Positions 1 to 64,000 of a stretch of DNA of 64,000 bases are shown in pieces. Position 1 is the first letter of the stretch; each line of letters begins with the position of its first letter. Source of the stretch: Entomospira culicis (lineage in GTDB: Bacteria; Spirochaetota; Spirochaetia; WRBN01); NCBI RefSeq assembly GCF_028748145.1, contig NZ_CP118181.1:503433-567432 (forward strand), given 5' to 3'. The notes beneath the pieces are model-generated. The model was not told the DNA's origin and searched no databases. It saw only the letters and a program-made list of their open reading frames with translations. The translations under genes were made by a program, and so were the position numbers.

Positions 1-191
1 ACTTCACGGCGAGCGTAGAGGGTTACATATTGCAGATCTTTAGAAAATTGGATCATGGCATTTTCCGAGGAGCGAAAGCGACGCTTATAGGCAGCCAAGA
101 GCGTATCCTCGATGGTTTTTACTACCAGCTCTTCTGAAATATCGTGTCCACTTTGTAGCTGACGTACAGCATCTCCAATAAATGAAGGCAT
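1..191 (-). CDS. nusA: Transcription termination/antitermination factor NusA, N-terminal part (cut by window edge)
   Basis: Only the first 63 codons are present; the gene runs off the left edge. NusA binds RNA polymerase and modulates pausing, termination and antitermination. The visible part carries the N-terminal NusA signature (ISEELVVKTIEDTLLAAYKR), the RNA-polymerase-binding region. The ATG at 191 follows a clear GGAGAAG ribosome site. It lies 15 bases behind rimP, the conserved rimP-nusA order, so both are probably co-transcribed from the promoter at 721-749. Residues after 63 cannot be judged here. Confidence 0.9.
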   Translation of the reverse strand, partial: MPSFIGDAVRQLQSGHDISEELVVKTIEDTLLAAYKRRFRSSENAMIQFSKDLQYVTLYARRE

Positions 192-206
192 TATCTTCTC
201 CTTAGA

Positions 207-626
207 TTAAAAGTCGGTTTTGAGTTTCGCTTTAGAAACGTCGGCAAAGGCGATAAAGGTGGATTGGTCTAGGTAGAACCCATCCTCTTTAACATCGGTA
301 ATTTCTCCGGAAAATTGAGTAGAATCTTTTTTAGTACCTTCAATTTGATGGTGCATAAAGATGGTGTACTCGTGGTTGGCTTTAAATTGACGGTCGATAC
401 CGGGGGTGGAGACTTGGAGATCGAGGGCGAGGTCGGGGTGGAGGGCTTCGAGTTGGAGGTTGATGCTGGAGGCAACAGTGGAGCAATCATCTAAGCCCAC
501 TCCGCCTTCTTTATAAATATAAAGTGTTGCGCGTTTACCGCCACGGCTGGGGCTAATGGTGAGCTCTACCACATGGTAGTGGAGCTCTTGGGTGAGAGTG
601 GTGATCACGTCTTCTAGGTTGAGCAT
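207..626 (-). CDS. rimP: Ribosome maturation factor RimP
   Basis: 139 residues, slightly shorter than the usual 150 or so. RimP is a cytoplasmic factor needed for maturation of the 30S ribosomal subunit. The family hallmark is visible near residues 73-78 as STPGID followed by R (usually SSPGLDR). The N-terminal half has the alpha/beta fold pattern and the C-terminal half a small Sm-like barrel pattern. It is the first gene of the rimP-nusA operon. An intrinsic terminator lies between its promoter and its ATG, so expression may be controlled by attenuation. Confidence 0.92.
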   Translation of the reverse strand: MLNLEDVITTLTQELHYHVVELTISPSRGGKRATLYIYKEGGVGLDDCSTVASSINLQLEALHPDLALDLQVSTPGIDRQFKANHEYTIFMHHQIEGTKKDSTQFSGEITDVKEDGFYLDQSTFIAFADVSKAKLKTDF

Positions 627-650
627 GGAAGGTACCTCGCATATTGGAAT

Positions 651-682
651 AAAAAAAAAGCTTTACAATGAAGATTGTAAGC
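651..682 (-). terminator. Intrinsic terminator inside the rimP-nusA leader (attenuator candidate)
   Basis: Read on the minus strand: GCTTACAAT, loop CTTC, ATTGTAAAGC (one bulged base), then nine T residues at 659-651. This is a textbook intrinsic terminator. It lies downstream of the consensus promoter at 721-749 and 25 bases upstream of the rimP start, so it acts on the rimP leader itself unless bypassed. Confidence 0.75.
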
Positions 683-720
683 TGTATTATGTGTAAACAT
701 AAAACCATTTAACCAACTAG

Positions 721-749
721 ATTATAGATAAAAAGCTAAAAATAGTCAA
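721..749 (-). promoter_or_regulatory. Sigma-70-type promoter for rimP-nusA
   Basis: Minus strand: -35 TTGACT (749-744), 17-base spacer, -10 TATAAT (726-721). Transcription would start near 714, giving a leader of about 88 bases that contains the terminator hairpin at 651-682. Confidence 0.75.
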
Positions 750-800
750 GGGGTGCGCACCTTTTTTACGAATTCTCGGGATAAATGCTTTGGGGGTCTC

Positions 801-829
801 TTGATCTTGTTGGGGAAAAGGGGTATACT
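801..829 (+). promoter_or_regulatory. Sigma-70-type promoter for the outer-membrane protein/lipoprotein pair
   Basis: -35 TTGATC (801-806), 17-base spacer, -10 TATACT (824-829). Transcription would start near 836, about 19 bases before the GTG start at 855. Confidence 0.6.
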
Positions 830-854
830 TTGCATCAGTGTAGTGAGGTAAATT

Positions 855-1436
855 GTGCGAAAATTGGTCTTCGTTTTATTTATATGTAGTCTTTCGGTAG
901 GCAATCTCTGGGCACAAAGTGGCGCAAGTGATGAGGTTTACGAAAAGGGTGATGTGCAAATTCGTGTGGGGGTGGGGGCACTCTTTCCGCTCTACGTCCA
1001 TGCGTTTAACTTTTCAGACTTTACCATGTCTAGTATGAAGACAGGTTTTTCGATTGGGCTGGGCTTTGATTACTACTTATCGAATAATTTAAAGATTGGT
1101 GGCAGTGCTTCGTTTGGCAGTATCACCAACTCTAGCAAAAATTACTCCTTTTTAGTGCCCGTAGTTACGCGTATCAGCTGGGAGTTCCACACCATTCGCT
1201 TCGATTTTCCTGTGGGTGTGGATGTAGGATTACTCTTTAATAAATATCGAACGCTCTTTGCGATCAATTTTTTAGTGCGTCCGCACGCGGGTGTCTTCTT
1301 TAATATCACACGCTCTTGGTCTATTGGCATCGACACTACCTTCTGGATTGTTCCTCAAGTGGTTTGGGATGATCTACCTAAGAGTCGGGTAGGTACCTTT
1401 GTTGAGGTGATGATCGCAGGGCGCTACAGGCTATAG
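855..1436 (+). CDS. Putative outer-membrane beta-barrel protein
   Basis: 193 residues. A Sec signal peptide is clear (MRKLVFVLFICSL..., cleavage after LWA near residue 20). The mature part alternates short beta strands rich in glycine and aromatic residues (VGVGALFPLYV, FSIGLGFDYYL, KIGGSASFG) and ends in RYRL, the pattern of a small 8-strand barrel as in OmpW/OprG-like proteins. No known family is recognised with certainty. The start is GTG at 855, preceded by a weak GAGG. It is followed after 9 bases by a lipoprotein gene, so the two are probably co-transcribed. A function in solute passage or surface exposure is only inferred. Confidence 0.65.
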   Translation: MRKLVFVLFICSLSVGNLWAQSGASDEVYEKGDVQIRVGVGALFPLYVHAFNFSDFTMSSMKTGFSIGLGFDYYLSNNLKIGGSASFGSITNSSKNYSFLVPVVTRISWEFHTIRFDFPVGVDVGLLFNKYRTLFAINFLVRPHAGVFFNITRSWSIGIDTTFWIVPQVVWDDLPKSRVGTFVEVMIAGRYRL

Positions 1437-1445
1437 GAGAGAAGA

Positions 1446-2417
1446 ATGAAACATATTATACGACGCATAGGCTTGCTTACGATCGTCGCGCTCATGATGG
1501 GCTCGTGTCAAGATCCTATCTTCTGGACACAGGTGGTAGAAGGGCGTACCCCACAGAATAATTTAAATAAGAGCGCACGTATCTTCGATGTAGATACGGA
1601 TGGCAGTTATCTCTACGCCCTTGCTGGTGGTATTCTCTACCGACGCGCCATTGGCTCGGTAGACTGGGAGCGTTATGAGCTACCACAGTGGGCGCACTCT
1701 ATCGACGTAGAGGGTGGGCGAATTTCTTTTACTGAAGGTATCTATACCTACGATTTTTCTAGTATGAACTTAGGTACGGTGCTTGATGCCTCTGCTGAGC
1801 GTGCTTTTTTTGACAAAACAGTAAGTCCTGCACTTACCATCACCTACGGGCGAGATGAGACGACAAATAATCCTATGGATATCTTTTTTGTCAACGGTCA
1901 TCGGTATGTCGGGCGCTATGTGGGAGTCATCGGCACGACCTATGTAATCAGCACAACAGGCGTCTTTACCGTCGGTTCAACGGGTACCGCTGTTAACCCT
2001 GATCAATTTCGTGATCCGCGTGGTACCGATGGCGTTTGGTTGGTGGCTAATACACGTGTGGGCGAGATCTCAGGCGCAGCGTTTGGCTCTATCCTAGCAG
2101 AAGGGGTTACCGGAGCTTCGGTTATCTCCAATACCACCGCGTTTAACACTACCGCTACAGACGGAAGCCCTCCGACGATCGCCCTTGCGGGGGTTGTCGT
2201 TGGTGGCTATCGCGAGATTTTTCAAGATGTTGATGGACGCTATCTCTCTCGAAATCCCATCACTAGTGTTACGGATGGCAACGTTTATCTAGCTAGCGAA
2301 CTTAATACAACCTACATTGAGCGCTTTTTCTATAAAAATGGCATCCTATTCGCCCTCACCACCGATCGCGGTTTATGGACGCAAAGTGGTGCTGATGGCG
2401 TGTGGATTTGGGAGTAA
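1446..2417 (+). CDS. Hypothetical lipoprotein, probably a beta-rich repeat fold
   Basis: 323 residues. The N-terminus has a charged MKHIIRR start, a hydrophobic stretch and the lipobox MGSC with the acylated cysteine near residue 21, so it should be membrane-anchored in the periplasm or at the surface. The mature part has repeated YLYALAGG / ILYRRA / GILFALTTDRGLW segments, suggesting beta-propeller-like blades. A GGAGAG ribosome site precedes the ATG. No enzyme motif is visible. Its position directly behind the beta-barrel gene suggests a shared envelope role. Confidence 0.6.
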   Translation: MKHIIRRIGLLTIVALMMGSCQDPIFWTQVVEGRTPQNNLNKSARIFDVDTDGSYLYALAGGILYRRAIGSVDWERYELPQWAHSIDVEGGRISFTEGIYTYDFSSMNLGTVLDASAERAFFDKTVSPALTITYGRDETTNNPMDIFFVNGHRYVGRYVGVIGTTYVISTTGVFTVGSTGTAVNPDQFRDPRGTDGVWLVANTRVGEISGAAFGSILAEGVTGASVISNTTAFNTTATDGSPPTIALAGVVVGGYREIFQDVDGRYLSRNPITSVTDGNVYLASELNTTYIERFFYKNGILFALTTDRGLWTQSGADGVWIWE

Positions 2418-2448
2418 AAGATTTTTTTCGACTTTGCATGAGGGGTAC

Positions 2449-2477
2449 TTTACTTAAATAGAAAAAAATGCTATATT
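2449..2477 (+). promoter_or_regulatory. Sigma-70-type promoter for infC-rpmI-rplT
   Basis: -35 TTTACT (2449-2454), 17-base spacer, -10 TATATT (2472-2477). Transcription would start near 2484, giving a leader of about 70 bases with a small hairpin (TTCTCA...TGAGAA, 2493-2508). Confidence 0.6.
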
Positions 2478-2554
2478 ATGAAGGCACTTAAGTTCTCACT
2501 AATGAGAATGATTATAGACAGAGAGATTTGGTTTAAGAGTCTAGAGGAGGAAGT

Positions 2555-3079
2555 TTGGCTGCTAAAGATGTGCGCATGAACGAACAAATTCGTGTTGCTA
2601 CGATTCGATTAATCGACGAAAATGGTGAACAGGCCGGCGTCGTTGATACAAAGTGGGCTTTGCAAAAGGCGATGGATTTAGAATTAGATTTAGTGGAGAT
2701 TGCCCCTAAGGCTGTGCCGCCGGTCTGCCGTATTCTAAATTATGGCAAGTATTGTTTTGAGCAAGACAAAAAACAACGTGAAGCAAAAAAAAATCAGAAG
2801 CAGACCAGACTCAAAGAAGTGCGTATGCAACCTAAAATTGATACGCATGACATGGAGTTTAAGATCAAGCATATTCGTCAATTTTTGGGCGAAGGCGACA
2901 AGGTTAAGGTCTCGGTGCGCTTTAGAGGTCGCGAATTTGCTCACACCGAACGTGGCGCTGATGTGCTACAAGAAGTGTTGCATCATTTAGGAGAGGATAT
3001 CTGTATCGTTGAAAAGCCTCCCCTCATGGAGGGTCGCTATATGTCAATGTCCTTGGCTCCTAAATCGGGGAAAAAGTAG
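2555..3079 (+). CDS. infC: Translation initiation factor IF-3
   Basis: 174 residues, the full family length. IF-3 binds the 30S subunit, prevents premature 50S joining and proofreads start codons. Visible are the N-terminal NEQIR and the linker [16 protein letters not shown], then the lysine-rich helix and the C-terminal domain ([29 protein letters not shown]). The start is TTG, placed by the strong AGGAGG at 2545-2550. A non-AUG start is typical for infC because IF-3 discriminates against it and so limits its own synthesis. It heads the conserved infC-rpmI-rplT operon. Confidence 0.96.
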
Positions 3080-3112
3080 ATCATTTTTATAAAAGAATAG
3101 AAGAGGTTAATC

Positions 3113-3328
3113 ATGGCAAGTAAAGTCAAAAAGCATAAGGTTAAGAGCCGTAAGGCTGCAGCCAGTCGTTATAGCGTTACCGGCAGTGGAAAAAAGGTCA
3201 AGTTTAGACCACAGGGAATGCGTCACATTCTTACGAAAAAGCCTTCTTCTCGTAAGAGAAAATTGCGCCAGAAGACAGTCATGTCTGGAAATATCATGAA
3301 GAAAATTAAGGTGATGATGCCTTACTAA
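3113..3328 (+). CDS. rpmI: 50S ribosomal protein L35
   Basis: 71 residues, very basic, as expected for L35. The N-terminus (SKVKKHKVKSRKAAASRY) and the family block HILTKKPSSRKRKLR are visible. It lies 33 bases behind infC and 23 bases before rplT, the conserved order. Encoded by ATG after AAGAGG. Confidence 0.95.
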   Translation: MASKVKKHKVKSRKAAASRYSVTGSGKKVKFRPQGMRHILTKKPSSRKRKLRQKTVMSGNIMKKIKVMMPY

Positions 3329-3351
3329 AACGCATTGTAGGAGAGAGCAAA

Positions 3352-3708
3352 ATGCCAAGAGCAGTCGATGGAACTCGTCGTAAGAATCGAAGAAATAAAA
3401 TTTTAAAGCAGGCCAAGGGCTACTGGGGTACACGTAGCAAGTTGCACCGTGTAGCAAAAACTCAGCTCATGAAGTCTGGGATCTATGCTTATCGCGATCG
3501 TCGTGCAAAAAAGAGAGACTTCCGCTCCTTATGGATCGCCCGTATCTCTGCTGGTGCACGCTCGCAAGATATGAGCTACTCACGCTTTATGGATGGCTTG
3601 AAAAAGGCTAATATCCAACTTAATCGCAAAGCCTTATCCAACCTCTTGATTGAAGATGCAAAAGCATTTGAATCACTTGTGGTTGAGGCAAAAAAGGCAC
3701 TAGCCTAA
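3352..3708 (+). CDS. rplT: 50S ribosomal protein L20
   Basis: 118 residues, full length. L20 binds 23S rRNA early in 50S assembly and in other bacteria also represses this operon by binding its leader. The family N-terminus (RRKNRRNKILKQAKGYWG) and the C-terminal domain (ARISAGARSQDMSYSRFM) are clear. A GGAGAG ribosome site precedes the ATG. It is the third gene of infC-rpmI-rplT. Confidence 0.96.
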   Translation: MPRAVDGTRRKNRRNKILKQAKGYWGTRSKLHRVAKTQLMKSGIYAYRDRRAKKRDFRSLWIARISAGARSQDMSYSRFMDGLKKANIQLNRKALSNLLIEDAKAFESLVVEAKKALA

Positions 3709-3768
3709 AATCCAAAATAGGGTGTACTTGCCTAACAAAACATGTGCACCTTTGGGGAGAAGAGAGTT

Positions 3769-4110
3769 ATGGTAACATTAGAACAAGTAGAGCAACTGGA
3801 GGCAAAAGTTCAACAAGTTGTCGCGATTGTCGAGGAGTTGCGTAGTGAAAACGAGCGCATTCGTTTAGAGAAAAAGCAACTTGAGTCTGACTTCAATGTC
3901 TTACGTGAGCGCTATGAGGCAGTTACTTCTAAGGCTGGAGCTTTAGAAGGTGCACAGTTGATGGTGGAAAAGGGCATCATGGATGCTATCGGGTTGCTCG
4001 ATGAGGCTAGTCGGTCGTATGAGGATAATGTGGAGCTCAAAGACGAGCCTACCCCTTACATTACTCCTCAAAATGATGAGCAATCCTCTGGTGAGTCTCA
4101 CCATCATTAG
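3769..4110 (+). CDS. Small coiled-coil protein, ZapB-like
   Basis: 113 residues. Residues 3-55 form a continuous heptad pattern (LEQVEQLEAKVQQVVAIVEE, then LRSENERIRLEKKQLES), i.e. one long coiled coil. The tail is acidic and ends in three histidines. ZapB-type proteins are coiled-coil stabilisers of the division ring. The call rests on the coiled coil and on the ZapA-like gene 6 bases downstream, not on a specific motif. The start at 3769 is preferred over an upstream ATG at 3742 because GGGGAGAAGAGAG precedes it. Confidence 0.6.
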   Translation: MVTLEQVEQLEAKVQQVVAIVEELRSENERIRLEKKQLESDFNVLRERYEAVTSKAGALEGAQLMVEKGIMDAIGLLDEASRSYEDNVELKDEPTPYITPQNDEQSSGESHHH

Positions 4111-4116
4111 TTGTGA

Positions 4117-4407
4117 ATGGATGTTCATCTCTACACGATTCACTTACTTGGGGTGAGTCTTACGGTTAAAACGACGGAGGATATCGACTATCTGCGTAAG
4201 TTAGAAAAATCGTTGTTGGATGCTACGGTTGATGTACAAGAAAATTTGGGCATTCAAGATCCTATTTCGGTAGCAATCATGGCTGGATTTTTTTTGTCTG
4301 ATCAGCTCCATAAAAAAGAGGATCTCTCCGTTGATAGTAGAGAGGAACGGATGATTCAGGATAAAATTTTGCGTATGTCAAAGTTAATGGATCGTATTTT
4401 AAAGTAA
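4117..4407 (+). CDS. zapA: Cell division protein ZapA-like
   Basis: 96 residues. ZapA binds FtsZ and bundles protofilaments at the division ring. The N-terminal half has the family pattern of a short beta sheet (HLLGVSLTVKTTEDIDYLRKL) followed by a helix containing the conserved DPISVAIMAGFFLSDQL segment, and a C-terminal helix. The ribosome site is weak and the gene begins 6 bases after the preceding stop, so translation is probably coupled. Being paired with a ZapB-like coiled-coil gene supports the call. Confidence 0.75.
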   Translation: MDVHLYTIHLLGVSLTVKTTEDIDYLRKLEKSLLDATVDVQENLGIQDPISVAIMAGFFLSDQLHKKEDLSVDSREERMIQDKILRMSKLMDRILK

Positions 4408-4532
4408 AATTGTTGTTCCTGTGGCGTGCGACAGGGGAGTATATTCACTTGCACAAAAATATCCTAAGGGTTTTTCAGATTAAAATGGAGAAAACGTTGG
4501 TATTGTCTGACGTTGACACGTTTTTGCGAGAA

Positions 4533-4565
4533 CCCACTTGAAATAAAGCTTCAAGTTGGATTTTA
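4533..4565 (+). terminator. Intrinsic terminator after zapA
   Basis: CC-ACTTGAA, loop ATAAAGC, TTCAAGT-GG with one mismatch, then ATTTTA. It would end the infC-zapA transcript just before the convergent truA stop codon. The U-tract is short, so efficiency is uncertain. Confidence 0.5.
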
Positions 4566-5327
4566 CTCTTCATCGGCGCTATGGGGTTTTTTGTAACTTA
4601 CTTCTTCCAAGGTTAATCCATGGGGAAGTGCTGTTGGACCGGTCATGGCTTTATCCTTATGTAAAAGCGCAAGCTTGATACGCTGATAGTTTGTCTCAAA
4701 GGCGATCGGTTCGATGATAGTTCCGACAATTTGTCTAACCATATTCATTAAAAATGCATTGCCACGGATATAAAAGTGAATTTGATTATGCACCGCAATA
4801 AATTGCGCACTATAGATGGTGCGAATTTTTGTTTTGTTCATATCTTTGCTGCTACAAAATGCGGTAAAATCATGTGTACCAACAAATAGGTCAGCAAGAA
4901 TATTGATGTTTGATAAGGATAAAGCATGGCGAATAATCGTGATATTGGGTTGCGTTGGCATTAATCCTTCTTGGGCTGCGATGCGGTAACAGTAGAGACG
5001 CGAGGTTGCATCTCGTCGGGGATTAAAGAGAAGCGGAACTTCTTCGCTGTGAAGTACTTGTAAATCGTGAGGAAGCTTAGGATTAAGAATATGTGGATAT
5101 TTGTGTACGGGGATGTTATTTTTTTTCATACTAAAGGCGACAACCTGCCCGTTTGCATGAACGCCAGCATCGGTACGTCCGGCAGCTTGGATGCGTTCGA
5201 CGGGAAAAGGCAACGTACGAATGGCGCGATAGAGCACCGATTCGACGCTACGCCCAATAGGTTGTTCTTGCCATCCACAAAACTGTGCGCCATTGTAGGC
5301 GATAATGAGTTTTATTCTTTGGATAAT
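4563..5327 (-). CDS. truA: tRNA pseudouridine(38-40) synthase TruA, AUU start
   Basis: TruA isomerises uridines 38-40 in the tRNA anticodon arm. The catalytic aspartate sits in AGRTDAGVHA. The first in-frame ATG (5237) would remove the conserved N-terminal strand, which is clearly encoded upstream in the same frame (KLIIAYNGAQFCGWQEQ). No ATG, GTG or TTG exists in that frame before the first stop upstream that I traced. The codon that fits is ATT at 5327, five bases after GGAG (5336-5333), giving a 254-residue protein starting M-I-Q-R-I-K-L. It overlaps the end of the DUF2225 gene by 16 bases, suggesting coupled translation. The enzyme call is firm; the AUU start is an inference, and a sequencing error is the alternative. 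Confidence 0.88.
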   Translation of the reverse strand: MIQRIKLIIAYNGAQFCGWQEQPIGRSVESVLYRAIRTLPFPVERIQAAGRTDAGVHANGQVVAFSMKKNNIPVHKYPHILNPKLPHDLQVLHSEEVPLLFNPRRDATSRLYCYRIAAQEGLMPTQPNITIIRHALSLSNINILADLFVGTHDFTAFCSSKDMNKTKIRTIYSAQFIAVHNQIHFYIRGNAFLMNMVRQIVGTIIEPIAFETNYQRIKLALLHKDKAMTGPTALPHGLTLEEVSYKKPHSADEE

Positions 5328-6187
5328 TCGTGCTCCAACGATTCGACTTCGGCCTTGATTGCAGCATAGAGCGATCGAGCTAAATCTAGGATATCTTTAG
5401 GTTTAGACTTACTTGCCTTGCCACTACCAACAATCTTACTAATGATTGTTTTGACGCTGTTAAGTGAAATAAGGCGTGCTTCTGGATTATTGCGCTGTCC
5501 ATATTTAAATTCAAGTAATCCCGCTAAATATAAGACACCGTCAAAGCCAAAATTATTGTCTTGGTCTGGCCCCTGAAAGCTCAGTTTGGTGAAGCCCTGC
5601 GATGTCGTCTCCTCCAGTTCGCATGAATATCGATAATAAAACGCCGCTTTTCGGTAGAGCATGGCAGAGAGCTGTTGGGACGTCTCTTCTTTTTCTGGAT
5701 CTTCTTGGGCAAGATAGCTGGCAAGCCAAGCGCCACGGAGGGTAACGAGGGCTTGCTTGAATATGGGTATCATCTCTGGGGCGGCTTGCTCGTAGACAAA
5801 GAGCGCGATGAGATAACTGGCGATGCCTTCTTCCAGGCGTCTTGGTTCATCAAAATTGAGTGGCCCTAGAATGGATTCGGCCATTTCATAGGCACGTTTT
5901 TGTTCGTGCATGAGCAATTGTTTACTCATTTTGAGTTTAAAATTTTGCCAATCGGGGGTAAATGCAGTAAAGTGACAGCTAGAGCAGTGTGGTAGGACAT
6001 AGGTTAGGGGATAGATGGTACCAAATTTTTTGGTCTTTTCGTATTTACGGTGAAGCTCATCGGTTAAATCGCCGGCAATGAGTCGTCCAGATCCCGAGAG
6101 GAGCTCTTCTTTGATGACGGAATGACCACAAATGGGGCAAGTTAAGGGGTTTTTGGCAAAGTAGGTAACTTTTGGTATATCGCTCAT
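5312..6187 (-). CDS. DUF2225 protein with two CxxC pairs
   Basis: 291 residues. The N-terminus has CPICGH and, about 50 residues on, CSSC followed by a histidine, the paired zinc-ribbon-type cysteines of DUF2225. The rest is helical with a TPR-like feel (AFYYRYSCELEE). DUF2225 proteins occur in spirochaetes and Firmicutes and have no assigned function. It overlaps ybbR upstream by 4 bases and truA downstream by 16 bases, so it is inside an operon. No signal peptide, so cytoplasmic. Confidence 0.75.
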   Translation of the reverse strand: MSDIPKVTYFAKNPLTCPICGHSVIKEELLSGSGRLIAGDLTDELHRKYEKTKKFGTIYPLTYVLPHCSSCHFTAFTPDWQNFKLKMSKQLLMHEQKRAYEMAESILGPLNFDEPRRLEEGIASYLIALFVYEQAAPEMIPIFKQALVTLRGAWLASYLAQEDPEKEETSQQLSAMLYRKAAFYYRYSCELEETTSQGFTKLSFQGPDQDNNFGFDGVLYLAGLLEFKYGQRNNPEARLISLNSVKTIISKIVGSGKASKSKPKDILDLARSLYAAIKAEVESLEHELSKE

Positions 6188-7134
6188 GACTCTTTCTCTT
6201 TTATTTTAATAGTTATCTGGTTGACAATGATGTTATAATCATCGGGTAGTTGCGCAAGATTATTTAATTCTGGGCGTAAATTATAGAGGCCAGCTTGCGT
6301 AATTTGCTCCATATTGAGCTTGAGGGAGAGGACGTTAGGATTAATGGCATCGAAATTGTTGACTTTACTCTCAATGGTTATCTTTCCATAAAATAGATTA
6401 ATATCTTCCAGTTCAAGATGCTCGGCGAGATTGAGAAGCGTTAAGGGGATTTCCAGTGTACGTTTAAATTGGAATTGGCTAATAATCTCAACTGTAAGCA
6501 TGGTTTGATAATGCGAGAGCTCAATTTTTGGTTGATTAATATGGAGATCGATGGTGGTTTGAAGCGATTTTACTTGGTTACTGATATCGATGGGTTGGGT
6601 GCGAATGATATTGATGCGTTCCAGCATAGAGCGTGGTCCTTTGGCGATAACGCTATCGGGCTCTAGGATGAGCTTGCTCTGCATGAAGCCTTTGGCTGGC
6701 TGTCCTAGAAGCACTGGTTCGATGGGGATTAGCTTATCGATGATGGGTTCTAAGCGAATTTGCACCGTTGCCGGCTCCAAGTATAGACGCAGATCCTTAA
6801 GGTAGTGTCGCTGTACGGTTGGTGCAAGCTGAATGGGGTAGGAGTGTTCCCCCTCCTTGAATTCATCGATGATAAGGGAAAGCGCGATATTTCGTCGTTC
6901 AAATTGAGCGATATCTGCACGTCTTCCCTTTAGCGTTACTTTAACGGTGCTAGCATCTTGCTCTAAAACAACAACATCCTCAGGAAGGGTCAATTGAATG
7001 GGTAGGGAGAACGAGATCTGTTCGGAATCCAGCCCACGGTAGATAAAAAAAAAGAGCGTTGCGAGCAGAACGCTCACAACTTTTGCAAACATATCCTTAA
7101 CGAAAAACTCTTTAAGTAGATTCGCTAATGCCAT
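6184..7134 (-). CDS. YbbR/CdaR-like membrane-anchored protein
   Basis: 316 residues with one N-terminal membrane segment (VVSVLLATLFFFIY, about residues 19-32) followed by repeated YbbR-type beta domains (LPIQLTLPEDVVVLE, VKVTLKGRRADI, and similar blocks near 118, 200 and 270). YbbR/CdaR proteins bind and regulate the diadenylate cyclase CdaA, usually encoded next door. No cdaA is adjacent here. It starts 2 bases after the stop of a secreted-protein gene and overlaps the DUF2225 gene, so it is in a four-gene operon ending in truA. Confidence 0.7.
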   Translation of the reverse strand: MALANLLKEFFVKDMFAKVVSVLLATLFFFIYRGLDSEQISFSLPIQLTLPEDVVVLEQDASTVKVTLKGRRADIAQFERRNIALSLIIDEFKEGEHSYPIQLAPTVQRHYLKDLRLYLEPATVQIRLEPIIDKLIPIEPVLLGQPAKGFMQSKLILEPDSVIAKGPRSMLERINIIRTQPIDISNQVKSLQTTIDLHINQPKIELSHYQTMLTVEIISQFQFKRTLEIPLTLLNLAEHLELEDINLFYGKITIESKVNNFDAINPNVLSLKLNMEQITQAGLYNLRPELNNLAQLPDDYNIIVNQITIKIKEKES

Positions 7135-7136
7135 AG

Positions 7137-8108
7137 CTAGCTTAGGATACCCTTTACGACCATCTTTCCGTTCTCTTCCTCCATCACAAAGATGAGTGGC
7201 TTGCCAGCCATAAAGTCTTGCTTGCCAAACTTAGGGGTATTGCCAATAAAGATAAAACTTTTGTTAGAGATTTGCCAACCGCGCACCTCGTACTTTTCCC
7301 AGTCGTCAAAGAGACCAGCAACATCTTGGTAGGCGATCACTTCGATATCGTAACTATCGAGATAGTCGGCAAAGGTCTTGCCATTGGGTAAGACAAGATT
7401 GGCAACCGAGTTTCGATCTACGGCGATCATCGTCGTCATGTTGACAGGGGTGATGGAAAGATGTTCATCCATGGCTTTGCGGTCGCCACTCATGGCAGCT
7501 TTGAGGAATTCGATGCCAGCAGTTTTGGCGGCTTCTTTTGGATTGCTGATGGGATTTTTTACGATTCCAGGGCGAACGCTAGGCGCACCAAGATTGGCTT
7601 GTTGTGTCCGATCGTTTAAATCGCCTTGCCAAATTTCTAGCTGAATGCTGTGGATTTCAACTTTAGCTTTAGGATTGTTGGAGGAGCGTGCTAGGTAGAG
7701 ATCGATATCCATTAACGAGATGGTGGAGCTATCTTTAAGCTCTAACCAATTACTGGTAACCTCACGACTACCGGTACGCCCCGCATTATCCCAGCCCAAA
7801 GAGAAGATCGGGCGTTGATCGTTGCCAAGGTTTACTCTGGCTTGAATGCTAAACGGTCCCGTCGCCTCTGGTACGCTATAGAAGACCTTGAGACGCCACT
7901 TTTGTGACTCATTTGCGGTGAGGGTGCTGTTGACATGCTGGAAGGTGGGGCTAGCGATACGACTCCATGCCGGATTTTGATCGTTACTGGATGAGATCGT
8001 TTTACTGCCTTGATAGAGAATTTGTTGATGCACCAATCGCTCGGTGGCGAAGAGGCTGGAGCTAAGGAGTAATAGGGTGATGGAACTCAATAATGTTAAG
8101 CGTTTCAT
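7137..8108 (-). CDS. Secreted protein of unknown function
   Basis: 323 residues from the ATG at 8108; the reading frame is open to 8222 but the upstream part is unlikely because the signal peptide starts at 8108 (MKRLTLLSSITLLLLSSSLFA). The mature N-terminal half looks beta-sandwich-like (WRLKVFYSVPE, FSIQARVNLG, IDLYLARSS), possibly carbohydrate-binding in shape. The C-terminal half (about 215-323) carries a helix-strand ankle FLKAAMSGDRKAMDEHL and ends with VVKGILS. The ribosome site is weak. I do not recognise the family. First gene of the operon with ybbR. Confidence 0.6.
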   Translation of the reverse strand: MKRLTLLSSITLLLLSSSLFATERLVHQQILYQGSKTISSSNDQNPAWSRIASPTFQHVNSTLTANESQKWRLKVFYSVPEATGPFSIQARVNLGNDQRPIFSLGWDNAGRTGSREVTSNWLELKDSSTISLMDIDLYLARSSNNPKAKVEIHSIQLEIWQGDLNDRTQQANLGAPSVRPGIVKNPISNPKEAAKTAGIEFLKAAMSGDRKAMDEHLSITPVNMTTMIAVDRNSVANLVLPNGKTFADYLDSYDIEVIAYQDVAGLFDDWEKYEVRGWQISNKSFIFIGNTPKFGKQDFMAGKPLIFVMEEENGKMVVKGILS

Positions 8109-8300
8109 ACTTTTTATGTCGACCGCTTGCGTGGAAAAACTTGAACATCTAGTTCTATTAATTGATAAATTTCGATAAAATAAGACGAAATTCTCGAAAA
8201 AAGTGGGTAAGAGTCTAGGCAAGATGATGAATTTTTTTTATAGTAAAAAGAGCTACTTCTTCTGATATAGCGAATTTATATTTAAATGAAGGGAATCGAG

Positions 8301-9947
8301 ATGAAACAGGTAGAGACATTGAAGAAACTTGCTAACTGGAAAAAGCGTTCGGGGCCAGTGGTCTTTGTGGTCATGGATGGCGTGGCCTACGGTAAGCGCA
8401 AAGAGGGTGATGCCGTCGCCAACGCGGTGATGGAGACCTTTGCCGAGCTCTCTAGCACTTGCCCGCTTGTCAAACTTAAAGCTCATGGTGAGGCCGTTGG
8501 TCTACCTAGCGACGAAGATATGGGGAATAGCGAGGTAGGTCATAACGCCTTTGGTGCAGGACGCATCTTTGCTCAAGGCGCGAAGTTGGTTAATAAGTCG
8601 CTCCAAGAGGGCTCGATGTTTAGCGGGAATACTTGGCAAGAGGCCATCAAGACCCAAGGCGTGCTACACTTTATCGGCCTCCTCTCCGATGGCGGTGTGC
8701 ATAGCAATATCAAGCACCTTGAGGCGATGGTTAAGCAGGCTAAGATTGATGGCGTTAAAGTGGTGCGCATCCACGCACTTCTTGATGGGCGTGATGTCCC
8801 TGCCACCAGCGCTTTAGAGTATTTTGAGCCCTTTGAGGCGCTCCTTGCTGAACTCAATGCCGATGGAACATTCGATGCTAAGATCGCCAGTGGCGGTGGG
8901 CGCATGTATATCACGATGGATCGTTACAATGCCGATTGGCCGATGGTTGAGCGTGGTTGGCACACCCACGTCTTGGGTGAGGGGCGTCAATTTAGCTCTT
9001 CTGTCGAGGCGATTAAGACATTGCGCGCTGAAACCAGTGCCCTAGATCAAGATCTTCCTCCCTTTGTTATCGCTAAAGACGGCAAGGCTATCGGTACGGT
9101 GCAAGATGGCGATTCAGTGATCCTTTTTAATTACCGTGGCGATCGCGCGCTAGAAATCACCTCTGCCTTTGAGTCGGGCAATGATTTTCCTCATTTCGAT
9201 CGTATCCGCGTCCCCAAGGTCTTCTACGCCGGCATGATGGAGTACGATGGCGATCTTCACGTACCCAAGCACTACTTGGTAACGCCCCCTGCAATCGATC
9301 GTACCCTTGCCGAGTTTCTCTGTGCGCTCAAGCTTAAGCAGTATAGCATTAGCGAAACGCAGAAATTTGGTCACATCACCTACTTCTTTAACGGGAACAA
9401 GAGCGGTAAGTTTGATGAAAATTTAGAAACTTATGTAGAAATTAAAGGCGATAACGTTCCCTTCGAGCAACGCCCTGCCATGAAGTGCGCCGAGATTACC
9501 GATGCGGTTTTAGAGGCAATCAATAGTAAAGAGTACGATTTCATCAAAATTAACTACCCCAATGGTGATATGGTCGGACACACCGGTAGCTATCAAGCTG
9601 CGGTTGCTAGCCTCGAGGCGATGGATCTCAATATTGGTCGTCTCAAGAAGGCGATTGAGGCAGTGGGTGGTATCCTCGTAGTCAGCGCCGATCATGGTAA
9701 TGCCGATGAGATGTATGAGTTCAAAAAAGATGGTACCGTTGCCATGGAGAATGGCAAACCAAAGGCAAAGACGAGCCATTCGCTCAACCCCGTGCCGTTT
9801 ATCATCTTCGATCCCACCTACCAAGGGGAGTACGATCTTAAACTCAAAGAGGGCTTAGGCATCTCACACGTTGCTGCCACCTTGATCAACCTCCTAGGCT
9901 ACGAGGCGCCAAGCGACTACGACACGTCGATTATCACCTTGAAGTAA
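8301..9947 (+). CDS. gpmI: 2,3-bisphosphoglycerate-independent phosphoglycerate mutase
   Basis: 548 residues. Interconverts 3- and 2-phosphoglycerate in glycolysis using two manganese ions. The metal/nucleophile motifs are present: FVVMDGVAYG, the catalytic serine in MGNSEVGHN, LLDGRDVPATS, and the C-terminal SADHGNADEM and TSHSLNPVPF. The ATG at 8301 is preferred over 8286 because GAAGGGA lies six bases upstream. Slightly longer than the 510-residue standard form. Single gene, ended by a strong bidirectional terminator. Confidence 0.95.
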   Translation: MKQVETLKKLANWKKRSGPVVFVVMDGVAYGKRKEGDAVANAVMETFAELSSTCPLVKLKAHGEAVGLPSDEDMGNSEVGHNAFGAGRIFAQGAKLVNKSLQEGSMFSGNTWQEAIKTQGVLHFIGLLSDGGVHSNIKHLEAMVKQAKIDGVKVVRIHALLDGRDVPATSALEYFEPFEALLAELNADGTFDAKIASGGGRMYITMDRYNADWPMVERGWHTHVLGEGRQFSSSVEAIKTLRAETSALDQDLPPFVIAKDGKAIGTVQDGDSVILFNYRGDRALEITSAFESGNDFPHFDRIRVPKVFYAGMMEYDGDLHVPKHYLVTPPAIDRTLAEFLCALKLKQYSISETQKFGHITYFFNGNKSGKFDENLETYVEIKGDNVPFEQRPAMKCAEITDAVLEAINSKEYDFIKINYPNGDMVGHTGSYQAAVASLEAMDLNIGRLKKAIEAVGGILVVSADHGNADEMYEFKKDGTVAMENGKPKAKTSHSLNPVPFIIFDPTYQGEYDLKLKEGLGISHVAATLINLLGYEAPSDYDTSIITLK

Positions 9948-9956
9948 CATGGTTTT

Positions 9957-10006
9957 ATGAAGGAGATCCGCTTGTTATATGGATCTCCTTCATATACTTT
10001 TTATTT
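9957..10006. terminator. Bidirectional intrinsic terminator between gpmI and ilvA
   Basis: A perfect 13-base-pair stem (ATGAAGGAGATCC at 9957-9969, GGATCTCCTTCAT at 9981-9993, 11-base loop) followed on the plus strand by ATACTTTTTATTTATTT. On the minus strand it is followed by AAAACC, so it works mainly for gpmI. Confidence 0.85.
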
Positions 10007-10029
10007 ATTTTGATACTCAATATAAAAAG

Positions 10030-11235
10030 TTATGCATTGCGTAAGACGAACCCCGCCTTTTTTATCGCCTGTAAAATCTTCTTGGCGTGTCCTTCGCCAT
10101 TAGTCTCTAGCACGATGTCGGTATCTTGGTAGCCAAATTTAAGATTGGCATGATTGCGGCTCTGGCTTACTGCGTAGATATTGGCATTGTATTGCTCAAA
10201 GATATGCATGAGCTCATGCAAATGGCTGGCGCGCTCCTCTAGTTCGACGGTGAAGCTAATGCGTCGTTTGGCTTGCATTAAGCCATAATCGACAATTTTA
10301 GAGAGCGTACTCAGATCCAAATTTCCCCCCGAGGTAATCAACGCCACTTGACGATAGCTCTTCTCAATTTTACCATGCATAAAGGCTGCCACGGCGACGG
10401 CTCCTGCGCCCTCTACGAGAATTTGATGGTGCTCTAAGAGTTGCATAATTGCCTGCTTAATCTCATCCTCATTCACCAAAACTAGAGCATCTAGGTAGCG
10501 AGAGAGTAGTTCGTAGGTCGCCTCACCGGGGCGCTTTACGGCAATACCATCGGCAAGGGTTTTTACTGAATCTAGGGTACAAATACGTGATTGTTGAAAA
10601 CTTTCGTTAAAACTGGCTGCGCCTTCGGCCTCCACACCGATGATCTTGATGTGGGGATTGATCGCTTTGGCAGCCACAGCAATACCAGAGGCCAGACCGC
10701 CGCCCCCAATTGGAATCACGATTGCATCAATATGCGGATTATCCGCGAGAATTTCTAGCGCGATAGTCCCTTGTCCAGCAATTACATCCACATCGTCAAA
10801 GGGATGGATGAAGGCCACGCGCGACTTCTCAGCAATGGTACGCGCATAGGCGTAGGCAGCGTCGAAGTTTGCTCCCTCTAAGACAACTTCCGCACCATAA
10901 GATTGTGTCTTACGGATCTTGGTGAGGGGCGTATTCTCTGGCATACAGATGGTGGCATGGATGCCCAGCTCCTTGGCACTCAAGGCAACCCCTTGTGCGT
11001 GATTCCCCGCCGAAGCGGCAATTACCCCGCGTGTTCGCTCCTCGGGGGTCAATTGTAGCAGGCGATTATAGGCGCCACGTAGCTTAAAGCTACCGGTACG
11101 TTGGACATTCTCCAGCTTGAGAAAGACCTCTTGTTCTTTATCGCTAAAGAGAAATGATTTCATTAAGGGAGTATGCAGAACGAGCGATTGAATACGCTCC
11201 TTTGCTTTAGTAACGTCTAATAATGTGATATTCAT
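10030..11235 (-). CDS. ilvA: Threonine dehydratase (threonine ammonia-lyase), PLP type with ACT-like tail
   Basis: 401 residues. Deaminates threonine to 2-oxobutanoate, either for isoleucine synthesis or as a catabolic source. The PLP lysine is in GSFKLRGAYNR near residue 51; the phosphate-binding loop is IPIGGGGLASG, and AASAGNHAQGVA is also present. A C-terminal ACT-like module (RISFTVELEERASHLHELM onward) suggests allosteric control. The length fits the short TdcB/IlvA type with one ACT-like domain, so the catabolic role cannot be excluded. Last gene of the spoVG-ilvA run, 31 bases after thiI. Confidence 0.9.
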   Translation of the reverse strand: MNITLLDVTKAKERIQSLVLHTPLMKSFLFSDKEQEVFLKLENVQRTGSFKLRGAYNRLLQLTPEERTRGVIAASAGNHAQGVALSAKELGIHATICMPENTPLTKIRKTQSYGAEVVLEGANFDAAYAYARTIAEKSRVAFIHPFDDVDVIAGQGTIALEILADNPHIDAIVIPIGGGGLASGIAVAAKAINPHIKIIGVEAEGAASFNESFQQSRICTLDSVKTLADGIAVKRPGEATYELLSRYLDALVLVNEDEIKQAIMQLLEHHQILVEGAGAVAVAAFMHGKIEKSYRQVALITSGGNLDLSTLSKIVDYGLMQAKRRISFTVELEERASHLHELMHIFEQYNANIYAVSQSRNHANLKFGYQDTDIVLETNGEGHAKKILQAIKKAGFVLRNA

Positions 11236-11266
11236 CTTCTTATTATAAGCTTATTGTGTGGGTAAA

Positions 11267-12448
11267 TCAAGCCTCTCTTTGGGGATAGGTTACAATTTTT
11301 GCTTGAGAAAAGGCTTTTTCGATGAGATCTTCTGCTGCAAGTTGGGTGATAAGGTCGGCTACTTCCTCGATTTTAGGTCGGGTTGCCGGGCGATCGGGAG
11401 CAAAGAGCGAACAACAATCGGCTGCCGGAATAATCGAGGTGGCAAAGGTCTTCATCGTTTGGGCAATCTCGATGATCTCTTGCTTATCCATGCCAACACA
11501 AGGGCGTAAAACGAGAGCAGGCGAGAGTGCATCGGTAACCTGTAAACTCTCTAGGGTTTGCGAGGCTACTTGCGCGAGCGCTTCCCCAGTAATAATGGCT
11601 CTAGCATCTTCTTTTAACATAATGAGACGTGCGATTTTCATCATAAGAATCCGCCCGACAATGGTAGCAAATTCTGCTTTAGGTAATTGATTAATTTTCA
11701 GTTGAATTTCAGTAAAATTGATCGTATAAAGCGAGAGTTTTCCACTGTTCCAAGGCGCCAAGGCTTGGGCTAATTGTTCCACTTTTTGGAGCGCCTCCTC
11801 CCCCGTATAGGGTGGAGTGTGAAAGTGCACCGCCACTAAATTCATGCCCCTTTTATTCATCATATAGCCAGCCACGGGGCTATCAATACCACCAGAAAGC
11901 ATCAAAACGCCACGTCCTACCGCACCCACAGGTAATCCCCCAGCGCCATTTCGTTCCTTATGTTTGATAAGATAGAGGTAGACCCGCTCCCGAATCTCCA
12001 CTTTCACCGTCAACTCTGGCTGATGCAAATCTACTTTCCATTGTGGATAAAGATCCAAAAGCCATCCGCCTAGAGCCACACTAAGGTCATAACTTTGCAT
12101 GGGAAAAGATTTATTGGGGCGTTTTACATCTACTTTAAACCGCAACGCATCACTAACCCCTTCGGTTTCTAAGAGCGCTTGTAAGGTACTTTTTATCTCA
12201 TTTAATACTAGTGGGCTCTCTTTTGCCCAGTGAAAATCGGCAATGCCAAAGGTTTTGTTTAAGATCTGACTCACAGCTTTCCGTTGTCCTTCTACGCACT
12301 GTAGATAGATGCGTCCATCGCGCATGATAATCCTTTGTAGGTAAGGCTTTAAGCTTCGTTTTAAGTTGGCTTGCATTTGCTTTTCAAAGAGCGGACGGCT
12401 ACCTTTTTTGAGCATATACTCGCCTGCACGTAATAAAAATAGTTCCAT
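11267..12448 (-). CDS. thiI: tRNA 4-thiouridine sulfurtransferase ThiI (no rhodanese domain)
   Basis: 393 residues. Adenylates U8 of tRNA and transfers sulfur; in some bacteria it also makes the thiazole sulfur for thiamine. N-terminal ferredoxin-like/THUMP region (about 1-165) and the PP-loop MLSGGIDSPVAGYMM near residue 180 are clear. No C-terminal rhodanese domain, as in the Bacillus-type short form, so sulfur must come from another carrier. The ATG has GGAG upstream inside the tilS stop region. Lies 3 bases after tilS, so two tRNA-modifying PP-loop enzymes are adjacent. Confidence 0.92.
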   Translation of the reverse strand: MELFLLRAGEYMLKKGSRPLFEKQMQANLKRSLKPYLQRIIMRDGRIYLQCVEGQRKAVSQILNKTFGIADFHWAKESPLVLNEIKSTLQALLETEGVSDALRFKVDVKRPNKSFPMQSYDLSVALGGWLLDLYPQWKVDLHQPELTVKVEIRERVYLYLIKHKERNGAGGLPVGAVGRGVLMLSGGIDSPVAGYMMNKRGMNLVAVHFHTPPYTGEEALQKVEQLAQALAPWNSGKLSLYTINFTEIQLKINQLPKAEFATIVGRILMMKIARLIMLKEDARAIITGEALAQVASQTLESLQVTDALSPALVLRPCVGMDKQEIIEIAQTMKTFATSIIPAADCCSLFAPDRPATRPKIEEVADLITQLAAEDLIEKAFSQAKIVTYPQREA

Positions 12449-12451
12449 AAA

Positions 12452-13414
12452 TTACTCCTTACTGATGTATAGATTTGATTTTTTTCGACGAATGATGATC
12501 CCATGTCCTCGTAAAAGAGTGGTACGCTGGGGGAATAGATTAATATTTTGGATAAACTTAAGAGGTAAGCGATAGTCGGCGCGAATGATGCCTTTCATCA
12601 GTTGATTAAACCAATAAAAGATTAATTCATTGCGCACAAGATTAGGTAGATGGGTGAATCTGTTATAGGGATAGATGAAGTGAGGGATTGATGCATCATA
12701 GCGAATATGGCTAAGTTCCTCTGTAAAAAGATAATCTAAAAGTTGATTATATTCCGTTGTTATTACTCCCAAATGAATCAGATTTTGCATCATCGTGGGC
12801 CAATACGGGGTAATATGTTGGAGCTGTGCGCGTAGATAATTGCGTTCGATGCTAGGATCTTGATTTGTGCTATCCTCGTGCCAAGTAAGGTGGTTTGCCT
12901 CTAAAAATTGTCGTAGCTGGCTCTTTTTCATGGCTAAAAGCGGGCGAATAATCGGATGGGACTCTGCGCTGATTCCCTTTAGTCCTTTTAGCGGATAATT
13001 TTTTTGCAGACGCATAAAGATCGTCTCCACCTGATCATCGGCGTGATGGGCAAGGGCGATTTTGTCCTCATCTGTTTGGCAAAGCGAAAAAAGCCATCGC
13101 TGACGCTCAGTTCGCGCCATCTGTTCATGACCATATTTGTTCAGCGTATCTCTTTGTAATGTATAAAAATGAACAGGTAATTGATAACTATCTGCCAATT
13201 GCTGGATGAGTGCTTTATCCATCTCACCCTCTTCGGATGATCGGATATTATGGGTAAGATGCGCGATTTCCAGCGTAAACTGAGAGAGATGATTTGTTCT
13301 TGCCAAGAGATGTAAGAGAGCAACACTGTCTAATCCTGCGGAGGTGGCAACGATGATGCGCGTTTTTTGAGGTAGATGGAAGGATTGAATAGCTTTAAGA
13401 AATTGATTTAGCAT
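12452..13414 (-). CDS. tilS: tRNA(Ile)-lysidine synthase
   Basis: 320 residues. Attaches lysine to C34 of the AUA-reading tRNA-Ile, which is essential for decoding. PP-loop near residue 25 reads ATSAGLDSVALL; the usual form is SGGxDS, so the second glycine-position residue is alanine. Also present are HLTHNIR, ALAHHADDQVETIFMRL, and IIRPLLAMKKSQLR. The C-terminal domain is short, as in small TilS proteins. It overlaps pth by 20 bases. Confidence 0.9.
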   Translation of the reverse strand: MLNQFLKAIQSFHLPQKTRIIVATSAGLDSVALLHLLARTNHLSQFTLEIAHLTHNIRSSEEGEMDKALIQQLADSYQLPVHFYTLQRDTLNKYGHEQMARTERQRWLFSLCQTDEDKIALAHHADDQVETIFMRLQKNYPLKGLKGISAESHPIIRPLLAMKKSQLRQFLEANHLTWHEDSTNQDPSIERNYLRAQLQHITPYWPTMMQNLIHLGVITTEYNQLLDYLFTEELSHIRYDASIPHFIYPYNRFTHLPNLVRNELIFYWFNQLMKGIIRADYRLPLKFIQNINLFPQRTTLLRGHGIIIRRKKSNLYISKE

Positions 13415-13997
13415 GAAGAGCGAGCTCCTCGTAAATCTTGTTGAAATCTTCTTTAACCCAGAGTTGGATAATGGTGAGGGCTATGGCGTAGCCACGTTGG
13501 AGGGTTGGTTCTTCCTCTGAAGTGAAAGAGCTAAGTACATAGCTTGAAATGCTTTGCGCAGGATGACTTGGACGACCGATGCCAAAGAAGAGACGTGGGA
13601 ATTGATCGGTGTTTGCAACATGGATAATGTTTTGAAGCCCTTTTTGTCCGGCAGAACCACCTTTAAGTTTGAATCGCATTTGGGCTAAGGGGAGGTCGAG
13701 GTTGTCGCAGAGGACAAGGGTAGAGGCGATAGTTGTACCAGTTTTTTTCCAAATAAGAGGCAAAATTTCACCAGAAAGATTCATGTAGGTGAGGGGTTTG
13801 AGGAGAAAAAAAGTAACGCCTAACGCTTGATACTTATAGAGCTGGTATTGAGCATGTTGTATCATTTTGAGGGGTGGGTGGGTCGCAATGAAGGAGTCGA
13901 TAAGAGTGAATCCAATATTATGCCTGGTCTGCAGGTATTGCAAACCAGGATTACCTAAACCAACAATTAACTTTGCACTACTCTTATTGAGGAGCAT
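13395..13997 (-). CDS. pth: Peptidyl-tRNA hydrolase
   Basis: 200 residues. Cleaves peptidyl-tRNA released from stalled ribosomes. Family signatures: IVGLGNPGLQYLQTRHNIGF with the catalytic histidine, LKPLTYMNLSGE, CDNLDLP and GGSAGQKGLQNII. It overlaps rplY by 14 bases upstream and tilS by 20 bases downstream, and lies in the Borrelia-like order rplY-pth-tilS. Confidence 0.95.
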   Translation of the reverse strand: MLLNKSSAKLIVGLGNPGLQYLQTRHNIGFTLIDSFIATHPPLKMIQHAQYQLYKYQALGVTFFLLKPLTYMNLSGEILPLIWKKTGTTIASTLVLCDNLDLPLAQMRFKLKGGSAGQKGLQNIIHVANTDQFPRLFFGIGRPSHPAQSISSYVLSSFTSEEEPTLQRGYAIALTIIQLWVKEDFNKIYEELALHAKSIS

Positions 13998-14547
13998 CTA
14001 CCGTAACGACTACTGTCTCGCTAGCGTTGACAAAGCGAACATTTTCGAGCGTTTTAATATCAGCAACGGTAAATTGTTCACCAATCTTTAACGCCGAGAT
14101 ATCGAGGAGTACCTTAGCAGGAGCAAAGCGCTTCATGCTTTCTACTTCGATGGTACTTAGTTTTTGACTTACTACACCACCTTCACGTAGACCGATGGCG
14201 CTACCGGTAAGGAGGAGAGGGACATTGGTTTTTACAAGGGCATCGCGAACCATTTGATAGAAATCGACGTGTAGGATGACATCGCGTACTGGATCGAATT
14301 GATACTCTTTTACGAGGATTTCAACCTCACCTTGACCTTCGATGGCAAGTTTTACGATGGTGCTGTTGAGGTTAATATACTTAAAGGTTTGGGCGAACTC
14401 TTTGCTATCGACAACAAGTGGAAGATTACCTTCTCTGCCTTCACCATAAAGAACAACGGGGGTTAAGCCACTTTTACGTAGACGACCATTAGCATTTTTT
14501 CCAAAGTCATTACGCACTTTGGCATTAATTAGTAAATTTTTACTCAT
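13984..14547 (-). CDS. rplY: 50S ribosomal protein L25/general stress protein Ctc
   Basis: 187 residues, the long (TL5/Ctc) form with a C-terminal beta domain after the 5S rRNA-binding domain (residues 1-95). Binds 5S rRNA in the 50S subunit. The blocks GRLRKSGLTPVVLYGEG, VKEYQFDPVRDVILHVDFYQ and PLLLTGSAIGLREGGVVSQ are typical. Co-directional with tRNA-Gln and spoVG upstream and pth downstream. Confidence 0.95.
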   Translation of the reverse strand: MSKNLLINAKVRNDFGKNANGRLRKSGLTPVVLYGEGREGNLPLVVDSKEFAQTFKYINLNSTIVKLAIEGQGEVEILVKEYQFDPVRDVILHVDFYQMVRDALVKTNVPLLLTGSAIGLREGGVVSQKLSTIEVESMKRFAPAKVLLDISALKIGEQFTVADIKTLENVRFVNASETVVVTVDAPQ

Positions 14548-14616
14548 TTTACATACCTGCTTATTTAAAGTTAAGATAAAGCCTCTCTATAAAATTGAAG
14601 CATTGGATAAAAAGAA

Positions 14617-14689
14617 CTTGGGCGGAAGGATTCGAACCTCCGAAATGACTGGATCAAAACCAGTTGGCTTACCACTTGCCGACGCCCAA
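14617..14689 (-). tRNA. tRNA-Gln, anticodon TTG
   Basis: 73 bases reading 5' TTGGGCG ... CGCCCAA plus discriminator G. D arm GGC/GCC; anticodon stem ACTGG/CCAGT with loop TTTTGAT (anticodon TTG, reads CAA/CAG); T arm GGAGG/CCTTC with loop TTCGAAT. No CCA encoded, so it must be added post-transcriptionally. Lies between spoVG and rplY, as in Borrelia by memory. Confidence 0.95.
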
Positions 14690-14728
14690 ACGTTTAATCA
14701 GGAGTATAATTCCCTTAGCTGTTGATTG

Positions 14729-15010
14729 TTAGTAATCTTCATCCATGGGTGCATCACTGATATGCTTATTATACTCTAAAATGATTCTTTCTTGCAAGGC
14801 CCCCCGAAAGTCGGTGTTGATGGGGTGGGCGACGTCTTTGTACTCCCCTTTTTTGGTTTTTCGTGAGGGCATAGCGATAAAGACGCCATCGTCTCCCTCA
14901 ATGACTTTGACATTGTGCACGACGAATGCATCGTCAAAAGTTACTGTAACATAAGCTTTTAGCTTTCCTTCCATGGATACGTTACGAACACGTACATCAG
15001 TTACATCCAT
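14729..15010 (-). CDS. spoVG: Site-specific nucleic-acid-binding regulator SpoVG
   Basis: 93 residues, the usual SpoVG size. In other bacteria, including Borrelia, SpoVG binds DNA and RNA and regulates gene expression. The N-terminus [10 protein letters not shown] and the block [20 protein letters not shown] (nucleic-acid-contacting loop) are clear; the tail is acidic. ATG at 15010 with GAGGAG upstream; the frame is open to 15076 but those codons lack a ribosome site. First gene of a run with tRNA-Gln, rplY, pth, tilS, thiI, ilvA. Confidence 0.93.
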
Positions 15011-15047
15011 TTTTTCATCTCCTCTTTGATGCTTAATAACTACTATA

Positions 15048-15076
15048 ATCTTATCATTACTTTGATTTTTTATCAA
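15048..15076 (-). promoter_or_regulatory. Promoter candidate for spoVG
   Basis: Minus strand: -35 TTGATA (15076-15071), 17-base spacer, -10 TAAGAT (15053-15048). The remaining 15077-15248 is very AT-rich with no gene or clear structure. Confidence 0.5.
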
Positions 15077-15248
15077 GTATTTAGCGCGATTTTTTTCACT
15101 TTTTTTTCACAATTTTTTTTAAAAAAATGGCTAAAGAGGATATTTTGACCTATTTTCGTATTATTTTATCTAAAAAAAGGATTATTGTTTTGCCAAAATC
15201 GTTTCTATTGATCAGAATTTTCCCCATCTATGCGAAATAAATTAGGGA

Positions 15249-15291
15249 TAAAAAACGCTCTCCACCTTATTTTTTATCAAAGTGGAGAGTG
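15249..15291 (-). terminator. Intrinsic terminator of the copper ATPase gene
   Basis: Minus strand: CTCTCCACTTT, 10-base loop region, AAGGTGGAGAG, then CGTTTTTTA. It lies 19 bases past the copA stop. Confidence 0.8.
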
Positions 15292-15309
15292 ATATTACCA
15301 TGTGATTAC

Positions 15310-17562
15310 TTAAAGTTTGATACGCTTGAGGCGCAGGGAATTTGTTAAGACCGAGACACTGGAGAAGGCCATAAAGAGTGCGCCGAGCATCGGATCGAGC
15401 AATGGCCCACCGAATATGTAGAGCACGCCGGCAGCGATAGGAATGCCAATGATGTTATATATAAATGCCCAAAAGAGGTTCTGTTTGATGATATGGAGGG
15501 TTTTTTTGCTAAGAAGAATCGTTTTTAGGACAAGCTTCATGTCGTTTTGCATGAGGACAACATCGGCGACTTCCATGGTAACGTCGCTGGCGTTGTGCAC
15601 GGTGAGTGCGGTGTGGGCGCGGTGCAGAGCGGCTGCATCGTTGATGCCATCGCCAATCATCATCGTGTGGCGCTTGAGGCTCTCTTCGGCGACGATTGCT
15701 TCTTTTTCTTGTGGGATTTTTTGCGCATAGTAGCGATCGATGTGAAGCTCTTGGGCGATGCGCTTGGTGGTGGCGAGCTGATCGCCTGAGAGGAGAATCG
15801 TCTCAATGTTATGTTGATGAAGGGATTGAATAAGCTCCTTGGAGCTCTCTTTGATGGTATCGCTTAGCCGAAAGTAACCGATAAACGCCCCATTGATGGC
15901 TACAGGAATCGCCGAAAAGCCTTGCATCGCCTCGGTTTCTAGTTGTTGAAGAATTGTCCTATCGAGCAGATCTTCTCGTGTCAAAATACCAAGGCCAATC
16001 AAGATACTCTCTTGGGCGATGGTGGCGTGAATGCCAAAGCCTACTTCATTATGAAAGGTCTCAACGGGCAGAGTGGCAATGTTCTGGCTCTTGGCAAGCC
16101 CTGCGATTGCCTTGGCGATAGGATGTTCGCTACGTTGCTCGGCGCTTACGGCTAGCTGGAGAAATTTTTCCTCACTCATTGGGCTATTGGGGGATAGTTT
16201 CCAGTCGATAACCGCAATGTTACCGGTGGTTAGCGTGCCTGTCTTATCAAAAATGATGGTTTGGGTTGCCCCGATATTCTCAAGGGCTTCGCCATTTTTA
16301 ATGAGGATGCCTAGGGTGGCAGCGCGATTGACGCCGATGACGATAGCGGTGGGCGTGGCTAATCCTAGGGCGCAAGGGCAGGCGATGACGAGCACCGCCA
16401 TAAAGATGGTGAGGGCGAAGGTGAGATCTTTGGTGGCTATCCACCAGGCAATGGCGCTAAAGAGGGCGATGAGGAAGACGATGGGGACGAAGATGGCAGA
16501 GATCTTGTCGGCAAGGCGGGCGATGGGTGCTTTACTAAGACCTGCTTGCTCGACGATGCGACGTAGTTGGGCGAGGGTGGTATTTTCGCCAATGCGCGTT
16601 ACCTCGATGGTGGCGCTTCCGGCTTGGTTGAGGCTTCCGGCGTGGACTGCGTCGAGGATGGTCTTATCGACAGGCAGACTCTCGCCAGTCAAGTGCGACT
16701 CATCGAGGGCGAGATTGCCTTCCACAATAATCCCATCAAAAGGAACACGCATACCGGGGCGCATCAAAATTTTCTGCTTGACTTGGATCGTATGGGCAGG
16801 TACGGTGTGCACTTGGTGGGCGTCGTCCATAATGAGCGCGGTATCACTCTCCAGTTCGAAGAGTTTGGCAAGGGCGCTGTTGGCGCGCTTTTTGCTCTTA
16901 GCCTCGAGGTATTTTCCCAGCTTGATGAGCGCTAGGATCACGGCGACCGTCTCAAAATAGAAGTGTATCTGGTGATGCTCTGTTAGATGATGGTGCGCGC
17001 CACTGGCAGGAAAGAGCAACCAAAAGGAGTAGATGATCGCCGTGATGGTGCTAACGGCAATGAGGGTGTCCATGTTTGCCATGCGGTGAACGATGCCAAG
17101 AATGCCTTTACGGTAGATATTGAGTGATGCGTAGAGCACAGGCAGGAGCAGACCGACTTGGATGGTGGCTTGCATCCAAGGTTTGAGGTTGAGATAGGGT
17201 CGAAAGAGGCTAGGGGCGATCATCGATCCCATGGCAAGCAGGAAGAGCAATGTCCCAAAGGTCATGGCGAGGAGAAGCTCTTGCTGTTGCTTTTGAAAGG
17301 AGATTTGCGCATCGGCAAGGGAATCTTTGGCTTGGGTGGTGGGGTAGCCTATTTTTGTAATACTCTGCATGACATCTTGGAGAGTGGTTTTGGTGGGGTC
17401 AAAGTAGAGACTAGCCTTACCGGTAACCAGATTTACGCTAATTTGCTCTACTCCATCAATCTTTTTTGCGCGACGCTCCACAGCACTACTGCAAGCGGCA
17501 CAGGTCATATTTTGGATCTGCAACGTGGCATTTTGGGTTGCAGATGGGTTATCTTTATCCAT
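15310..17562 (-). CDS. copA: P1B-type copper-exporting ATPase
   Basis: 750 residues. Pumps copper(I) out of the cytoplasm. One N-terminal heavy-metal domain (metal site CAAC at residues 21-24), then eight predicted membrane helices, with the CPC transport motif in VIACPCALGLATP, phosphorylation site DKTGTLTTG, and hinge GDGINDAAAL. The C-terminal MxxSS copper motif (AFSSVSVLTNSLRL) fits copper/silver specificity rather than zinc. Single gene with its own promoter, an operator-like inverted repeat and a terminator. The AAAGGAG ribosome site precedes ATG at 17562. Confidence 0.92.
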   Translation of the reverse strand: MDKDNPSATQNATLQIQNMTCAACSSAVERRAKKIDGVEQISVNLVTGKASLYFDPTKTTLQDVMQSITKIGYPTTQAKDSLADAQISFQKQQQELLLAMTFGTLLFLLAMGSMIAPSLFRPYLNLKPWMQATIQVGLLLPVLYASLNIYRKGILGIVHRMANMDTLIAVSTITAIIYSFWLLFPASGAHHHLTEHHQIHFYFETVAVILALIKLGKYLEAKSKKRANSALAKLFELESDTALIMDDAHQVHTVPAHTIQVKQKILMRPGMRVPFDGIIVEGNLALDESHLTGESLPVDKTILDAVHAGSLNQAGSATIEVTRIGENTTLAQLRRIVEQAGLSKAPIARLADKISAIFVPIVFLIALFSAIAWWIATKDLTFALTIFMAVLVIACPCALGLATPTAIVIGVNRAATLGILIKNGEALENIGATQTIIFDKTGTLTTGNIAVIDWKLSPNSPMSEEKFLQLAVSAEQRSEHPIAKAIAGLAKSQNIATLPVETFHNEVGFGIHATIAQESILIGLGILTREDLLDRTILQQLETEAMQGFSAIPVAINGAFIGYFRLSDTIKESSKELIQSLHQHNIETILLSGDQLATTKRIAQELHIDRYYAQKIPQEKEAIVAEESLKRHTMMIGDGINDAAALHRAHTALTVHNASDVTMEVADVVLMQNDMKLVLKTILLSKKTLHIIKQNLFWAFIYNIIGIPIAAGVLYIFGGPLLDPMLGALFMAFSSVSVLTNSLRLKRIKL

Positions 17563-17581
17563 AAATAGCGACTCCTTTCGC

Positions 17582-17604
17582 TTTAGGATGGTAAATATCC
17601 TAAA
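17582..17604. promoter_or_regulatory. Operator-like inverted repeat upstream of copA
   Basis: TTTAGGAT, 7-base spacer, ATCCTAAA: a perfect 8+8 inverted repeat between the predicted transcription start (near 17619) and the copA ribosome site. Its position fits a repressor operator for copper control. No copper regulator gene is seen nearby. Confidence 0.5.
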
Positions 17605-17626
17605 ATTTTGCTATAATATAAAAATT

Positions 17627-17655
17627 ATTATAACAAAAAGAGGCAAAAAAGTAAA
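17627..17655 (-). promoter_or_regulatory. Sigma-70-type promoter for copA
   Basis: Minus strand: -35 TTTACT (17655-17650), 17-base spacer, -10 TATAAT (17632-17627). Confidence 0.65.
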
Positions 17656-17744
17656 GAAAGGCTCTAGTAAAAAGATGAAAAAAAGCGTAAACTAATAGAT
17701 AAGATAGATAAGTAAAAAATTGCAATTGAGAGAGGCTACTGAAA

Positions 17745-18287
17745 ATGAGAGTAATTTTGGACGCAGATGAGGTAAAGACGATCGTAGAGCGTATGGCAAT
17801 CGATCTCTATTTACATGTGCCGGCGGTGGAGAATTTGGTATTTATTGGGATTCAGAGCCGTGGAGATAAACTTGCCGAGCGCTTACGCATTCTGCTTCAC
17901 GCCAAGATGCAACGTGACGGGATTGCAGGGCAACTGCCTTTGGGCATTCTTAATGTCAACTTTTACCGCGACGATTTGGGCAAAAATTATGATTCTCCCA
18001 ATGTTAAGGCAATCAATATCGATTTTGATATCACCAACAAACATGTCATTCTTATTGATGATGTTTTTTACACCGGACGCACCGTGCGCGCAGCCTTGGA
18101 TGCTATCTTTACGCAAGGGCGACCCAGCAAAATTTCGATGCTTACCCTTGTCAAGCGCCCCGGTCGAGAGCTTCCTGTTTTACCGGAATTTGTCGGGTTA
18201 GATGTCGCTGCACAAGATAATGAGTATATTAAAGTCAAGCTTAAAGAGGTCGAGGGCATCGATGAAGTCTCCATTCATCCTCGCTAG
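17745..18287 (+). CDS. pyrR: PyrR-type bifunctional uracil phosphoribosyltransferase / pyr regulator
   Basis: 180 residues. PyrR makes UMP from uracil and PRPP and in Gram-positive bacteria also binds pyr mRNA leaders. The PRPP site VILIDDVFYTGRTVRAAL and the N-terminal VFIGIQSRGDKLAERL are diagnostic, and NFYRDDL is the PyrR loop. Stands alone here, with no pyr genes near and no PyrR-type leader recognised, so a salvage role is the safer inference. The upstream 176 bases carry the copA promoter and operator on the other strand. Confidence 0.88.
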   Translation: MRVILDADEVKTIVERMAIDLYLHVPAVENLVFIGIQSRGDKLAERLRILLHAKMQRDGIAGQLPLGILNVNFYRDDLGKNYDSPNVKAINIDFDITNKHVILIDDVFYTGRTVRAALDAIFTQGRPSKISMLTLVKRPGRELPVLPEFVGLDVAAQDNEYIKVKLKEVEGIDEVSIHPR

Positions 18288-18395
18288 ATCGCTTTTGCTT
18301 AAGAGTTTGTCTCCATGAGACGAAGATATAGAGAGTAGGCAATAACCAGATAACTGGCGCTTATTGTATATTTTAATAAAAGAAAGTGTAGGATT

Positions 18396-19937
18396 ATGGC
18401 CGCAAATAACAATTTTTTCACAGCAATATTAGATTTATTGTTTGGTAGTAAAAACGACCCGCAAAAAGAGCGCGCGCGCATGTTGCGTGGCGTGGAGAGT
18501 ATTCTCAAAAAGCGTGGCAAGTATTTTAAGGTTGGTTCTCTGCAGGTGCAACCGGGTATGGCGCGTTTTTTTCATGATATTCATACCGTGGTGGGGCCTG
18601 CTTCCACCTCCTTGCAAAATATTATGAAGTCACAACAGATTCGGGCGATCATTATTGAATCCTTCTTGTCTAAGGAGTCGATGAAGACCATCAACCTGTT
18701 GCGTTCTGATGAAATAGAGAAGGCTTACGTGCAGATGCGCAATGCACAAGCACTTAAAGATCATATCAATAGCGGGATTGAAGAGATTAGTATGGTACTC
18801 TCTAGTAATCAAATCGCTGCGCAGGTTAATATGATCTATTCCTATCTTGTAGCCTTTGCTGAATTTTGTATGTTTGACTATTATTACATGCTTCATAAAT
18901 TCGACGACGGCTATCCGGAGAATAACTTTAAGTATAAGCCCACCTTTCACTCTACCGCAGTCTCTGGTATTGCCGAGTCGTTGGATGAGTTTTTGCATAT
19001 CGCGCTAGGAATTATGGGTAATGTGGATTGGAATAAGATATTTGCTATTTTGCACCAATATCGCAATGTCGAGTTAATTAATCGTGGTAACTGGGATAAG
19101 GTGCTTGCCTCAACTCGGGATATGGTGAATGAAGAGACCATCCAACTGATTATCCGTTTGGCAAAAGAGGATCCTTACTATGAGGCGAACTTTAAGCCTA
19201 CGCGGGTGGATATTATCAAGCCTTATTTAGCTTCTCTTAAGGACGAGGCGAAAAAGCAGATTGGGCGCATTGTCTCATTAGAGCGTAGCCGATTGATGTC
19301 GAAGGTGTTGCAAGAGATCTTTAATACAACCGAGGTTACGGTTTTTCTCAAAAATTACAATAAAGAGAAAAACAATGCGATGTTGGTGGGGAAGGGCACG
19401 CTGGAGTATCAATATCACGAGGTGCTTAATACGGCGGTGCTTTTTGCTTATGAGTATTTAGATAAGGATATTAAAACGCTGGTTGACCTCCTTATTCTTA
19501 AGGGGAAATGGTCGCAAAACATGCACTATAAAGAATTTTCGGCAGCATTTCAAGCGCTCTTGCCTAGCGCAGATGATATTCTTAAATTCGACGCTACATT
19601 AAGTGAAGATAGTACCCGTATTTCTCGCTTACGCAACGCGTTACGATCGGTGGATAAGGATAAATTTGCCAAGAACACAGTTAATGGTATTTTGGACGAG
19701 ATTAATTCCGATGCGCGCGATGTGATGATGAAGATTGCAGGTCATTATATGACGTTGGGGCGCTATCTCAAAATTTACATTGAGGACTACAAGCTTCAAT
19801 TAAAGAGCGAGATTATCATTAACTGGCGCGAGATTGAAAAAGGTGCGGATCGCCCTAATTTAGGTAAGTACATGGTTGAGCTTTATACCAAAGTTTACTA
19901 CTTGGTGCAGATGTTTCAACAATTTAGCTCTAAGTAA
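18396..19937 (+). CDS. Large conserved spirochaete protein of unknown function (possibly DUF5312)
   Basis: 513 residues, mostly helical, no signal peptide or membrane segment, so cytoplasmic. Start ATG after TGTAGGA. Recognisable sub-blocks include SLQVQPGMARFFHDIHTVVGP near residue 48 and FAEFCMFDYYYMLHKFDDGYP near 155. From memory it resembles the spirochaete-restricted family DUF5312; that match is not certain. No catalytic motif is visible. Monocistronic, ended by the terminator at 19967-19992. Confidence 0.6.
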   Translation: MAANNNFFTAILDLLFGSKNDPQKERARMLRGVESILKKRGKYFKVGSLQVQPGMARFFHDIHTVVGPASTSLQNIMKSQQIRAIIIESFLSKESMKTINLLRSDEIEKAYVQMRNAQALKDHINSGIEEISMVLSSNQIAAQVNMIYSYLVAFAEFCMFDYYYMLHKFDDGYPENNFKYKPTFHSTAVSGIAESLDEFLHIALGIMGNVDWNKIFAILHQYRNVELINRGNWDKVLASTRDMVNEETIQLIIRLAKEDPYYEANFKPTRVDIIKPYLASLKDEAKKQIGRIVSLERSRLMSKVLQEIFNTTEVTVFLKNYNKEKNNAMLVGKGTLEYQYHEVLNTAVLFAYEYLDKDIKTLVDLLILKGKWSQNMHYKEFSAAFQALLPSADDILKFDATLSEDSTRISRLRNALRSVDKDKFAKNTVNGILDEINSDARDVMMKIAGHYMTLGRYLKIYIEDYKLQLKSEIIINWREIEKGADRPNLGKYMVELYTKVYYLVQMFQQFSSK

Positions 19938-19966
19938 ATCAAAGGTTATTTCTATTGTATGTAAGA

Positions 19967-19992
19967 AAAATGCCCCAGATTTGGGGCATTTC
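19967..19992. terminator. Bidirectional intrinsic terminator
   Basis: AAATGCCCC, loop AGATT, GGGGCATTT, flanked by A residues on the left and TCGTTT on the right. It separates the convergent conserved-protein gene and glgP and should work for both, with A/T runs either side. Confidence 0.8.
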
Positions 19993-20009
19993 GTTTATCA
20001 AGCGTTTGA

Positions 20010-22460
20010 TTATTTCTTAGGTGGATAGGGTTTGATATCCCAAATCTCTTCCGCGTACTGCTTGATGGTGCGGTCAGAGCTAAATTTACCAGAACGAGCA
20101 ATATTGATGAGCATCATTTTTGCCCAGTTCTTCTCGTCGGCATAGAGTGCTTCTACCTGCTTTTGCGCATTGATGTAGGAACGGAAATCCTTTAATACCA
20201 TATACTTATCGGGAGGATTACCATCTACGCCATACAACAAGCTTTGGTAGATAGGTTCAAACATATGCACATTCTCGGAAGCAAAAATAGGGTCATGTAA
20301 AGCCTCTACTACCGCAGCGATTTCAGGATCTTGTGCTAAGACTTGATGCGGATTGTAAGACATTTTTTGCGCATTTACCTCGTCGGCAGTGAGACCAAAG
20401 ATAACAGAATTTTCACGACCCACAAGTTCGGCAATCTCTACATTCGCCCCGTCCAGCGTACCTAATGTGATAGCACCATTCATCATGAATTTCATGTTAC
20501 CAGTACCTGATGCCTCATAACCTGCGGTAGAGATCTGTTCAGAAACATCGGAAGCAGGAATAATCTTCTCGGCAAGACTTACCCGATAGTTCTCTAAGAA
20601 GACCACCTTAATCTTATCACTTACCACAGGATCATGGTTGACCACATCGGCAACCGCATTGATAAGGCGAATGATAAGCTTTGCCATGTGATAGCCACTT
20701 GCAGCCTTTGCCCCAAAGATAAAGGTACGCGGAGTAACGTGGTAGTTGGGGTCGCTCTTGATGCGCTGATAGAGGTAGATGATATGGAGTGCGTTGAGGA
20801 GTTGACGTTTGTACTCATGCAGGCGCTTGATTTGTACGTCGAAGATGGAGGAGGTGTTCACCTTGATATTATTGTGTTGTTGGATATACTTGGCAAGAAG
20901 TTGCTTGTCTTTGAGTTTAATTGCCATAAACTCTTCTTGTGCTTTGGGGTCGCTGGCAAACTGCTCTAGCTTGCTTAACTCGTCAAGATTGGTAATCCAG
21001 CCATCGCCGATACGGGTGGTGATGAAGTTCGCCAAGGCAGGGTTGGCTTTGAGCAACCAGCGCCGTTGAGTAACACCATTGGTTTTATTGTTGAATTTTT
21101 CAGGAAAGAGCTCATACCACATCTTGAGTTCCTGCGTTTTGAGAAGATCGGTGTGGAGTTGCGCTACGCCGTTGATGGAGTGCGAACCAACAATCGCCAA
21201 CCACGCCATCTTAATGACACCGTCATTGATGATCTCCATCTCTTTGTGTTTTTGCCAATCACCAGGGAATTTTTGGTGTAGAAAGTGGAGAAAGCGACGA
21301 TTAATCTCTTCGATCACCTGATAAATACGAGGTAGCAACGGCGCGAAGATATTAATAGGCCACTTTTCGAGCGCCTCGGCAAGAAGGGTGTGGTTGGTGT
21401 AAGCAAAGACGCGGATACAAATACCCCATGCGGTATCCCAATCCAAGTGCTCTTCATCTACCAAAATGCGCATGAGTTCAGGGATAGCTACTACAGGGTG
21501 GGTATCGTTGAGCTGAATGGCAACGGCATCGGGGAGCTTGGAGAAGTCGGTACCCCACTGCTTTTTAAAGCGACGAATCAAGTCAGCCAGACCAGCGGCC
21601 ACAAAGAAGTATTGCTGGCGAAGACGTAATTGTTTACCACCAACGGTGTTGTCATTAGGGTAAAGGACACGGCTAATATTTTCGGCTTGGGTCTCTTTGG
21701 AGACGGCACGACTATACTCACCGGCTTGGAAGAGATCGAGATCAAAGCCATCGGGAGAGGACGCTTGCCAGAGTCTTAACGTGAGCACCGTACTGGTGCC
21801 ATACCCTGGAACGGGCAGATCGTAGGGTACTGCGATGATGGATTCGTAATCATAAAGATGATAGTAATTTTTGTTGTTATGATCTTTTTCAATGGCGACG
21901 CGTCCCCAAAATTTCACTTCGACCGCTTCATCGGGGCGCTTAATGGAAGCAACATCTCCGTGAACTAGCCAGTTATCAGGCTTTTCTACTTGGTAACCAT
22001 TGATAATTTTTTGCTCAAACATCCCGTATTTGTAGCGGATGCCGTAGCCCATCGATGGGTAATTTCCTGTAGCAAGACTGTCGAGGAAACAGGCGGCCAA
22101 ACGACCCAATCCACCATTACCCAATCCTGCATCGGTCTCCGCCTCTTCTAGGGCGTTCATATCGATGCCCAACTTTTTCGCAGCATCGCCAGCCTCTTCA
22201 TAGAGATTCATATTGATGAGGGCGTTGCTAAGCCAGCGCCCCATCAAAAATTCTGCGGAAAAATAATAGGCCATTTTGGCTTTTTCTTTGTTCCAATGAT
22301 TACTGGTCTGCGTCCAGTTATTTTTTAGCAGACCTAAGGCTTCGCGACTAAAGACATAATGAAGCTCTTCTAGCGAGGCTTCGGAAAGTGTCTTAAAAAA
22401 GTCTACGGAGACACGCTTTTCGATGTCGCGTAGCCACTCTTCTTTGTTAATGGTACTCAT
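20010..22460 (-). CDS. glgP: Glycogen/starch/maltodextrin phosphorylase
   Basis: 816 residues, full family length. Releases glucose 1-phosphate from alpha-1,4-glucans. The PLP-lysine region EASGTGNMKFMMNGAITLGT and the N-terminal NDTHPVVAIPELMRILVDE, GNGGLGRLAACFLDS are diagnostic. A strong AAAGGAGG precedes ATG. No other glycogen gene is nearby. It lies 41 bases after the acyl-CoA synthetase gene and may be co-transcribed with it. Confidence 0.96.
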   Translation of the reverse strand: MSTINKEEWLRDIEKRVSVDFFKTLSEASLEELHYVFSREALGLLKNNWTQTSNHWNKEKAKMAYYFSAEFLMGRWLSNALINMNLYEEAGDAAKKLGIDMNALEEAETDAGLGNGGLGRLAACFLDSLATGNYPSMGYGIRYKYGMFEQKIINGYQVEKPDNWLVHGDVASIKRPDEAVEVKFWGRVAIEKDHNNKNYYHLYDYESIIAVPYDLPVPGYGTSTVLTLRLWQASSPDGFDLDLFQAGEYSRAVSKETQAENISRVLYPNDNTVGGKQLRLRQQYFFVAAGLADLIRRFKKQWGTDFSKLPDAVAIQLNDTHPVVAIPELMRILVDEEHLDWDTAWGICIRVFAYTNHTLLAEALEKWPINIFAPLLPRIYQVIEEINRRFLHFLHQKFPGDWQKHKEMEIINDGVIKMAWLAIVGSHSINGVAQLHTDLLKTQELKMWYELFPEKFNNKTNGVTQRRWLLKANPALANFITTRIGDGWITNLDELSKLEQFASDPKAQEEFMAIKLKDKQLLAKYIQQHNNIKVNTSSIFDVQIKRLHEYKRQLLNALHIIYLYQRIKSDPNYHVTPRTFIFGAKAASGYHMAKLIIRLINAVADVVNHDPVVSDKIKVVFLENYRVSLAEKIIPASDVSEQISTAGYEASGTGNMKFMMNGAITLGTLDGANVEIAELVGRENSVIFGLTADEVNAQKMSYNPHQVLAQDPEIAAVVEALHDPIFASENVHMFEPIYQSLLYGVDGNPPDKYMVLKDFRSYINAQKQVEALYADEKNWAKMMLINIARSGKFSSDRTIKQYAEEIWDIKPYPPKK

Positions 22461-22501
22461 ACCATCCTCCTTTTAGGTTTGTTGATAATATTGTAAAAAC
22501 T

Positions 22502-24220
22502 TTACATTATAATTTTACCTGCATCTTTGTCAACGGTGTGTCGACGAATTTTCTTGGTGCCAGTAAGTTCCATGGGTTGGTCTAATAGGCGCACTTGACC
22601 AATACGTTGATAGCTACTAAGCCGTTTATTACCAGCGCGGATGAGTTCAAGAATACTCTCGGTGATTTCGGCTTCAGACTTACCTTTGAATAGATCTTTA
22701 TTGGGGTAGACTAACGCCTCGATACCTTCGCTCTGTGTCTCTGCGTTGGCAAGATAGCCACGGATCAAGACTTGCTCAAACTCTGGGGTGAGCTGGAAGA
22801 TATCTTCAACCTCCTCTGGGCTGACATTTTTTCCGCCTTCGGTAACAATAATGTTTTTCGATCGCCCTGTAATGTAGACATAACCATCGGGATCGATATA
22901 GCCTAAATCGCCAGTTTTAAAGTAACCCTCGGAGGTAAAGGCATCGGCAGTTGCCTCGGGGTTGTGGTAATATCCTTCAAAGACCATCGGCCCTTTAACC
23001 GCGATCTCTCCGTTACCGTCATTGTCGACATTATGAATAATAATATCGGTAAGATCGATGGGTAGCCCAATCGACTTATGTTTATTGCGATTGACCGGAT
23101 TAAGCGTAACAATCGGCGAAGTCTCGGTGAGTCCGTAGCCTTGCACACAGGTAATGCCTAGGTGGTTAAAGAGCTTGATGGTGGTAGGTGGGATAGGACC
23201 TCCGCCGGAGATCATGAGATTGACTCCTTGTAGATTGGCTTTTTTAAGGACAAATCCTAGGAGTTTTTTGCCCACATTTTTATTAAAGACATTAAGCGAT
23301 AAGGCGTTAATCGCCATGAGGCTGCGGACTAAGCCATAGCTGATTGCGCCCTTTTTACGCACACCGTCCAAAATACCTTGGAGCAATTTATTAAACAGCA
23401 GAGGAATTCCCGCGATAACGGTAATTTTATTGAGCGCCAGCTCCTTCATCATCTGCGAGATAACAATGCCCTTTGCAAAGGCAATGCTTGCCCCATTAGT
23501 GAGGGGGGTAATAAACGAGGATTGCATACAGTAGGTGTGATGGATGGGAAGAATCGCATAGAACATATCCTTAGGGGTAAAAGAGACCATACTCTCTAGG
23601 CAGTAAGCATCGGAGACGAGGTTGCGATGGGTAAGCATTACGCCCTTTTCCATGCCCGTAGTGCCTGAGGTAAAGAGGATGGCAGCGAGTTGCTCATTGT
23701 TATAGGTGGGAACTTCTGCGAGCTCTTTGCGCGCGCTTATCTCAAGGATATAGCGAGGATGCGTTTTGTTGAGGCAGAGATTGTGGGCGCTATAGGCGGA
23801 ACCAAATCCCTCTTTGAAAAATTCCTCATCACCAATAACAAAGCGTACGTCGGCGCGCTTTGCTAGTGAGTTATTCTTTTCGATAGAAGCGGTGGCATCT
23901 AAAGGAATAACCGTAGCCCCCGACCAGAGTATCGCAAAGAAAGCAATGCCCCATTCTGGGCTGTTGGCGCCACAAAGGGCAATATTATCGCCTGCCTGCA
24001 CATTAAGATCATGGGTAAGCATCGAAGAGAGGCGCTGTACACTGGTTAAGACCTCTTTGTATGTCATGCTAAAGGGGTTTTCTGGATCCAAGACGGTAAA
24101 GCAGAGATTATCGGCAAAAGATTGCGCGGAATTATGCAACATTTTGGGTAAGGTAGGCCAATCCCCTTCATACTTTCGCTTATGATTTGGGTCTGCGACA
24201 TAGGCTAAATTTGTTTTCAT
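22502..24220 (-). CDS. AMP-forming long-chain acyl-CoA synthetase family protein
   Basis: 572 residues. Activates a carboxylic acid with ATP and usually transfers it to CoA. Core motifs: LFTSGTTGMEKGVMLTHRNL (P-loop), YGLTETSPIV, YFKTGDLGYIDPDGYVYITGRSKNIIV. Length is typical of bacterial FadD-like enzymes; substrate chain length cannot be read from sequence. It may serve fatty-acid uptake for phospholipid synthesis, as spirochaetes often scavenge lipids. GAAGGAG precedes ATG. An inverted repeat at 24287-24313 lies in its upstream region. Confidence 0.88.
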   Translation of the reverse strand: MKTNLAYVADPNHKRKYEGDWPTLPKMLHNSAQSFADNLCFTVLDPENPFSMTYKEVLTSVQRLSSMLTHDLNVQAGDNIALCGANSPEWGIAFFAILWSGATVIPLDATASIEKNNSLAKRADVRFVIGDEEFFKEGFGSAYSAHNLCLNKTHPRYILEISARKELAEVPTYNNEQLAAILFTSGTTGMEKGVMLTHRNLVSDAYCLESMVSFTPKDMFYAILPIHHTYCMQSSFITPLTNGASIAFAKGIVISQMMKELALNKITVIAGIPLLFNKLLQGILDGVRKKGAISYGLVRSLMAINALSLNVFNKNVGKKLLGFVLKKANLQGVNLMISGGGPIPPTTIKLFNHLGITCVQGYGLTETSPIVTLNPVNRNKHKSIGLPIDLTDIIIHNVDNDGNGEIAVKGPMVFEGYYHNPEATADAFTSEGYFKTGDLGYIDPDGYVYITGRSKNIIVTEGGKNVSPEEVEDIFQLTPEFEQVLIRGYLANAETQSEGIEALVYPNKDLFKGKSEAEITESILELIRAGNKRLSSYQRIGQVRLLDQPMELTGTKKIRRHTVDKDAGKIIM

Positions 24221-24286
24221 ATTTTTCTCCTTCTATGTAAAAACATCCTTATTTATCGTCCATAAATCTGGATAACCTTAATCATG

Positions 24287-24313
24287 ATACTCTTTATAGC
24301 CTGTAAAGAGTAT
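24287..24313. promoter_or_regulatory. Inverted repeat upstream of the acyl-CoA synthetase gene
   Basis: ATACTCTTTA, 7-base spacer, TAAAGAGTAT: perfect 10+10 arms. It lies 66 bases before the ATG and overlaps a possible -10 (TATACT, 24314-24309 minus). No T-run follows, so it looks more like an operator than a terminator. Confidence 0.45.
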
Positions 24314-24407
24314 ACACCATTTTAGCAGAATATAAAATATCTTTTTACAAAAAATCTTCATTTTTTCTAGAATTTTTATTTTTGGCGAGTAATGTTGTTG
24401 ATTAAGC

Positions 24408-24436
24408 TTGACAGCTAGAGTTTTATCGGATATAAT
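24408..24436 (+). promoter_or_regulatory. Perfect consensus sigma-70 promoter
   Basis: TTGACA (24408-24413), 17-base spacer, TATAAT (24431-24436). Start of transcription near 24443, giving a leader of only about 14 bases before the ATG at 24457 with GGAGGA inside it. Confidence 0.85.
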
Positions 24437-24456
24437 TTTATCGTGGAGGAAGAGAA

Positions 24457-25194
24457 ATGTTGCGTTCACTCATCTATTTTCTTATCATTGCGTTGATTGC
24501 ACCGCTGGCTTTTGCGCAAGATTCGGCAGCCAAAGAGCTTGCCAAGCGCCAAGAGGTCTTAGCCCGTATCGAATTGGAGAGCCAACGTTTTGAGTCGGCT
24601 ACCAGCGATATTGAGCGTGCTGCCATCTTATATGAACGCGCCAGTCTTTATAATTTTTTAGGGAATATCTCTAGTGCTATTACAGATTTATCTCGAGCTA
24701 TTGCCTTTAATCCCACGTTTGTCGAAGCCTACTATGCGCGCGGTTCTATCTATAATAATGCAGGCTTTGCCAGTCGTGCAGCCGAAGATCTTACCCAAGT
24801 TTTGCGCATCAATCCTAATCACCAACTTGCCTTACGTACCCGCTCTGCGGTTTACATGGCTTTAGAGCAGTATGAGCTCTCTCTTAATGATATGAATACC
24901 CTAATCAGCATGAATTCTTCCGTAGGCGATCTCTTTTATCAACGTGGCTTAGTCTTTATGAAGCTAGAACGCTTTCCCGAGGCTATTACTGATATGACGA
25001 AGGTCATCGAGCTTTCTCCCGGTAATGGACAGGCCGTCTTGGCACGTGGCGCTCTTTATCTTAAGACCAGCCAATTTGCAGCAGCTAAACGTGATTTTCA
25101 AAAGCTCTTAGTCGCAATGCCTGATCATGAAGAGTTACAAAAATTGCTCCAAATGGCAGAAGCGGGTATCGCGTATACGGGGAGTTTGAATTAG
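24457..25194 (+). CDS. Exported TPR-repeat protein
   Basis: 245 residues. Signal peptide MLRSLIYFLIIALIAPLAFA, then about five tetratricopeptide repeats (for example SAITDLSRAIAFNPTFVEAY, AITDMTKVIELSPGNGQA), which make helical hairpins that bind protein partners. So it should be periplasmic. The partner is unknown. The gene stands alone with the best promoter in the window, suggesting strong constitutive expression. Confidence 0.75.
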   Translation: MLRSLIYFLIIALIAPLAFAQDSAAKELAKRQEVLARIELESQRFESATSDIERAAILYERASLYNFLGNISSAITDLSRAIAFNPTFVEAYYARGSIYNNAGFASRAAEDLTQVLRINPNHQLALRTRSAVYMALEQYELSLNDMNTLISMNSSVGDLFYQRGLVFMKLERFPEAITDMTKVIELSPGNGQAVLARGALYLKTSQFAAAKRDFQKLLVAMPDHEELQKLLQMAEAGIAYTGSLN

Positions 25195-25201
25195 CTTGAT
25201 A

Positions 25202-27292
25202 TCAGAATTCCTCTAGTCCGTCAAAGACGATGGGCTCAAGCTGACGAAATTGTGGAAAAAAGGTAGCGATACGCTCTTTAAATTGTATCGTGAGGGTTAA
25301 ATGTCCTGCGCGCGTGTGGTGCGTCTTCAGGATTTTTCCCACGCCATACTCCTCATCACGCACCCATCTTCCTATATAATAGATATGATCTCCATTATTT
25401 TGTGCTTCTACATCGTGGTGATGAAGCGTAACATCCTCGGAAAGATATGCTTCTTGTAAAAATTGGCTAGGTTGTTGATAACGGCGCTCCCCATAAAGAG
25501 TACGTTGTTGGGCATGCGTTACATAAAGCTCTTCTCTGGCACGAGTTATCGCCACGTAGCAGAGCCTGCGTTCCTCCTCAAGCTCTTCTACAATATTTCT
25601 CGAATGGGTGTTGATTTTTGGAAAGAGGTGTTGTTCCATGCCGGTTAAAAAAACGCAGTCATACTCCAACCCTTTTGTATTATGAATGGTGATAAGATTG
25701 AGTGTCGTCTGCTCTTGATCTTCTTCGGGTTGTTGGTTGAGTTGTAGACTCTCTAAAAAGGCGATAAGCCCATCCTTACCCGTGGGATAAAAAGAGAGAG
25801 CCGAAAGTAACTCCTGTAAATTTTCCAACCGATCACTGCCTTCCTCTTGATCTTTCTCTTGATAGTGCTGAAACAGTTCGAGCTCATGAAGCAATGTGGC
25901 GAGAAGTGTTTTTAAGGGCGAATTTTCCTCCAATTGGTTTTGTAATGCTTGATAAGTGAGCGCGATTTTTTCGATGGATACGCGCGCTTTACTTGGAAGT
26001 TTGGCTTGTATGGCGCTGTCAATGAGAGAAGATTCTTTTAACTCTTTTTGCAGATCTTCGATTTTTTCGATGCTCTTTGCCCCTACACCTCGGCTGGGCG
26101 TGGTTAAGATTCGCCTAAAAGCCACAGTGTCATAAGGATTGATTAGGAGTGTTAAGCCAGCAATCGCTGTTTTGATCTCCTCTCTTTCAAAAAACCGCAT
26201 GGCACCCACTAGTTTATAGGGAATTTGTTCTTGTGTAAGATATTTTTCAAAAATCCGACTCTGCGCGTTGGTACGATAAAGAATCGCAGTTGTTCTATTT
26301 TTATACAATGCGTTTGCTTTAATTTGATTAATAATCCATTTAGTTTCTTCAATCTCGTCGGTAAATGTATGAAATTCTACAGGTTTTTGCGACGAATTTT
26401 CGGTGAAGAGTCTTTTTCCTAGGCGATTGATATTTTTATCAATTAAATAATTTGCAATATGTAAAATATGTTGATGCGATCGATAATTTTGTTCGAGTTT
26501 GATCATTTTTGTCTCTGGAAAGATGGTATCAAATTCAAGAATCGCGGTGGTATCAGCCCCGCGGAAGGCATAAATCGACTGATCCTCATCACCTACGACG
26601 GTTAAATAGGTCGCTTTTCCCACTAGTTTTTGCAATAACGCCGATTGCGTGCGGTTTGTATCTTGATATTCATCCACTAAAATGGCGTGCCATCGTTGTT
26701 CTTGTTCTGCTTTAATCAAAGGATATTGCTCCAAAATTTGCAGAGGTAAAAGAATCAGATCGCCAAAATCAACGGCTTGATTAGCTCTCAATGTCTGTTG
26801 ATAGTCATCAAACATCGCTCTGAATTCTTCGATATTATGAGTATAATTATCCAATTCTTCTAGTGAAAGCGCATAATCTTTTGCTTTATTGATAAGATGT
26901 CGCCACTCTAAAAGCTGTTTTTTCGGTTCGCTTGGGTAAAGTCGTTTGAGGAGAGCAAGCTGATCTTGATCATCATAAATCGTAAAGTAGCGATACAATC
27001 CCATCACTTTTCCATATTCACGCAGAAATTTCGCGCCAAAGCTGTGGAACGTCGTGAAGGTAGTGCGTTCAAGTTCCGACGCTATGCTTATTGCACGGAT
27101 TTGCATCTCCTTGGCTGCCTTGTTGGTAAAGGTAAGCGCTAAAATATCCCTTGAGGGTATTCCCTTTTTTTGCGTAAGGTAGGCGATGCGCTGGGTAATG
27201 ACCGCCGTTTTTCCGGTGCCTGCTCCTGCAATAATTAAGAGACGATGTGCCGATTCTTCCACCGCGAGGATTTGCGTTTTATTGAGATGCAT
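25202..27292 (-). CDS. UvrD/PcrA-type ATP-dependent DNA helicase
   Basis: 696 residues. Superfamily 1A 3'-5' helicase for repair and replication. All helicase motifs are visible: IAGAGTGKTAVITQR (I), LTFTNKAAKEM (Ia), VDEYQDTN (II), GDEDQSIYAFRGAD (III), QNYRSHQHIL (IV), NLITIHNTKGLEYDCVFL (V), CYVAITRAREELYV (VI). The C-terminal tail ends in a tudor-like stretch as in PcrA. Overlaps the slt gene upstream by 14 bases. UvrD and PcrA cannot be separated by sequence alone. Confidence 0.93.
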   Translation of the reverse strand: MHLNKTQILAVEESAHRLLIIAGAGTGKTAVITQRIAYLTQKKGIPSRDILALTFTNKAAKEMQIRAISIASELERTTFTTFHSFGAKFLREYGKVMGLYRYFTIYDDQDQLALLKRLYPSEPKKQLLEWRHLINKAKDYALSLEELDNYTHNIEEFRAMFDDYQQTLRANQAVDFGDLILLPLQILEQYPLIKAEQEQRWHAILVDEYQDTNRTQSALLQKLVGKATYLTVVGDEDQSIYAFRGADTTAILEFDTIFPETKMIKLEQNYRSHQHILHIANYLIDKNINRLGKRLFTENSSQKPVEFHTFTDEIEETKWIINQIKANALYKNRTTAILYRTNAQSRIFEKYLTQEQIPYKLVGAMRFFEREEIKTAIAGLTLLINPYDTVAFRRILTTPSRGVGAKSIEKIEDLQKELKESSLIDSAIQAKLPSKARVSIEKIALTYQALQNQLEENSPLKTLLATLLHELELFQHYQEKDQEEGSDRLENLQELLSALSFYPTGKDGLIAFLESLQLNQQPEEDQEQTTLNLITIHNTKGLEYDCVFLTGMEQHLFPKINTHSRNIVEELEEERRLCYVAITRAREELYVTHAQQRTLYGERRYQQPSQFLQEAYLSEDVTLHHHDVEAQNNGDHIYYIGRWVRDEEYGVGKILKTHHTRAGHLTLTIQFKERIATFFPQFRQLEPIVFDGLEEF

Positions 27293-29543
27293 AGGTATTT
27301 GTACGTTTGAATGACGGATAAATATGACTAATCACCAAGAGAGGGGTCTCATTATTGTATAAATATTCATAAGTGGCGCTGGCGACAACGATTGATTTTA
27401 CATAGTTGCGTGTTTCGGCGTAGGGAATCGCCTCAATAAAGAGCTCTTCGGGAAGATCTTTCCACTCCTCCCGCCAACGTCTCACCCGATTGGGGCCACC
27501 ATTATAGCCAGCAAGTTGTGCATAAAGTCCTGGTAAACGCCCTTGAATCCAGTAAATATAGTTACTACTAATGAGCAAATTCTGTGTTACGTCAGAGAGA
27601 TCAATGTCATTTTCAGGGATTCTTAATTGACGCGCCATATCCTTTGCGGTTGCCGGCATCACTTGCGCAAGCCCTTGCGCCGAAGCGCGGGATTGAATTT
27701 CTGGAGAAAAGCCTGACTCAGTGCGGATGAGCCCTAAATAAATGCTTGTTTTGAGATCGATGCTTTGGGCAGCTTGATGGATTTCTTCATAAAAAGCACG
27801 CGGGTAGAGTACGCGTAAATCCCCTTGATCGGGTTGAAATAGCGGTTTACTTCGCGCACGATTCATCATACGAATAGCTTGCAAATGCTCCCCTTGCTCA
27901 TCGAGTGCGCGGGCAAGTAACCGCAAGGTATCAGTTTGAACTAATGTGCGTGTAGCTATAGATTTATCAATTGCTATCTGATTGAGCCCATAGTAGATAA
28001 ATCCCAGTAAATGGAGGTCAGCTGATGGTTGTTTACTTACCGCGGCAGCACTAGCAAAGCTCGAGAAGGCTTCCGAGGTTTTGTCGATCTCTAAAATAGC
28101 GCTAAGATCGTTCTCTTCTTGAAGAAGAGGGGAGGAAAGGCGATGTACATTGTGCAGGGCAACGGGCACTTCATTGAGGGCGGTGGCTGCCATAAAAGCA
28201 GCATAACTGAAGGGATCGAGGGTTGCCTCTTGGAGATAAGCCAGCATTCTGGCGCGGTTAAGCGGGATAAAGCCGTGATGCATGGCGCGCGCTAACACCC
28301 AGCCATACTGTGCGCGCATTTGGTTGGATGCTTGGCGATCGATGATGAGATTGTGAACTTTTTCTAATTCTGCGAATTTTCGATTGGCAACAAAGTCGCG
28401 TAAAATGATTTGAAAAAGATCGTCAAACCAGCTAGCCTCTTGATGGATAAGAATCTTTTGTGAAGCAATTGCGTCCATAAAATCTTTAGGATTATTTCTA
28501 TATAGAGAATTGAGATAGTACCAAACCACGTCATTATAATCTTGATTATTTGTGGCAAGGCTAATAATAGGAGCGAAGAGCTCTACACTGGTTTTGTAGC
28601 GTCCAAGTCGCCAATGTAGCACGGCATTCGCGCGTTGAATTTCAAAGTAAGCGGGGTGAGACGGATCAATATGCTTTAGGGCTGATTGGAGTTGCTCAAT
28701 AGCCACCTCACGTTGATTGACATAGCCTGCCAGTTGAATATACGGGCGCACCATTGTTGGATATGAGAGAAAGGGATGGGTTGCTTTGGTTGTGATAAGG
28801 GCATCAAGGGCAAGAAAATTCTCTCGTGTGCGACGATCTTGCATCGTCTTCATTGCTTGTACAATCGGCAATAAAGGAAAAGATTCCGATGTAGTATTGT
28901 CAACCAGTTCTGTAACAATCTCGCTAAACTGCGGATGCAAGGGCCACTTGAGCAGTAATTCTTCTACTCCATTTTGCCAAAATGCACGTTTAAGATGCAT
29001 ATTATTTAAGATTTTTAATGTATTTGCATCTTCTTTAATGGTTAATGCTTCAAGACGCAGGGGATCGGTTGCTTGCAAATGCTGTAAGGATTCTTCGTAT
29101 TCTTGTTGGTGATAAGCCAGTTGCGCCCTTGTATAAAGAATTGCGGTTGCTTTTTGATCGTTTTTACTGAGTTTTTGGAGTTGCTTAGCGATAAGTCCAC
29201 GTTGTTGCGCATCCTTTGCTAAGTTCATGGTCTGTAGGGCGTGGTACTCAAACCAAGGATTATCGGAGCGAATACCAGCAAGAAGCAGATGGAAGGCTTT
29301 TTTCTCTTCATTCATGGCTAATAGATGATAGGAATAGTAGTAATCGCTACCTAAGCCTGCTTGTTGAAGCTCTTTGGTAGAGAGGGAGGCATCGGGGTGA
29401 GGTGTACGCATGAGAGTGAGTGTTTTTAGGCGAGCGTGATCGTCGCGTGGGGCGGTAAAAGAGTTTTCGAGGTGAGAGGCACTGCAGTTGAGCAAAGAAA
29501 AAAAGGAGAGGATAAATAAGGGAAGATATACATACTGTTTCAT
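27279..29543 (-). CDS. slt: Lytic transglycosylase lipoprotein (Slt70-like)
   Basis: 754 residues from ATG at 29543; the frame is open to 29612 but the signal peptide begins at 29543 (MKQYVYLPLFILSFFSLLNC with lipobox LLNC, cysteine near 20). Large helical superhelix of about 560 residues, then the SLT domain: LGLIRTESGFSPEIQSRASAQGLAQVMP with catalytic glutamate in RTESGF, and AGYNGGPNRVRRW. Cleaves peptidoglycan glycan strands to 1,6-anhydro ends. Overlaps the helicase gene by 14 bases. Its leader contains a promoter followed by an intrinsic terminator. Confidence 0.9.
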   Translation of the reverse strand: MKQYVYLPLFILSFFSLLNCSASHLENSFTAPRDDHARLKTLTLMRTPHPDASLSTKELQQAGLGSDYYYSYHLLAMNEEKKAFHLLLAGIRSDNPWFEYHALQTMNLAKDAQQRGLIAKQLQKLSKNDQKATAILYTRAQLAYHQQEYEESLQHLQATDPLRLEALTIKEDANTLKILNNMHLKRAFWQNGVEELLLKWPLHPQFSEIVTELVDNTTSESFPLLPIVQAMKTMQDRRTRENFLALDALITTKATHPFLSYPTMVRPYIQLAGYVNQREVAIEQLQSALKHIDPSHPAYFEIQRANAVLHWRLGRYKTSVELFAPIISLATNNQDYNDVVWYYLNSLYRNNPKDFMDAIASQKILIHQEASWFDDLFQIILRDFVANRKFAELEKVHNLIIDRQASNQMRAQYGWVLARAMHHGFIPLNRARMLAYLQEATLDPFSYAAFMAATALNEVPVALHNVHRLSSPLLQEENDLSAILEIDKTSEAFSSFASAAAVSKQPSADLHLLGFIYYGLNQIAIDKSIATRTLVQTDTLRLLARALDEQGEHLQAIRMMNRARSKPLFQPDQGDLRVLYPRAFYEEIHQAAQSIDLKTSIYLGLIRTESGFSPEIQSRASAQGLAQVMPATAKDMARQLRIPENDIDLSDVTQNLLISSNYIYWIQGRLPGLYAQLAGYNGGPNRVRRWREEWKDLPEELFIEAIPYAETRNYVKSIVVASATYEYLYNNETPLLVISHIYPSFKRTNTYASQ

Positions 29544-29601
29544 GATTACATTTATCGACAGAAAAGAGGAATAGGTAAAGTGTATCTTGTGGGAAGGTAA
29601 A

Positions 29602-29643
29602 GAAAAAACCAAGAAGGAAAAAAGGAGGTTAAAACCTTCTTGG
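29602..29643 (-). terminator. Intrinsic terminator inside the slt leader (attenuator or end of the LysM transcript)
   Basis: Minus strand: CCAAGAAGG (29643-29635), 17-base loop with its own AGGTT/AACCT pairing, CCTTCTTGG (29617-29609), then TTTTTTC. It lies downstream of the promoter at 29673-29701 and 59 bases upstream of slt. It could also end the transcript of the LysM gene located upstream. Confidence 0.8.
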
Positions 29644-29672
29644 CTATTAACCTAACCAGTGTCAGGTAATTT

Positions 29673-29701
29673 AATTTACCACATAAACAAAAAAATGTCA
29701 A
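29673..29701 (-). promoter_or_regulatory. Sigma-70-type promoter for slt
   Basis: Minus strand: -35 TTGACA (29701-29696), 17-base spacer, -10 TAAATT (29678-29673). Start near 29666, so the leader includes the hairpin at 29602-29643. Confidence 0.6.
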
Positions 29702-29717
29702 GTATTTTTTCTCATTT

Positions 29718-30554
29718 TTAGGAACGAGGTGCTTGTGCGGGGTCGATAGGGTTGGCATCTTTGAAGACGGAGAAGGTAATTTTTCCGGTATTTTCGGTGA
29801 TCATACCGAGGGGAGTGCCGACGCTAATTTCTTGTCCTTTAATGACAAAGACGGCATCGAGTCCGCCGTAAATGTAGACATACCCTCCGCTCTTTTCTAC
29901 CAAAACGATTGTGCCTAATTCGCGATGGGGTCCTAGATAAATCACGGTGCCTGATGCAACAGAAAGCACCGAGCTGGCGCGTTGTGAGGCGATGGTTACG
30001 CCCTCTTGTCGTCCGGTGTAGCGACTAATCGTGCCCTTGATGGGCCACTGTAGCGAAGTTGTTTGCGTGTTGGGTTGAGCAACCACTTGTTCGGGTGGGC
30101 GCGGTGTGGTATTTTGCGGGGCTTCGGGCGATGAGGTGGGCGGTGGCGTTTGTGGGGTGCTAGCTGTATTGCTCGGTGGACGAATACGGAGCTCTTCCCC
30201 AATCTTTAAGACGGTATCGGCAGTACGCTGATTGATTTTAAGTAACTCTTCAACGCTTAAATTATAGCGTTGCGAGATGTTATAATAGGTATCGCCTGCC
30301 TGAACAGTGTGATAACCTTGGCTAGTTGCGACTACACTACTTTCTTCTTGCGAAGGAATTTTTAGGATCATCCCCACGCGAATTTGGGTGGGGTCGCTAA
30401 GTTGATTTAGCTCTTGAAGCGTAGCGACGGAGGTATTATAGAGTCTGGCGATAGAGTAGAGCGTCTGCCCTGCCTCTACGACATGCTCACTCGACCATAG
30501 GGAGAACCCCATCAAGAAGAGAATAATAAATGTAAATATCCGTAAGCACTTCAT
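29718..30554 (-). CDS. Exported protein: two LysM repeats plus degenerate M23 (LytM) domain
   Basis: 278 residues from ATG at 30554; a TTG-start version from 30584 is less likely. Signal peptide (CLRIFTFIILFLMGFSLWS). Two LysM repeats (AGQTLYSIARLYNTSVATLQ and AGDTYYNISQRYNLSVEELL), a proline/threonine linker, then an M23-like fold (VASGTVIYLG, YVYIYGGLD, ITFSVFKDANPIDP). The zinc ligands of active LytM are gone: the HxxxD position reads GVTIAS, the HLS histidine reads YGGLD, and HFEV reads FSV. It therefore probably binds peptidoglycan and activates amidases, like EnvC or NlpD. Upstream 221 bases hold a hairpin and a sigma-28-like box. Confidence 0.75.
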   Translation of the reverse strand: MKCLRIFTFIILFLMGFSLWSSEHVVEAGQTLYSIARLYNTSVATLQELNQLSDPTQIRVGMILKIPSQEESSVVATSQGYHTVQAGDTYYNISQRYNLSVEELLKINQRTADTVLKIGEELRIRPPSNTASTPQTPPPTSSPEAPQNTTPRPPEQVVAQPNTQTTSLQWPIKGTISRYTGRQEGVTIASQRASSVLSVASGTVIYLGPHRELGTIVLVEKSGGYVYIYGGLDAVFVIKGQEISVGTPLGMITENTGKITFSVFKDANPIDPAQAPRS

Positions 30555-30600
30555 TACACTTAGAAGATCGGCAAATAGGTGCAATAAATTGATAAAACGC

Positions 30601-30627
30601 TTAACTTTTTTTTACTTCTGCCGATAA
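30601..30627 (+). promoter_or_regulatory. Sigma-28-like promoter candidate, plus strand
   Basis: TTAA (30601-30604), 15-base spacer, GCCGATAA (30620-30627), the flagellar sigma factor -10 box. It points toward 30657-30679 (hairpin GATGCTC-TTTCGCC-GAGCATC) and a T8 run at 30722-30729, antisense to the cheB end. No plus-strand gene follows. Confidence 0.3.
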
Positions 30628-30775
30628 AGAAAATTTTTCTTTAGTTAGAGGAATCACGATGCTCTTTCGCCGAGCATCAAGATGAATCGCCTATAAATAC
30701 GATGATGCAAGGAGCTAGGAGTTTTTTTTCTGTGATATTTTGATAGGGTTGCGGGGCAAGTCGCCTAAAAAAATA

Positions 30776-31474
30776 TCAACTTTTTGCAGGGGCAGGGATG
30801 TAATCGCTATATTTGTTTGCCAGTGAGATGAGCGTTTTCGCCATCCGATCCAAGCTTACGACGTAATGGACGTAGCCAGCATCCACGGCAGCTTTGGGCA
30901 TGCCGTAAACCACCGAGCTCTTTTCATCTTGAGCAACGGTAATTGCCCCCAAATTATAGAGTTCACCCATCTCTCTGGCGCCATCTTTCCCCATACCAGT
31001 CATGAGAACGGCAATGACGCGCCCATGGTATGCCTGCGCGACACTCGCAAAGAGCACATCGACACTAGGACGATGCCCACCCACCGCTGGTGTGCTAGTG
31101 AGTTTGACTTTCTTATAAAGACCTTCGCGCACAATGGTGAGATGTTGATTACCGGGGGCGACTAAAATTTCCCCACGTTTCACCTTCTGCCCCTCTTCGG
31201 CGATACGAATAGGTAGCTTGGCGCTGGAGGAGAGGCTACGCACAAAGTCATCGACGAAATCGAGGGGAATATGCTGAACAATCACAATAGGTAAAGGAAA
31301 ATCTTCTTCAATCTGTCCAAGCATCTTAATGAGCGCTGCTGGCCCTCCCGTGGAGATGCCAATACAGACAATATCTGCCGACTTTGTGAACCGCGTAGGC
31401 TCATACTTAGGCCAATCCTTCATTTTACCAATCAAATTCCTCTCGCCCACCTGGGGAGTTTCTTTATTCTGCAT
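30776..31474 (-). CDS. cheB: CheB-type protein-glutamate methylesterase, catalytic domain only
   Basis: 232 residues. Removes methyl groups from chemoreceptor glutamates. Catalytic triad regions are visible: serine in GISTGGPAAL, histidine in VQHIP, aspartate in MTGMGKDGAREM. The usual N-terminal receiver domain (about 120 residues with the phosphorylated aspartate) is missing, so phosphorylation by CheA would need another route. It lies 35 bases downstream of cheR. Substrate and activity are inferred from the family. Confidence 0.85.
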   Translation of the reverse strand: MQNKETPQVGERNLIGKMKDWPKYEPTRFTKSADIVCIGISTGGPAALIKMLGQIEEDFPLPIVIVQHIPLDFVDDFVRSLSSSAKLPIRIAEEGQKVKRGEILVAPGNQHLTIVREGLYKKVKLTSTPAVGGHRPSVDVLFASVAQAYHGRVIAVLMTGMGKDGAREMGELYNLGAITVAQDEKSSVVYGMPKAAVDAGYVHYVVSLDRMAKTLISLANKYSDYIPAPAKS

Positions 31475-31509
31475 CGCTTCATCCTTCGCTGACGGCTATC
31501 TTTTGCCAG

Positions 31510-32319
31510 CTAATTTTTTCCATACAAAGAGCTCCACTGCGTACGAATAAATTTGAATGGGGTATCTAGTCCAAAAAGGCTTTCGGAGTGTCCGATTACC
31601 AAGTAGCCAAGATCGTTGAGAGCTCCATAAAAATTTTTAGTTACTTTTAATCTGGCGCTTTCGTCGAAATAAATCAAGACATTTCGACAAAAAATGATAT
31701 CAAAATTGATCGAATAGGCTGGATCATTAAGGTTGTGATAGTCAAAACGCACGCCTTCGCGCAATAATAAATTGACTTCATACTCCTCTGCTTTGGGGAT
31801 AAAATACTTATTTGCCCAGCCGTTGGGGATCTCTTCCACCCGCTCACGACTATAAACGCCCTTGCGCGCAACATCGAGATTTTCGGGGTTGAGATCGGTG
31901 CCGATCACTTCAAAACTAAAGTCAGGCGGCAACCACTCTCGTAAACAGATAGCATTGGTGTAGACCTCTTCACCGGTAGAGCATCCAGCACTCCAACAGC
32001 GAATAAAGGGGCGCGCGCGCGTTTGGCGCTTATGTTCGACAAGTTTGGGAATAATGAAATGTTGAAGTGCGTCGTACTGGGCTTGGTTGCGAAAAAATTT
32101 AGTTAAGTTGGTGGTAACCGCTGCCAACAACTGCTTAAGCTCACTCTGGCGCGAGCTCACCAACTTGAAGTAATCTTCCAACGTGATGTTGTTATGCTTG
32201 CGCAATTGCTCACCCAAACGACTCTGCAAAATGCTCATATTAATGTCGTTAAAGGTAAGCCCACTGTGCTCATAAATGAGCCGGCTAAAACGTAAATAAA
32301 TCTCTGGCGTTACAGACAC
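31510..32319 (-). CDS. cheR: Chemotaxis protein methyltransferase CheR
   Basis: 269 residues. Methylates chemoreceptor glutamates with SAM. Helical N-terminal domain (1-75) and SAM domain with CWSAGCSTGEEVYT, VIGTDLNPENLDVA, and IIFCRNVLIYFD. Arranged parB-cheR-cheB on the minus strand, 15 bases after parB, so methyl-based adaptation is encoded with chromosome partition genes. Confidence 0.93.
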   Translation of the reverse strand: MSVTPEIYLRFSRLIYEHSGLTFNDINMSILQSRLGEQLRKHNNITLEDYFKLVSSRQSELKQLLAAVTTNLTKFFRNQAQYDALQHFIIPKLVEHKRQTRARPFIRCWSAGCSTGEEVYTNAICLREWLPPDFSFEVIGTDLNPENLDVARKGVYSRERVEEIPNGWANKYFIPKAEEYEVNLLLREGVRFDYHNLNDPAYSINFDIIFCRNVLIYFDESARLKVTKNFYGALNDLGYLVIGHSESLFGLDTPFKFIRTQWSSLYGKN

Positions 32320-32334
32320 AAGAACCTCCCATGG

Positions 32335-33201
32335 CTATTCTTCTTTATCAGAGTGTTCAAGTAACGCAATAATGCGGTTTAATTTCTCCTGTGAATGATA
32401 GCGAATGGCTATCACCCCCCGATGCTCATCACCCTTGATTTGGAGTTTGACTCCTAAGTTTTCCATTAATTTCTTTTCGGTGTGAAGAATCTGCGCCGAT
32501 CGCGTGGTTTTGGGTTTAGATGAGCTACTCTTATGAGATGTTTGTACCATCGTTTTGGCGCGTTCTTCGGTTTCGCGCACCGAAATTTCTTCTTCAATAA
32601 TCATTTGCGAGAGCTTTTGCTGGAGTTCTGGTTGATTCTCCAAGGAGAGCAAGGCTCTGGCATGACCTGCGCTCATTTTTCCCTGCTCCAGTGCTTCTTG
32701 AATGGGTGCAGGTAATTGTAAGAGACGTAAGGTATTGGTAACTGCGCTACGGCTCTTACCAATGCGGTTTGCTAACTCTTCATGCGATAAGTTAAGCAGG
32801 CTAATGAGTTGCGCGTATGTATTGGCTTGCTCGATAGGTTTGAGATCTTCGCGTTGAATATTCTCGATGAGGGCAACCTCAAGCTTCTGCTCGGCGTTAA
32901 ATTGCTTTACCACGACTGGGACTTGATTTAATCCCGCGAGTTGGGCAGCACGTAGTCGGCGCTCACCGGCGATTAATAGATAGTTGCCCGCAACTTTTTC
33001 TACCAAGAGCGGCTGTAAGATACCATTCTGTTTAATCGACTGGGCAAGTTCGCTAAGCTTCTCCTCATCAAAATATTGACGAGGTTGTTGCTCATTGGGT
33101 TTTACCTCACCGATGGCTACCTGTTGAATCTGCTCTTTTCCCTCGCTGGCTAAACTCCCCAAAAGCGAGGCAGCGCCGGCGCCTAATCTACTTTTTGACA
33201 C
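32335..33201 (-). CDS. parB: Chromosome partitioning protein ParB (Spo0J)
   Basis: 288 residues, full length. Binds parS, spreads and loads SMC using CTP. N-terminal CTP/ParB box (LIAGERRLRAAQLAGL), HTH region (SHEELANRIGKSRSAVTNTLRLLQLP), C-terminal dimer helix. Overlaps parA by 14 bases. No parS palindrome was seen in this window. Confidence 0.94.
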   Translation of the reverse strand: MSKSRLGAGAASLLGSLASEGKEQIQQVAIGEVKPNEQQPRQYFDEEKLSELAQSIKQNGILQPLLVEKVAGNYLLIAGERRLRAAQLAGLNQVPVVVKQFNAEQKLEVALIENIQREDLKPIEQANTYAQLISLLNLSHEELANRIGKSRSAVTNTLRLLQLPAPIQEALEQGKMSAGHARALLSLENQPELQQKLSQMIIEEEISVRETEERAKTMVQTSHKSSSSKPKTTRSAQILHTEKKLMENLGVKLQIKGDEHRGVIAIRYHSQEKLNRIIALLEHSDKEE

Positions 33202-33958
33202 GCTCTAAGACCTCTTGTGCTAAGTTTCTATATCGTTCTGCCCCCGAGCTGGCGCTGGCGTATTGTGTAACGGGTTGACTGTGGCTGGGCGCTTCGGCAA
33301 GTTTGACGTTGCGTGGAATGACGGTTTTAAAGAAGAGCGAGGGATCCCCGACTTTTTCTACCACCATCTCGATAACCTCTTGGGCAAGACGCGTGCGACT
33401 ATCGTACATGGTGAATATGACGCCAAGGATGTGAAGTTTTGGATTGAGGCGCTGTTTAATCCGACTGATGGTGTTGAAGAGTAGGGTGAGAAAGCCTTGT
33501 GCAGCAAAAAATTCGCACTGCACGGGGATGATGATGGCATCCGAGGCGACGATGCCGTTAATCGTGAGAAGATCGAGGGAGGGTGGGCAGTCGATCAGGA
33601 TGAAGTCGTAGCGCTCTTTGATTGGATCTAGGAGCTCTTTAAGAAAGTACTCCCGCTTCTCCTGATCGGCGAGCTCTAAGGAGGCGGCCGAGAGGTCGAT
33701 GGTAGCGGGAATAACGTCTAACTTAAATTCGGGGATGGCGTGAATGACCTCGTTGATGGAAAATTGCCCAGCCAACGCGCTATAAATAGTTTTCTCGTTA
33801 TTAAATAACCCTACAGAGCTGGATAAATTTCCTTGGGGATCAAAATCTATCAATAAGACTTTTTGATCCTTTTCCGCCAGGGAGGCACCAATATTGACGG
33901 CGCTGGTGGTCTTTCCGACTCCCCCTTTTTGATTTGCAAAGACGATAACATTAGACAT
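33188..33958 (-). CDS. parA: Chromosome partitioning ATPase ParA (Soj)
   Basis: 256 residues, full length of the Soj type, with deviant Walker A KGGVGKTTSAVNIG near residue 11 and Walker B (YDFILIDCPPSLDL). Lacks an N-terminal HTH, as in chromosomal Soj proteins. Followed by parB (14-base overlap) and preceded by lapA after 33 bases. Confidence 0.95.
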   Translation of the reverse strand: MSNVIVFANQKGGVGKTTSAVNIGASLAEKDQKVLLIDFDPQGNLSSSVGLFNNEKTIYSALAGQFSINEVIHAIPEFKLDVIPATIDLSAASLELADQEKREYFLKELLDPIKERYDFILIDCPPSLDLLTINGIVASDAIIIPVQCEFFAAQGFLTLLFNTISRIKQRLNPKLHILGVIFTMYDSRTRLAQEVIEMVVEKVGDPSLFFKTVIPRNVKLAEAPSHSQPVTQYASASSGAERYRNLAQEVLERVKK

Positions 33959-33991
33959 ATACCCTAGTTATCGGCGCAAAGGGGCGCGATA

Positions 33992-34309
33992 TTAACGCTC
34001 TGTCAGAGGCTCTTCTTGGCTTTTTACTCTTTTTTCCAACTCTTTGATTTCGCTACGGGCAGCCTCAAGGTAGGTGTTGAGGCGACGCACCTCTTGCTTC
34101 TGTTTTTGAAGAAGCTGGATACGATCGGCAAGGAAGAAGGGGATGCTTCCCACCAATCCTAATACCAAAAAGAGTAGGCACGCTAAGGCTAAGGGAAAAT
34201 CGTTTAAGCTAGTGAACAAAAGGTTCAAAACGACTCTTTGGCTAGAATTCATCGCCATAAAAATACCGACAAGCACGAGGGCGAGGGTTGAGAGGATTAG
34301 TTTGTACAT
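33992..34309 (-). CDS. LapA/DUF1049-type small membrane protein
   Basis: 105 residues: two membrane helices (about 4-22 and 36-60) with the family motif VVLNLLF between them and a C-terminal coiled coil (LQKQKQEVRRLNTYLEAARS). LapA-like proteins occur in lipopolysaccharide assembly control in other bacteria; the role here is not known. First gene of the parA-parB-cheR-cheB run. Confidence 0.7.
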   Translation of the reverse strand: MYKLILSTLALVLVGIFMAMNSSQRVVLNLLFTSLNDFPLALACLLFLVLGLVGSIPFFLADRIQLLQKQKQEVRRLNTYLEAARSEIKELEKRVKSQEEPLTER

Positions 34310-34386
34310 AAATAAAAATCTCCTATGTTGTGAACGGCGAGTAAGGGTAAAAGCACCTTACCCACGCATGCGCACATCTTACATTA

Positions 34387-35673
34387 CTATAATACATCAC
34401 AAAGGAGGGTTTGTCCATTAATATCGCGCAGTTGCACATGAACAAAATCTCCTACGTTAAATTGCTTACCCACCACAATGACATTCTCATTGCGCTGGGT
34501 GCGTCCAAGAAACCCATTTTCGGTCTTTTTGGCGGGGCTAATTAAGAGCACTTCGCGCTCTTGCCCAATTTGTTTACGTAAAATCTGATGGCTAATGGCG
34601 CGCTGTTTGTCGATAAGTTGTTGCAGTCGTAGTGACTTAATCGCTTCAGGCACCACATCCGTACGCTTGGCAGCTGGCGTACCGGGACGCGTATTATAAT
34701 AATACATAAAAGCATCTTCAAATTGCACCGTATCAAGCATGGCAAAGAGTGCCTGCATGTCCTCCTCGCTCTCGCTTGGGAAGCCCACCATGAGATCCGT
34801 AATCAAGGCGGCCTGTGGCCATTGGGCACGTACCTCGCGTACCAGTGCTTCGAATTTATCGCGACGCGTCTCTCTAGCCATCTCACGCAAAATGCGATCG
34901 CTACCATGTTGCACCGCCACATGCAGATGTGGACAAAAGCGCGCATCACTCTTAAGCGCATCGATGAGATCAAGATTAAAATCTTTGGGATGGCTACTGG
35001 TAAAACGAAACCACACCTTACCCTTCACCTGCGCACTAAGATAACGAATGAGCGCTGGAAAGTCGACCTCGCCATCTTGATAGCTGTTGACATTCTGCCC
35101 TAAGAGCGTAATCTCTTTGACGCCTTGGTCGACATGGCGTTGTAGCTCTTGGGCGATCTCCTCTTTGGGGCGGCTAATCTCTTTGCCTCTAAGATAGGGG
35201 ATGATACAGAAGGTGCAGTAGTTGTTACAACCGTGCATGATGGGGACATAGGCATGGATGCCGTCGTCGCTGGGGTGGTAGGTGTAGAAGGAGAATTTAG
35301 GCACTTCGTCGGTGATTTGGTCGCTCATCATTTTGATAAGGTCGTCGCGCTGGTCGTGAGGGAGCACCGCATTAACATGGAAGGGCGCTTTCATCAGTTG
35401 CTCTTTGGCCTCTTTTTTGGCGGCCATACAGCCCATCACGGCAACTTTGAGATCGGGGTTAATCTCGGTGCGGATGCTCTTGAAGAAGCCTAGACGCCCA
35501 TAAACGCGATCCTCGGCACTTTGACGCACGCTACAAGTGTTGACGATGATCCAGTCGGCCTCATTTGGCGCGCTGGCCTTGGTGTGTCCGCCTTCTTCCA
35601 GCGATTGGGCAAGGGCTTGAGATTCGGCAACGTTCATAGGACAGCCGTATGTCTCGATAAAATATTTGCTCAT
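34387..35673 (-). CDS. miaB: tRNA-2-methylthio-N6-isopentenyladenosine synthase MiaB
   Basis: 428 residues from ATG at 35673 (upstream codons to 35715 lack support). Adds the 2-methylthio group to A37 of tRNA. N-terminal UPF0004 domain with cysteines 11, 47 and 82 (auxiliary cluster), radical SAM motif GCNNYCTFC near residue 160, and a C-terminal TRAM domain (VLLISPAKKTENGFLG...). Two [4Fe-4S] clusters are expected. An AAGGA ribosome site precedes the ATG. Followed upstream by tRNA-Lys and a terminator. Confidence 0.94.
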   Translation of the reverse strand: MSKYFIETYGCPMNVAESQALAQSLEEGGHTKASAPNEADWIIVNTCSVRQSAEDRVYGRLGFFKSIRTEINPDLKVAVMGCMAAKKEAKEQLMKAPFHVNAVLPHDQRDDLIKMMSDQITDEVPKFSFYTYHPSDDGIHAYVPIMHGCNNYCTFCIIPYLRGKEISRPKEEIAQELQRHVDQGVKEITLLGQNVNSYQDGEVDFPALIRYLSAQVKGKVWFRFTSSHPKDFNLDLIDALKSDARFCPHLHVAVQHGSDRILREMARETRRDKFEALVREVRAQWPQAALITDLMVGFPSESEEDMQALFAMLDTVQFEDAFMYYYNTRPGTPAAKRTDVVPEAIKSLRLQQLIDKQRAISHQILRKQIGQEREVLLISPAKKTENGFLGRTQRNENVIVVGKQFNVGDFVHVQLRDINGQTLLCDVL

Positions 35674-35700
35674 ATTGAATAATCCTTGTGATATAAAGTA

Positions 35701-35727
35701 AAAAGAGTATCGCAAGGATACTCTTTT
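35701..35727. terminator. Intrinsic terminator between tRNA-Lys and miaB
   Basis: AAAAGAGTATC, loop GCAAG, GATACTCTTTT: perfect 11-base-pair stem. On the minus strand the right arm ends in TTTT followed by TACTTT, so it ends the tRNA-Lys transcript. Shares the AAAGAGTA/TACTCTTT arms with hairpins at 24287 and 47772. Confidence 0.8.
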
Positions 35728-35742
35728 GGGGTATAAATGTCT

Positions 35743-35815
<73 letters not shown>

Positions 35816-35948
35816 AAAATCTTGCCTTATCGGCTATTGATACAAGCATTCTAGCATCTTTTCCCAAAGATGTCAAGAGCAAACACCTCTTTTTCGCTAA
35901 ATTTTTTACAGATCGGGTACTTTCCTTGTCAATTAATGCGTAAGCGCC

Positions 35949-35977
35949 TTGCTAAAATGGTTGTTTTGTGCTAAACT
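35949..35977 (+). promoter_or_regulatory. Promoter candidate for the 35984 gene (possibly leaderless)
   Basis: -35 TTGCTA (35949-35954), 17-base spacer, -10 TAAACT (35972-35977). Transcription would start about 7 bases later, at the ATG at 35984, so the mRNA might lack a leader. Confidence 0.4.
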
Positions 35978-35983
35978 TAACGC

Positions 35984-36241
35984 ATGAAGTGGACGTTATG
36001 GTTGAGTCTTGCTATGGTGCTGTTGATTGGAATGGTTGTTGTTGCCCAGTTGGAGATTGAGTTGCCGAGCCTTACGGTGAATGTGAGTCCGCAACCCTCT
36101 ACGTTGGTCGAGAGCCTCTTGCTTGCCGATTTACCTTTGCCAGCCATCGCCCTAGAGGATGCCTCTTCGCTTGCTATTATCGAGACTACGCCCCAAATCC
36201 CGGAGGTATTATTAGATGAAATTGTTGCCATTCAACCCTAA
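35984..36241 (+). CDS. Small membrane-anchored protein
   Basis: 85 residues: one N-terminal membrane segment (about 4-21, WLSLAMVLLIGMVVVAQL) and an acidic, proline-rich tail. No family recognised. It overlaps the next gene by 26 bases and carries that gene's GGAGG ribosome site, so translation of the two is coupled. No ribosome site is visible before its own ATG. Confidence 0.5.
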   Translation: MKWTLWLSLAMVLLIGMVVVAQLEIELPSLTVNVSPQPSTLVESLLLADLPLPAIALEDASSLAIIETTPQIPEVLLDEIVAIQP

Positions 36242-37385
36242 ATATTCCCTAGGACTCTTGCTCTTTTTGAGCATTTTTCTCTTCTCTTGCTCCAAGGAAA
36301 AAGAGAGTAACAGCGAGGCGCTCACGACACAAGATCTTCAGATTTTGCAAGATCGCCAAGAGCAAAAAGTGCGCACTATGTGGGTCATGGCCAACCAGAT
36401 TCCGCTCTTTGTCTCGTTGCCTACGGCTAACCAGAGCCAAGCCGATGTTTTTTTAATGCAAGGCGATAAAGTGCGCGTGCTCGACGAAACCATCTACACC
36501 TCCGACCTCGAACGAAGCTATCTTTATGTGCAAAATCTTGCCGATAATCGCCGAGGATATATCCCCTTAGCCTACCTAATCGACGAGACCTACGCCATCG
36601 GGATGACCACAGAATACACGACCCATTACTTTCAACCCGACCGTCGTTTTGGTGCCTCTTCTGCGATCTTTGTCCCTGCTTATCGCCTCATTTTTAGTAA
36701 CGACAGCCAAGGTCTTTCGCCTTTTGTTGCCTACAAAAGTGTCGATCTCTTGGGCAATCCGCTAGAAGGCTACCTCGAGCGAAAGGTGGTGCACTTTTCA
36801 CCCCAATTGCTTCAAGCGCATGCCCTTTATCAGCGAGCTTTTTTTAGTGACGATTGGCAAACCACGATCAAATATGCCCAACAAATTCAGCGCGACCATG
36901 CCAACACGCCCTTTGCCAAATTGGCAAGTGATCTTCTCGATCTTCAAAATATGAGCGCCCTAGGCAAGCAACTGCGCCTCTTTGCGCGCTCCTATCCTGC
37001 CCATCGCGCTCCTGATAACCAAGAACGCGCCATCCCTATCTATAGTAAACCCCACGATCGTGCGCGTGTTTTAGGGTATCTCACCGACGATCGTCGCCTT
37101 ACCATTGTTGCAGGCTATGGCGAGAATCAAGCCATCCATCTTATCGACTCTCCCTACGCCTGGTATCTTATCGATCGTCAAGGCTGGGTGCCTGCTTCTG
37201 CCATTACCCTAGAAGGGCTCATCGAGGAGCTTCACTTCTCCTTAGCTACGCCGGAAGAGGAGGAGCTAGCTTGGCTTGCAGAGCTTGATCAGGGTGATAG
37301 CGAGAGTCAATCTGCCTCTAATCAAGATACAATGACACAGAATGCTATCGAAGAAGTGGATATACCAATAACCCAAGGAGAGTAA
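36216..37385 (+). CDS. Lipoprotein with bacterial SH3-like repeats
   Basis: 389 residues. Lipobox LFSC with cysteine near residue 25. Two SH3b-like beta modules: about residues 60-130 (IPLFVSLPTANQ..., GDKVRVLDE) and about 270-330 (IPIYSKPHDRARVLGYL, WYLIDRQGWVPASAI). SH3b modules usually bind cell-wall peptides or are scaffold parts. C-terminal tail acidic. GGAGG precedes ATG. Followed by galU after 4 bases. Confidence 0.6.
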   Translation: MKLLPFNPKYSLGLLLFLSIFLFSCSKEKESNSEALTTQDLQILQDRQEQKVRTMWVMANQIPLFVSLPTANQSQADVFLMQGDKVRVLDETIYTSDLERSYLYVQNLADNRRGYIPLAYLIDETYAIGMTTEYTTHYFQPDRRFGASSAIFVPAYRLIFSNDSQGLSPFVAYKSVDLLGNPLEGYLERKVVHFSPQLLQAHALYQRAFFSDDWQTTIKYAQQIQRDHANTPFAKLASDLLDLQNMSALGKQLRLFARSYPAHRAPDNQERAIPIYSKPHDRARVLGYLTDDRRLTIVAGYGENQAIHLIDSPYAWYLIDRQGWVPASAITLEGLIEELHFSLATPEEEELAWLAELDQGDSESQSASNQDTMTQNAIEEVDIPITQGE

Positions 37386-37389
37386 GAGA

Positions 37390-38229
37390 ATGAAGGGAGT
37401 CATTTTAGCCGCTGGCTATGGTACGCGCTTTTTGCCGGCCACCAAGACGCTACCCAAAGAGATGTTACCGTTGATTGATAAGCCAACGATTGCTTTTATC
37501 ATCGAGGAGTTTGTGCGCAGTGGCATTAAGGATGTTATTGTGGTAACCTCCAGACGCAAGAAGGTGATGGACGACTATTTTGATCGTGAGAGCGAGTTAG
37601 AAGAGCTCTTTACGCGTGAGCAATCGCGCAAAAAGCTGGAGAAAATTCTCCCTGCCGACATCAATGTGGCGTTTGTGCGCCAACAAGAGATGAATGGTTC
37701 GGGACATGCGCTCTTGGCAGCTGCACCTTGGTTGGGCAATGAGCCTTGCGTCGTGGCATATCCTGATGATCTTCACTTTGGAGAGGAGCCTCTCGCCAAG
37801 CAGTTAATTGATGCCTATCATCAGAATGGGCAATGTCAGCTAGCCACGATGACTTGTGCAACCGAGGAGTTGGAGCGTTATGGGGTGGTTGCCTTTGACG
37901 ATGCAGGCAAGGTTACCTCGATTGTGGAGAAGCCTGCGCGTGGCACTGCGCCTTCTAATCAAGCCAGCATTGGTCGTTTTTTATATACCTCGAAATTTTT
38001 TACGCTTCTGCAGGAAGAGGCGGACAAGTTTACCGATAAGGGCGAATTTTATCACACCCATGGGCTCAACCGCATGATGGCGTTGGGGGAGGTGGGGAGT
38101 GTAAGCTTTAGTGGTCAGCGCCTTGATGTAGGCGAACCTGCTGGCTACTTAGAAGCCACCTTTAGCTATGCGCAACAGCATGCCGAATTTGCACCTATCC
38201 TTGCGGATTTGATCAAGAAATTCTCTTAG
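37390..38229 (+). CDS. galU: UTP-glucose-1-phosphate uridylyltransferase
   Basis: 279 residues, full length. Makes UDP-glucose for envelope sugars. N-terminal nucleotide loop GVILAAGYGTRFLPATKTLPKEMLPL, then IVEKPARGTAPSNQASIGR with the conserved K162-type segment. AAGGAGAG ribosome site. Ends 4 bases into the end of the convergent hydrolase gene. Forms the last gene of the 35984-38229 run. Confidence 0.95.
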   Translation: MKGVILAAGYGTRFLPATKTLPKEMLPLIDKPTIAFIIEEFVRSGIKDVIVVTSRRKKVMDDYFDRESELEELFTREQSRKKLEKILPADINVAFVRQQEMNGSGHALLAAAPWLGNEPCVVAYPDDLHFGEEPLAKQLIDAYHQNGQCQLATMTCATEELERYGVVAFDDAGKVTSIVEKPARGTAPSNQASIGRFLYTSKFFTLLQEEADKFTDKGEFYHTHGLNRMMALGEVGSVSFSGQRLDVGEPAGYLEATFSYAQQHAEFAPILADLIKKFS

Positions 38230-39260
38230 TATGGGAGATAAAATTGCTTAAGCCACGCGATATCATTGAGGACAATGTTTGGCGTATGCTTCATGAGGTC
38301 GTGTGGCGCTTGGGCAATCAGCGTATAAGAGAGGTCGATGCTTTTGATGTTTTCGGCTCTGCGTTGCGTGTTCTCTTTTTGCACGCTGTTGATAAATTGT
38401 TGGCTCCATGCAAGGGGAACTCTCGCATCAGCCTCTCCGTGGGTGAGCCGAATGGGGGTGGTTTGGGCGATGCGGTGGAGATTATTGAGGATAGCATAGT
38501 CGGAGACTTTATAGAAGCGTAAGAATTCCTGCACAAATTGCTGTGCGTTACGTCCAGCAATTAGGCTATACTGTTGGCGAAAAAAGCTCCAAGCATGCGC
38601 AAAGTCGAGCGTTACTGGCGACCAGAGGATAGTGGGAATGGGTTCGCCCAAGAGCGCGAGGGTATGCAAGGCAACATAGCCGCCATCGCCTTGACCCCAC
38701 AGCGCAATCTGTTGAAAACGTTCTGGCAACAATGGACGTAAGCTTGAGGGTATTCTCTGGCTAAGAAAGAGAGGCGATCGTTGTAGGGTAAGATAGAGCT
38801 CTACCGTATTGATGGGCATCATCAGATAGGTTTCGGCGGAGTTCGCCATCCCCATGGGGGCATCTTCGGAGAGGCCAAAGCCAAAGAAATCTGGAGCAAT
38901 GACGACGTAGCCGGCAAGCATGTAGGCTTGCGCTATCTTTTCGACGGCCTGCCCAGTGGTATAGTTGTAGTGAGGTTGGAATGGTCGTAAAAGAATGACC
39001 GCGCCTTTACTGGGTTCCAGTTGTCCTCTGGGCACGCCCACAAAGAGCGACATTTTGCGTCCCATGGTATGGAAATAAGCCTCATAGCCAATGTATTCTG
39101 GGGTTTCGCGTAATACTTGGGTAAGCACGATTTCAGAACTTTTAAAAGGATAGTTCTGCATCGCCTCAAAGCTATAAGGCGCATAGTTGTAGCGTAGTTG
39201 TGCCGATAAGTGATTGACGAGAAAGAGCATAATGGTGATAGATAGTGGTATTCTTTTCAT
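38226..39260 (-). CDS. Exported alpha/beta-hydrolase-like protein without the nucleophile serine
   Basis: 344 residues with signal peptide MKRIPLSITIMLFLVNHLSA. Alpha/beta hydrolase core (FGVPRGQL..., VVIAPDFFGFGLSE, ILWSPVTLDF), with late aspartate in GEADARVPL and histidine in APHDLMK. The nucleophile elbow that should read GxSxG reads G-Q-G-D-G (in LWGQGDGGYVAL), i.e. glycine in place of serine. So either the catalytic role is lost or chemistry is different. It overlaps galU by 4 bases, convergent. Function unknown. Confidence 0.65.
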   Translation of the reverse strand: MKRIPLSITIMLFLVNHLSAQLRYNYAPYSFEAMQNYPFKSSEIVLTQVLRETPEYIGYEAYFHTMGRKMSLFVGVPRGQLEPSKGAVILLRPFQPHYNYTTGQAVEKIAQAYMLAGYVVIAPDFFGFGLSEDAPMGMANSAETYLMMPINTVELYLTLQRSPLFLSQRIPSSLRPLLPERFQQIALWGQGDGGYVALHTLALLGEPIPTILWSPVTLDFAHAWSFFRQQYSLIAGRNAQQFVQEFLRFYKVSDYAILNNLHRIAQTTPIRLTHGEADARVPLAWSQQFINSVQKENTQRRAENIKSIDLSYTLIAQAPHDLMKHTPNIVLNDIAWLKQFYLPY

Positions 39261-39301
39261 AGATATAATTTTTCAATATTTTAGCAAAAAGGTCAAGAGG
39301 G

Positions 39302-40033
39302 ATGGAGATTCTATTTAAAAGCAACGAACGAAAGAATATTACAGTGGTTTATGAAGATGAGGCAATTTTGATTGTCTATAAGCCCAGATATATGCATACG
39401 TTAAAACAATCTCATAGCGAAGATTCGTTGGAATTGTTTCTCGAGCAGTTACCGTTGAACCTATCGGTATTACCAGAATCTGGCTTAATTCAGCGCTTAG
39501 ATTTTGTGACGGCTGGATTGGTATTGGTTGCCAAAAATGTCGATAGTTATCACTATCTACGGCAAGAGAGTCGGGATTTTCGGATGGAAAAGGAGTATCA
39601 AGCGATAAGCTCCTTGGCAACGGCGAGCTTTGTACCTACGGGATTTTCTGCTCACGCGTGGGATACTCGGCGTATGCAGGAAGGCTGGTTTGTAGATATT
39701 GCTTCGCGTTTTGTCTATCGTGGTAAGGGGCGCGAGGCGGTACGTTTATTGCCGATAGAGAGTCGATCGAAGCACGCTAGTGATAGTTATTACAGTCATG
39801 TTATGCTAGATAAAATAGAGCCAGAGGCGAGATATCACTTTCGGGTTCGCCTGCATAAAGGCTATCGTCATCAGGTACGTGCGACGCTTTCGGCGCTGGG
39901 TTTTCCTATTTTCGGCGATACGCTCTATGGTGGAGTTGCGCAGGATATTGTTGCTTTTTGGGCGACAGCCTTGAGGTTTCGGCATCCAAGGAGCAATGAA
40001 CATGTGCAATGTTGCTGGCAAATTTTACCGTAG
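39302..40033 (+). CDS. RluA-family rRNA/tRNA pseudouridine synthase
   Basis: 243 residues. The catalytic aspartate is in IQRLDFVTAGLVLVAKN near residue 70, and the RluA block GYRHQVRATLSALGFPIFGDTLYGG is present. No N-terminal S4 domain, as in RluA/RluE-like short enzymes. The exact uridine cannot be told from sequence. It is divergent from the hydrolase gene across 41 bases and ends about 150 bases before the terminator at 40183. Confidence 0.85.
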   Translation: MEILFKSNERKNITVVYEDEAILIVYKPRYMHTLKQSHSEDSLELFLEQLPLNLSVLPESGLIQRLDFVTAGLVLVAKNVDSYHYLRQESRDFRMEKEYQAISSLATASFVPTGFSAHAWDTRRMQEGWFVDIASRFVYRGKGREAVRLLPIESRSKHASDSYYSHVMLDKIEPEARYHFRVRLHKGYRHQVRATLSALGFPIFGDTLYGGVAQDIVAFWATALRFRHPRSNEHVQCCWQILP

Positions 40034-40182
40034 TTATGTTCCTTCTCTTTAAAATTCATGCTTAAAGCCATCTTTTTGTGTATGCATATTTTTTTCCTAA
40101 GCTTAGAGGTAGCATTAACGATTTCTCTAAAGTCGAGGTACTATTAAACGATTTTTAGGATATTTTTTCTTCTCTTGGAGCG

Positions 40183-40212
40183 CATATTTAGTAATAAATA
40201 TGCATTTTTTAT
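40183..40212 (+). terminator. Intrinsic terminator with GTAA tetraloop
   Basis: GCATATTTA, loop GTAA (GNRA type), TAAATATGC, then ATTTTTT. It ends the RluA transcript about 150 bases past its stop. The 40034-40182 stretch is AT-rich and has only the short direct repeats ATTAACGATTT and ATTAAACGATTT (near 40113 and 40145). Confidence 0.75.
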
Positions 40213-40276
40213 CTATTTTTATATAAATAATCGAAACAATAATACTCTCCATGTGCGCGGGATAGAGAAAAGTCTC

Positions 40277-40306
40277 TTGACAGATTTTTTTGAAAGAGAG
40301 GATAAT
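40277..40306 (+). promoter_or_regulatory. Sigma-70-type promoter of the LacI-family gene
   Basis: TTGACA (40277-40282), 18-base spacer, GATAAT (40301-40306). Start near 40313; leader of about 140 bases contains a 15-codon ORF with a strong ribosome site. Confidence 0.6.
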
Positions 40307-40332
40307 GGAATAAGCTTACAAAGGAGGATGGT

Positions 40333-40380
40333 GTGAAAAAAGAAGGGAATTTTATGATAAATATCTATAATAAGACATGA
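40333..40380 (+). CDS. Putative 15-residue leader peptide
   Basis: GTG-started ORF MKKEGNFMINIYNKT with a perfect AAAGGAGG (40320-40327) five bases upstream. It lies between the promoter at 40277 and the LacI-family gene at 40456. It may be a translated leader peptide controlling the regulator, or chance. Its codons are not recognisably of one amino acid type. Confidence 0.35.
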   Translation: MKKEGNFMINIYNKT

Positions 40381-40455
40381 ATGTAATAATTTCTCATTTC
40401 TAACTGCAACAATAAGGTGAAAGCAACAATGTACTGCATGGGTGGAGGAGAGAGT

Positions 40456-41466
40456 ATGAAAGAGAAATTGAGGGGTATCAAAGCCATAGCGCATGAGGCA
40501 GGAGTGGCCATTTCGACGGTATCCTGTGTGCTTAATAATACGGGGCGCATCTCGGTGGAGACGAGGGAGCGAATTTTACAGATTGCAAAGGAGTTAAATT
40601 ATGAGCCGAGTTTTGTGGCTCAAAGCTTGAAGCGTAAGCGTACGCGGGTGGTTGGATTGTTTATTAGTAATGAGGTGAGTGAATTTTATAGCAAGTTGAT
40701 TCGTGGGATTAACGAGGGGTTGAGTAGTGAGGGGTATGAGTTTGTGGTTTGCCATGGGGCAAAGGCGCAGAGATTTTTGGGTGAGGGTTTTTTGGATGGG
40801 GTTATTGTCTTTGATTCGATTATTGGCGAGCGCGAGATTACGCAGGTCGCTTCGGCGGGTAAGCCTGTGCTACTGTTAGATCGTACGATATCGGCAAAGG
40901 GGGTCTCCACGCTTCTTTTAGATAACATGAAGGGCGTTGCCGATGCCATGGCGCATTTGGTGGAACAAGGGCATCAAGAGATTCATTGCGTTACGGGATC
41001 GTTGAATCAATTTTATATGGAGGAGCGCATGCGTGCGGTTCGTCACTTCTTACAGGAGCATCAATCGGTGGTGGTACACTGGCACACCAGTAGCTTAGAG
41101 GAGCAATCGGGGTATCGCGTTGCCAAGAGTATTTATGTGCGAGCATTTCGTCGGCCTTTGGTCTTTTTTGTCTTTAACGATCAGACGGCGCTGGGCATTT
41201 ATGACTATGCAAGAAGAAATGACTTAGAAGTGGGCAAAGATATTATTATTGTAGGATGTGATGGCTTATCGATTGGACGATATCTCTATCCGCACTTAAG
41301 CAGTGTCGCTTTTGACATTGATTTATGGGGACGGCGCTCTGCTTCGATCATGATCAATCAATTATTACAGATCGATAGCTCCCCCGTGCGTGAACTCTTC
41401 CCGATGAAACTGATCGTTGGGGCTTCGAGTCTACGCGAAGATCTCACCCAGCGTATGCGCGTCTAA
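40456..41466 (+). CDS. LacI-family transcriptional regulator
   Basis: 336 residues. N-terminal LacI HTH (IKAIAHEAGVAISTVSCVLNNTGRISVETRERIL) then a periplasmic-binding-protein-like effector domain (FISNEVSEFYSKLIRGI, FFVFNDQTALGIYDYARR). ATG at 40456 is chosen for the GGAGGAG upstream; the frame is open to 40417. The effector is unknown: no sugar operon is adjacent and the next gene is trpS. Confidence 0.88.
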   Translation: MKEKLRGIKAIAHEAGVAISTVSCVLNNTGRISVETRERILQIAKELNYEPSFVAQSLKRKRTRVVGLFISNEVSEFYSKLIRGINEGLSSEGYEFVVCHGAKAQRFLGEGFLDGVIVFDSIIGEREITQVASAGKPVLLLDRTISAKGVSTLLLDNMKGVADAMAHLVEQGHQEIHCVTGSLNQFYMEERMRAVRHFLQEHQSVVVHWHTSSLEEQSGYRVAKSIYVRAFRRPLVFFVFNDQTALGIYDYARRNDLEVGKDIIIVGCDGLSIGRYLYPHLSSVAFDIDLWGRRSASIMINQLLQIDSSPVRELFPMKLIVGASSLREDLTQRMRV

Positions 41467-41478
41467 CGGATTTTGCTC

Positions 41479-41507
41479 TTGTATTTTTTGGTGAAATTGA
41501 TTAAAAT
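41479..41507 (+). promoter_or_regulatory. Sigma-70-type promoter of trpS
   Basis: TTGTAT (41479-41484), 17-base spacer, TAAAAT (41502-41507). Start near 41514, about 12 bases before the trpS ATG, with AGAGGATG as ribosome site. Confidence 0.5.
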
Positions 41508-41525
41508 ATGCATAGAGGATGAACT

Positions 41526-42521
41526 ATGCGTAAACGAACATTAACCGGAATCAAGCCAACGGGCGAGATGCACTTAGGCAATTACTTAGGAGCAATTCGC
41601 CCGGCCTTGGCGTTAGCAGAAGAGCATGATGCTTACTACTTTATCGCCGATTACCACGCGCTGAATGGCATTAAAGATGCAAACGCGTTGCGTGATTACG
41701 CAAAAAGTGTGGCTGCAGCGTGGTTGGCCTGTGGCTTGAATCCGACTAATACCTGTTTTTATCGACAAAGCGACGTACCCGAAGTGCATGAGCTTACCAC
41801 CATGTTAATGGCTTTTAGTGCTAAAGGATTGCTTAATCGTGCCCATGCGTATAAGTCGGCCGTAGAGCAAAATATTATGGATAATCGCGACCCTGATTAT
41901 CACATTAATATGGGGCTCTATACCTATCCTGTACTGATGGCTGCCGATATTTTGATTGCTCAAGCCGATCTTGTGCCGGTGGGATATGATCAAAAGCAAC
42001 ATATCGAGATGGCGCGCGATATTGCCGAGGCGTTTAATCATGCCTATGGGGAGGAGCTTCTCAAGCTACCTAGCCCTTACTTTGCACAACAGAGTCAGGT
42101 GGTGGTGGGTCTGGACGGAAGAAAAATGAGTAAGAGCTATGGCAATGTTATCCCGCTTTTTGCTAGTGATTCGCAGTTGAAAAAGTTGGTTAATCGCATT
42201 CAAACTAACTCGCAATCGATTGATGAAGTCAAAGATCCCGATCAATGCAATGTCTTTTCACTGTATAAATCCTTCGCTAATGCACAAGAGATAGAGGCAC
42301 TTGCCGAGCGCTATCGTCAACCGGGTATGGGCTGGGGGGAGGCGAAGCAGGCGCTCTTTTTACGCCTTAATGAGGAGCTTACCCCAATTCGTGAGCAGTA
42401 CGCCTATTGGATGGCGTATCCAGAAAAAATGGAAGAGATCTTGATGGATGGCGCTTCGCGGGTAAGAGCCTTGGCGCAAGAGCAGATTCTACGCTTGAAA
42501 GAAGCAACAGGGTTACGCTAG
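41526..42521 (+). CDS. trpS: Tryptophanyl-tRNA synthetase
   Basis: 331 residues, full length. Class I synthetase with the HIGH-type motif GEMHLGNYLGAI near residue 15 and KMSKSYGN near 203. Makes Trp-tRNA. Co-directional with the LacI-family gene and ligA; ligA begins 65 bases after the trpS stop. Confidence 0.95.
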   Translation: MRKRTLTGIKPTGEMHLGNYLGAIRPALALAEEHDAYYFIADYHALNGIKDANALRDYAKSVAAAWLACGLNPTNTCFYRQSDVPEVHELTTMLMAFSAKGLLNRAHAYKSAVEQNIMDNRDPDYHINMGLYTYPVLMAADILIAQADLVPVGYDQKQHIEMARDIAEAFNHAYGEELLKLPSPYFAQQSQVVVGLDGRKMSKSYGNVIPLFASDSQLKKLVNRIQTNSQSIDEVKDPDQCNVFSLYKSFANAQEIEALAERYRQPGMGWGEAKQALFLRLNEELTPIREQYAYWMAYPEKMEEILMDGASRVRALAQEQILRLKEATGLR

Positions 42522-42586
42522 ATGAAGAGAGCGATTGCGATGTTCTTAAGCGTGCGGATAGAGGAATTCCTTTTGAGGTGGATAGG

Positions 42587-44464
42587 ATGGCAGTAGAACG
42601 TATTATCGAGTTGGAGGAGTTGCTTCAGTCGGCGATTCAATCGTATTATAGCGAAGGAGATTCGTCGATCTCGGATGAGGAGTACGATGAGCTGATGGAT
42701 GAGTTACGATCGTTGGATAGCACGCATCCTTTGCTTCAGCAAGTAGGTTCGCCGATTACGCGCGACTTGGATGCGAAAATTGTGCATCCTATCCCGATGC
42801 TCTCTTCGGCAAAGGTCAAGACGCTTCCTGACCTTGAGAAGTGGATTGCTTGGCTGGATATTCCCGAAATACGTTTAGTGGCACAGCCCAAAGTGGATGG
42901 GTTGTCGGCGACAATTAAGTATGAGAATGGCCAGCTACGTTATATCGCAAGCCGTGGAGATGGCGTTGTGGGACAAGATATCTCGCACCTAGCACCCTAT
43001 TTGCAGGGGATTGCTTTAGAGATTCCGCATAAAGAGGCACTAGAGATTCGGGGGGAGCTCTATCTCCCTAAGAACACGAGTTATGATACAGAAGGTCGAC
43101 CCTTACGTAATAATTGTGTAGGATTGGTTAATCGTAAAGAGGTCTCGGAGGCGTTGCGTCATGTCCACTTTGTCGCTTATGCGTTGCTGAATGAAGAGGC
43201 GTTGACCTCCCAAATGGAGCGTTTGGCGCAGTTGCGTGCCTGGGGATTTGCCGTGGTGGAGGAGCGCCTCTGTCAATCGCTTGCTGATGTTTCGGTGATG
43301 GTCGAGGAGTATCTTAAAACCCTGCGTGAGACGTGGCTTTATGAGACCGATGGCTTGATCTTTATCGTGGATGATACGGCACTGCATGTGTCTATTGATG
43401 GGCGCAAGGTGGTGGATCGTTATCATCATTATAGTATGGCGATGAAGCCTCCTGCACAGAGTCGCACCACGCAACTGGTGGCGATTGAGTGGCAGTTGAG
43501 CCGGCAAGGGCTTTTGATTCCCGTAGGCATTTTTGATGCCGTGGAGATGGGGGGAGCGAAGATTAGTCGGGCTACTCTGAATAACGTGGAGAATGTAGAG
43601 CGCCTGCGTCTCCACTTGGGGCATCGTATTCTCTTAGAGCGCGCCAACGATGTGATTCCTTTTGTCAAAGAGAATCTTGATGCGTTATCGGTCTTAGCTG
43701 TAGATGCGACGCTCATCCCATCGATTTGCCCTAGTTGTGGGCATCGTTTGACGCGCAGTGCGGTGCATCTTAAATGCAATAATTTATCTTGTCCAGAGGT
43801 GGCGATTCAGAGCATCCTTTACTGGGTAAAGAAGTTAGAGATGAAAGAGATTGGTGAGCAGACCATCGCGAAGCTTTATGCATTGGGGAAGATTCGCCAT
43901 CCAAGCGATCTTTACCGACTGACTTATGATGATTTAGTTAGTTTGGAGGGATTCGCCGAAAAACGCATTGAGAATTTTTTGCGCGAGGTAGAGGTTTCTC
44001 GTACCATGACGGCATTGACCTTCTTATCGATTTTGGGTATCCCCTTGGTGGCGAAAAAGGCCCTTATCAAGCTGAGCATTAAGAGCGTAGAGGACTTTAT
44101 GGCATTTACTGATGAGACCTATGTGATTGGCAGAAACATTATCCAGTGGAAGGGCGAAGAGCATAACCGCGAGCTGTTTGAGGATCTTAAAAGCGTGCTT
44201 CTCTTAACCGAAGAGGCTGTTAGCGATGAAGTGTCTGATGATAAGATTGTGGTAGTCTTTACTGGCAAGGGTGCGTTGTCGCGCAAGGAGCTACAGGCGA
44301 TGGCCGAAGGTGCGAACTATCTGGTGGAGGATAATATTAGTACGAAGACGACTCTTTTGGTAACCGATGATGTGGAGGGCAATAGCAGTAAGATGAAGCG
44401 TGCTAGAGCTAAGGGCATTGAAATTATTCGGTATGAAGATTTTTTTGCAAGGATAAAGGACTAA
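42587..44464 (+). CDS. ligA: NAD-dependent DNA ligase LigA, divergent
   Basis: 625 residues from ATG at 42587 (the frame is open from 42407 through trpS, but a GAGGTG site favours 42587). Ligase adenylation lysine in AQPKVDGLSATIK, EIRGELYLPK, and the late lysine in AMKPPA. Zinc finger cysteines CPSC...CNNLSC, helix-hairpin-helix repeats and a C-terminal BRCT domain. The usual NPRNAAAGSLR block is replaced by LRNNCVGLVNRKEVSEALR, which may be a spirochaete lineage form. Joins nicked DNA using NAD. Confidence 0.88.
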   Translation: MAVERIIELEELLQSAIQSYYSEGDSSISDEEYDELMDELRSLDSTHPLLQQVGSPITRDLDAKIVHPIPMLSSAKVKTLPDLEKWIAWLDIPEIRLVAQPKVDGLSATIKYENGQLRYIASRGDGVVGQDISHLAPYLQGIALEIPHKEALEIRGELYLPKNTSYDTEGRPLRNNCVGLVNRKEVSEALRHVHFVAYALLNEEALTSQMERLAQLRAWGFAVVEERLCQSLADVSVMVEEYLKTLRETWLYETDGLIFIVDDTALHVSIDGRKVVDRYHHYSMAMKPPAQSRTTQLVAIEWQLSRQGLLIPVGIFDAVEMGGAKISRATLNNVENVERLRLHLGHRILLERANDVIPFVKENLDALSVLAVDATLIPSICPSCGHRLTRSAVHLKCNNLSCPEVAIQSILYWVKKLEMKEIGEQTIAKLYALGKIRHPSDLYRLTYDDLVSLEGFAEKRIENFLREVEVSRTMTALTFLSILGIPLVAKKALIKLSIKSVEDFMAFTDETYVIGRNIIQWKGEEHNRELFEDLKSVLLLTEEAVSDEVSDDKIVVVFTGKGALSRKELQAMAEGANYLVEDNISTKTTLLVTDDVEGNSSKMKRARAKGIEIIRYEDFFARIKD

Positions 44465-44466
44465 GT

Positions 44467-46002
44467 ATGTCGATATTGGTAGAGGCGAAGAATTTATCCT
44501 TTGGGTATGCGGAAAAAACGATTCTTGAGCGGGTTCATTTTCAACAGAAGCGCGGAGAGTCTATCGCCTTTGTCGGGTTGAGCGGTGGTGGTAAGACGAC
44601 GCTTTTAAAGTTGATTGCCGGTATTTTATCGCCCACGGCTGGGGATCTCTCGGTGCATACCAAGCGGGTGGCGTATGTCTCGCAGAGCGATGGCTTGTTG
44701 CCTTGGTTGACGGTTTTAGAGAATATCCTCTTGCGCGAGATCTTGCATGGTGAGGCGAAGAATGAAGCGCAGGCACGTCAGATATTGGCGCAAGTGGGTC
44801 TCTCGGGCTACGAGGGGCACTTTCCCTATCAACTTTCGGGCGGGATGAAGAAGCGTGTGGAGTTGGCACGGGCGTTGTTGCATCAACCTGAATTGTTACT
44901 TTTAGATGAGCCTTTTAGCGCCTTGGATCTCTATCATCGGGAGAAGTTGCAGGAGCTTACCCAGCGGATGTGTGCGGAGTTAGGCACGAGTTTGATTTTG
45001 GTTTCGCACTCGTTGGATGAGGCTTGGTTGCTTGCCGATAGAATTTTTGGCTTGATGGGTGCGCCAGCATCGATTGGCTTGGTGGGCAAAGGCGATAAGC
45101 AACAATCAGTTGAGCCGTCGTTGATCAATCCTGCGCAGAGCAAGGAGCAGATGCATCGCTTTCTCTACGAAGAGGCCGAGCGCTTGCAGGTGGGCTTTGA
45201 GGTAACTCCGCGATTAGTGCGAGGCTTCTCTATTCACAATTATATTATTCCGACATTGATCATTATTACCCTACTCACGGGGGTGGTGAGTCTGTTGAAA
45301 TATACGCTAGGTTGGCCCGACTATCTCTTGCCCTATCCCAATGCGGTCATCAACATTTGGTGGCAGACGATGCGTAGTGGTTTAATTGGGGAGCATCTGT
45401 GGGTTACCAGTCAGGCGGCCTTGCTTGGCTTTGGTTTGGCGTTGTTCGTCGCGTTGCCTTTGGGCTATCTCTTTAGTCGTAGTCGCCTGCTCCACAACTA
45501 CGGCATGCCCGTGGTCTTGATGGCGAACACGATTCCGACCGTGGCGATTGCGCCGTTTATTGTCTTGTGGTTTGGTTTTGGTCTCTTCGCGCGGGTCTTG
45601 ACGGTCTTTTTGATTGTCTGGTTGCCGATGTTGATGGGCAGTTATCAGGCATTTAAGATATCAATGGGACAGGTGCGCGAGCATAAGAGTTTTTTTCGTC
45701 CTAAATGGTATCGTTCGTTACGCTTTTTAGAGCTTCCCGCTACCTTGGCACATCTCTTTTCGAGCATTAAGGTCTCACTTACCCTCTCCATTATGGGCGC
45801 GGTGGTGGGCGAATTTATTGCCGGCTCGAAGGGATTAGGTGCGCTTTTGAATATCGCTAAAGCTAATTATAATATGCCCTTAATGTTTACTGCGCTCCTT
45901 TGGCTCATGACTTTAGGTCTCTTAAGCTACGCCGGAGTGAGTATCGTAGAGCGTTTTCTCTTGCGTCGCCACTGGGGCTACTTGCATATATCGCATAAAT
46001 AG
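44467..46002 (+). CDS. ABC transporter with ATPase and permease fused in one polypeptide (SsuBC/TauBC/ThiXZ type)
   Basis: 511 residues. Residues 1-210 are an ABC ATPase: Walker A GLSGGGKTTLLK, Q-loop YVSQSDG, signature YQLSGGMKKRVELAR, Walker B LLLLDEP. Residues from about 255 are a permease with several membrane helices and the EAA-type loop (VVGEFIAGSKGLGALL). This is the class of transporters for thiamine precursors, sulfonates, nitrate or taurine. Normally the two are separate genes. No substrate-binding protein gene is adjacent, so the substrate is unknown. Confidence 0.85.
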   Translation: MSILVEAKNLSFGYAEKTILERVHFQQKRGESIAFVGLSGGGKTTLLKLIAGILSPTAGDLSVHTKRVAYVSQSDGLLPWLTVLENILLREILHGEAKNEAQARQILAQVGLSGYEGHFPYQLSGGMKKRVELARALLHQPELLLLDEPFSALDLYHREKLQELTQRMCAELGTSLILVSHSLDEAWLLADRIFGLMGAPASIGLVGKGDKQQSVEPSLINPAQSKEQMHRFLYEEAERLQVGFEVTPRLVRGFSIHNYIIPTLIIITLLTGVVSLLKYTLGWPDYLLPYPNAVINIWWQTMRSGLIGEHLWVTSQAALLGFGLALFVALPLGYLFSRSRLLHNYGMPVVLMANTIPTVAIAPFIVLWFGFGLFARVLTVFLIVWLPMLMGSYQAFKISMGQVREHKSFFRPKWYRSLRFLELPATLAHLFSSIKVSLTLSIMGAVVGEFIAGSKGLGALLNIAKANYNMPLMFTALLWLMTLGLLSYAGVSIVERFLLRRHWGYLHISHK

Positions 46003-46010
46003 AGTAATAT
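45982..46010 (+). promoter_or_regulatory. Sigma-70-type promoter of rpsB-tsf
   Basis: TTGCAT (45982-45987), 17-base spacer, TAATAT (46005-46010). The box lies across the stop of the ABC gene, so the promoter is embedded in its 3' end. Start near 46017 gives a leader of about 90 bases. Confidence 0.6.
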
Positions 46011-46046
46011 AAGTGTATTCTTTGCCGTCTGTGCAGAGAAAATTTC

Positions 46047-46090
46047 CCTTAATGTCTGTCATTAAGGAGAAGAGTTCGCCTAGAGCGAAG
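46047..46090 (+). promoter_or_regulatory. Structured leader of rpsB (S2 autoregulation candidate)
   Basis: Two hairpins in the leader: CCTTAATG-TCTGT-CATTAAGG (46047-46067) and TTCGC-CTAGA-GCGAA (46074-46088 or so). They lie just before the AAGGAGC ribosome site, where S2 binds in other bacteria. Confidence 0.35.
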
Positions 46091-46105
46091 CATAAGGAGC
46101 GTGTC

Positions 46106-46894
46106 ATGGCAGTAGTGACAATGAAAAATTTATTAGAGAGTGGTGTTCACTTTGGACATCAGACCAAACGCTGGGATCCCCGCATGAAGCCCTACATCTT
46201 TGCAGAACGTAATGGTATTCACATTATCGATTTGCAGAAGACTATCGTCCTCATTAAAGATGCTTACGAGGCTGTGCGCCACACCGTAAGTGCGGGCAAG
46301 ACGATCCTCTTTGTTGGCACCAAAAAGCAAGCCCAAGAGGCCGTGCAAAAAGAGGCCGAGCGTTGTGGAATGTACTATATCAACAACCGTTGGCTAGGCG
46401 GTATGCTCACCAACTTTAGCACCATCAAGAAGTCTTTATTACGTCTTAAAAAGCTAGAGAAGATGGAGATTGACGGGACCTTTGAAGCACTCACCAAGAA
46501 AGAAGTAGCAAAGCTTCAAAAAGAGAAAGACAAGCTAGAGAAGAACCTTGGCGGTATCAAAGATATGAAGGAGATCCCCGGATTGCTCTTCGTGATTGAT
46601 GCACGCAAAGAGGCGATTGCCATTGCCGAAGCGCGCCGTATGGGTATTCCTGTGGTTGCCGTTTTGGACACCAATAGTAACCCCGAAGGCATCGATTTTC
46701 CTATTCCCGGTAACGACGATGCGATCCGTGCGATTGCGCTTTTTACCCAGACCATCGCTAACGCCGTCTTAGAGGCTGACAATGATGTAGGGCTTCAGGT
46801 TATCGAGGGGCTTGATGAGTCAGAGGTGGATCTCCTACGCAGTAAGCAGGAGTATGCAGAGAAGTACGAAAATGAAGGCGATACGGAGGAGTAG
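46106..46894 (+). CDS. rpsB: 30S ribosomal protein S2
   Basis: 262 residues from ATG at 46106 (upstream ATG at 46013 is not supported; AAGGAGC is five bases before 46106). S2 is a late-assembled 30S protein. Typical blocks: [32 protein letters not shown], and [27 protein letters not shown]. Followed by tsf after 3 bases. Confidence 0.96.
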
Positions 46895-46897
46895 AAG

Positions 46898-47737
46898 ATG
46901 AGTGTAACGATTACCGTAGAGATGGTTAAAGAGCTTCGCGCCAAGACGGACGCGGGCATGGGCGATTGTAAAAAGGCACTCACCGATGCGCAAGGAAATT
47001 TTGAGGAAGCGATAAAGTTGCTCAAAGAGCGCGGACTTGCCGCTGCTAACAAACGTGGCGAGCGCATCACGGCAGAAGGTAATATCTTTATTAAGATTGA
47101 CGAGAAGAAGGCTACTGCTATCGAGCTTAAATGTGAAACCGATTTTGTTGCCCTCACTGATCAATTTAAAGAGGTGGGTCAGAAAATTGCTGATATGGCA
47201 CACGCTTCGGGCGCTAACACCGTAACCGAAGAGTTGGAGCATCCTGCCAAAGAGGCTGCCGCCATCTTGAAAGAGAATTTGGTGGTGCGTCGGGTACAAA
47301 CGTTTCTCTTAGCCGATGACGAAGTGGCTGCAGGTTATGTTCACACCGGTATGCCTATGGGTTCGATCGTAAAGGCAAAGGTTACGGGTGGGGATAAGAA
47401 TCATCCTCAAATTAAAGCATTGCTTAGCGACTGTGCGATGCACGTGGTTGCATCTAACCCACTTTACCTCAATATGCAGGCCATTGATGCTGATTATATG
47501 AAGAGTCAGAAAGAGATTTTTGTTAAACAGACCATGGAGTTGGGTAAACCGGAGAATATCGCACAGAATATTGCCGAAGGTAAACTCAAGAGCCATCTAG
47601 CTGAAATTAGCTTCGTCGATCAAGAATTTGTTAAAGAGCCTAAGGTTACTGTGCAACAGGTCGTTGATCGCCTTGGTAAAGAGCTTGGTTGCAAGATTGA
47701 GGTTGTTGATTTTATGAATTTTCGTGTTGGATTTTAA
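46898..47737 (+). CDS. tsf: Elongation factor Ts
   Basis: 279 residues, full length. Exchanges GDP for GTP on EF-Tu. N-terminal UBA-like region VKELRAKTDAGMGDCKKALTD and the core block KCETDFVALTDQFKEV. ATG after GGAGTAGAAG, three bases behind rpsB. Ended by the terminator at 47772. Confidence 0.96.
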   Translation: MSVTITVEMVKELRAKTDAGMGDCKKALTDAQGNFEEAIKLLKERGLAAANKRGERITAEGNIFIKIDEKKATAIELKCETDFVALTDQFKEVGQKIADMAHASGANTVTEELEHPAKEAAAILKENLVVRRVQTFLLADDEVAAGYVHTGMPMGSIVKAKVTGGDKNHPQIKALLSDCAMHVVASNPLYLNMQAIDADYMKSQKEIFVKQTMELGKPENIAQNIAEGKLKSHLAEISFVDQEFVKEPKVTVQQVVDRLGKELGCKIEVVDFMNFRVGF

Positions 47738-47771
47738 GGTAAAGAGTTGCTTCTTAGCCTTTAATGCATGG

Positions 47772-47800
47772 AAAAAGAGTACCTATTAGGTACTCTTTTT
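47772..47800. terminator. Bidirectional intrinsic terminator after tsf
   Basis: AAAAAGAGTACC, loop TATTA, GGTACTCTTTTT then more T: perfect 12-base-pair stem with T-run on the plus strand and A-run on the other. It separates convergent tsf and the secreted-protein gene at 47834. Confidence 0.88.
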
Positions 47801-47833
47801 TTATACAACATAGAGGAATGTTTTGAGGTGTTT

Positions 47834-48766
47834 TTATTGGTTTCCAATATTTTCGATAGCAAAGCCAGTAATCAACCAGATAGATTCATGACGTTCAAGA
47901 TGCCAAGTAAATTGTTTTACCTCATTGAATTGTGCACGGTAATAGACCTGTCGTGTTAAGACTCTTGCATGGGTAGGGGTGTAGCTGACTTGTAAAATTT
48001 CAAACTCATCGGGAGCAACAGCAACACCAGATTCAATCTCTCCTGAGCGAATTTCTTCCTTAAAATTCTCGAGAAGCTCTACACGACGACTTTCACTGGC
48101 ATTCAGGAAGTAGGCACGACGATCGCTACTACGCTGATAAAGTGCTTCAAGGTTAAGGTATAAGAAGACGCGATTCCATTGACTCATCTGTCTACCGTTG
48201 AGGGTAAAGTTGACAACTTCATCGGGGGTGAGTGGGCTTCGCTCGAGGATTTCACCGGTCTGTGCGTCGATGCTATGCGTAAATTGCGTCGATGGTGAAC
48301 TCGGACGTAAGGACAACCTCAATGAGTTGGAGCTAATTGTTGGTTGCGCATTCTTTACGGAGGGAATAAATTCCGCCTGCACGATGAAGTTACCAGGTTC
48401 ACGAATGTCGACAAAATCATTCAATCGGATCAAAAAGCTATGCTCTTCACCGGGAAGAAGCTTGATGAGGCGATAAAAAATCGGTTCATTGCTGGCAATG
48501 CGCATCATGTAATTTTCCGAGACAGGAAGCGCTTGATTAGCTAGCGTACGCACCGAAAGATTGATGTTACGTTCGGATTGATCGGCGAGGCTGAAGATGT
48601 AATCTTCTGCGCTATTGTTTCGCACCGAAGCTCGCACCCAAATGGTGTCGTTGGGGTAGTAGACACGTTGGTTGTGAAACTGAAGATGAAAACTCACCTC
48701 TTGTCCAAAGAGCAAGAAACTGGGTAAAAAAAACAGTAGTAGAAAATAAGATTTTAATATCCGCAT
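47834..48766 (-). CDS. Secreted protein of unknown function
   Basis: 310 residues. Signal peptide MRILKSYFLLLFFLPSFLLFG. Residues 22-150 look like an immunoglobulin-type beta fold (VSFHLQFHNQRVYYPNDTIWV, LSVRTLANQ, NFIVQAEF). The C-terminal part (about 240-310) has a SnoaL-like or NTF2-like hint (EILQVSYTPTHARVLTRQVYY). Not recognised as a named family. Periplasmic. Confidence 0.55.
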   Translation of the reverse strand: MRILKSYFLLLFFLPSFLLFGQEVSFHLQFHNQRVYYPNDTIWVRASVRNNSAEDYIFSLADQSERNINLSVRTLANQALPVSENYMMRIASNEPIFYRLIKLLPGEEHSFLIRLNDFVDIREPGNFIVQAEFIPSVKNAQPTISSNSLRLSLRPSSPSTQFTHSIDAQTGEILERSPLTPDEVVNFTLNGRQMSQWNRVFLYLNLEALYQRSSDRRAYFLNASESRRVELLENFKEEIRSGEIESGVAVAPDEFEILQVSYTPTHARVLTRQVYYRAQFNEVKQFTWHLERHESIWLITGFAIENIGNQ

Positions 48767-48805
48767 TTATATTCTCCGATACCCTTAATTTTCGGTATTA
48801 TTAGG

Positions 48806-49984
48806 CTATTTGTTTAGAGATTTTTCTGATTTTCTACAAAGCCGTTGAATCTCTTTGTGCAGAGTGTAGAGGAGGATTTCGGGGTTTTGGTTGTAATCGC
48901 GGGCGCCTAGGTAGCTTTGGTCGATGCGCAGGAAGAGTTCGCGCTTGTTTGGGTAGGGGAGCGTACTTTGTAGGACACGTTCTTTTACTTGTGACAAGAT
49001 CGCAGGAAGTTGCTGGTAAAGGATGGCGTTCTCTTCTTGATTATAGGTAAAGTAGATGCTTTTCGATGCTTGTGCGCTGGTAAAAAATCGATTTGCAAGA
49101 TCGCGAGCTTGCGTGAGAGGCAATGGGCTAAGGAGATCATCTAGGGTTGCTATTTCGTTGTTACGAAAGACTTTTTGAATAATGCGCTTTTGCTCCTCGG
49201 GCGCTCTCTCTTGGAAGTAGTAGGGGCGCAACCGCGAGAGAATGGTGGGAAGCATCTCTTGTTTGTTGGTGGTGGTTAGGATAAAGTAGAGCTCTTTTTG
49301 AGGTTCTTCCAAGATTTTCAAAAGGGCATTGCGTGCCGACTCCTGCATGAGATGCGCTTCTTCAATGATCACCACGCGACTCTCGCCCGAGAGCATTCCC
49401 ACATGATGAATGAGGGAACGAATTTGCCCAATATTGATGACATAATGGTGCAAAATTTCAGCCACTTCGAGCGCCTTTTGCTCTATCATCAGTAAATTTT
49501 CCGCTGTGATTTCATGCTCTGTATCAATCTTTTCTGAGAGTAACTCATTCAGCGCCACGGTCAGTCCCTTAGCTTCTTTGTAGCGCGCATCGTCGCTTTC
49601 CCAAAGGGCACTATCGAAACGGCGAATCAATTTCCGTAGACTCTGAATTACCAAGAGTTTTACCGCATCTGGAATCGCTTTTTTATGCTGAATAAAGGCG
49701 TGCATCGTTTGCAGTGAGGCGCGAATCTCTTCTTTAAAGTAGCGGTTACCCAAGAGAAAGAGGCGCGGATGCATTAGCTTGCGATGCATAAGACAAGCAC
49801 GACAGGAGCATTGTTCGGCTTTGGTCTCACACAGAATAAGACGCGCCACTTCTAAGGCAGTGGTCGATTTTCCCGAAAAAGCACCGCCAACAAAGAGATT
49901 AGCCGGCGCAAGTTGGGTCTTCTCCCAATCGTGGAGTAATTGTGCGGTGATCTTCTCTTGTGCAACAATGGATGCAAAGGGCAC
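48806..49984 (-). CDS. DNA polymerase III delta'-like AAA+ subunit
   Basis: 392 residues from GTG at 49984. Clamp-loader family: Walker A GAFSGKSTTALE near residue 34, zinc-ribbon cysteines in CETKAEQCSCRAC, and the sensor block VIIEEAHLMQESARNALLKILEEPQ. It is delta'/gamma-like (HolB/DnaX), but shorter than DnaX (no tail), so HolB is favoured. Loads the sliding clamp in replication. Its GTG lies 5 bases upstream of the cvpA stop region. Confidence 0.75.
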   Translation of the reverse strand: MPFASIVAQEKITAQLLHDWEKTQLAPANLFVGGAFSGKSTTALEVARLILCETKAEQCSCRACLMHRKLMHPRLFLLGNRYFKEEIRASLQTMHAFIQHKKAIPDAVKLLVIQSLRKLIRRFDSALWESDDARYKEAKGLTVALNELLSEKIDTEHEITAENLLMIEQKALEVAEILHHYVINIGQIRSLIHHVGMLSGESRVVIIEEAHLMQESARNALLKILEEPQKELYFILTTTNKQEMLPTILSRLRPYYFQERAPEEQKRIIQKVFRNNEIATLDDLLSPLPLTQARDLANRFFTSAQASKSIYFTYNQEENAILYQQLPAILSQVKERVLQSTLPYPNKRELFLRIDQSYLGARDYNQNPEILLYTLHKEIQRLCRKSEKSLNK

Positions 49985-49988
49985 GGCT

Positions 49989-50420
49989 CTATAGCGTTAC
50001 GACCGATTGCGCCTGATGAATGTAACTGGCAAAAATGTCGCCAATGGTGCTAGCTTCCACAATATCCATCCATTGTGGGGAGAAGGCCATCATAAAGTAA
50101 GCAATAAGACCCCCGACAAAGACTGCGTCTAATAAGCCGATAATTGCACCTAAGATGCGATCAAAAAAGGAAATTTTCTCGTCATTTTTCTTAAGAAAGA
50201 GCATACGAATAAGCATCGTTAAAGCCAAAAAGAGGAAGATAATGCTCCAAAATATCCAAAAAGGAGTCAAGAATTTGAGATAAGGGGTTGCTCCCACTGC
50301 TAAAAAGAGCGCCGCCGCCTTACTTAGAATTGATATGGAGGAGGAGACTAAGCCGATGATGAGTCCTCTAAGGGTGTAAACAATAAAGATGGTGATAAAA
50401 ACAATGTCTAAGACGGACAT
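49989..50420 (-). CDS. cvpA: CvpA-family membrane protein
   Basis: 143 residues with four predicted membrane helices and the CvpA pattern (FDRILGAIIGLLDAVFVGGLIAYF). CvpA proteins were named for colicin V production and now are linked to envelope stress. Lies 80 bases after murG. Confidence 0.75.
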   Translation of the reverse strand: MSVLDIVFITIFIVYTLRGLIIGLVSSSISILSKAAALFLAVGATPYLKFLTPFWIFWSIIFLFLALTMLIRMLFLKKNDEKISFFDRILGAIIGLLDAVFVGGLIAYFMMAFSPQWMDIVEASTIGDIFASYIHQAQSVVTL

Positions 50421-50500
50421 AGCGACTCCTTTTCTTGAAAATTGTACTATTCACTAGCATTATCGTCGTATTTATGCTAAATCTATACAACTTTATGCAC

Positions 50501-51574
50501 TTATTTTTGTAACTCGGTGAGGATGATTTGCGCGATATTTTTGCTGGCATGGGGTTTAATGAGGGTATGTAACTTTGTCGCTAACTGTTTGCGTAGTATA
50601 TCGTTATGAATAAGATGTTGAACTTTACTCTTAAAGTGTTCAAGGCTTGCCTCATCGGGGTAGAGTACGTGCACTGCCTCTTTTTCGGCGAGCCACCTAG
50701 CATTATCGCTCTGATGCCCACGTAAAGGTAACAAGAGAAGTGCTTTCTGCATTGCGCCAAATTCATTGATTGCCCCCGCCCCCGCGCGACTAATTACCAC
50801 GTCGGCAGCAGCAATAAGATCGGCGAGTTCATCTTGAAAGTAGGCCTTTGGATGATATCCACGTTGTGCGTACGGTGCATATTGTTCGTGTAATTGTCCG
50901 GTTTGATGGACAATTACAATTTGATCGGTTTTCGTGGGGAGATAGGCAACAATTAAGTCGTTGATGGCTTTTGCCCCTTGACTTCCGCCCATCACTAAAA
51001 TAAGGAGCTGTTCTTCTCGCTCTAACCACGCTTTTCGCCCATTAAAGCGATTCCCTAGTAAGAGTGCAGGACGAATCGGCCCACCTAGATGTGTCATTTT
51101 TTTACGCCATTTAGGAGAAGCCAGCTCGATAGTTTGGGGAAAGGAGACGAATATCTGTTTCGCAGCGCCTGCCGAGAGTCGATTAGCCAGCCCCAGCGCG
51201 TAGTCTGACTCATGGATAAAAATAGGAATTTTACACAAGCGCGCCGCCCAAACACTCGGCACAGCAACAAATCCTCCTTTGCTAAAGAGGAGATCCGGCG
51301 ATGTTTTGCGTAGAATCCGCCAAGCTTGGAAGAATCCTATAATAATGTTAAAAATATCAGTAACATTTTTAACGCTAAAATAGCGACGTAGTTTTCCCGC
51401 ACGGATGCCATAAAAAGGCGTCGTGGTTTGCCCTAAAATCTTCCCCTCCATGCCTTTATTCTCCCCAATCCAGAGATATTCTATGGATGGATCTAGCTCT
51501 TGCATGCTCTGGATAATTGCCAGTCCCGGGTAGACATGCCCACCCGTACCACCGCCGGTAAATGCAACTTTCAT
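50501..51574 (-). CDS. murG: UDP-N-acetylglucosamine transferase MurG
   Basis: 357 residues, full length. Adds GlcNAc to lipid I to make lipid II on the inner membrane. N-terminal GGGTGGHVYPGLAI and C-terminal SRAGAGAINEFGAMQKALLLLPL with the UDP site. Directly downstream of a small membrane protein gene and lspA. Confidence 0.95.
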   Translation of the reverse strand: MKVAFTGGGTGGHVYPGLAIIQSMQELDPSIEYLWIGENKGMEGKILGQTTTPFYGIRAGKLRRYFSVKNVTDIFNIIIGFFQAWRILRKTSPDLLFSKGGFVAVPSVWAARLCKIPIFIHESDYALGLANRLSAGAAKQIFVSFPQTIELASPKWRKKMTHLGGPIRPALLLGNRFNGRKAWLEREEQLLILVMGGSQGAKAINDLIVAYLPTKTDQIVIVHQTGQLHEQYAPYAQRGYHPKAYFQDELADLIAAADVVISRAGAGAINEFGAMQKALLLLPLRGHQSDNARWLAEKEAVHVLYPDEASLEHFKSKVQHLIHNDILRKQLATKLHTLIKPHASKNIAQIILTELQK

Positions 51575-51591
51575 CTTACGTCTTATCCTTT

Positions 51592-51825
51592 TTATAACTT
51601 TTTTTCGATAATTTTACCGATTTTAACATAAAAAAAGAGCGACCCCATCAGGCTAAGTATCACCACGCCCATAAAGAGTAGTTGACTCAAAATAAGTGAG
51701 GCCGCGATGCGCACAATCCACGGACGCGATATCTCTAAAAGGATAAAGAGTATGCTCAAAAAGAGCATGAGGTGAAAGAGGGTTGCCATCACCATGATGC
51801 TTAGTTTGAGGGGAAGCTCTTTCAT
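51592..51825 (-). CDS. Small two-helix membrane protein
   Basis: 77 residues with two membrane helices (about 8-30 and 42-68). No family recognised. It overlaps lspA by 4 bases and is 17 bases before murG, so it belongs to the lspA-murG operon. Confidence 0.55.
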
Positions 51826-52370
51826 GCTTTTGGCTCCTTCTTTTGGAGAATTTCACTGAGGAAAAAGAGAATCATAAAAAAGACGACCGCCATATCTGCC
51901 ACATTAAAGGTAGGCCAGCGCTCCCAGCCAAAGATGCCGTAAAATTTAACATCTAAAAAGTCCACCACCCCAGCCGGACGAAAGAAGCGATCAATCATAT
52001 TACCCAATCCTCCACCCACCGCAAAGGCAAAGGCCACCGCCGATAGCGGTTTGAGGTTTAATTGGAATTTTTGTGGAATTTTTACGATCATGGGGCGAGG
52101 CGCAATCAAAAGAAACATCAAATAAAAGAGAAGGATCGTCGGAATGATCTTTAGAAGTATCATATTAATCCAAAAGGGCCACTGATGTCCAAAGGAGAAG
52201 AGCGCGCCTGTATTACGCACGTGGATAATCTGAAAAAAGTCGCCACCCCAGCTAAAAACTGGGTGACTATACAAGGGAACGTGCTTGACAATCAGCCACT
52301 TACTCCATTGATCCAGTAAGATCACACTAAGAATAATAATAGTATGTAGTAATCGTTGTTTAGATTTCAT
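51822..52370 (-). CDS. lspA: Lipoprotein signal peptidase
   Basis: 182 residues. Removes signal peptides from prolipoproteins in the inner membrane. Catalytic aspartates in GNMIDRFF and FNVADMAVV; four helices. Serves the many lipobox proteins in this window. Three bases after the Nif3-like gene. Confidence 0.94.
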
Positions 52371-52373
52371 CGG

Positions 52374-53111
52374 TTAACATCCTGTAGGTATATCATAAAT
52401 ATCTATCTCTAAATTAGGGAAAACTTTACGTACTTCTTCGGCAAAACGCATCAAGCCAATATATTCGCTCCAATAGTGCCCACCAGCAATCAAATTGAGT
52501 TGCATCTCGGCCGTGTAGTGGTAGATAGCGTGGTTGACCTCACCGGTAATATAGCCATTGGCGCCTTGGTCGATTGCCTCTTGAATCCACCGCGCATTAG
52601 CACCACCGCCACTAATAATTGCGATACGTTGTAATGCCTGATTGTGATGATTCCAAAGGGTATAGGGATAGGGCGCAAACATTTCTTGGGCGATGCTTTG
52701 GCTTGCGCGTGGGTTTGGCAGATCACCAATAACCCCGACCCCCGCAAAAGGTTGGAGACTCTCTAGCCCAATTTTTTGCGCCAAGGCATGGTTATTGCCA
52801 AAATGAGGTGCAACATCTAGAGGGATATGCACCGCATAAAGTGCAAGATTAGACGCCACTAATTGCTTGATACGTGGATACATCGCATGGTGATCGTCGA
52901 CAGCAGACGCACCCCAGAAGAGTCCATGATGGACAAAGAGCATATCCGCCTCTTGGGCTAAGGAAAAACTCTGGGCGCAGGCATCTAGGGCAAAAGCAAT
53001 GCGTCTTAACGGTTGATTCAGCGACCCGACTTGCAGCCCATTAATCGATCGATCGGTAAGGGAAAAATCCATCACCTCACGCGCCCATCGATCAAAATCA
53101 GCAATTTTCAT
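52374..53111 (-). CDS. Nif3-like dinuclear metal-centre protein (GTP cyclohydrolase I type 2/YbgI family)
   Basis: 245 residues. Hexameric metal protein family of uncertain role. Metal-binding histidines in MLFVHHGLFWG near residue 60 and the late GGHYWSE. ATG at 53111 after AAGGAG. Upstream of lspA by 3 bases. Confidence 0.85.
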   Translation of the reverse strand: MKIADFDRWAREVMDFSLTDRSINGLQVGSLNQPLRRIAFALDACAQSFSLAQEADMLFVHHGLFWGASAVDDHHAMYPRIKQLVASNLALYAVHIPLDVAPHFGNNHALAQKIGLESLQPFAGVGVIGDLPNPRASQSIAQEMFAPYPYTLWNHHNQALQRIAIISGGGANARWIQEAIDQGANGYITGEVNHAIYHYTAEMQLNLIAGGHYWSEYIGLMRFAEEVRKVFPNLEIDIYDIPTGC

Positions 53112-53169
53112 ACTCTCTTCTCCTTAATAATATTTGTATATAAATATAATTTTTCATTCTTTTTGAGAA

Positions 53170-54705
53170 TTAAATATCTATCCAGTAGAGATCCTGATCT
53201 CCATACCGACGGTAACTCGCCGCTTCAAGGAGGTGCTCCTTGGCAATATTGGGGCTAGATGTCATGTCCGCAATGGTTCTTGCTACCCGTAAAATGCTAT
53301 GTCCTGCACGTGCTGAAAGGGAGAGCTTTTGCATAATTTTAAAGAAAATAGCTTGATCGGCTTCCTCTAAATGACAATATTTTTCTAATAATTCCCCCTG
53401 CAGTTGTGCGTTGGTTGTGATAGATTCGTGTTGATAACGTTCTTTTTGGCGCTGACGTGTGGCAATAACGCGTGCGCGTACTTCTTGGCTGGATTCACTA
53501 CGCTCTGCGAGCAACTCTTCGGGTGCAACTGGTTGTACAGCAAGGCGCATATCGATACGATCTAAAATCGCTGCCCCCATGCGCTTCCAATACTTAGCGA
53601 TTTGGGCAGGTGAGCAGAGACAAGTGCGATCGCTACGTCCCAAGGCACCACAGGGACAGACGTTGGCACTCATCGCTAATTGAAAATCAGCTGGATACCA
53701 ACTATTGAGTCCGGCACGAGCGATACTAATGCGTCGATTTTCCAGCGGTTCGCGCAATGTTTGAAGCAAGTGCTTGCCGAATTCGGGGGTCTCGTCTAAA
53801 AATAGCACGCCTTGATGTGCTAGGCTGATTTCCCCTGGTAAGATTTGCTTTCCTCCCCCAATAATTCCTTCACTTGATGCCGAGTGATGCGGCATGCGAA
53901 AGGGTGGGTAATGGATGAGTCCTTGATGGAGTTCATTTTTAAGGCTATAAATTTGGCTCACCTCTAAACTTTCCTCGAAGGAGAGTGGCGGTGAAATTGA
54001 TTCTAAAATTTTACAAGATAAGGTTTTGCCACAGCCTGGTGGACCAAAGAGAAGAAAGTGATGCCTGCCAGATGCGGCAATTTCGAGCAAGCGCTTGACG
54101 GTAGGTTGCCCTTTAAGATCGGCCATGTCGAAAGGATAATTGGGCAAATTCGGTGAGGATTGGTTTACGTTTTTGGGTGGTTTTTCTTGATGTGAGATTG
54201 CAATAAGTGCCTCCATTGCCTCTTGGAGGGAACTGACGGGCCAGATTTCTATGGATTGGACTTCTTGGGCTTCGTGAATGTTCTCTATTGGTAATATTGC
54301 GTAACGAATATCATGATTGATGCTTTGTGCCACTGCCGATAGTGCTCCACGAACCCCGCGCACCCGTCCCGATAGCTCTAATTCTCCGAGAATGAGAAGA
54401 GAGCCACTCCAGTTTGAGATTGCAATTTGTTCGGAGTGATAGAGAATGGCGATGGCGATAGCTAAATCGAAGGTAGAGCCCTCTTTTTTGATGCTCGCTG
54501 GCGTTAAATTAATGAGCAGACGCTCACGCGGAAATTCGTGTCCACTATTTTTAATGGCAACGCGTACCCGCTCTTTAGCCTCTTTTACGGCGCTATCGGG
54601 AAGCCCAATGATTTCAGCCCCCGGTAGTCCCCGTCGCATATCAACCTCAACCTTGACAATTTGCCCATGGTAGCCGGTAGCTACGAAGGCACAAATTTCA
54701 ACCAT
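53170..54705 (-). CDS. comM: Magnesium-chelatase-like ATPase ComM/YifB
   Basis: 511 residues. AAA+ protein: Walker A GPPGCGKTLSCK near residue 222, Walker B LFLDETPEF, and the N-terminal Lon-like domain (LPGAEIIGLPDSAVKEAKERV). In naturally competent bacteria ComM helps branch migration; the role here is inferred. C4-type cysteines in CPCGALGRSDRTCLC. Four bases downstream of the TPR/NHL gene. Confidence 0.9.
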   Translation of the reverse strand: MVEICAFVATGYHGQIVKVEVDMRRGLPGAEIIGLPDSAVKEAKERVRVAIKNSGHEFPRERLLINLTPASIKKEGSTFDLAIAIAILYHSEQIAISNWSGSLLILGELELSGRVRGVRGALSAVAQSINHDIRYAILPIENIHEAQEVQSIEIWPVSSLQEAMEALIAISHQEKPPKNVNQSSPNLPNYPFDMADLKGQPTVKRLLEIAASGRHHFLLFGPPGCGKTLSCKILESISPPLSFEESLEVSQIYSLKNELHQGLIHYPPFRMPHHSASSEGIIGGGKQILPGEISLAHQGVLFLDETPEFGKHLLQTLREPLENRRISIARAGLNSWYPADFQLAMSANVCPCGALGRSDRTCLCSPAQIAKYWKRMGAAILDRIDMRLAVQPVAPEELLAERSESSQEVRARVIATRQRQKERYQHESITTNAQLQGELLEKYCHLEEADQAIFFKIMQKLSLSARAGHSILRVARTIADMTSSPNIAKEHLLEAASYRRYGDQDLYWIDI

Positions 54706-54708
54706 AAA

Positions 54709-56811
54709 TTATCTTGTTTCCGACAAAATAATGGGCGGAAAGTAGCCACTTTTCGTCAACCCGCTTTGACTCTGCACATTTGCCATGATAGAGAGGTTGA
54801 TGTAGTCTCTTCCGTGATTGTGGAAAAGAGGTGAGCGATATTCAATTTGATAGAGTCCTGTTGCGCGACTTCTGGCGATATCCACCACCTCCTTAAGACC
54901 TCGTGGACGGAAGAGGTAAAAAGGCTTGCCACCGCTTTCTTGAGCAATTGCGTCATAAAATTGATTACTGCTACCTTGTTTCAAGTAGATAGGATAAAAT
55001 GCAATATTATTGTTTTTTAGATAGCTTGATAGGTCTCGATAGGCATATTGCGCTACCGTACGTTCGTGTTCGCCGGTAGTGATAAAAAAGATGGCTAAGC
55101 GCGCATTTCGATTGATGAGTTGGGAGCCAGCTAAGCGTAAGCCTCGTTCAAAGTTCCACGCTGAACTAAGGGATTGCGGGAAGAGCCGATGAAAGTGTCC
55201 CACTATTTCTTGACTGTTTTGATTGGTAAGGTGAATGGGTTGCTCACTTGCCCAAATGAGGCTAAATTCATCGTTAGGAGTAAAATTATTGCTCAATTCT
55301 TGAATAGCGTGAAGGAGATTTTCTCGATAATTTTCGGTGAGCTTACTCCCTTCCACCATAATAACAGAGGCTAGAGAGCCATCTCTACGGGTGTCTAGGG
55401 TGCTTACGGTAAGGGGGGTGAGGGGAAGACCATTTTCTTCAATGAAGAAGTTATTTTTGTCAAGACCCAGCATCGGTGAGCCTGAGCGACTTTGAATACT
55501 AGCAATCACCCGCGTAGTGGGAAAAGCGTCATTGTTAATACGGTGCACATTGACGAAAAAGTTCCCATATAATTCGGAGCGAGGGATCAAAAAGGAGAGA
55601 TTATTGTTAATTTGATCGGCAACCACAATGGTTCCGTTGCGATCGATATCAACACTGACAATACGTTGTGCCCGACCATTGAGATCGGTGGCAGTGATGA
55701 CATCCCCCGTGCTAAGATCGTAGCTGATGACCCGCTTACCATCGGCGATGAGTAGACGATTATGTTCGATGCGGATCTGCTCTGGGCGTTCGAGTAAGCC
55801 TTGTCCGAAGGTTCTTAGATAATTACCTGAGTGATCAAAGACATGGATAAGTCGATCTTTACTATCCACAATGAAGAGCTCTTGTGCGGTGGCAGCAATG
55901 CCTGTGGGTTGCCTTAATCCTTTAAATTGTTCGTTAGGTAACCCTACGGTCATGATGTATTTTCCGTTAAAATCATACTTAACGACTTTGTTACCGACCC
56001 AATCACTTACATATAAATATCCATCTTCCGTACTTGTCATATACTGAGGCCCTAGGAGTGCTCCCTCTTCTGCGGTGCTTCCAAAGGTGAGGAGTCGTCT
56101 ACCATTGGGGTTGAGAAGCGTGATACGCTGACCCCTAAACTCACTGACAAATAGATTGCCATCGCTCATTGCCAAGACACCCCATGGTCCGCTTAATGGC
56201 ATTACTCCGCCACTAAAACGTGTGCGAAGATTACCGTTTACATCAAATACGGCGATATTGTTACTGGTGTATCCGGCAACATAGGTGAGAGTTCCCAGTG
56301 GATCGCTGGTAAGATCGGTGGGGGAGTCGAAACGGATGGTTTGATTGCTTCTTCCGTCGGTTTGATGGCGAACTGTCCATGGATCTTGATCGATATTTTC
56401 CCGGCTAGGTGATGTACGAAACTGAAGCGTCTCGATGCGTGTGCGCAACCAGCCACCCCCAATTTGATCATCGTTGACCAATCCTTGCCACTGACGAATG
56501 GCTAAGTCGTCAAGCCCCGTTGCAAAGTTAGCATACCCTAGCCACAATCGATAGAGTGGCTCGCTGGGCTTAAGACGCACAGCTTGTTCAAAGTCTAGAA
56601 GCGCTTTGTTGTAGAGACCCTCATGAAAGGCACGCACGCCCCAATTGAAGAGCTCCATCGCTTTGATACTGTCAACATCTAGGCGTTTAATTGGTTGCAC
56701 GAGGTCTTCTTCAAAGAGCACATCCCCGTCGAAAGGATTACTCTCTTGGGCGAAGAGCGAAGTATTTATAAAAATAAAAAAGAGTAATAAAGATAGTTTT
56801 TTATTCATCAT
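54709..56811 (-). CDS. Exported TPR / NHL-propeller / vWA-like protein
   Basis: 700 residues. Signal peptide MNKKLSLLLFFIFINTSLFA. Residues 50-115 hold one TPR-like pair, then an NHL-type beta-propeller (about 160-410: FVSEFRGQRITLLNPNGR, YVSDWVGNKVVKYDFNGKY, IVDSKDRLIHVFDHSG), then a von Willebrand-like A domain (about 440-640). The vWA MIDAS DxSxS motif is absent at its expected place (VIMVEGSKL). Overlaps the TPR gene upstream by 4 bases. Envelope scaffold is an inference. Confidence 0.7.
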   Translation of the reverse strand: MMNKKLSLLLFFIFINTSLFAQESNPFDGDVLFEEDLVQPIKRLDVDSIKAMELFNWGVRAFHEGLYNKALLDFEQAVRLKPSEPLYRLWLGYANFATGLDDLAIRQWQGLVNDDQIGGGWLRTRIETLQFRTSPSRENIDQDPWTVRHQTDGRSNQTIRFDSPTDLTSDPLGTLTYVAGYTSNNIAVFDVNGNLRTRFSGGVMPLSGPWGVLAMSDGNLFVSEFRGQRITLLNPNGRRLLTFGSTAEEGALLGPQYMTSTEDGYLYVSDWVGNKVVKYDFNGKYIMTVGLPNEQFKGLRQPTGIAATAQELFIVDSKDRLIHVFDHSGNYLRTFGQGLLERPEQIRIEHNRLLIADGKRVISYDLSTGDVITATDLNGRAQRIVSVDIDRNGTIVVADQINNNLSFLIPRSELYGNFFVNVHRINNDAFPTTRVIASIQSRSGSPMLGLDKNNFFIEENGLPLTPLTVSTLDTRRDGSLASVIMVEGSKLTENYRENLLHAIQELSNNFTPNDEFSLIWASEQPIHLTNQNSQEIVGHFHRLFPQSLSSAWNFERGLRLAGSQLINRNARLAIFFITTGEHERTVAQYAYRDLSSYLKNNNIAFYPIYLKQGSSNQFYDAIAQESGGKPFYLFRPRGLKEVVDIARSRATGLYQIEYRSPLFHNHGRDYINLSIMANVQSQSGLTKSGYFPPIILSETR

Positions 56812-57494
56812 CGTTTTGTCACAGCCTGCCGAGCGGCTTCTAGGTGCTCCTTAATTAGGGTGTCATTTTCTCGATAGGAAAGGGCGCGCTGGAGATACTC
56901 AAGGGCGTCGCTTTTACGGTTTAGCTTTAAACAGACCCAGCCGAGGGTGTCGAGGTAGGAGGCATTTTGGGGAGAGATGGCGACTGCGCGTCTGGCATGA
57001 CCGAGCGCCTCCTGCATGCTTGAGATGTCATCGATTTGGGCGTAGAGATAGGCAAGTGAGTTGAGGGCATTGGCATTACCGGAGTCAAGTTGGATAGCGC
57101 GACGAAAGCGTCTGATAGCGACATCGTACTGACCTTGGAGTTGTGCGATATAGCCCCACATGCTGAAAACTTGGCTATTTTCGTTGTCATAATCGCTGAG
57201 TGATTCGAAGAGAGCCTCGGCTTTTTCTAGGAGATTTGCTTCGATATAGAGATAGCCAAGGGCGATTTTACTCTGTTTATATTGGACGGGGTTGAGTAGT
57301 TCGTAGTGAATGGACTCTAGTGCGACAATGGCGGCGTCGGTTTGCCCTAGACGGGTGTAGCAGAAGCCTAAATACATCATGCTTACGCCGAGATCTTGCT
57401 GTGAGGTCAGCAGGAATTTGGCTAAGGCGCTCTCGTATTTACCTTCATTGTAGAGATAAATACCGGCGTTTTTGAGTTCCTCTTCTTCGTTCAA
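56808..57494 (-). CDS. TPR-repeat protein
   Basis: 228 residues from TTG at 57494, chosen because AGGGGG lies 7 bases upstream; a GTG at 57530 is the alternative. About five TPR repeats (for example YDVAIRRFRRAIQLDSGNAN, ALGHARRAVAISPQNASY). No signal peptide is visible, so it may be cytoplasmic or an interaction partner of the exported TPR/NHL protein that follows by 4 bases. Confidence 0.7.
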   Translation of the reverse strand: MNEEEELKNAGIYLYNEGKYESALAKFLLTSQQDLGVSMMYLGFCYTRLGQTDAAIVALESIHYELLNPVQYKQSKIALGYLYIEANLLEKAEALFESLSDYDNENSQVFSMWGYIAQLQGQYDVAIRRFRRAIQLDSGNANALNSLAYLYAQIDDISSMQEALGHARRAVAISPQNASYLDTLGWVCLKLNRKSDALEYLQRALSYRENDTLIKEHLEAARQAVTKR

Positions 57495-57560
57495 TCGATA
57501 ACCCCCTCGTTGATTTGCAATAGCATACACTACTATTATCGGCTACTTACTGCCAGCTAT

Positions 57561-58469
57561 TTACTCAATTTTCGCATAATGTGCTTCAATGGCTAAGATT
57601 TGGGTTTCGCTGCCTGAGTCTGCCCAGAAGCCGTGGTGGTGGATGCCGATGAGGCGCTTTTTTGGGGCGAGGGTGCTGTAGAGGGTTTCGTATTTAACTT
57701 GGGTTTCGTGCAGAGCGTACGCTTTTTTGCCTTGCTCGAGATCTTCAACAAGACTAAAAATGGTCGGATCTACATAGGTTTCGATCAATGTTTTGGGGTT
57801 GAGGATGAGCGAGAATCCGCTGTTGATGTAGCTGTAGCGTCTATCCTTTATTATAATGTAAGGGTTCTGCTCTACGGATTGCTTTTCAAAAAAATGATGA
57901 ATCAGCTGCGTCTTCGCATCAAAATCGACTACGCCATAGGCATCTGATTGCTCCCAAGGAACCAGAGTAAGAATATTAATAGCGATTTCTGCTTGTTGTT
58001 CTTTGCTAAAATTGTTGAGAATCTCTTCCGCTTTTTGCCAAATCTCAGTTAAATCTAACTCTAATAAATTATCTCCATTGGCTAATAAGAGCGGACGATC
58101 GCTAAGCTTGCCATTTTGATAAAGTTTGAGTAAGGGTGCAATCGTACCAGCGGGGCGTTCTTCTACCACAAAGCATGGCGTATGCTCTTGACCCTGATAG
58201 TAATCCATAATCATCTGGCTAGCAAAGCCCAAGCCCAGTGTAATCTCTTTGATGCTTGGATTGCGCCAATATTGCTCTAAGTGAAGATCTAGTAAGGGTA
58301 TTTTATCATCCTTAATATTTAGAAGGGTCAAGCCTTTTGGTCCCTCCTCTCCTGCGTATTTTGCGAGCATCGGGTAATGCTCTTTGTTGATAATCTTTCG
58401 GTACTCCTCTAAACGTCTGGCTCGCCCACCGCTCAAGACTAAGACGTCGATTGCTCGTTGATTACGCAT
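57561..58469 (-). CDS. Sugar nucleotidyltransferase (NDP-sugar pyrophosphorylase-like)
   Basis: 302 residues. N-terminal nucleotide loop LVLSGGRARRLEEYRK (LxxGxGxRL-like), metal region NGDNLL and a late SGF sugar loop. Type could be glucose-, mannose- or another hexose-1-phosphate enzyme; the sugar cannot be chosen. It is divergent from the bactofilin gene. Does not resemble galU closely (no LPKEMLP motif). Confidence 0.75.
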   Translation of the reverse strand: MRNQRAIDVLVLSGGRARRLEEYRKIINKEHYPMLAKYAGEEGPKGLTLLNIKDDKIPLLDLHLEQYWRNPSIKEITLGLGFASQMIMDYYQGQEHTPCFVVEERPAGTIAPLLKLYQNGKLSDRPLLLANGDNLLELDLTEIWQKAEEILNNFSKEQQAEIAINILTLVPWEQSDAYGVVDFDAKTQLIHHFFEKQSVEQNPYIIIKDRRYSYINSGFSLILNPKTLIETYVDPTIFSLVEDLEQGKKAYALHETQVKYETLYSTLAPKKRLIGIHHHGFWADSGSETQILAIEAHYAKIE

Positions 58470-58506
58470 CTTTTTTCCTTTTTTTCTAAAACTGACTCTA
58501 TTTTAC

Positions 58507-58534
58507 TTGAAATATGTAAAAAAATCTATATAAT
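58507..58534 (+). promoter_or_regulatory. Sigma-70-type promoter of the bactofilin gene
   Basis: TTGAAA (58507-58512), 16-base spacer, TATAAT (58529-58534). Start near 58541. Confidence 0.65.
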
Positions 58535-58575
58535 AGAGGGAAGAAGATCTAAAAATGAGAGAAAGAGAGTAGCAT

Positions 58576-58926
58576 ATGCCAGAAATTCATGCAAAAAAGA
58601 TTGACGAAACTGTTATTGAGACCGTTCTTCAAGAGGATGTCGTGCTAGAAGGTAACGTCTCTAGTTCGCGTGGCATCGCAATTAAAGGAAAAGTTACAGG
58701 AAATCTTAATGCAAAAGAAAACATTCTTATCGATAAGCATGCCCAAGTCATAGGCCGTGTCGATAGTGAAACTTCGCTCTATCTATTGGGCTCTCTCAAA
58801 GGCGATGTAAAAACAACCGCACGTGTGGAGATCATTGGCAAGGGCGTGCTCGACGGTGATGTGATCACCGGACGCATGGTTATTGAAAATGGCACTACCT
58901 TCAATGGTATCTGTAAAATGGGGTAG
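58576..58926 (+). CDS. Bactofilin (polymer-forming cytoskeletal protein)
   Basis: 116 residues. Bactofilins form beta-helical filaments that anchor cell-shape or envelope proteins. Core repeats VLEGNVSSSRGIAIKGKVTG, VIGRVDSETSLYLLGSLKGD and VEIIGKGVLDGDVITGR are typical. Followed by an exported TPR gene after 8 bases. Confidence 0.92.
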   Translation: MPEIHAKKIDETVIETVLQEDVVLEGNVSSSRGIAIKGKVTGNLNAKENILIDKHAQVIGRVDSETSLYLLGSLKGDVKTTARVEIIGKGVLDGDVITGRMVIENGTTFNGICKMG

Positions 58927-58934
58927 CATCAAGA

Positions 58935-59612
58935 ATGAAATATGTGATAATATTGACACTCTTTATCTTGACATTAACCTCAGCCCTATCGGCGCAAACG
59001 ATGGATCGTCTAAGCCGAGATGCGCTTTTAGCCTTGCGTGAAGAACGTTATGAAGAGGCGATTTCCCTCGCTCAACGTGTCCAAGATGGGCTTGATCCGG
59101 AGAATAGCAGTGGCTATTTTGAGATTACCCTCACAAAAATACGAGCACTTATTCCACTTAGTCGCTATCAAGAGGCGCTTAATGAGGCGCAACAACTTTT
59201 ACGTATTGACAGTAAAGATGCACGTCTCATCCAAATTCTTGGCGAAATTTATTACCATCTAGGTCGAGGTAGCGATGCACTTCCCTACCTCATGGATTAC
59301 GTCGCCTACAATCCTACTGGGGAAGCTATCGGACAAACTTATTATTATATGGGAGAAATTTATCTCTTGCGGGGTAGCTATCAGCAAGCGGAGATGGCGC
59401 TCTCTACGGCGGTTTATCACAATCCTCAATCCGATAAATGGTGGTCAAGGTTGGGGTATGCCCGCGAACAGGCTGCTACGTTACTAGTGGGTAGCGAACG
59501 CATTTATATGCTTAATAGTGCAAAAAATGCCTACGAACGCGTATTACAACTGAATCCCAGTAATAATGAAGCGAAGAGTCGCATTGCGGTGCTTCAGCGT
59601 AGCTTGCGATAA
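58935..59612 (+). CDS. Exported TPR-repeat protein
   Basis: 225 residues. Signal peptide MKYVIILTLFILTLTSALSA, then TPR repeats (ALNEAQQLLRIDSKDARLI, AEMALSTAVYHNPQSDKWW). In the same transcript as the bactofilin gene, so possibly a periplasmic partner of the shape scaffold; that is inferred. Confidence 0.75.
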   Translation: MKYVIILTLFILTLTSALSAQTMDRLSRDALLALREERYEEAISLAQRVQDGLDPENSSGYFEITLTKIRALIPLSRYQEALNEAQQLLRIDSKDARLIQILGEIYYHLGRGSDALPYLMDYVAYNPTGEAIGQTYYYMGEIYLLRGSYQQAEMALSTAVYHNPQSDKWWSRLGYAREQAATLLVGSERIYMLNSAKNAYERVLQLNPSNNEAKSRIAVLQRSLR

Positions 59613-59635
59613 TGGAGTTGATATTTTTTGCGTAG

Positions 59636-60577
59636 TTAAGCGCGTGGATAGCTTTGCCAGTTATCCACGACTAAGAGCGCATCACTTTTAAATCTAAAGC
59701 GATTCTCCAACACCCAATCTCGTAGCTCTTTAAACATTTGCCACCCATTTTTCTCTTTCCACAGCCAAAAAAAACTCTTCCATGGCAGATAAGCCCCGCG
59801 CTTGCTCATCTTTACCTCTAATGTCTTGAGGGCAAAGAGCGTGGTATTCAACGTGATGCTCTCATCATCGACGGGAATGGTGTCGGTATAGCTCACCCCT
59901 AAAGCCGGATTAAAGATGATATGCTCCCCCCACATAGAGGCGCGCATGCCAAATTCTACTTTTTGCCAATACTCCGAGGTGATTTGCGGATCGTATCCGC
60001 CTAAATTAAGAAAGCGCGCACGATTGTAGACTCCACAAAAGTCCAGCGTAATGAATGTTTTTGCCGTCTGACTCTCTTGATGTTGCGTGCGAATGACGCG
60101 AAAAATATCATTTGGTGGAAAGATTGGAAGCGTTAGAGAGGGAATTGGCATACCATTTTGATTATAAAATTGAGGTGTCGTGCAGAGATCCCCACGTTCC
60201 TCAAGCTTTAAAAATAAATGATGAGAGACATCTTGCGCATTTAATTCAATATCATTCCACAAAATAAAGACAAAGGGAGTTTTCGCCTCTGTCATGGCAA
60301 TATTAACCATCTCACCTGCCGATAAGCTCTCCTTTGTCCAAATTTCTCTAATCGGAATATTTATCTGTTTTGTCGGTCTATAATTAAACAAAAGAATCTC
60401 TTCTGGATTAAACCTTGATAGCGCCTCTATCTGATCGCTAAAGAAGTGATTAACCCCCCGAGGTAAAATGGCTACAGAGAAGCTGTGGGTATGGCTAAGG
60501 GGCGCGCATGTACTTACAATCGTATAGATTTGTTGCCCCCTAAAATGTGTAGATATAGTACTCTTCACAATTGGCAC
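59636..60577 (-). CDS. Glycosyltransferase-family-2-like protein
   Basis: 313 residues. GT-A-like core: VAILPRGVNHFFSDQIEALSRF, WNDIELNAQDV (DxD-like position reads ND-x-E), LNLGGYDPQI. No catalytic motif is certain. It overlaps the radical SAM gene by 38 bases, so the two are translated from one mRNA. The start is probably ATG at 60577; alternative starts exist. Confidence 0.6.
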   Translation of the reverse strand: MPIVKSTISTHFRGQQIYTIVSTCAPLSHTHSFSVAILPRGVNHFFSDQIEALSRFNPEEILLFNYRPTKQINIPIREIWTKESLSAGEMVNIAMTEAKTPFVFILWNDIELNAQDVSHHLFLKLEERGDLCTTPQFYNQNGMPIPSLTLPIFPPNDIFRVIRTQHQESQTAKTFITLDFCGVYNRARFLNLGGYDPQITSEYWQKVEFGMRASMWGEHIIFNPALGVSYTDTIPVDDESITLNTTLFALKTLEVKMSKRGAYLPWKSFFWLWKEKNGWQMFKELRDWVLENRFRFKSDALLVVDNWQSYPRA

Positions 60578-62024
60578 AGATCATCGGATAATCATGCATC
60601 AGATGTGAACGGTAGAATTCTTGCTGTTTTTGCCAAATTTCTTCTAAGGAATTTTCTGGAATTCTCCCTAGGTCATGCTTTTTCGAGACATCTACGCGAC
60701 ACAAATGAACCGATCCATCCAGATAAATACTCATTTCCCGCTGTAATGCCCAACATCCACTGCGCGTGAGAGGTTTAATGTTAATATCGTTTTGAGAAGG
60801 TAATAATCCTGCGTAGTTATGGTATTTTTGAATAATTATTTGCTCATGTTTCTCTTTTATTTGATGATAAAATGCTTGCAATCCTGCTTCTTGTGCTTCT
60901 AAGCGTACCCGTTGTACCCAAAATCGTTCTTTTAGTGCGGGGTTTTCTAGCATAAAGTGAAAAAAATCGATAGCTTCCTCAAATTTTTCCCCACGCATGG
61001 TTTCGTATTCCCTCCTATCAAGGGAGTCGAGACTAAGAATAAGGGAGAGGCGAGGGCTGGCAGATTGAGCAAGCGTTTCGCGAGCAGATTGACTCCAGCC
61101 GATGCCACTAGTTTCGATATGTAATCGTAAGCTCGGGTGGGCGAGGGTGATCTCAATAAATGACGCGATTTCAGGGTGTAGTGCCGGTTCTCCTAGTAAG
61201 CTCAATCCAATGATTGCTTCCCCAGAGAATGCGACAATTTTTTCTAAAATCTTTTTATACAAAGCAATATCCATCATTTTATTGGTATTAAAGTTTGGTA
61301 GGGTTGGAGCCGGGCAATAATGACATTCTTGTGGACAGTTAGCGGTAATTTGGATAGGGTAGTAGTTAGGCAGACCTACTTTAAGTTGATCGAGCTTGGC
61401 GATATTTGCTAATAATGTGGTTGCATCGAAAATGCCCGCCTTGACAAATTGTTCTGCAATCTTTGCGTTATTTTTATTATCATAAGACAATTCTATACGT
61501 TTTTCCCGTAAATCAATCGGACTTAGGGTTGTTTCGATATCAAAATCATTGAGTTTACTGCGCAGTAATTCGAAAAAAAATGTATATTTATTTGTTTTGT
61601 AAAGAAACGCGTCCTGATGTTCTTGAGCTAAGATCGTAAGATCCCCAAGGATAGATGAGTGAATAATTTGCGCGCAAAGTCCTAGTGGATACCCTTCAGC
61701 AAAATGATATTGCGAGTGATATTGTTGTGTAGTTTGAATCATTTTTTTGAGTAACTCAATATCTAAAAATGGTGCTTGCGCGTCGACATATACGATAATG
61801 GTGGGCTCGTGTATATAAGCTTGCATCTCTTTTAGGATGTCATAGGTTGTGATATGAGCCTTTTGTGTAAATGTCTGTGGCGTAAGTGTGTATATTTCTT
61901 TAATAAAATTTAATTTATGGCATAATGCTTCATAGGTATTGGCAAAGTCTCTCCATGGTTGACTAGCATAGGAAGAGAATTCCAATTGATTAATAACAGC
62001 GATAACCTTATTCATTTGCTTCAT
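60540..62024 (-). CDS. SPASM-type radical SAM protein with N-terminal nucleotidyltransferase-like region (spiro-SPASM family)
   Basis: 494 residues from ATG at 62024. Residues 1-200 resemble a GT-A/nucleotidyltransferase fold (INQLEFSSYASQPW, IIVYVDAQAPFL). The radical SAM cluster CxxxCxxC reads NCPQECHYCPAP near residue 225, followed by SLLGEPALHPEI. The C-terminal SPASM cysteines include GCWAL, LCRV and CANCEEYY. From memory this is the spirochaete-restricted 'spiro-SPASM' family. The substrate is unknown; a modified peptide or sugar-nucleotide is possible. Confidence 0.75.
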   Translation of the reverse strand: MKQMNKVIAVINQLEFSSYASQPWRDFANTYEALCHKLNFIKEIYTLTPQTFTQKAHITTYDILKEMQAYIHEPTIIVYVDAQAPFLDIELLKKMIQTTQQYHSQYHFAEGYPLGLCAQIIHSSILGDLTILAQEHQDAFLYKTNKYTFFFELLRSKLNDFDIETTLSPIDLREKRIELSYDNKNNAKIAEQFVKAGIFDATTLLANIAKLDQLKVGLPNYYPIQITANCPQECHYCPAPTLPNFNTNKMMDIALYKKILEKIVAFSGEAIIGLSLLGEPALHPEIASFIEITLAHPSLRLHIETSGIGWSQSARETLAQSASPRLSLILSLDSLDRREYETMRGEKFEEAIDFFHFMLENPALKERFWVQRVRLEAQEAGLQAFYHQIKEKHEQIIIQKYHNYAGLLPSQNDINIKPLTRSGCWALQREMSIYLDGSVHLCRVDVSKKHDLGRIPENSLEEIWQKQQEFYRSHLMHDYPMICANCEEYYIYTF

Positions 62025-62066
62025 TATCGGCAAAAAAGTGGATCTACATAAGGGGCATCCTTAGAT

Positions 62067-63251
62067 TTAGCTCTTATTCATCGAAGCAATGAGGACGGTG
62101 GCAATCCAAGCACCACTTAAACTGCCGATATTAATTAGTATAAAAACAAACAAAGTGTGAAGAACTCGATTTTTATAATGTTTTTTAACATGAGGAAAAT
62201 CATTGGTCATGCTTTCAAAATCACTTGCTCTGGGTTTACGCACCATTGCTTGTATGGTTGCGGCAACTAATCCTGCATTGAGCACGGGAATAAAACTGGT
62301 AATGGGCGATAGCAGAGCACCGGCAAGAAGGGCTAAGGGGTGGGCAAGGGCAATTGTGCCGAGAAGCAATACAGGGGCAATATTAGCAATTGTCCATATT
62401 TTAAATACCGAAAAGATATCAGCTTTTGATTCTTGATTACTGGCGACAAAGAGGATAAGCGCAAGCATTGCGATGGGAATAACGTAGGGAAGGAATTTAC
62501 TAAAAGTAGATCTTGCTGGAATGTGTTCAAGTTCTGCAATATTAAATGTTTGACCATTCTCCATGGCGTGGATGTGCTCGATAATCCCACGCATGTGCCC
62601 AGCACCCACTACAGCTAGACGTCGATTGCCTTTGGTGTGATAGATATGGTGGGCTAGATAAATGTCTCGTTCGTCAATGAGGACACTCTTGACTGAGGGG
62701 AATTCTTTGCCTAGCTCCTCCATCATTTGGGAGAGAATGTCGTTATTTTTTAGAGATTCGATGTCGTTTTCATCGGCTTTGTCTTCTTTTACACCTAAAA
62801 TGAGCGAGCTAAAAAGTTTGGTTTTTTGCCAAAAAGAGCTCATCGCCCAGACACGGCGCAGTGTAATACTCACTTTGCGATCCACTAGTGCGGGAGTAAT
62901 TCCCATTGACTCCGCGATAAGCACAGCTTCTTTCATGTCACTACCAGGCGCAACACCTTGCTCATCGCCAATTTTTTTCTGGAAACTAGCAAGTGCCAAG
63001 TTGACGAGAAGGAGAAATCCTTGTTTTTTCTTAAGAATCGAGATGAGATCGCTCTCTTTCCACGCCTTTTCTTGGCGCATATTGGCTAAACGATCCGCGT
63101 CTATTTCGACACAAATGGCGTCCACTTGATATGTTTGCGCAACTTCGCGGACATCCTCCACGCTTCTGGCAGAGACGTGCGCTGTTCCTAGTAGATAGAT
63201 AGTGTCACCATTTTTTAAAGATAAAATTTCAAGTAAGGGGGTATCGCTCAT
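62067..63251 (-). CDS. TraB/GumN-family protein with C-terminal membrane domain
   Basis: 394 residues from ATG at 63251, with AGGAAAG upstream. N-terminal TraB domain: LLGTAHVSARSVEDVRE, CVEIDADRLANM, ERDIYLAHHI, VVGAGHMRGI with GxxH motifs (metalloprotease-like). C-terminal half has about four membrane helices. Named for pheromone shutdown in Enterococcus; real role in spirochaetes unknown. Eight bases after the Nmad2 gene. Confidence 0.85.
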   Translation of the reverse strand: MSDTPLLEILSLKNGDTIYLLGTAHVSARSVEDVREVAQTYQVDAICVEIDADRLANMRQEKAWKESDLISILKKKQGFLLLVNLALASFQKKIGDEQGVAPGSDMKEAVLIAESMGITPALVDRKVSITLRRVWAMSSFWQKTKLFSSLILGVKEDKADENDIESLKNNDILSQMMEELGKEFPSVKSVLIDERDIYLAHHIYHTKGNRRLAVVGAGHMRGIIEHIHAMENGQTFNIAELEHIPARSTFSKFLPYVIPIAMLALILFVASNQESKADIFSVFKIWTIANIAPVLLLGTIALAHPLALLAGALLSPITSFIPVLNAGLVAATIQAMVRKPRASDFESMTNDFPHVKKHYKNRVLHTLFVFILINIGSLSGAWIATVLIASMNKS

Positions 63252-63259
63252 GGTCTTTC

Positions 63260-63919
63260 CTATAAAATTTTTGTTGTTTGTTGCCACGAGTCATCTTGGT
63301 CGGGCCAAATATGCGGTGGGGCGAGGATTAAATTTTCGGTAAGATTTAATTCATCGATATATTGTTGCAAAGAGGCTCTAAGCTCTTCGCTAAAGTTAGA
63401 TTTAAAACCTTGTCCCACCGTAAGTTCTTGCAAATTCTCTGGTAGAACGGGTGCTTGTTTCCCGTAATAAACATATCGAAAGGAGAGTAGGACATGTGGC
63501 GAGCTTAGGTCGCGCTTTTTCATTGCTTCATCGTTGCTGTGTACCGAGGGAATGGCTTTGTGTGTAAACGTTGATTGCGCATCTTTTTGATAAACATTGT
63601 CACCAACTTGAAAGATGTGGGGAAGGTTTGGCTCTAATTTGGGTTGTTTTTGTGGGTAGCGAAAAAAATAGTCGTGATGCGAGAGTATCTCTGAAATTTG
63701 TGCAAGATAGAGCACGCGGTTATGTCCGGTTTTGTCTTTTCGCGTTAATCCCACTAACCATAGTGTGTGATTGGGATTGTTTATGTTGTATTTAGCGATA
63801 GCTGTGCGCATCGTCGGCTTGCACCATGGCAAGGAGAGGACTCCCCAGAATGGGTTTGGGGAGTATCCATTATCTTGAGCTACAATATAACTATATACTT
63901 TGTCAATAGAAGCAATCAC
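63260..63919 (-). CDS. Nmad2-type protein (nucleotide modification associated domain 2)
   Basis: 219 residues from GTG at 63919. Family hallmark near residue 10: VYSYIVAQDNGYSPNPFWG followed by LPWCKPTMR, where Nmad2 proteins read SYxVxxDxGxxPNPFWGxxxLxxCKPxxR. Later GDNVYQ, VLLSFRYVYYGKQAP, and LPENLQELTVGQGF also fit. Nmad2 was predicted computationally as part of nucleotide or DNA base modification systems; no activity is established to my knowledge. Its GTG overlaps the stop of the preceding gene (TAGTG) and is 9 bases ahead of TraB. Confidence 0.8.
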   Translation of the reverse strand: MIASIDKVYSYIVAQDNGYSPNPFWGVLSLPWCKPTMRTAIAKYNINNPNHTLWLVGLTRKDKTGHNRVLYLAQISEILSHHDYFFRYPQKQPKLEPNLPHIFQVGDNVYQKDAQSTFTHKAIPSVHSNDEAMKKRDLSSPHVLLSFRYVYYGKQAPVLPENLQELTVGQGFKSNFSEELRASLQQYIDELNLTENLILAPPHIWPDQDDSWQQTTKIL

Positions 63920-64000
63920 TAGTCGTCCTTGGCGTCGGTGGTGTAGTTGGCAATAAGACCGGCTTTTTGCACCTGTGATAGGGTGGTGTATACGGTAATG
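63919..64000 (-). CDS. C-terminal fragment of an unidentified gene (cut by window edge)
   Basis: Reads ITVYTTLSQVQKAGLIANYT... and ends with TTDAKDD then TAG at 63921-63919. It is co-transcribed with, and stop-start coupled to, the Nmad2 gene (TAGTG). Only 26 residues are visible, so the family cannot be named. Confidence 0.7.
   Translation of the reverse strand, partial: ITVYTTLSQVQKAGLIANYTTDAKDD

What the first reader, a model, noticed from the sequence alone, without database searches (positions are those of the whole stretch)
5237..5345. truA appears to start with AUU
The conserved TruA N-terminus (KLIIAYNGAQFCGW) is encoded upstream of the first ATG in the same frame, and no ATG, GTG or TTG is found in that frame upstream as far as I traced. 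ATT at 5327 lies 5 bases after GGAG and overlaps the DUF2225 gene by 16 bases. AUU starts are rare (known from infC) and are sensitive to IF-3. infC itself is in this window with a UUG start.
Basis: partly seen in the sequence, partly recalled or inferred. Interest (0 to 1): 0.55.

Follow-up and report, generated by a model that had tools for sequence, protein, structure and literature searches.

The report
truA lacks a standard start codon
In what is probably a mosquito-gut spirochaete, the gene for a tRNA-modifying enzyme has no ATG, GTG or TTG in front of its conserved first part, so it most likely starts at an AUU or the AUC next to it, a rare but already known kind of weak start.

Summary
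The truA frame (4563-5396, minus strand, stop to stop) has no ATG, GTG or TTG upstream of GTG 5237. A GTG 5237 product would lack three invariant columns and the first core beta-strand. Of 97 TruA relatives examined, 96 have a canonical start 7-25 residues before the conserved glycine, and the 97th has an ATG at 28. In 464 kb of this genome truA was the only convincing such case among 401 genes.

The AUU call itself is not settled. AUC 5324, directly after AUU 5327, fits the same GGAG, with spacing nearer this genome's usual value and the commonest N-terminal length in relatives. AUA 5315 is unlikely. The GGAG is ordinary: 26% of random positions pair as well.

Genome sizes point to Entomospira culicis BR151 (inferred). 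No close relative with truA is held; the only same-family genome lacks truA, DUF2225 and ybbR. So conservation, recent start loss and a base-call error cannot be tested. Near-cognate starts are known, including AUU for pncA in the spirochaete Borrelia burgdorferi. Verdict: real, a new member of a known kind.

The parts
4563..5327 (-). truA coding region if read from AUU 5327 (254 codons plus stop)
   Evidence: TIGR00071 168 bits against cut-off 142.85; PF01416; model pLDDT 93.8; TM 0.90 to 1dj0
5325..5327 (-). ATT, first candidate start, 5 bases after GGAG, 12 aa before the conserved Gly
   Evidence: sequence
5322..5324 (-). ATC, second candidate start, 8 bases after GGAG, 11 aa before the conserved Gly
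   Evidence: sequence
5313..5315 (-). ATA, unlikely candidate start, overlapping the DUF2225 stop (ATAA), 8 aa before the conserved Gly
   Evidence: sequence; no usable Shine-Dalgarno; would cut the first strand
5333..5336 (-). GGAG, Shine-Dalgarno-like
   Evidence: pairing -5.6 kcal/mol with the 16S tail, 64% of 217 ATG genes at least as strong
5235..5237 (-). GTG, first canonical start in the frame, inside the conserved protein (residue 31)
   Evidence: pairing -3.2 kcal/mol at aligned spacing 13
5312..6187 (-). DUF2225 gene, directly upstream, overlapping truA by 16 bases (from ATT)
   Evidence: PF09986 124.8 bits; same order in other spirochaetes
6184..7134 (-). ybbR gene, overlapping DUF2225 by 4 bases
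   Evidence: PF07949; coordinates

Best explanation
truA is an intact gene at the end of a tightly packed ybbR-DUF2225-truA run (operon inferred from the overlaps). Its translation begins at a near-cognate codon, AUU 5327 or the adjoining AUC 5324, placed by the GGAG at 5336-5333, and the initiator tRNA puts fMet there. Shown: no canonical start, conserved N-terminus, plausible spacing, overlap with DUF2225. Inferred: that ribosomes start here, that ribosomes arriving on DUF2225 raise initiation (coupling), and that output is low and IF3-sensitive as at other near-cognate starts. Which of the two codons is used is open (my estimate, given this explanation: AUC about 0.5, AUU about 0.4, AUA or more than one codon the rest).
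For: No canonical start between 5396 and 5237. Three of 20 invariant and three of 19 nearly invariant TruA columns lie before GTG 5237, as does the first strand, residues 2-11. 96 of 97 relatives have a canonical start 7-25 aa before the Gly, the other at 28. Coding signal ahead of the first canonical start is the strongest of 401 genes scanned. Shine-Dalgarno at a used distance for both codons. A spirochaete precedent for AUU is confirmed by experiment (PMC13398362).
Against: No expression or protein data. The GGAG is ordinary and not extended as at the S. aureus near-cognate starts (PMC13009471). No close relative shows the codon conserved. The only same-family genome held lacks truA, so the gene may be dispensable in this lineage and the start could be a recent loss.
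Confidence: 0.85

Rival explanations
1. A base-call or assembly error, or a variant private to the sequenced strain, hides an ordinary start.
For: One changed base is enough to make ATG into ATT, ATC or ATA; reads were not available.
Against: If the genome is BR151, it was assembled from Illumina plus Nanopore reads at 88x (PMC11636382). Both DUF2225 and truA read through without a frameshift.
Confidence: 0.06
2. truA has recently lost its start and is on the way to becoming a pseudogene.
For: The sister genus G001 has no truA, DUF2225 or ybbR, which suggests that TruA can be dispensed with in this family.
Against: The frame is intact to its end with all invariant residues. G001 is in 130 contigs and may have gaps. 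A near-cognate codon behind GGAG still gives some product (general knowledge).
Confidence: 0.05
3. Translation starts at GTG 5237 and the enzyme is shorter by 30 residues.
For: It is the only canonical start and the Asp of the conserved RTD motif lies downstream of it (that this Asp is catalytic is recalled).
Against: Loses G13, G18, Q22 and the first strand; weak pairing at aligned spacing 13; the lost part is still conserved.
Confidence: 0.02
4. TruA is made by a -1 frameshift from DUF2225 as a fusion.
For: The frames overlap and truA lies in the -1 frame.
Against: No slippery heptamer seen by eye around 5325-5310; RNA folding there is like shuffles; relatives keep separate starts.
Confidence: 0.01

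Closest known systems
Borrelia burgdorferi pncA (BBE22), AUU start
   Same: A spirochaete gene whose conserved N-terminus lies ahead of the first canonical start; annotation cut short; AUU start (PMC13398362, whole text read)
   Different: Plasmid gene of another enzyme; shown by genetics, biochemistry and a structure, while truA rests on sequence only; here AUC competes with AUU
Staphylococcus aureus cvfC1 (AUU), ccpN, infC and citZ (AUA)
   Same: Near-cognate starts; about 10% of AUG output for cvfC1, ccpN and citZ in poor medium (PMC13009471, passages)
   Different: An extended Shine-Dalgarno is reported for infC, cvfC1 and ccpN; truA here has a plain GGAG and overlaps an upstream gene
Escherichia coli infC and pcnB (AUU)
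   Same: Weak AUU start limiting a gene for an RNA-related protein (pcnB: title seen in the reference list of PMC13009471; infC AUU recalled)
   Different: Tested at the bench; infC is autoregulated by IF3 (recalled). The infC of this window starts with TTG

Membership tests
TruA (tRNA pseudouridine(38-40) synthase) | score over the curated cut-off of TIGR00071 | tested here: met
   168 against 142.85 bits
TruA (tRNA pseudouridine(38-40) synthase) | TruA fold and the conserved GRTD motif | tested here: met
   TM 0.90 to 1dj0; R51, T52, D53 invariant
TruA (tRNA pseudouridine(38-40) synthase) | pseudouridylation of tRNA positions 38-40 | not testable with these tools
   needs RNA analysis
genes started at a near-cognate codon (AUU/AUC/AUA) | no ATG, GTG or TTG ahead of the conserved N-terminus | tested here: met
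genes started at a near-cognate codon (AUU/AUC/AUA) | near-cognate codon behind a Shine-Dalgarno at a distance the genome uses | tested here: met
   spacing 5 and 8; 6 and 14 of 112; ordinary strength only
genes started at a near-cognate codon (AUU/AUC/AUA) | codon conserved in close relatives | not testable with these tools
   no close relative with truA held
genes started at a near-cognate codon (AUU/AUC/AUA) | initiation mapped at that codon (N-terminal peptide, ribosome profiling or toeprint) | not testable with these tools
   needs a bench experiment
AUU starts in particular | AUU rather than another codon is the start | tested here: inconclusive
   AUC 5324 fits as well or better

The most novel reading that the evidence does not exclude
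The near-cognate start is fixed in Entomospira and keeps TruA low and under IF3 control, so that pseudouridylation of tRNA anticodon arms follows the level of the initiation factor; the tandem AUU-AUC may give two start points.
Probability: 0.08. Interest if true: 0.5.

Novelty: new member of a known kind. Interest (0 to 1): 0.3.

Why it matters
Gene finders that allow only ATG, GTG and TTG would cut about 30 residues from TruA in this organism or miss the gene, as happened for Borrelia pncA. If true it adds a second spirochaete gene known to me, and a housekeeping RNA-modification enzyme, to the short list of near-cognate starts. The two searches aimed at this found no paper on a near-cognate truA start (one unrelated hit for truA with non-canonical start codon; AUU start codon with infC or pcnB, listing only).

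Tried and rejected
AUA 5315 overlapping the DUF2225 stop (ATAA): rejected as the most likely start, because it cuts the first strand, has no Shine-Dalgarno at a usable distance and leaves 8 residues before the Gly. Against that rejection: in three relatives (L029, L045, L072) the only canonical start in the 7-25 range is at 8 residues.

Idea that an ancestral ATGA overlap (as at ybbR/DUF2225) became ATTA, lengthening DUF2225 by four codons and turning ATG into ATT: consistent with the sequence, since an ATG at 5327 would place a TGA in the DUF2225 frame, but not supported by distances. The distance from the DUF2225 stop to the Gly (20) was the shortest of 25, but L117 has 19 and overlaps are common. 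Kept as conjecture only.

Frameshift fusion: no slippery site by eye. RNA structure near the start: not different from shuffles. Conservation in G001: not testable, the genes are absent. The genome-contig scan found no close relative among 49 loci. A second truA copy in the genome: none. A first coding scan with a high threshold did not list truA; one search used a lower threshold and dropped segments more than half covered by another gene. estimates that the low threshold would flag 165 of 211 test genes (78%), without the overlap filter. Rows dropped before counts: L031 and L032 as duplicates, L078 without a match over the Gly. Alignment A1 used 46 of the 72 relatives that one search listed, plus the window. 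One search covers the 22 new loci among the 30 best that one search returned as loci, not all 237 matching genomes. A first, cruder survey used a motif match and missed or misplaced several loci; I use it only for L068.

Full report
What was checked. The truA frame on the minus strand is open from 5396 to 4563 (277 codons), and its first ATG/GTG/TTG is GTG 5237. The translation upstream reads ...VGARIIQRIKLIIAYNGAQFCGWQEQPIGRSVES|VLYRAI, the bar marking GTG 5237. In-frame near-cognate codons in the right place are ATT 5327, ATC 5324 and ATA 5315.

What the gene is. TIGR00071 (168 bits, cut-off 142.85) and PF01416 name it TruA. A model from 47 aligned sequences has mean pLDDT 93.8 and matches E. 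coli TruA 1dj0 with TM 0.90. Counted from AUU 5327, residues 2-11 form the first strand, in blocks with mean pLDDT 96-97. G13, G18 and Q22 are invariant in all 47 sequences and Y11, Q20 and Q29 nearly so. GTG 5237 is residue 31, so a GTG start would remove all of these. The genome has one truA.

Organism. G000 has 4 contigs and 1,769,585 bases; C1 has 1,639,587. The remainder, 129,998, equals 98,591 + 28,402 + 3,005, the plasmid sizes given for Entomospira culicis BR151 in PMC11636382 (first of two parts read). Window GC of 43-48% fits the 45.8% given. This identification is inferred. PMC7554043 (passages) gives an ANI of 86% to the two sister species, which I could not reach.

Relatives. In one search, 76 distinct loci had a match over the conserved Gly, one being the window's own. 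Of the other 75, 74 have a canonical start 7-25 codons before it, and L068 has an ATG at 28. In one search, 22 of 22 further loci have one. So 96 of 97 relatives fall in the range and the window stands alone. Start positions peak at 11 residues (35 starts), with 10 starts at 12 and 12 at 13. ATC 5324 gives 11, ATT 5327 gives 12, ATA 5315 gives 8. These counts list every canonical codon in the range, not one per gene. All relatives are distant: 29-41% identity to the window.

Which codon. In 464 kb (400 kb sample plus window) 310 long genes begin, by first canonical codon, with ATG 217, GTG 51, TTG 42. GGAG-to-start spacing peaks at 6; 5 bases (as for ATT) occurs 6 times and 8 bases (as for ATC) 14 times among 112. 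Pairing with the genome's own 16S tail gives -5.6 kcal/mol for both; 64% of 217 ATG genes are at least as strong, and so are 26% of 2000 random positions. In aligned spacing, ATT (4) has 13, ATC (7) has 22 and ATA (16) none of 162 genes. This leans mildly to AUC. The native cases I know of are more often AUU (pncA, cvfC1, pcnB). I leave it open.

How unusual in this genome. A codon-usage scan for coding sequence ahead of the first canonical start, ignoring segments mostly covered by other genes, gave five candidates from 401 genes with truA on top. The other four look like ordinary starts or weak scores by eye; two of them read VNILLVDDE and MKRRLITAALPYVNN at their canonical start, which I recall as typical beginnings of response regulators and MetG. 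The scan would flag about 78% (165 of 211) of genes deprived of their start, not counting the overlap filter. About three quarters of the genome was not examined.

Context. DUF2225 lies upstream of truA on the same strand in 24 other loci and in 21 of 22 further ones, so the junction is old in spirochaetes; canonical truA starts there range from gaps to overlaps of up to 32 bases. Ribosomes that translate DUF2225 would arrive at the truA start; that this helps a weak codon is inference. The only same-family genome held, G001 (130 contigs, 95% complete), lacks truA, DUF2225 and ybbR. That may be loss or gaps. 237 of 248 genomes of the class have a truA match.

infC. TTG 2555 follows a strong GAGGAGG. 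G001 infC also opens with TTG at the same place and lacks the ATG that lies seven codons in, at 2576, here. A UUG infC start is therefore probably shared in the family. It gives no evidence of a link to truA.

Verdict. The exact codon is undecided, regulation is speculation, and the kind is known: Borrelia pncA starts with AUU (PMC13398362), and S. aureus cvfC1, ccpN, infC and citZ use AUU or AUA (PMC13009471, passages).

Noticed in passing
window 2555-3079 (+); L084 196-717 (+): infC opens with TTG behind GAGGAGG here, and with TTG at the same place in the sister genus G001, which lacks the in-frame ATG seven codons downstream: a UUG infC start probably shared in the family.
   Followed up: partly
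G001 (whole genome), L084: The only other same-family genome held has no truA, DUF2225 or ybbR match, and gatA-like and other genes follow its infC-rpmI-rplT cluster (gatA named from recall of the sequence).
   Followed up: partly
window 63860-63874 (+): A second GGAG-N5-ATTATC match; its context was not examined.
   Followed up: no
window 4117-4407 and 3742-4110 (+): A ZapA family gene and a ZapB-like coiled-coil gene (below the Pfam cut-off) follow rplT and converge on truA.
   Followed up: no
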